Below, piece by piece: positions 1-13,322 of a DNA stretch of 13,322 nt (within the stretch, counting starts at the first letter, position 1; every line of letters begins with the position of its first letter). Below the pieces are notes generated by a model. The model worked only from the letters and a program-made list of their open reading frames with translations. It did no database searches and was not told the origin of the DNA. A program made the position numbers and the translations under genes. This DNA comes from Burkholderiales bacterium (lineage in GTDB: Bacteria; Pseudomonadota; Gammaproteobacteria; Burkholderiales; SG8-39), in NCBI GenBank assembly GCA_029266935.1, contig JAQSVY010000047.1, positions 1-13,322 on the forward strand, given 5' to 3'.

Positions 1-56
1 CCAAGGCCACGTTCGAGTGTGAAATGAATACAAACGCGAACTAGTGCTTCGCGCTC

Positions 57-75
57 TTGCCCGCAGCGCGGGTAA
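57..75. other. Hairpin upstream of the lipoprotein gene
   Basis: Positions 60-64 (CCCGC) pair with 68-72 (GCGGG) across an AGC loop. The stem extends to TTG/TAA at 57-59 and 73-75 with one G-T pair, giving about 8 bp. It lies 24 bp before the lipoprotein start. It could be the end of an upstream gene's transcript or a 5'-leader structure. There is no T-tract, so a terminator call is weak. Confidence 0.3.
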
Positions 76-98
76 TGTCGTGCTCGGGGGATTAAACC

Positions 99-503
99 AT
101 GAGGCTAATCGTAACCTGCACCGTCATCGCGGCCACCGTTCTCCTGTCGGGTTGCGAGACGCTTTCGCTCACTGCCCTCGGGATAGGTGGCAGCGCAGCG
201 GTCAATCAGAAGGTCAATGGCTCGCCCATCCGCACTTTCACCGCACCGCTGCACAAGGTCAAGCTGGCCTCGGTCTGGGCGCTTAAGCGCATGGGCTTCC
301 GCACCGACCGCATGCAGAAAACCGATGGCGGCGAGCTGATCCAGGGCACCGCCGAAGGCCACGAGATCGAGGTCGAGCTCGAATCCATCACGCCGAGCGC
401 CACGCGCATGAAGGTCGTTGCGCGCCGCACCGGAATCCTGAACTACGATGGCTCCACCGCCGTCGAGATCATCCTCCAGACAGAGAAGCGCCTGGGCGTC
501 TGA
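99..503 (+). CDS. Small lipoprotein, DUF3568-like
   Basis: A 134-residue predicted lipoprotein of unknown function. The N-terminus has a short charged start, a hydrophobic stretch (residues 4-16) and the lipobox LLSGC with the acylated Cys at residue 19, so it should be processed by signal peptidase II and anchored in the envelope. The mature part begins with a Gly/Ala/Ser-rich segment. It is followed by a compact alpha/beta domain (roughly residues 45-130) that resembles DUF3568-type lipoproteins, common and uncharacterised in betaproteobacteria. The ATG at 99 is preceded by GGGGGA at 86-91, a plausible ribosome-binding site 7 nt upstream. The gene stands alone on the plus strand and converges on the multicopper oxidase. 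The lipoprotein call is firm; the family assignment is from memory of sequence character. Confidence 0.8.
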   Translation: MRLIVTCTVIAATVLLSGCETLSLTALGIGGSAAVNQKVNGSPIRTFTAPLHKVKLASVWALKRMGFRTDRMQKTDGGELIQGTAEGHEIEVELESITPSATRMKVVARRTGILNYDGSTAVEIILQTEKRLGV

Positions 504-512
504 AATAAGTGT

Positions 513-560
513 GACGCTGCTCGCCCCCGGGGCGGCGACTCAACCCGGCTGGCCGGGTTG
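513..560. terminator. Paired GC hairpins between convergent genes
   Basis: Between the lipoprotein stop and the end of the multicopper oxidase there is a small hairpin near 521-533 (CGCCC, loop CCG, GGGCG). A stronger one lies at 541-560: CAACCCGGC and GCCGGGTTG arms of 9 bp around a central TG, realistically 8 bp with a 4-nt loop. The second arm pair overlaps the last codons and stop of the oxidase gene. Placement between two converging genes suggests a bidirectional transcription end. Neither stem has a T-run, so rho-independent activity is uncertain. Confidence 0.4.
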
Positions 561-2531
561 CGCAGGGCCGATCCGATAGGGCCGCATCATCTCGTTATCC
601 TCGTGCTCCAAGATGTGGCAATGCCAGACGTACTGTCCACCTAGCCCGAACGTCATTCGGATTCGGGTGACCTCGCCCGGATAGGCGATCACCGTGTCCT
701 TCCGTCCGTTTTCCGTCGGTCCAGGCGGAGCTGCCGTCTGAATCGGCACTCCCGTCTTCTTGTCCATTCGTTGCCGGTTCACGATCTCGAAGAACACCTC
801 GTGGATGTGGATGGGGTGAGCGTCGGCCGTGAAGTTGTACAGTTCCCAGACCTCGGTGACGCCGGGCGCCGGATTCTCCGTCTCCTCATCCTCCCATTTC
901 TTGAACACGATACCGTCCGGAGCGCCCACTGTCGGATCGAACGTGCCTAGACGGGCCTCGATGGGAAGGCCGTCCTCCGGTGGCTCTGACTCCATTTCGA
1001 GCAACGCCAGCTGCCGCACGGGCCCGCCGGTCAGGGGCGATAGCGCGGGCATGACGAGCTGTTCGGGCGGCGTCGTGTCATCCGCCGCAACGAGCGGCTG
1101 ATTGACCCGGAATTGCATGACCAGCCCGGTGCTCCGTGGGTCGGCCCTGCGGAAACCGCCGCCGGCGAACGGCGCGTCCGGGCCCATGTTGAGCAAGGTC
1201 ACGTTCGTGCCGAACTTCACCTGGGAGAAGTCCACGATGACATCCGCACGCTCCGCCGGCGCCATGAGGATCTGGTTGAGCTTGGTCGGCGCGCGCAGGA
1301 AGCCACCCTCGGTCCCTATCTGCCACGCCTCGACCTTCGGGTCGTCGAACCTCAGGATCAGGAAGCGCGACTGGCAGCCGTTCAGCAGGCGGAAGCGATA
1401 GCGCCGCGGCTCGATCTCGAGGAACGGCCAAGTCGTGCCGTTCACCACGATGCAGTTACCGAAAAACTCGGGGTTCCATATCGGCGAGATATCGCTGTCG
1501 GGGATATAGGGGCCGGGGAAACCGTCGAAGAACGCCCGCGTGTCGGGATAGAACAGCGAGCCGTTCTCATTGAACGACCGGTCTTGGATTGCGATCGGGA
1601 TCTCGTAGTACGTGCCGAACGGATCTGCGCCGACACCCGGGGCCGGCCCCGGAAGAACGGCCGCTCCGGCCTCGCCTGTGATCGTCGGGTTGTCGTCGGA
1701 GCTGGTGCTCCGGATGAGGTAGAAACCCGCCGGCCCTGCGTACACGTTGAGACGCGTCATGCCGAGAGTGTGGTCGTGGTACCACGCCGTCGAGGGCCGT
1801 TGACTGTTGGGATACGCAAAAGTGGCGTAACCGGCGCCCCAGTCCGTCACGCCGGCTGATGCGGCCTTGTCCTTGAAGAACTCGTACCAGGTCCCATGCG
1901 TAGCGAAACCCGCCGGAATGTTCGTGGCGTCGGGTAGATACCATGCCTCGGCATAGCCGTCGCTCCAATCTTCGACGCGTTCCATGCCGTGGACGTGCGT
2001 AACGATCGGCACCGGGCCCGTGTATGGCCCCGGTGTCGCCGCGAAGACTGGGCGGGAGTCGCGCGTCCCGGTGCCGTTCATCGGAGCATCCCTCCCGTTC
2101 GGTGGATTAGCCCAGTGCAGCGTCGGGTCAACCGGCAGCAGGTGCGGCAGGAAACTGCCGTCTCCATTCCTGAGCTCGTTGATCCACGTCACGGTGGTCG
2201 GCGTGCCTCGTGTTGCCTCGATCGTGAAGGCGGGGTAATTGAAGGTCAACGCATCGGTCGTCGAGCCGTAGCTCCAGACCGTCGTGGGCTGCAGGGGAGC
2301 TGGGAGGATCTGCTGGCTGAACTGCCGCACCGCGATGCTGTAATGGTCCGCGCCCGATGTGGGCATCGCCGGTGGTTTGACTAATGGCGTGACGAATTTG
2401 GGGATCGCGCGGGGCGGTAGCGTGCCGCCCGGGATTGCTGCGATTGCCTCCTCGACACCGAACTCATTCACCGCGTACAGGGTCAGCGCGCCCGCGCTGC
2501 TGAACTTTAGGAATGTGCGCCGGGTAATCAT
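540..2531 (-). CDS. Tat-exported multicopper oxidase (CotA/laccase-like)
   Basis: A 663-residue multicopper oxidase that should oxidise phenolic, aminophenolic or metal substrates in the periplasm, coupled to reduction of O2 to water. The N-terminus carries a twin-arginine signal (TRRTFLKF, residues 3-10), consistent with export of a folded copper protein. All four copper-ligand motifs are present: HVHG (His179, His181), YHDHTLGM (His252, His254), HPIHIH (His572, 575, 577) and HCHILEHEDNEMM. In the last, Cys638, His643 and Met648 give the type-1 site spacing C+5=H and C+10=M. The HCHILEHEDxxMMRPY ending is typical of the three-domain CotA / bilirubin oxidase / phenoxazinone synthase branch rather than CueO. 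The start is supported by AGGAGA (2543-2538) 6 nt upstream of ATG. It is divergent from the 3-hydroxyanthranilate dioxygenase gene. The physiological substrate cannot be read from the sequence. Confidence 0.93.
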   Translation of the reverse strand: MITRRTFLKFSSAGALTLYAVNEFGVEEAIAAIPGGTLPPRAIPKFVTPLVKPPAMPTSGADHYSIAVRQFSQQILPAPLQPTTVWSYGSTTDALTFNYPAFTIEATRGTPTTVTWINELRNGDGSFLPHLLPVDPTLHWANPPNGRDAPMNGTGTRDSRPVFAATPGPYTGPVPIVTHVHGMERVEDWSDGYAEAWYLPDATNIPAGFATHGTWYEFFKDKAASAGVTDWGAGYATFAYPNSQRPSTAWYHDHTLGMTRLNVYAGPAGFYLIRSTSSDDNPTITGEAGAAVLPGPAPGVGADPFGTYYEIPIAIQDRSFNENGSLFYPDTRAFFDGFPGPYIPDSDISPIWNPEFFGNCIVVNGTTWPFLEIEPRRYRFRLLNGCQSRFLILRFDDPKVEAWQIGTEGGFLRAPTKLNQILMAPAERADVIVDFSQVKFGTNVTLLNMGPDAPFAGGGFRRADPRSTGLVMQFRVNQPLVAADDTTPPEQLVMPALSPLTGGPVRQLALLEMESEPPEDGLPIEARLGTFDPTVGAPDGIVFKKWEDEETENPAPGVTEVWELYNFTADAHPIHIHEVFFEIVNRQRMDKKTGVPIQTAAPPGPTENGRKDTVIAYPGEVTRIRMTFGLGGQYVWHCHILEHEDNEMMRPYRIGPAQPGQPG

Positions 2532-2755
2532 GTGTTTTCTCCTGGCATAAGCTTCACACCCTTGGCGACCGGGAGCGCTTCTTCAGTGAGGCCTGTTTGC
2601 ACCGTCCGCCCAACGACCCTCCTCGGGAAACCGCAACGGGCAAATCCTTACCATCCTACGTCAATCGCTCGTGAGAAGGCATCGCAGAAATGGGGACCGT
2701 GCCGCGTGTAACTCGGGCATGCGCGCGTGTCCCGTTCGTCGGCGAGATGACTCTG

Positions 2756-2773
2756 CGCGGCGCTAGCGCCGCG
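2756..2773. repeat. Perfect 18-bp palindrome, possible operator
   Basis: CGCGGCGCTAGCGCCGCG is self-complementary over all 18 bases, centred on CTAG. It lies in the middle of the divergent intergenic region, roughly 225 bp from each flanking start codon. An imperfect inverted repeat follows immediately (2777-2800). Such a site could bind a dimeric regulator or fold as a 7-bp hairpin with a CTAG loop. The regulator, if any, is not identifiable here. In a high-GC genome some GC palindromes arise by chance, so function is only a suggestion. Confidence 0.4.
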
Positions 2774-2837
2774 GAGACGGTAATGAGGTCGTTACACCGT
2801 CCTTCCGCACAGTCGCGCGTCCACCGACCCCGGATAA

Positions 2838-4300
<1,463 letters not shown>

Positions 4301-4304
4301 CCGC

Positions 4305-4326
4305 GTCGCCGCTCGCGCGCGGCGAC
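4305..4326. terminator. Bidirectional hairpin terminator candidate
   Basis: GTCGCCGC (4305-4312) and GCGGCGAC (4319-4326) form a perfect 8-bp GC-rich stem with a 6-nt loop. The hairpin occupies almost all of the 28 bp between the convergent hydratase stop (4300) and ligase stop (4329), where a shared terminator is expected. There is no adjacent T-tract on either strand, so a strictly rho-independent mechanism is not proven. Confidence 0.5.
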
Positions 4327-4328
4327 AC

Positions 4329-5771
4329 CTAGCGCCGGGCTGCGAGCCGCCTGAGCTCGGGCTTCAGCACCTTGCCCATGGCGTTGCGGGGCAGGGCGTC
4401 AACGAACACGACGCGGCGGGGATGCTTGTAGCGGGCGAGCTTGCCCTCGAAGAGCTTCAGGACCTCCTCTTCCGTCAGCTTGGAGACGACGCATGCGCAG
4501 GCGGCCTCGCCCCATTTCGGGTCCTCGACCCCGACCACCGCCGCCTCGACGATGCCCGGGCAGTCCGCGAGCACGTTCTCAAGCTCGGCGGGATGGATGT
4601 TCTCGCCGCCGGAGATGATCACCTCTTTCGAGCGGCCGACGATCCAATAGAAGCCTTCTTCGTCGATCCGCGCGAGGTCGCCGGTGCGGAACCAGCCATC
4701 CTCCGTGAGGCCCGAGTAGTCGGGCCAGTAGCCGCGCATCACCGCCGGGCCGCGCACCCAGATCTCGCCCTCCACCAGCTTCACATCGCAGTGCGGGGCG
4801 GGCTTACCGGTGCTGCCGACCTTGCGCAAAGCATCTTCTTTGAGAAGCACAACAGCGATAGGCGCGGTCTCAGTACAGCCGTAGATCTGGCCGACCGGCA
4901 CGCCGCGCTCGTGGAAGGCGCGGATGAGGGAATCGGGCACGACCATGGAACCGGTATTCAGAAGCTTTAACGAAGATAAATCTGCTCCTTTCCAATCGGA
5001 ATGGTTGATCACTGCCGCCATGGTGGCAGGCACCAGCAGGCTGATCGTCGGGCGCCGCTTCGCCACGTCGGCGAGCCAGGCGCCCGCCTCGAAGCGCTTG
5101 TGCAGCGTCACCGTGGCGCCGGCGACGAGGGCAGGGAGCGTCTGGTTGTTGAGGCCGCCGACGTGGAACATCGGCAGCGGGCTCAGCACATGGTCGGATT
5201 GCGAGAGATCGTGCGCGTGGATCGACATCGGCAGCGGGCTCAGCACATGGTCGGATTGCGAGAGATCGTGCGCGTGGATCGAGTTGAAGCCGTTCCAGAG
5301 CAGCGCCGACTGCGTCAGCACCGCGCCCTTAGGGATGCCGGTGGTGCCGGAGGTATACACGATGAGCACATCGTCTGCGTCTTCACCTCTCAACGGATCG
5401 GTGTTTTGCTCCTTCAGGTTTCCCTGGGGCACGCCAAGCTTCGCAGCAGCATCGGCGAAGTCGCCGTCCGAGAAAATGAGCTTCGGCGTGCAATCGGCGA
5501 GGATGCGCTTGTGCTCGGCCGCGGTGAGGCGCCAGTTGAGCGGCACCAGGATCGCTCCGCGGCGCGCCGCGGCGAAGAGCAGCACCAGCATATCGGGATG
5601 GTTGTAGCCGAGCCAGGCGATCCGCTCTCCTTTGCCGACTTGCAATGACTGGGTAGCGGCGTCGATTCGCTTCCACAATTCAAGGTAGCTGTAGGCCGCG
5701 CCGTGGAAATGCAGCGCCACCTTGTCCGGGAGATGTCCGGCCCAGCGCTCGATGATCCGCGAGAGGTTCAA
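4329..5771 (-). CDS. Acyl-CoA ligase (AMP-forming) with 19-aa tandem duplication
   Basis: A 480-residue ANL-superfamily ligase that would activate a carboxylic acid through an acyl-adenylate to a CoA thioester. Visible motifs: P-loop YTSGTTGIPKG (139-149); LPMFHVGG substrate-pocket strand (199-206); YGCTET (297-302); WFRTGDL (360-366); IVGRSKEVIISGGENI (377-392), with hinge region and A8 loop; and the catalytic C-terminal Lys467 in NAMGKVLKPEL. A 19-residue block (starting SIHAHDLSQSDHVL) occurs twice in direct succession at about 164-182 and 183-201, encoded by a perfect 57-bp tandem repeat. Without it the protein would be 461 residues, short for the family. The start is a TTG at 5771-5769 whose last two bases overlap the TGA of the acyl-CoA dehydrogenase. 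No closer start exists and residue 2 onward matches a normal ligase N-terminus. It is last in a three-gene operon. Substrate is unknown. The duplication may impair activity. Confidence 0.88.
   Translation of the reverse strand: MNLSRIIERWAGHLPDKVALHFHGAAYSYLELWKRIDAATQSLQVGKGERIAWLGYNHPDMLVLLFAAARRGAILVPLNWRLTAAEHKRILADCTPKLIFSDGDFADAAAKLGVPQGNLKEQNTDPLRGEDADDVLIVYTSGTTGIPKGAVLTQSALLWNGFNSIHAHDLSQSDHVLSPLPMSIHAHDLSQSDHVLSPLPMFHVGGLNNQTLPALVAGATVTLHKRFEAGAWLADVAKRRPTISLLVPATMAAVINHSDWKGADLSSLKLLNTGSMVVPDSLIRAFHERGVPVGQIYGCTETAPIAVVLLKEDALRKVGSTGKPAPHCDVKLVEGEIWVRGPAVMRGYWPDYSGLTEDGWFRTGDLARIDEEGFYWIVGRSKEVIISGGENIHPAELENVLADCPGIVEAAVVGVEDPKWGEAACACVVSKLTEEEVLKLFEGKLARYKHPRRVVFVDALPRNAMGKVLKPELRRLAARR
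5168..5282. repeat. Perfect 57-bp tandem duplication
   Basis: Bases 5168-5224 are repeated without a mismatch at 5225-5281, and one further matching base follows at 5282. The unit length, 57 bp, equals 19 codons, so the reading frame of the surrounding acyl-CoA ligase is kept. The second copy follows directly, with no spacer. Perfect identity points to a recent slippage or unequal recombination event, or to an assembly artefact. Confidence 0.97.
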
Positions 5772-7003
5772 TCGCTCTCGCCAGGCTCGTAGAGCGCCTC
5801 GCGGCCGATGCGGTCGAGACAGAGCTCGGCGGTCCAGGGAAGCATCAGCGAGCCGCAGCGCGAGTCGCGGTACAGGCGCTCGAGGGGCAGGGACTTGAGC
5901 ATCGACTGCCCGCCGCAGGTGCGGATGGCGAGGCGCGCGATCTCGTTGGCGTTCTCCATGATGGTGTACTGCGCTGCGTAGGCGCGCAGGCGCGAGTCCT
6001 TGGGCGGGTCGATGCGCGCGTCGTCGAGCATGCGCAGGAAGAGGGCGCGCGTCTGCTCGAGCTTCACCCACATTTCGGCGACGGCGATCTGCTTGGTCGG
6101 GTACATGCGCCGCTTCACCGGCGGGGTGCCGGGCACCTCGCCGCGCAGGTAGCTCACCGTGAAGTCGTAGGCGGCAATGGCGATGCCCATGTACGTCGGG
6201 GAGAGGGTGGTGAACATGTGCGGCCAGCGCCGCGCCGCCTGGTGGTAGATGCCGCGCGGCATCATCTGCGCCTCGTCGGGAACGAACACGTCCTTGAACA
6301 CGAGCGTGCGCGACACGGTGCCGCGCATGCCGAGAGGGTCCCAGTCGCCGGTGATGGTCAACCCGGGCGCGTCGCCCGGCACCGCCATGTACAGCGTGTC
6401 GCGCATCGAGAGCTCGGGCTTCTCCTCGGTGCAAAGCACGCCGTAGTAATGCGCAGCACCCGAGAGCGAGGCGAAGATCTTCTTGCCGTTGATGCGCCAG
6501 CCGCGCGAATTCCCCACTTCGGTGCGCGCGGCAGTAGTGCCGAAAGGCGCCATGCCGGCCGCCGCGGCGCTGCCCTCCGAGAAAGGCTGGGCGTAGATCG
6601 CCCCGTCGCGTACGACGCGCTGGAAGTGCGCGGCGCGATGGCGCTCGTGCTCCGCGCGCTGCTCTGGGGTCATGTCGAGAGCGTCGGCGAGCACGCCGGG
6701 CCAGAGCGTCGAGCACGCATGCATGTTGAAGGTGAGAGCGGTCGTGCCGCAATACTTGCCGAGCGTCGCGGAAACGAGCGCGTAGGTCTTGAGGTCGGCG
6801 CCACGCCCGCCTAGCTTCTCCGGCACGCACAGGCCCAGCAGGCCCGCATTCTTCAGGTCGGCGTAGTTCTCGTGCGGAAAGCTCGCTTCGCGGTCGTAGC
6901 GATCGGCGCGCTCGGCGAAGGCGGGCCCGAGCGATTCGGCAAGCTCGATCAGCTCGTTCTGCTTCGGGGTGAGGAAGTAATCGCTGCCGCAGACCGAAGT
7001 CAT
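5768..7003 (-). CDS. Acyl-CoA dehydrogenase family flavoprotein
   Basis: A 411-residue protein with the acyl-CoA dehydrogenase layout: an N-terminal helical domain (about 1-130), a central beta domain, and a C-terminal four-helix domain including the RTCGGQSMLKSLPLERLYRD segment. Members normally oxidise acyl-CoA at C2-C3 using FAD, passing electrons to ETF; some relatives are flavin monooxygenases. The C-terminal motif that usually carries the catalytic base (RDxxxxxxYEGT) reads here as RDSRCGSLMLPWT (379-391). By eye the Glu position is Leu388 and GT is replaced by Pro-Trp. The start ATG overlaps the hydrolase stop (ATGA), with GGAG 7 nt upstream. Adjacent CoA ligase and hydrolase suggest one pathway for an unknown organic acid. 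Family membership is confident; dehydrogenase activity is less so. Confidence 0.88.
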   Translation of the reverse strand: MTSVCGSDYFLTPKQNELIELAESLGPAFAERADRYDREASFPHENYADLKNAGLLGLCVPEKLGGRGADLKTYALVSATLGKYCGTTALTFNMHACSTLWPGVLADALDMTPEQRAEHERHRAAHFQRVVRDGAIYAQPFSEGSAAAAGMAPFGTTAARTEVGNSRGWRINGKKIFASLSGAAHYYGVLCTEEKPELSMRDTLYMAVPGDAPGLTITGDWDPLGMRGTVSRTLVFKDVFVPDEAQMMPRGIYHQAARRWPHMFTTLSPTYMGIAIAAYDFTVSYLRGEVPGTPPVKRRMYPTKQIAVAEMWVKLEQTRALFLRMLDDARIDPPKDSRLRAYAAQYTIMENANEIARLAIRTCGGQSMLKSLPLERLYRDSRCGSLMLPWTAELCLDRIGREALYEPGESD

Positions 7004-7722
7004 AGATGCTCCAGGAACCTCTCGAGAACAGTGTTGAAGGCGTCCGGCTGGTCCATCGGCCCCAGGTGGCCGCAGCCTTCGAGCAGCACGTACTGCGCGC
7101 CGGGTATCCGCTTCGACATCTTCTCCAGGACCGCGGGCGGTGCAACCTGGTCGTCGCTGCCGGCGACGAGGAGGGTCGGCACACGGATCTTCGGCAGGTT
7201 CTCGCGGCGGTCGAAGGTCGTCAGGAGGTGCACGGCCTTGCGATACGTGTCCGGTGGCACCGCCGCCATTGTGCGCCGGGCCAGTTCCACGCCTGCCGGG
7301 TCGGACTTCGTGCCGCGCATTGTCGGCATCAGCCCGGCGGCGATCTCGGCCATGCTCTTGCCCTGGTCGAGCGGCCCAGTTCGCGCCGCGACGAACTGGT
7401 GCGCAAAGCCGCTGCCAGCGGGAAAAGCAGAGCTGGTGAAGGTCAGCGCCAGCGCCCGCACCCGATCCGGGAAGCGCGCGTAAATCTCTTGGGCAACCAT
7501 GCCTCCCATGCTGTGGCCGACCAGCACTGCCGGCTCCTCGATCTGCCGGCGCAGTGCCTCGGCGACCCTTTCGAATGTATAGGGCTCGACCGGCGCCGTG
7601 CCGCCGTACCCAGGCTGGTCCCACGCCACGCAGCGATAGCCGCGCTCCGAGAAGTGCAGCAGCTGGCCGTCCCACCCGGCGCGACCGCCGCCGACGCCGT
7701 GCAGGAAATAAAGCGTGGTCAC
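7000..7722 (-). CDS. Alpha/beta-fold hydrolase
   Basis: A 240-residue alpha/beta hydrolase without a signal peptide, so cytoplasmic. Motifs: oxyanion-hole HGVGG (8-12), nucleophile elbow GHSMGG with Ser71, an acid at Asp190 or Asp191 in AGSDDQVAPP, and catalytic His219 in GCGHLGPMDQP. This is the compact form seen in enol-lactone hydrolases, carbon-carbon bond hydrolases and esterases, so the substrate cannot be named. The start is taken as GTG at 7722-7720, directly before TTLYFLHG, since the fold begins there; an open frame extends further upstream but runs through the divergent DUF1178 gene and has no family-like sequence. No good Shine-Dalgarno site is visible. It is the first gene of the operon and overlaps the dehydrogenase start by 4 nt (ATGA). 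Confidence 0.85.
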   Translation of the reverse strand: MTTLYFLHGVGGGRAGWDGQLLHFSERGYRCVAWDQPGYGGTAPVEPYTFERVAEALRRQIEEPAVLVGHSMGGMVAQEIYARFPDRVRALALTFTSSAFPAGSGFAHQFVAARTGPLDQGKSMAEIAAGLMPTMRGTKSDPAGVELARRTMAAVPPDTYRKAVHLLTTFDRRENLPKIRVPTLLVAGSDDQVAPPAVLEKMSKRIPGAQYVLLEGCGHLGPMDQPDAFNTVLERFLEHL

Positions 7723-7745
7723 GGCTGCATTGTAGAATCGCCTAA
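7723..7745. promoter_or_regulatory. Short divergent promoter region
   Basis: Only 23 bp separate the divergent starts of the hydrolase operon and the DUF1178 gene. TAGAAT at 7733-7738 on the plus strand matches the -10 consensus at 5 of 6 positions and would give a very short leader for the DUF1178 gene. No good -35 box lies at the right distance. Any promoter for the minus-strand operon must lie within the DUF1178 coding sequence. Confidence 0.35.
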
Positions 7746-8207
7746 ATGATTGTTTTCGACCTGCTTTGCGCCGACGGCCACCGTTTCGAGGGCTGGTTCG
7801 CCTCGGCGGCCGACTTCGCCTCGCAGAACGAACGGCACCTGGTCGCTTGCCCGACCTGCAGCTCGGTTGCGGTCGAACGCATCCCGTCCGCCACCCGCAC
7901 CAACCTCGGCGCCGAGCCGCCGACGCCCCAGCCCGAGCCCGGGCAGCCGCAGAAAACACCGGACATGGAAGGCAAGGACCCGTTTGCGATCGCCCAAATC
8001 CTCTACTCGCGCATGCTGGACGAACTTCTCACCAAGTCCGAGGACGTCGGCAAGCAGTTCCCGGAAGAGGCGCGCCGCATCCACTACAACGAGGCGCCGG
8101 CGCGGGCCATCCGCGGCCAGGCGACCCAGGAGGAGCATGACGAGCTGGTGGACGAGGGCATTCCTGTCGCGCGGCTCCCTCTTCCGCCGTCCGGCAAACT
8201 CAACTAG
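7746..8207 (+). CDS. DUF1178 family protein
   Basis: A 153-residue cytoplasmic protein of the DUF1178 family, found widely in proteobacteria and without an established function. The N-terminus MIVFDLLCADGHRFEGWF is the family signature. Cys8, His12 and the pair Cys35/Cys38 (CPTC) look like a small zinc-ribbon-type metal site. A Pro-rich linker (about residues 55-75) leads to a helical C-terminal part with the conserved GQATxEEHDELVDEGIPVARLPLP pattern near the end. The ATG at 7746 matches the usual family start, although no Shine-Dalgarno site precedes it, in line with a very short leader. The gene stands alone between the divergent hydrolase and the methyltransferase. Confidence 0.88.
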   Translation: MIVFDLLCADGHRFEGWFASAADFASQNERHLVACPTCSSVAVERIPSATRTNLGAEPPTPQPEPGQPQKTPDMEGKDPFAIAQILYSRMLDELLTKSEDVGKQFPEEARRIHYNEAPARAIRGQATQEEHDELVDEGIPVARLPLPPSGKLN

Positions 8208-8211
8208 GCAG

Positions 8212-8225
8212 TTGACCTGTATCAA
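8212..8225 (+). promoter_or_regulatory. FNR/ANR/Dnr-type binding site
   Basis: TTGACCTGTATCAA matches the FNR/ANR half-site pattern TTGAT-N4-ATCAA at 9 of 10 defined positions. The centre (8218.5) lies 44 bp before the methyltransferase ATG. GATGAT at 8249-8254 matches 4 of 6 positions of a -10 box; transcription from about 8260 would put the site near -41.5, the standard place for a class II activator. The promoter geometry is inferred; only the motif match is seen directly. Confidence 0.5.
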
Positions 8226-8262
8226 GGTGCTCTGCCGCGCCCGGCTCCGATGATCGGTGGGG

Positions 8263-8904
8263 ATGCGAGATTGGCTTCATTTCGTCGCGGTCACTGCTGC
8301 GGCCTTGGGCATGGGCGTGGCCGCAGCACAGACCACGGGCCGGTTCCAGGACGCGGAGGAATGGGCGCGGCGATTCGACGATCCGTCACGCGACGTCTGG
8401 CAGAAGCCTGAGGAGGTCATCCGGGCGCTTGGCCTGCCGCGGAATGCGGTAGTCGCGGATGTGGGCGCGGGAACTGGCTACTTTGCGGTCCGCCTGGCGC
8501 GCGCCGTGCCGGAGGGGCGCGTCTATGGCGCCGATCTCGAACCCCAGATGGTGCGTCACCTCAGGGATCGGGCTGCCGCCGAAAGTTTGGCCAACCTGAA
8601 GGTCGTCCAAGCCACCCGCGAAGGTCCGGCCTTGCCCGAGCCGGTGGATCTGGTTCTACTCGTCAACGTGCAGGGGCTGGTCGTCAATCCGGGCAACTAT
8701 TTCCGCCGCTTGCGGGAATCACTGAAGCCGGGCGGCCGGGTCGCCATCGTTGCCGCCCGGCCCGAGGCTTCGGTGGGCTCACCGAAGCAGATGCGCGCGC
8801 CGGCTGCACAGGTTAAGCACGACATGGCGCGGCAGGGCTATGGCGTGGTCGCCGAACACGATTTCCTGCCGCACCAGTACTTCCTCGTGTTCGAGGCGAT
8901 CTAG
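8263..8904 (+). CDS. Exported class I SAM-methyltransferase-fold protein
   Basis: A 213-residue Rossmann-fold methyltransferase homologue with an apparent Sec signal peptide (hydrophobic residues 7-21 and an AAAQ cleavage region around 20-23). Motif I is DVGAGTGYF (66-74), followed by an acidic loop in VYGADLEPQM, and KPGGRVAIVAARP forms the usual later strand. The N-terminal block FDDPSRDVWQKPEEVIRALG is typical of a group of exported, uncharacterised methyltransferase-domain proteins. The substrate is unknown, and SAM availability outside the cytoplasm is a puzzle. I chose the ATG at 8263; a GTG at 8257 in the same frame would add two residues. Neither has a good Shine-Dalgarno site, which fits a near-leaderless transcript from the FNR-like promoter upstream. 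Confidence 0.8.
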   Translation: MRDWLHFVAVTAAALGMGVAAAQTTGRFQDAEEWARRFDDPSRDVWQKPEEVIRALGLPRNAVVADVGAGTGYFAVRLARAVPEGRVYGADLEPQMVRHLRDRAAAESLANLKVVQATREGPALPEPVDLVLLVNVQGLVVNPGNYFRRLRESLKPGGRVAIVAARPEASVGSPKQMRAPAAQVKHDMARQGYGVVAEHDFLPHQYFLVFEAI

Positions 8905-8999
8905 CTCGTAGTTGCTCGGCGCGACGGAATGCGAAACGCGCAGCGCTGCCGGCCGCACCCGTGCCTGCAACACTGCGGAAACAATTGAAACGATGTTCG

Positions 9000-9029
9000 G
9001 GCTTGTGCGACATCCACGGGATACAAGCC
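9000..9029. repeat. Inverted repeat upstream of osmC-like gene
   Basis: GGCTTGT (9000-9006) and ACAAGCC (9023-9029) form a perfect 7-bp inverted repeat with a 16-nt spacer, 60 bp before the OsmC-family start. Repeat centres are about two helical turns apart, a spacing compatible with a dimeric regulator. The regulator is unidentified. The rest of the 185-bp gap shows no clear promoter. Confidence 0.35.
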
Positions 9030-9089
9030 GGCCGTAATGTCTCTCCCGCGCCATTAGCGCATTTCTTTTACTGAACAGAGGAGGCGGCA

Positions 9090-9653
9090 ATGACCGCGGT
9101 AGCAGAGAAGGAAGTCAAGAATGGTGTAAACGTCGCGGCGCTGCTGGGCGCACGCGAAGCGCTGAGCAAGGCCCCGGAGGCCGCCAGGTTCACCTGGCGC
9201 GCGACCTGCAAGTGGGTGCACGGAACCCACAGCCGCACGAGCGTGAAGGGCTACCACGGCCTCGGTCAGGAGCAGAGCCACAGGACCGAGTTCACCTTCG
9301 ACATGGACCATCCGGAGGTCTTCGCCTCCGAGGACAACGGCGCGACGCCGGTCGAGATGGTGCTGACGGGCCTTGCCGGTTGCCTGACTGCGGGTGTGGC
9401 GGCCGTCGCCCAGCACCGCAAAATCCAGCTGCGCTCGGTGAAGGCGACGCTCGAGGGTGGGATGGACATCCAGGGCATCCTCGGCATCGACGCCGACGTG
9501 CGCAACGGCTTCGACAGCATCAACGTCACGTTCGACATCGACGCCGATGCGACCAAAGAGGAGATCGAGGCGCTCGTGGCGCAGTCGCAGAAGCGCTCGG
9601 CGGTATTCGACATTCTCACCAACCCCACCAACGTCTCGGTGTCGGTCAACTGA
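9090..9653 (+). CDS. OsmC family protein
   Basis: A 187-residue cytoplasmic OsmC/Ohr-superfamily protein. Characterised relatives are thiol peroxidases that detoxify organic hydroperoxides using two cysteines. Here the first, peroxidatic-type Cys is present as Cys98 in the motif GLAGCLTAG at the start of the central helix. The second position, normally a Cys in the late helix, reads SQKRSAVFDILTNPTNV and has no Cys. Cys40 is additional and lies in the N-terminal strand region. The N-terminal 30 residues before FTWRATCKWVHGTHSR are longer than in short Ohr proteins. The start is firm: AGGAGG at 9079-9084, 5 nt before ATG. It is followed after 20 bp by a flavin oxidoreductase gene, probably the same transcript. 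Peroxidase activity with a single Cys would need an external thiol; the role is therefore open. Confidence 0.9.
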   Translation: MTAVAEKEVKNGVNVAALLGAREALSKAPEAARFTWRATCKWVHGTHSRTSVKGYHGLGQEQSHRTEFTFDMDHPEVFASEDNGATPVEMVLTGLAGCLTAGVAAVAQHRKIQLRSVKATLEGGMDIQGILGIDADVRNGFDSINVTFDIDADATKEEIEALVAQSQKRSAVFDILTNPTNVSVSVN

Positions 9654-9673
9654 GCGGCCGCGCCGGCTGCGGG

Positions 9674-10930
9674 ATGCGACCGATGCGAGCCACCGTCCTC
9701 GTCATCGGCGCCGGCCACGCCGGCCTGGCCATGAGCCGCTGCCTCACCGAGCGCTCGATCGACCACGTGGTCCTCGAGCGCGGTGAGGTGGCGAACTCAT
9801 GGAAAACCGAGCGCTGGGATTCGCTGCGGCTGCTCACACCAAACTGGCAGAGCCGCCTGCCGGGCTATGTCTATGCGGGCGACGACCCGCACGGCTACCG
9901 GACCATGGCCGAGACCGTGGCTTTCCTCCAGCAGTATGCCGAGGCGATCTCGGCGCCGGTGCGCACGAATACCGAGGTGACCTCCGTGCGCCGCGTAGAG
10001 GAGGGGTACGCGGTCTCCACGAACAATGGCGAATGGCGGGCCCGCGCCGTGGTGCTCGCGAGCGGCGCCTGCAATATCGCTAACTTACCGGCGCTCGCCC
10101 AAGCGCTGCCTTCCGCGATCGCCAGCCTTACGCCGAACCAGTACCGCAATCCGGGCCAGCTCCCGCAAGGCGGCGTGCTCGTCGTCGGCGCCTCCGCCAC
10201 GGGCGTCCAGCTCGCCGACGAGATCCAGCGCTCCGGCCATCCCGTCGTCCTCGCCGTTGGCGAGCATATCCGGATGCCGCGGCGCTACCGGGGCCGGGAC
10301 ATCCAGTGGTGGATGGATAGCGCTGGGATTCTCGACCAGCGCTACGACGAGATCGATGACCTCGAGCGCGCTCGCAGGGTTCCGTCGCTACAGCTGGCCG
10401 GCTATCCGGACGGACGTTCGGTCGATCTCAACGCGCTTACATCCATCGGCGTCAGGCTGGTCGGCCGCCTCGCCGGGCTGCGGGACGGCAAGGCGCTCTT
10501 TTCCGGGTCGCTCGCCAACCAGGCGGCGCTCTCGGACCTCAAGATGAACCGGCTGCTCGACACGATCGATTACTGGGCGGCCCGCGCCGGCCGCGGCGCC
10601 GCACTCGAGCCGCCGCAGCGCTTCGAGCCGACCCGGATCGAAGCCTCGCCGCCGCTCTCGCTCGAGCTTGTCCGAAGCGGCATCCGCAGCGTCATCTGGG
10701 CGACCGGATTCCGTCCCGACTATTCCTGGCTTCATGTACCGGTCTTCGACCGCAAGGGCCGGATCCGCCACGACGGCGGCGTCGTCGATGCGGCCGGGAT
10801 GTACTTGATGGGCGCGCAGTTCCTGCGCCGGCGGAAATCGGCGCTCATCGACGGCGCCGGCGATGATGCGCGCGAGCTGAGCGCGCATCTGGAGTCGCAC
10901 CTGCAGGAGCGCCGGCAGGCCGCCGCCTGA
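9674..10930 (+). CDS. FAD-dependent oxidoreductase, flavin monooxygenase-like
   Basis: A 418-residue flavoprotein with two dinucleotide-binding folds: GAGHAG (12-17) for FAD near the N-terminus and GASATG (172-177) for NAD(P)H, plus the late IWATGFRPDYSWL motif. This is the architecture of CzcO / flavin monooxygenase-like oxidoreductases. The Baeyer-Villiger/FMO fingerprint with HxxxW is not seen; the matching stretch reads QYRNPGQLPQG. The upstream open frame overlapping the OsmC gene is not family-like. The start is taken at ATG 9674, with ATG 9683 three codons later as an alternative; Shine-Dalgarno support is weak for both (GGGA at 9671-9674 would favour 9683). The 20-bp gap to the OsmC gene indicates an operon, which hints at a shared redox substrate. 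Substrate unknown. Confidence 0.87.
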   Translation: MRPMRATVLVIGAGHAGLAMSRCLTERSIDHVVLERGEVANSWKTERWDSLRLLTPNWQSRLPGYVYAGDDPHGYRTMAETVAFLQQYAEAISAPVRTNTEVTSVRRVEEGYAVSTNNGEWRARAVVLASGACNIANLPALAQALPSAIASLTPNQYRNPGQLPQGGVLVVGASATGVQLADEIQRSGHPVVLAVGEHIRMPRRYRGRDIQWWMDSAGILDQRYDEIDDLERARRVPSLQLAGYPDGRSVDLNALTSIGVRLVGRLAGLRDGKALFSGSLANQAALSDLKMNRLLDTIDYWAARAGRGAALEPPQRFEPTRIEASPPLSLELVRSGIRSVIWATGFRPDYSWLHVPVFDRKGRIRHDGGVVDAAGMYLMGAQFLRRRKSALIDGAGDDARELSAHLESHLQERRQAAA

Positions 10931-10995
10931 ACGAAAGTGCTGCCGCCCGGGAGGTGGATCGGCAGAGTCGAGACGGACCAAGATTGGAGGATTGA

Positions 10996-11721
10996 ATGGA
11001 AGAACTCACACGCGTGCTGATCGTCGAGGATGACCACGACGTTCGCGAGGCGACGGCCGAGTACTTGTCTTCGCGAGCTTTCGCGGTGGAGACCGCAGAA
11101 AGCGGCGAAGCCGTCCGCACCGCGCTCGCGAAGAGCATGCCCGACGTGGTGCTGCTTGACCTCGGCCTGCCGGGCGAGGACGGCCTTGGCGTTGCGCGCT
11201 ACCTGCGCGAGAGACACGACGTGGCGATCATCATGGTCACGGGGGCCAGCGACGTGGTGGATCGCGTGGTCGGCCTAGAGGTCGGCGCGGACGACTACGT
11301 CGCCAAGCCGTTCGAAATGCGCGAGCTGCTCGCGCGCATTAACAGCGTCCTGCGGCGCACGCGCCGCAGCGACGCAGTCCGCGCGCACGCGCCAGCGCCC
11401 CGGGCGAACGCCGTGCGCCTGGGCGAGTGCACTCTCGACCTGTCCGCGCACCGGCTGCTCGGAGCCGCCGGGGACGAGATTCCGATCACCAGCATGGAAT
11501 TCGGCTTGCTGCGGGCCTTTACCGAGCACCCGAACCAGGTGCTGAGCCGCGACCGCCTGCTTACGCTTACGCGCAACCGCGAGTGGGAACCGTTCGACCG
11601 GTCGATCGACATCCGGATCGCGCGGCTGCGGCGCAAGATTGAGCGCGATCCCGCGCGGCCCGCCATCATTAAGACGGTGCGCGGGACCGGGTACTTGTAC
11701 GCGCCAGGCACCGGGCAGTGA
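10996..11721 (+). CDS. OmpR/PhoB-type response regulator
   Basis: A 241-residue two-domain transcription factor. The receiver domain (about 5-118) has the acidic pocket Glu11/Asp12/Asp13, the phospho-acceptor Asp55 (VVLLDLGLPG), the switch Thr82 (IIMVTG) and the conserved Lys104 (AKPF). After a linker rich in Ala/Pro/Arg (about 120-138), the winged-helix DNA-binding domain spans about 140-235. It includes LTMEFGLL-like ITSMEFGLLRAF, the recognition-helix region DIRIARLRRKIE and the wing VRGTGYLY. The start is supported by GGAGG (10986-10990) 5 nt before ATG. It overlaps the next gene, a histidine kinase, by 4 nt (GTGA), so the two form a two-component pair. It lies 65 bp behind the flavin oxidoreductase on the same strand and could belong to that transcript. 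Target genes are not identifiable. Confidence 0.95.
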   Translation: MEELTRVLIVEDDHDVREATAEYLSSRAFAVETAESGEAVRTALAKSMPDVVLLDLGLPGEDGLGVARYLRERHDVAIIMVTGASDVVDRVVGLEVGADDYVAKPFEMRELLARINSVLRRTRRSDAVRAHAPAPRANAVRLGECTLDLSAHRLLGAAGDEIPITSMEFGLLRAFTEHPNQVLSRDRLLTLTRNREWEPFDRSIDIRIARLRRKIERDPARPAIIKTVRGTGYLYAPGTGQ

Positions 11722-13322
11722 GCGCCCGCCCGATAAGCGCGAACGAAGCGGCTTTGCGCAATGCGGCGCTCGCGGTCTCGCGGGCGGTGGGCGAAGGCGT
11801 GTTCCGCGAGCTGGTGAAGGCCATGGCGGCGAACCTCGGCGCCGATCTCGCGTTCATCGCTCTTCCCAAGGACACCGGGTGCCGGCGCATGCAGATGCTC
11901 GCGTTCTATGCCGACGGCCGGATCGTCGAGGACTTCGAGTACGACGTGGAGGGAACGCCGTGCGAGACCGTGATCGGCCAGCAGTTCCGCCTCTACCCAT
12001 CGGGCCTTCAGCAGCTCTTTCCGGCCGACACCGAGTTCAGGAACATGGACGCGCAGAGCTACGCGGGATGCCCGCTCACGGACGCGCGCGGTCGCCCCGT
12101 AGGGCTCATGTCCGTAGCCCTGCGCCGCGAGATGGACCAGCCCGGGCTCGTGGAGTCGGTGCTCAAGATCTTCGCCGCGCGCGCCGAGGCGGAACTGGAG
12201 CACCGCCGTGCGGAGCGCGCGATCCGCGAGCGCGAAGCGCAGCACCGCGCGACCTTCGACACGTCGGTCGACGGCATGGTGGTGATGGACGCGCAGGCGC
12301 GCATCGTCGACGCCAACCCGGCCTTCCTGGCGATGTTCGGCCGCAGCCGCGAAGAGCTGCTCGCCATGCCGCCGCAGGAACTGGTGTCGCCCGAAAGCCA
12401 CGGGACGTGCAGCCACGTGCTGGCCGCGGCGGCCGAGGGCAGGATATTCCAGGGGGAATGCAAAGCGCGGCGCGCCGACGGCGCGCTGTTCGACGTCGAG
12501 CTGCGCGGCGTGCCGATGCACTACCTGGGGCGGCCCCACCGGCTCGTCATCGTGCGCGATATCACGGAGCGCCGCAGGGCCGAGGAGCAGCTGCGCCAAA
12601 GTGAGGAGCGCTACCGGCTGCTGTTCGAGATGGAGTCCGACGCCATCGTCCTGGTCGACGTCGAGACTCTGCAGCACCTGGATGTCAACCGGGCGGCGGC
12701 CGAGCTCTACGGCTACAGCCGCGAGGAGCTTCTCGCGCTCAAGTCCACCGACCTCTCGGCGGAGGATCACAAGACGCGCACGGCGATGCAGACCGGCAGC
12801 AAGTTCGTGCGGGTGCCGCTGCGCTACCACCGCAAGAAAGACGGCACGGTGTTCCCGGTGGAGATCACCGCCAACTTCTTCGAGCTGCACGGGCGCAGGA
12901 CCATGCTCGCGGCAATCCGCGACGTCACCGAGCGCAAGCAGGCAGAGGAGGCGCGCGGGCGGCTCGAGGCGCAGCTGCGCCAGGCGCAGAAGATGGAGGC
13001 GATCGGGCAACTATCGGGCGGTATCGCGCACGACTTCAACAACATCCTGACCGGAATCCTGGGCTACCTGACGCTGGCAGGCGACCGGCAGGACGACCTG
13101 GGCGATGCCAGGCTGGGCAGGTACCTGGAGCAGGCGCGCAAGGCGTCGCTGCGTGCGCGCGACCTGATCCAGCAGATGCTCACCTTCAGCCGGAGCGGGA
13201 AGGGCGTTTCGCGGCCGGTCGAGATCGCCGAACTGATCGAAGAATCGGTCTCGCTGCTCAAGTCCTCGCTGCCCTCGACGGTAGAGCTCGCTACGCAGGC
13301 GCAGGCAGGCCTTGCCGCCGTG
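11718..13322 (+). CDS. GAF-PAS-PAS sensor histidine kinase (partial, 3' end missing)
   Basis: An open frame of 535 codons that runs past the window edge. It starts at GTG 11718, overlapping the response regulator stop (GTGA). Domain order: GAF-like (about residues 20-155, FRELVKAMAANLGADLAFIAL onward), PAS1 (about 172-288, with the closing IVRDITERRRAEEQL), PAS2 (about 294-410, closing IRDVTERKQAEEA), then the HisKA dimerisation helix with the phospho-acceptor His438 in GGIAHDFNNIL. No transmembrane segment is seen, so it should be a cytosolic sensor of a small molecule, redox state or light. The ATP-binding domain, and any C-terminal receiver, lie outside. HDFNN-type kinases are often hybrids with a C-terminal receiver domain; that cannot be checked here. 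Overlap with the OmpR-type regulator indicates co-translation and likely cognate partners. Confidence 0.93.
   Translation, partial: MSARPISANEAALRNAALAVSRAVGEGVFRELVKAMAANLGADLAFIALPKDTGCRRMQMLAFYADGRIVEDFEYDVEGTPCETVIGQQFRLYPSGLQQLFPADTEFRNMDAQSYAGCPLTDARGRPVGLMSVALRREMDQPGLVESVLKIFAARAEAELEHRRAERAIREREAQHRATFDTSVDGMVVMDAQARIVDANPAFLAMFGRSREELLAMPPQELVSPESHGTCSHVLAAAAEGRIFQGECKARRADGALFDVELRGVPMHYLGRPHRLVIVRDITERRRAEEQLRQSEERYRLLFEMESDAIVLVDVETLQHLDVNRAAAELYGYSREELLALKSTDLSAEDHKTRTAMQTGSKFVRVPLRYHRKKDGTVFPVEITANFFELHGRRTMLAAIRDVTERKQAEEARGRLEAQLRQAQKMEAIGQLSGGIAHDFNNILTGILGYLTLAGDRQDDLGDARLGRYLEQARKASLRARDLIQQMLTFSRSGKGVSRPVEIAELIEESVSLLKSSLPSTVELATQAQAGLAAV

What the first reader, a model, noticed from the sequence alone, without database searches (positions are those of the whole stretch)
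5168..5282. Perfect in-frame 57-bp tandem duplication inside an acyl-CoA ligase
Bases 5168-5224 recur exactly at 5225-5281, adding 19 residues (SIHAHDLSQSDHVLSPLPM) between the P-loop and the LPMFHVGG substrate-pocket strand. In relatives one such block is expected. Zero divergence between copies in a GC-rich gene implies a very recent event, a reversible slippage allele (on/off switch of the enzyme), or an assembly error. Because it sits beside the acyl-binding pocket it may change substrate range or inactivate the enzyme.
Basis: partly seen in the sequence, partly recalled or inferred. Interest (0 to 1): 0.75.

Follow-up and report, generated by a model that had tools for sequence, protein, structure and literature searches.

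The report
Recent short duplication in ligase gene
An ordinary acid-activating enzyme gene in a metagenome-assembled bacterium carries a fresh, exact 57-base stutter that adds 19 amino acids; it looks like a single recent copying accident that may well damage the enzyme, and is not a new kind of genetic system.

Summary
In detail: 5168-5224 recur exactly at 5225-5281, in frame in a minus-strand AMP-binding acyl-CoA ligase (TTG 5771 to stop 4329, 480 aa), adding SIHAHDLSQSDHVLSPLPM. It is derived and, in what I could read, private. All 120 listed homologues (90% cluster representatives) have one block, including one identical at 449 of 461 residues outside the gap. The P-loop-to-FH spacing is 44 residues in all 34 readable same-subfamily rows and 63 here. 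Assembly error is disfavoured, not excluded: two sampled contig pairs overlap by exactly 99 nt, implying final k = 99, while the array's longest repeated word is 58; no other tandem pair in 34 readable sampled contigs. AlphaFold2 models residues 164-187 as an unstructured loop (pLDDT below 50) with a shorter preceding helix than in the one-copy relative, at modest confidence. Most likely this is one recent slippage duplication, probably reducing activity, reversible in principle. I found no evidence for an evolved on/off switch. Interest is low.

The parts
5168..5224 (-). copy of the 57-bp unit (low-coordinate copy; second in the direction of translation)
   Evidence: TRF 100% matches
5225..5281 (-). 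copy of the 57-bp unit (high-coordinate copy; first in the direction of translation)
   Evidence: TRF 100% matches
5162..5167 (+). breakpoint word CGTGGA, outer copy; 54 bases from the next one, possible re-pairing site
   Evidence: flanks printed; offset -3 match of 6; 7.5% of window positions do as well
5216..5221 (+). breakpoint word CGTGGA inside the unit (recurs at 5273-5278 in the other copy)
4329..5771 (-). acyl-CoA ligase (AMP-binding and AMP-binding_C), 480 aa from a TTG start that overlaps the upstream stop
   Evidence: P0002 begins at the same residue
5768..6961 (-). acyl-CoA dehydrogenase, upstream neighbour (start chosen by me)
   Evidence: Pfam; neighbour conserved in relatives
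7000..7746 (-). alpha/beta hydrolase (start chosen by me)
   Evidence: Pfam
2991..3506 (+). 3-hydroxyanthranilate dioxygenase (stretch searched; the likely ATG is at 2997)
   Evidence: Pfam 3-HAO; also beside the ligase in L004 and L060
3503..4300 (+). FAA-hydrolase-type protein, facing the ligase
   Evidence: Pfam

Best explanation
A single, very recent in-frame tandem duplication of 57 bp in the coding sequence of an ANL-superfamily acyl-CoA ligase of a betaproteobacterial MAG (Burkholderiales by the names of relatives). Inferred mechanism: during synthesis of the + strand the nascent end (CGTGGATCGA) peeled off and re-paired at the upstream CGTGGA-A site with TCG bulged out, so that 54 + 3 = 57 bases were copied twice; end joining with 1 nt of microhomology would give the same product. 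Shown: exactness, frame, absence from the relatives that could be read, and an otherwise intact gene. Inferred: the enzyme keeps its P-loop, FH and C-terminal motifs in sequence but carries a 19-residue loop between the helix after the P-loop and the pocket strand, which most likely weakens or abolishes activity; the allele can in principle revert by loss of one copy.
For: Exact repeat, 115 nt at 100%. The same protein with one block is 449/461 identical outside the gap, and 120 of 120 listed homologues have one block (111 by motif spacing, 9 by eye). Same-subfamily genome loci: spacing 44 in all 34 readable rows (28 distinct contigs, judging by equal contig lengths), 63 only in the window. 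The junction 24-mer is exact in 1 of 98 family genomes, this one. Two sampled contig pairs overlap by exactly 99 nt, while the longest repeated word at the array is 58, so a k = 99 graph passes it unambiguously. No other tandem pair in 34 readable sampled contigs. CGTGGA pair 54 bp apart at the breakpoints. P0001 breaks 0 of 148 columns invariant in 45 relatives. AlphaFold2: residues 164-187 below pLDDT 50 and helix 155-163, against helix 154-168 (155-169 in P0001 numbering) with block pLDDT 72-93 in the one-copy P0002.
Against: The 6-base match at the breakpoints is not rare: 7.5% of window positions do as well at distance 57, and strict microhomology is 1 nt, so the bulge model is only suggestive. 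No raw reads could be seen, so a chimeric read, a minor variant or an error carried over from a smaller k is not excluded. The k = 99 inference rests on two contig pairs; neither end of the window's contig overlaps another contig of the bin. The no-decay result is weak: 17 of the 45 relatives also score 0 in the leave-one-out test. Listed homologues are 90% cluster representatives, so a two-copy member inside a cluster would be hidden. Both structure models are modest (mean pLDDT 72.2 and 75.9; pTM 0.67 and, lower, 0.62 for the one-copy form) with other low regions in both, so the functional step is inference.
Confidence: 0.75

Rival explanations
1. Artefact: the second copy comes from a chimeric read, a misjoin or an error carried over from a smaller k-mer round of the assembly.
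For: The source is a 56.53% complete bin of 375 contigs and no reads are at hand. Contigs of two relatives (G006, G074) break within this region, so it is a place where strains can mix in assembly.
Against: Contigs overlap by exactly 99 nt in two pairs while the repeated word is 58; no other tandem pair in 34 readable sampled contigs; both flanks of the junction match the same one-copy relative.
Confidence: 0.17
2. A reversible allele that switches the ligase off or shifts its substrate range: copy number 1 and 2 coexist in the population and are selected in turn.
For: Direct repeats can lose a copy (recalled). The insert lies between P-loop and FH motif, and the model is disordered there. Intragenic tandem duplications linked to phase variation exist in pneumococcal capsule genes (titles and a passage in PMC4022640).
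Against: Only two copies, in frame, join microhomology 1 nt; no relative that could be read shows another copy number; the exact junction is in 1 of 98 family genomes.
Confidence: 0.06
3. An old, selected feature of a ligase subfamily: the doubled helix-strand block is a normal structural element.
For: The frame is kept and the gene is otherwise intact.
Against: The copies are identical at DNA level; all 120 listed homologues and all 34 readable same-subfamily rows have one block.
Confidence: 0.02

Closest known systems
Spontaneous intragenic tandem duplications of pneumococcal capsule genes (Waite et al. 2001, 2003; seen only as titles in the reference list of PMC4022640, with one sentence there on a duplication in wchA)
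   Same: Short head-to-tail duplication inside an open reading frame of a bacterial gene.
   Different: There a loss of capsule expression and phase variation are stated; here no second state and no phenotype are known, and the unit keeps the frame.
Microhomology-mediated tandem duplications in the fission yeast ssp1 gene (passages of the review PMC13207564; primary paper PMC8639346 not held)
   Same: Short local duplication in a coding region, reversible in principle.
   Different: Those use microhomology pairs at the ends and are described as making a premature stop; here the join shares 1 nt and the frame stays open.
In-frame tandem duplications in the tail fibre gene of phage EfV12-phi1 (passages of PMC6365445)
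   Same: In-frame, tandem, inside one gene, recent.
   Different: 1.8 kb unit, variable copy number, selected in coevolution; here 57 bp, two copies, selection unknown.
Single-block ligases of the same subfamily (P0002 and relatives; solved relatives include 8wev, 8weu, 3r44 by sequence)
   Same: Same domains, motifs and operon neighbours.
   Different: They lack the extra 19 residues.

Membership tests
AMP-binding (ANL) acyl-CoA ligase | AMP-binding and AMP-binding_C domains above the curated cut-offs | tested here: met
   242.6 bits (cut-off 29.9) and 69.5 bits (cut-off 24.5)
AMP-binding (ANL) acyl-CoA ligase | P-loop TSGTTGIPKG, FH, GWFRTGD, GRSKE and C-terminal GK motifs (roles recalled) | tested here: met
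   present in the reading; no invariant column broken
AMP-binding (ANL) acyl-CoA ligase | family spacing between P-loop and FH motif (44 residues in the subfamily) | tested here: not met
   63 here, 44 in all 34 readable same-subfamily rows; one added block, so the protein still belongs to the family
AMP-binding (ANL) acyl-CoA ligase | ligase activity | not testable with these tools
   needs purified protein
Spontaneous intragenic tandem duplication | exact head-to-tail copies | tested here: met
Spontaneous intragenic tandem duplication | absent from near relatives | tested here: met
   (listed or held sequences only)
Spontaneous intragenic tandem duplication | microhomology of several bases exactly at the join (common, not required) | tested here: not met
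   1 nt; a 6-base word is offset by 3
Phase-variable duplication locus | two states in one population | not testable with these tools
   no reads held
Phase-variable duplication locus | the states differ in reading frame or by a stop | tested here: not met
   57 = 3 x 19; frame open through both copies

The most novel reading that the evidence does not exclude
The two-copy form is one state of a reversible allele: cells gain and lose the 57-bp copy at appreciable rate, and the 19-residue loop beside the acyl pocket switches the ligase off or shifts its substrate, giving mixed populations for the catabolic operon (hydrolase, acyl-CoA dehydrogenase, ligase).
Probability: 0.06. Interest if true: 0.5.

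Novelty: new member of a known kind. Interest (0 to 1): 0.15.

Why it matters
If real, it is a snapshot of a short in-frame duplication caught before divergence or loss, inside a well-conserved enzyme core. It is useful mainly as a natural test of how a 19-residue loop between P-loop and acyl-pocket strand is tolerated, and as a reminder that such alleles in metagenomes should be checked by read mapping. It does not open a new class of system.

Tried and rejected
Rejected: (1) ordinary family feature: no readable relative has it. (2) Part of a larger array: only two copies, and no other tandem row above score 39 in the window. (3) Overlap-join artefact of length 57: the contig overlap seen in this bin is 99. 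(4) Hairpin-promoted slippage: the DNA fold of 5150-5300 is no more stable than shuffles (z 0.71; 152 of 200 shuffles fold at least as well). (5) Gene decay: none seen, though the test is weak. (6) A recurrent unstable site: contigs of two relatives (G006, G074) break within this region, but the readable ends show one block. The two G074 ends encode nearly the same residues with different bases and share no overlap, so I read that break as strain mixing; the G006 ends share no overlap either and the cause of that break is not known.

Left out of the count of 34: L003 (the window itself); L064-L069 and L072 (other ligases; spacing printed as 46, 49, or 92 by a motif miss); L073, L074 and one L066 row (no spacing found); and eight loci where my P-loop motif found nothing (L014, L015, L020, L023, L055, L060, L070, L071). 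Of these eight, one search shows one block in L015 and, from a contig start, in L020, L023 and L060; L014/L055 (one contig), L070 and L071 stayed unread at the site.

Led nowhere: eight paper searches. For a duplication in an acyl-CoA synthetase, one search lists 5 papers, none about this by title or start of abstract. PMC8639346 is not held. Fold searches were never accepted.

Full report
Observation. The window is the whole of contig C356 (13,322 bp) of a bin of 375 contigs and 2,188,172 bp, 56.53% complete and 0.74% contaminated. Bases 5168-5224 and 5225-5281 are identical and one further base matches. On the minus strand this lies in an acyl-CoA ligase (Pfam AMP-binding, 242.6 bits, and AMP-binding_C, 69.5 bits). 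The start is most likely TTG at 5771, overlapping the stop of the upstream acyl-CoA dehydrogenase (TTGA). P0002, the closest listed homologue, begins at the same residue. The codon view reads ...AAC [TCG ATC CAC ... CCG ATG] [TCG ATC CAC ... CCG ATG] TTC CAC GTC....

Relatives. The protein search scored 8,000 candidates and listed the best 120; all 120 have one block (111 by motif spacing 44, 9 by eye). The listed proteins stand for clusters at 90% identity, so a two-copy member inside a cluster would not be seen. The nearest, P0002, is 449/480 identical with one 19-residue gap, i.e. 449 of 461 outside it. A search of 199 genomes (the bin and its relatives) found ligase matches in 198, many of them distant paralogues. 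L015, whose P-loop my first motif missed, also shows one block, as do the contig starts in L020, L023 and L060; L014/L055, L070 and L071 stayed unread at the site. The junction 24-mer, with up to 3 mismatches allowed, hits 10 of 98 family genomes: exactly in this one, and with 3 mismatches in nine others, none of them at a ligase place listed; the reversed control pattern hits 2 of 98. So the insertion is derived and, within what is held and readable, private.

Is it real? No reads are available. Indirect test: in the sampled contigs, two pairs overlap at their ends by exactly 99 bases, not 98 or 100, the mark of a de Bruijn assembly ending at k = 99 (recalled). The longest word repeated at the array is 58 bases, shorter than k, so the two-copy path is unambiguous in such a graph and would not come from gluing a 57-base overlap. 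Neither end of the window's own contig overlaps another contig of the bin, so k = 99 is inferred from other contigs. Of 39 further contigs asked for (254,305 bp), five read all N; the 34 readable ones (240,328 bp) hold no exact or 90%-complete tandem pair of unit 15-499. In one search, of 74 loci scanned for exact pairs of unit 15-499, only the three that cover the window itself hit. A systematic assembly fault is therefore unlikely; a chimeric read or an error carried over from a smaller k remains possible.

How it arose. The array extends beyond two units by only one base, so strict microhomology is 1 nt. A 6-base word CGTGGA stands at both breakpoints, 54 bases apart; re-pairing there with a 3-base bulge gives the observed 57. 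The word exists because the coding strand reads ATC CAC G and TTC CAC G (Ile-His and Phe-His codons), which would also explain why the event stays in frame. This fits, but 7.5% of positions in the window do as well, so it is a suggestion. The DNA fold of the region is not unusually stable (z 0.71).

What it does. The gene sits in an arrangement, alpha/beta hydrolase - acyl-CoA dehydrogenase - ligase, that recurs in many of the fetched relatives, often facing an FAA-hydrolase-type protein; 3-hydroxyanthranilate dioxygenase is also there in L004 (same genus) and L060 (flanks are short, and more distant relatives such as L024-L026 and L029-L031 show the ligase alone). P0001 departs from none of 148 columns invariant in 45 relatives. 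This is weak evidence against decay: 17 of the 45 relatives also score 0 and the other 28 score 1-4 in the leave-one-out test. Either the event is young or the enzyme is still used. AlphaFold2, given 45 of the 120 homologues, predicts for the one-copy P0002 helix 154-168 and strand 175-178 (block pLDDT 72-93). For the window protein it predicts helix 155-163, then residues 164-187 below pLDDT 50, then strand 195-198 from the second block (P0001 numbering is one ahead of P0002). The extra block is thus modelled as a disordered loop and the helix is shortened; confidence also falls around the P-loop (blocks from residue 121: 63, 59, 44 against 88, 80, 51). Overall confidence is modest in both (72.2 and 75.9), and pTM is lower for the one-copy form (0.62 against 0.67). 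I infer reduced or lost activity (about 65%), near-normal activity (about 25%) or altered specificity (about 10%); none of these was tested.

Comparison. Spontaneous tandem duplications inside open reading frames linked to phase variation are known in pneumococcal capsule genes (Waite et al. 2001 and 2003, seen here only as titles in the reference list of PMC4022640, plus one sentence there on a tandem duplication within wchA in culture, passages). Reversible microhomology-mediated duplications are described for the ssp1 gene of fission yeast (PMC13207564, passages; the primary paper is not held). In-frame tandem duplications under selection occur in a phage tail fibre gene (1.8 kb; PMC6365445, passages). 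The present case shares the structure (exact, head-to-tail, intragenic) but shows no second state and no phenotype. It is one more instance of a known kind, and I do not file it as a phase-variable locus.

Verdict. A real-looking, recent, private, in-frame duplication (best explanation 0.75), with an artefact as the main rival (0.17). The switch reading stays at 0.06: nothing found here supports it beyond the general instability of direct repeats, and only reads or cultures could raise it.

Noticed in passing
L095/L096 (G006) and L097/L098 (G074), contig ends: In two relatives the contigs end inside the same conserved stretch of the ligase gene. The readable ends carry one block; the two G074 ends encode nearly the same residues with different bases, suggesting mixed strains.
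   Followed up: partly
window 2991-4300 and 4329-7746: 3-hydroxyanthranilate dioxygenase and an FAA-hydrolase-type gene face a hydrolase - acyl-CoA dehydrogenase - ligase run; parts of the arrangement recur in relatives, e.g. L004 of the same genus. The substrate of the ligase is not known.
   Followed up: partly
window 5769-5771: The ligase seems to start with TTG overlapping the dehydrogenase stop (TTGA), which suggests translational coupling.
   Followed up: no
window 4924-5607 and 5001-5648, + strand: Two long open frames run antisense to the ligase through the duplication (227 and 215 aa). They are probably a by-product of GC-rich codon usage.
   Followed up: no
window 540-2531, - strand: Multicopper oxidase (Pfam Cu-oxidase_2, 70.3 bits, and Cu-oxidase_3, 22.9 bits).
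   Followed up: no
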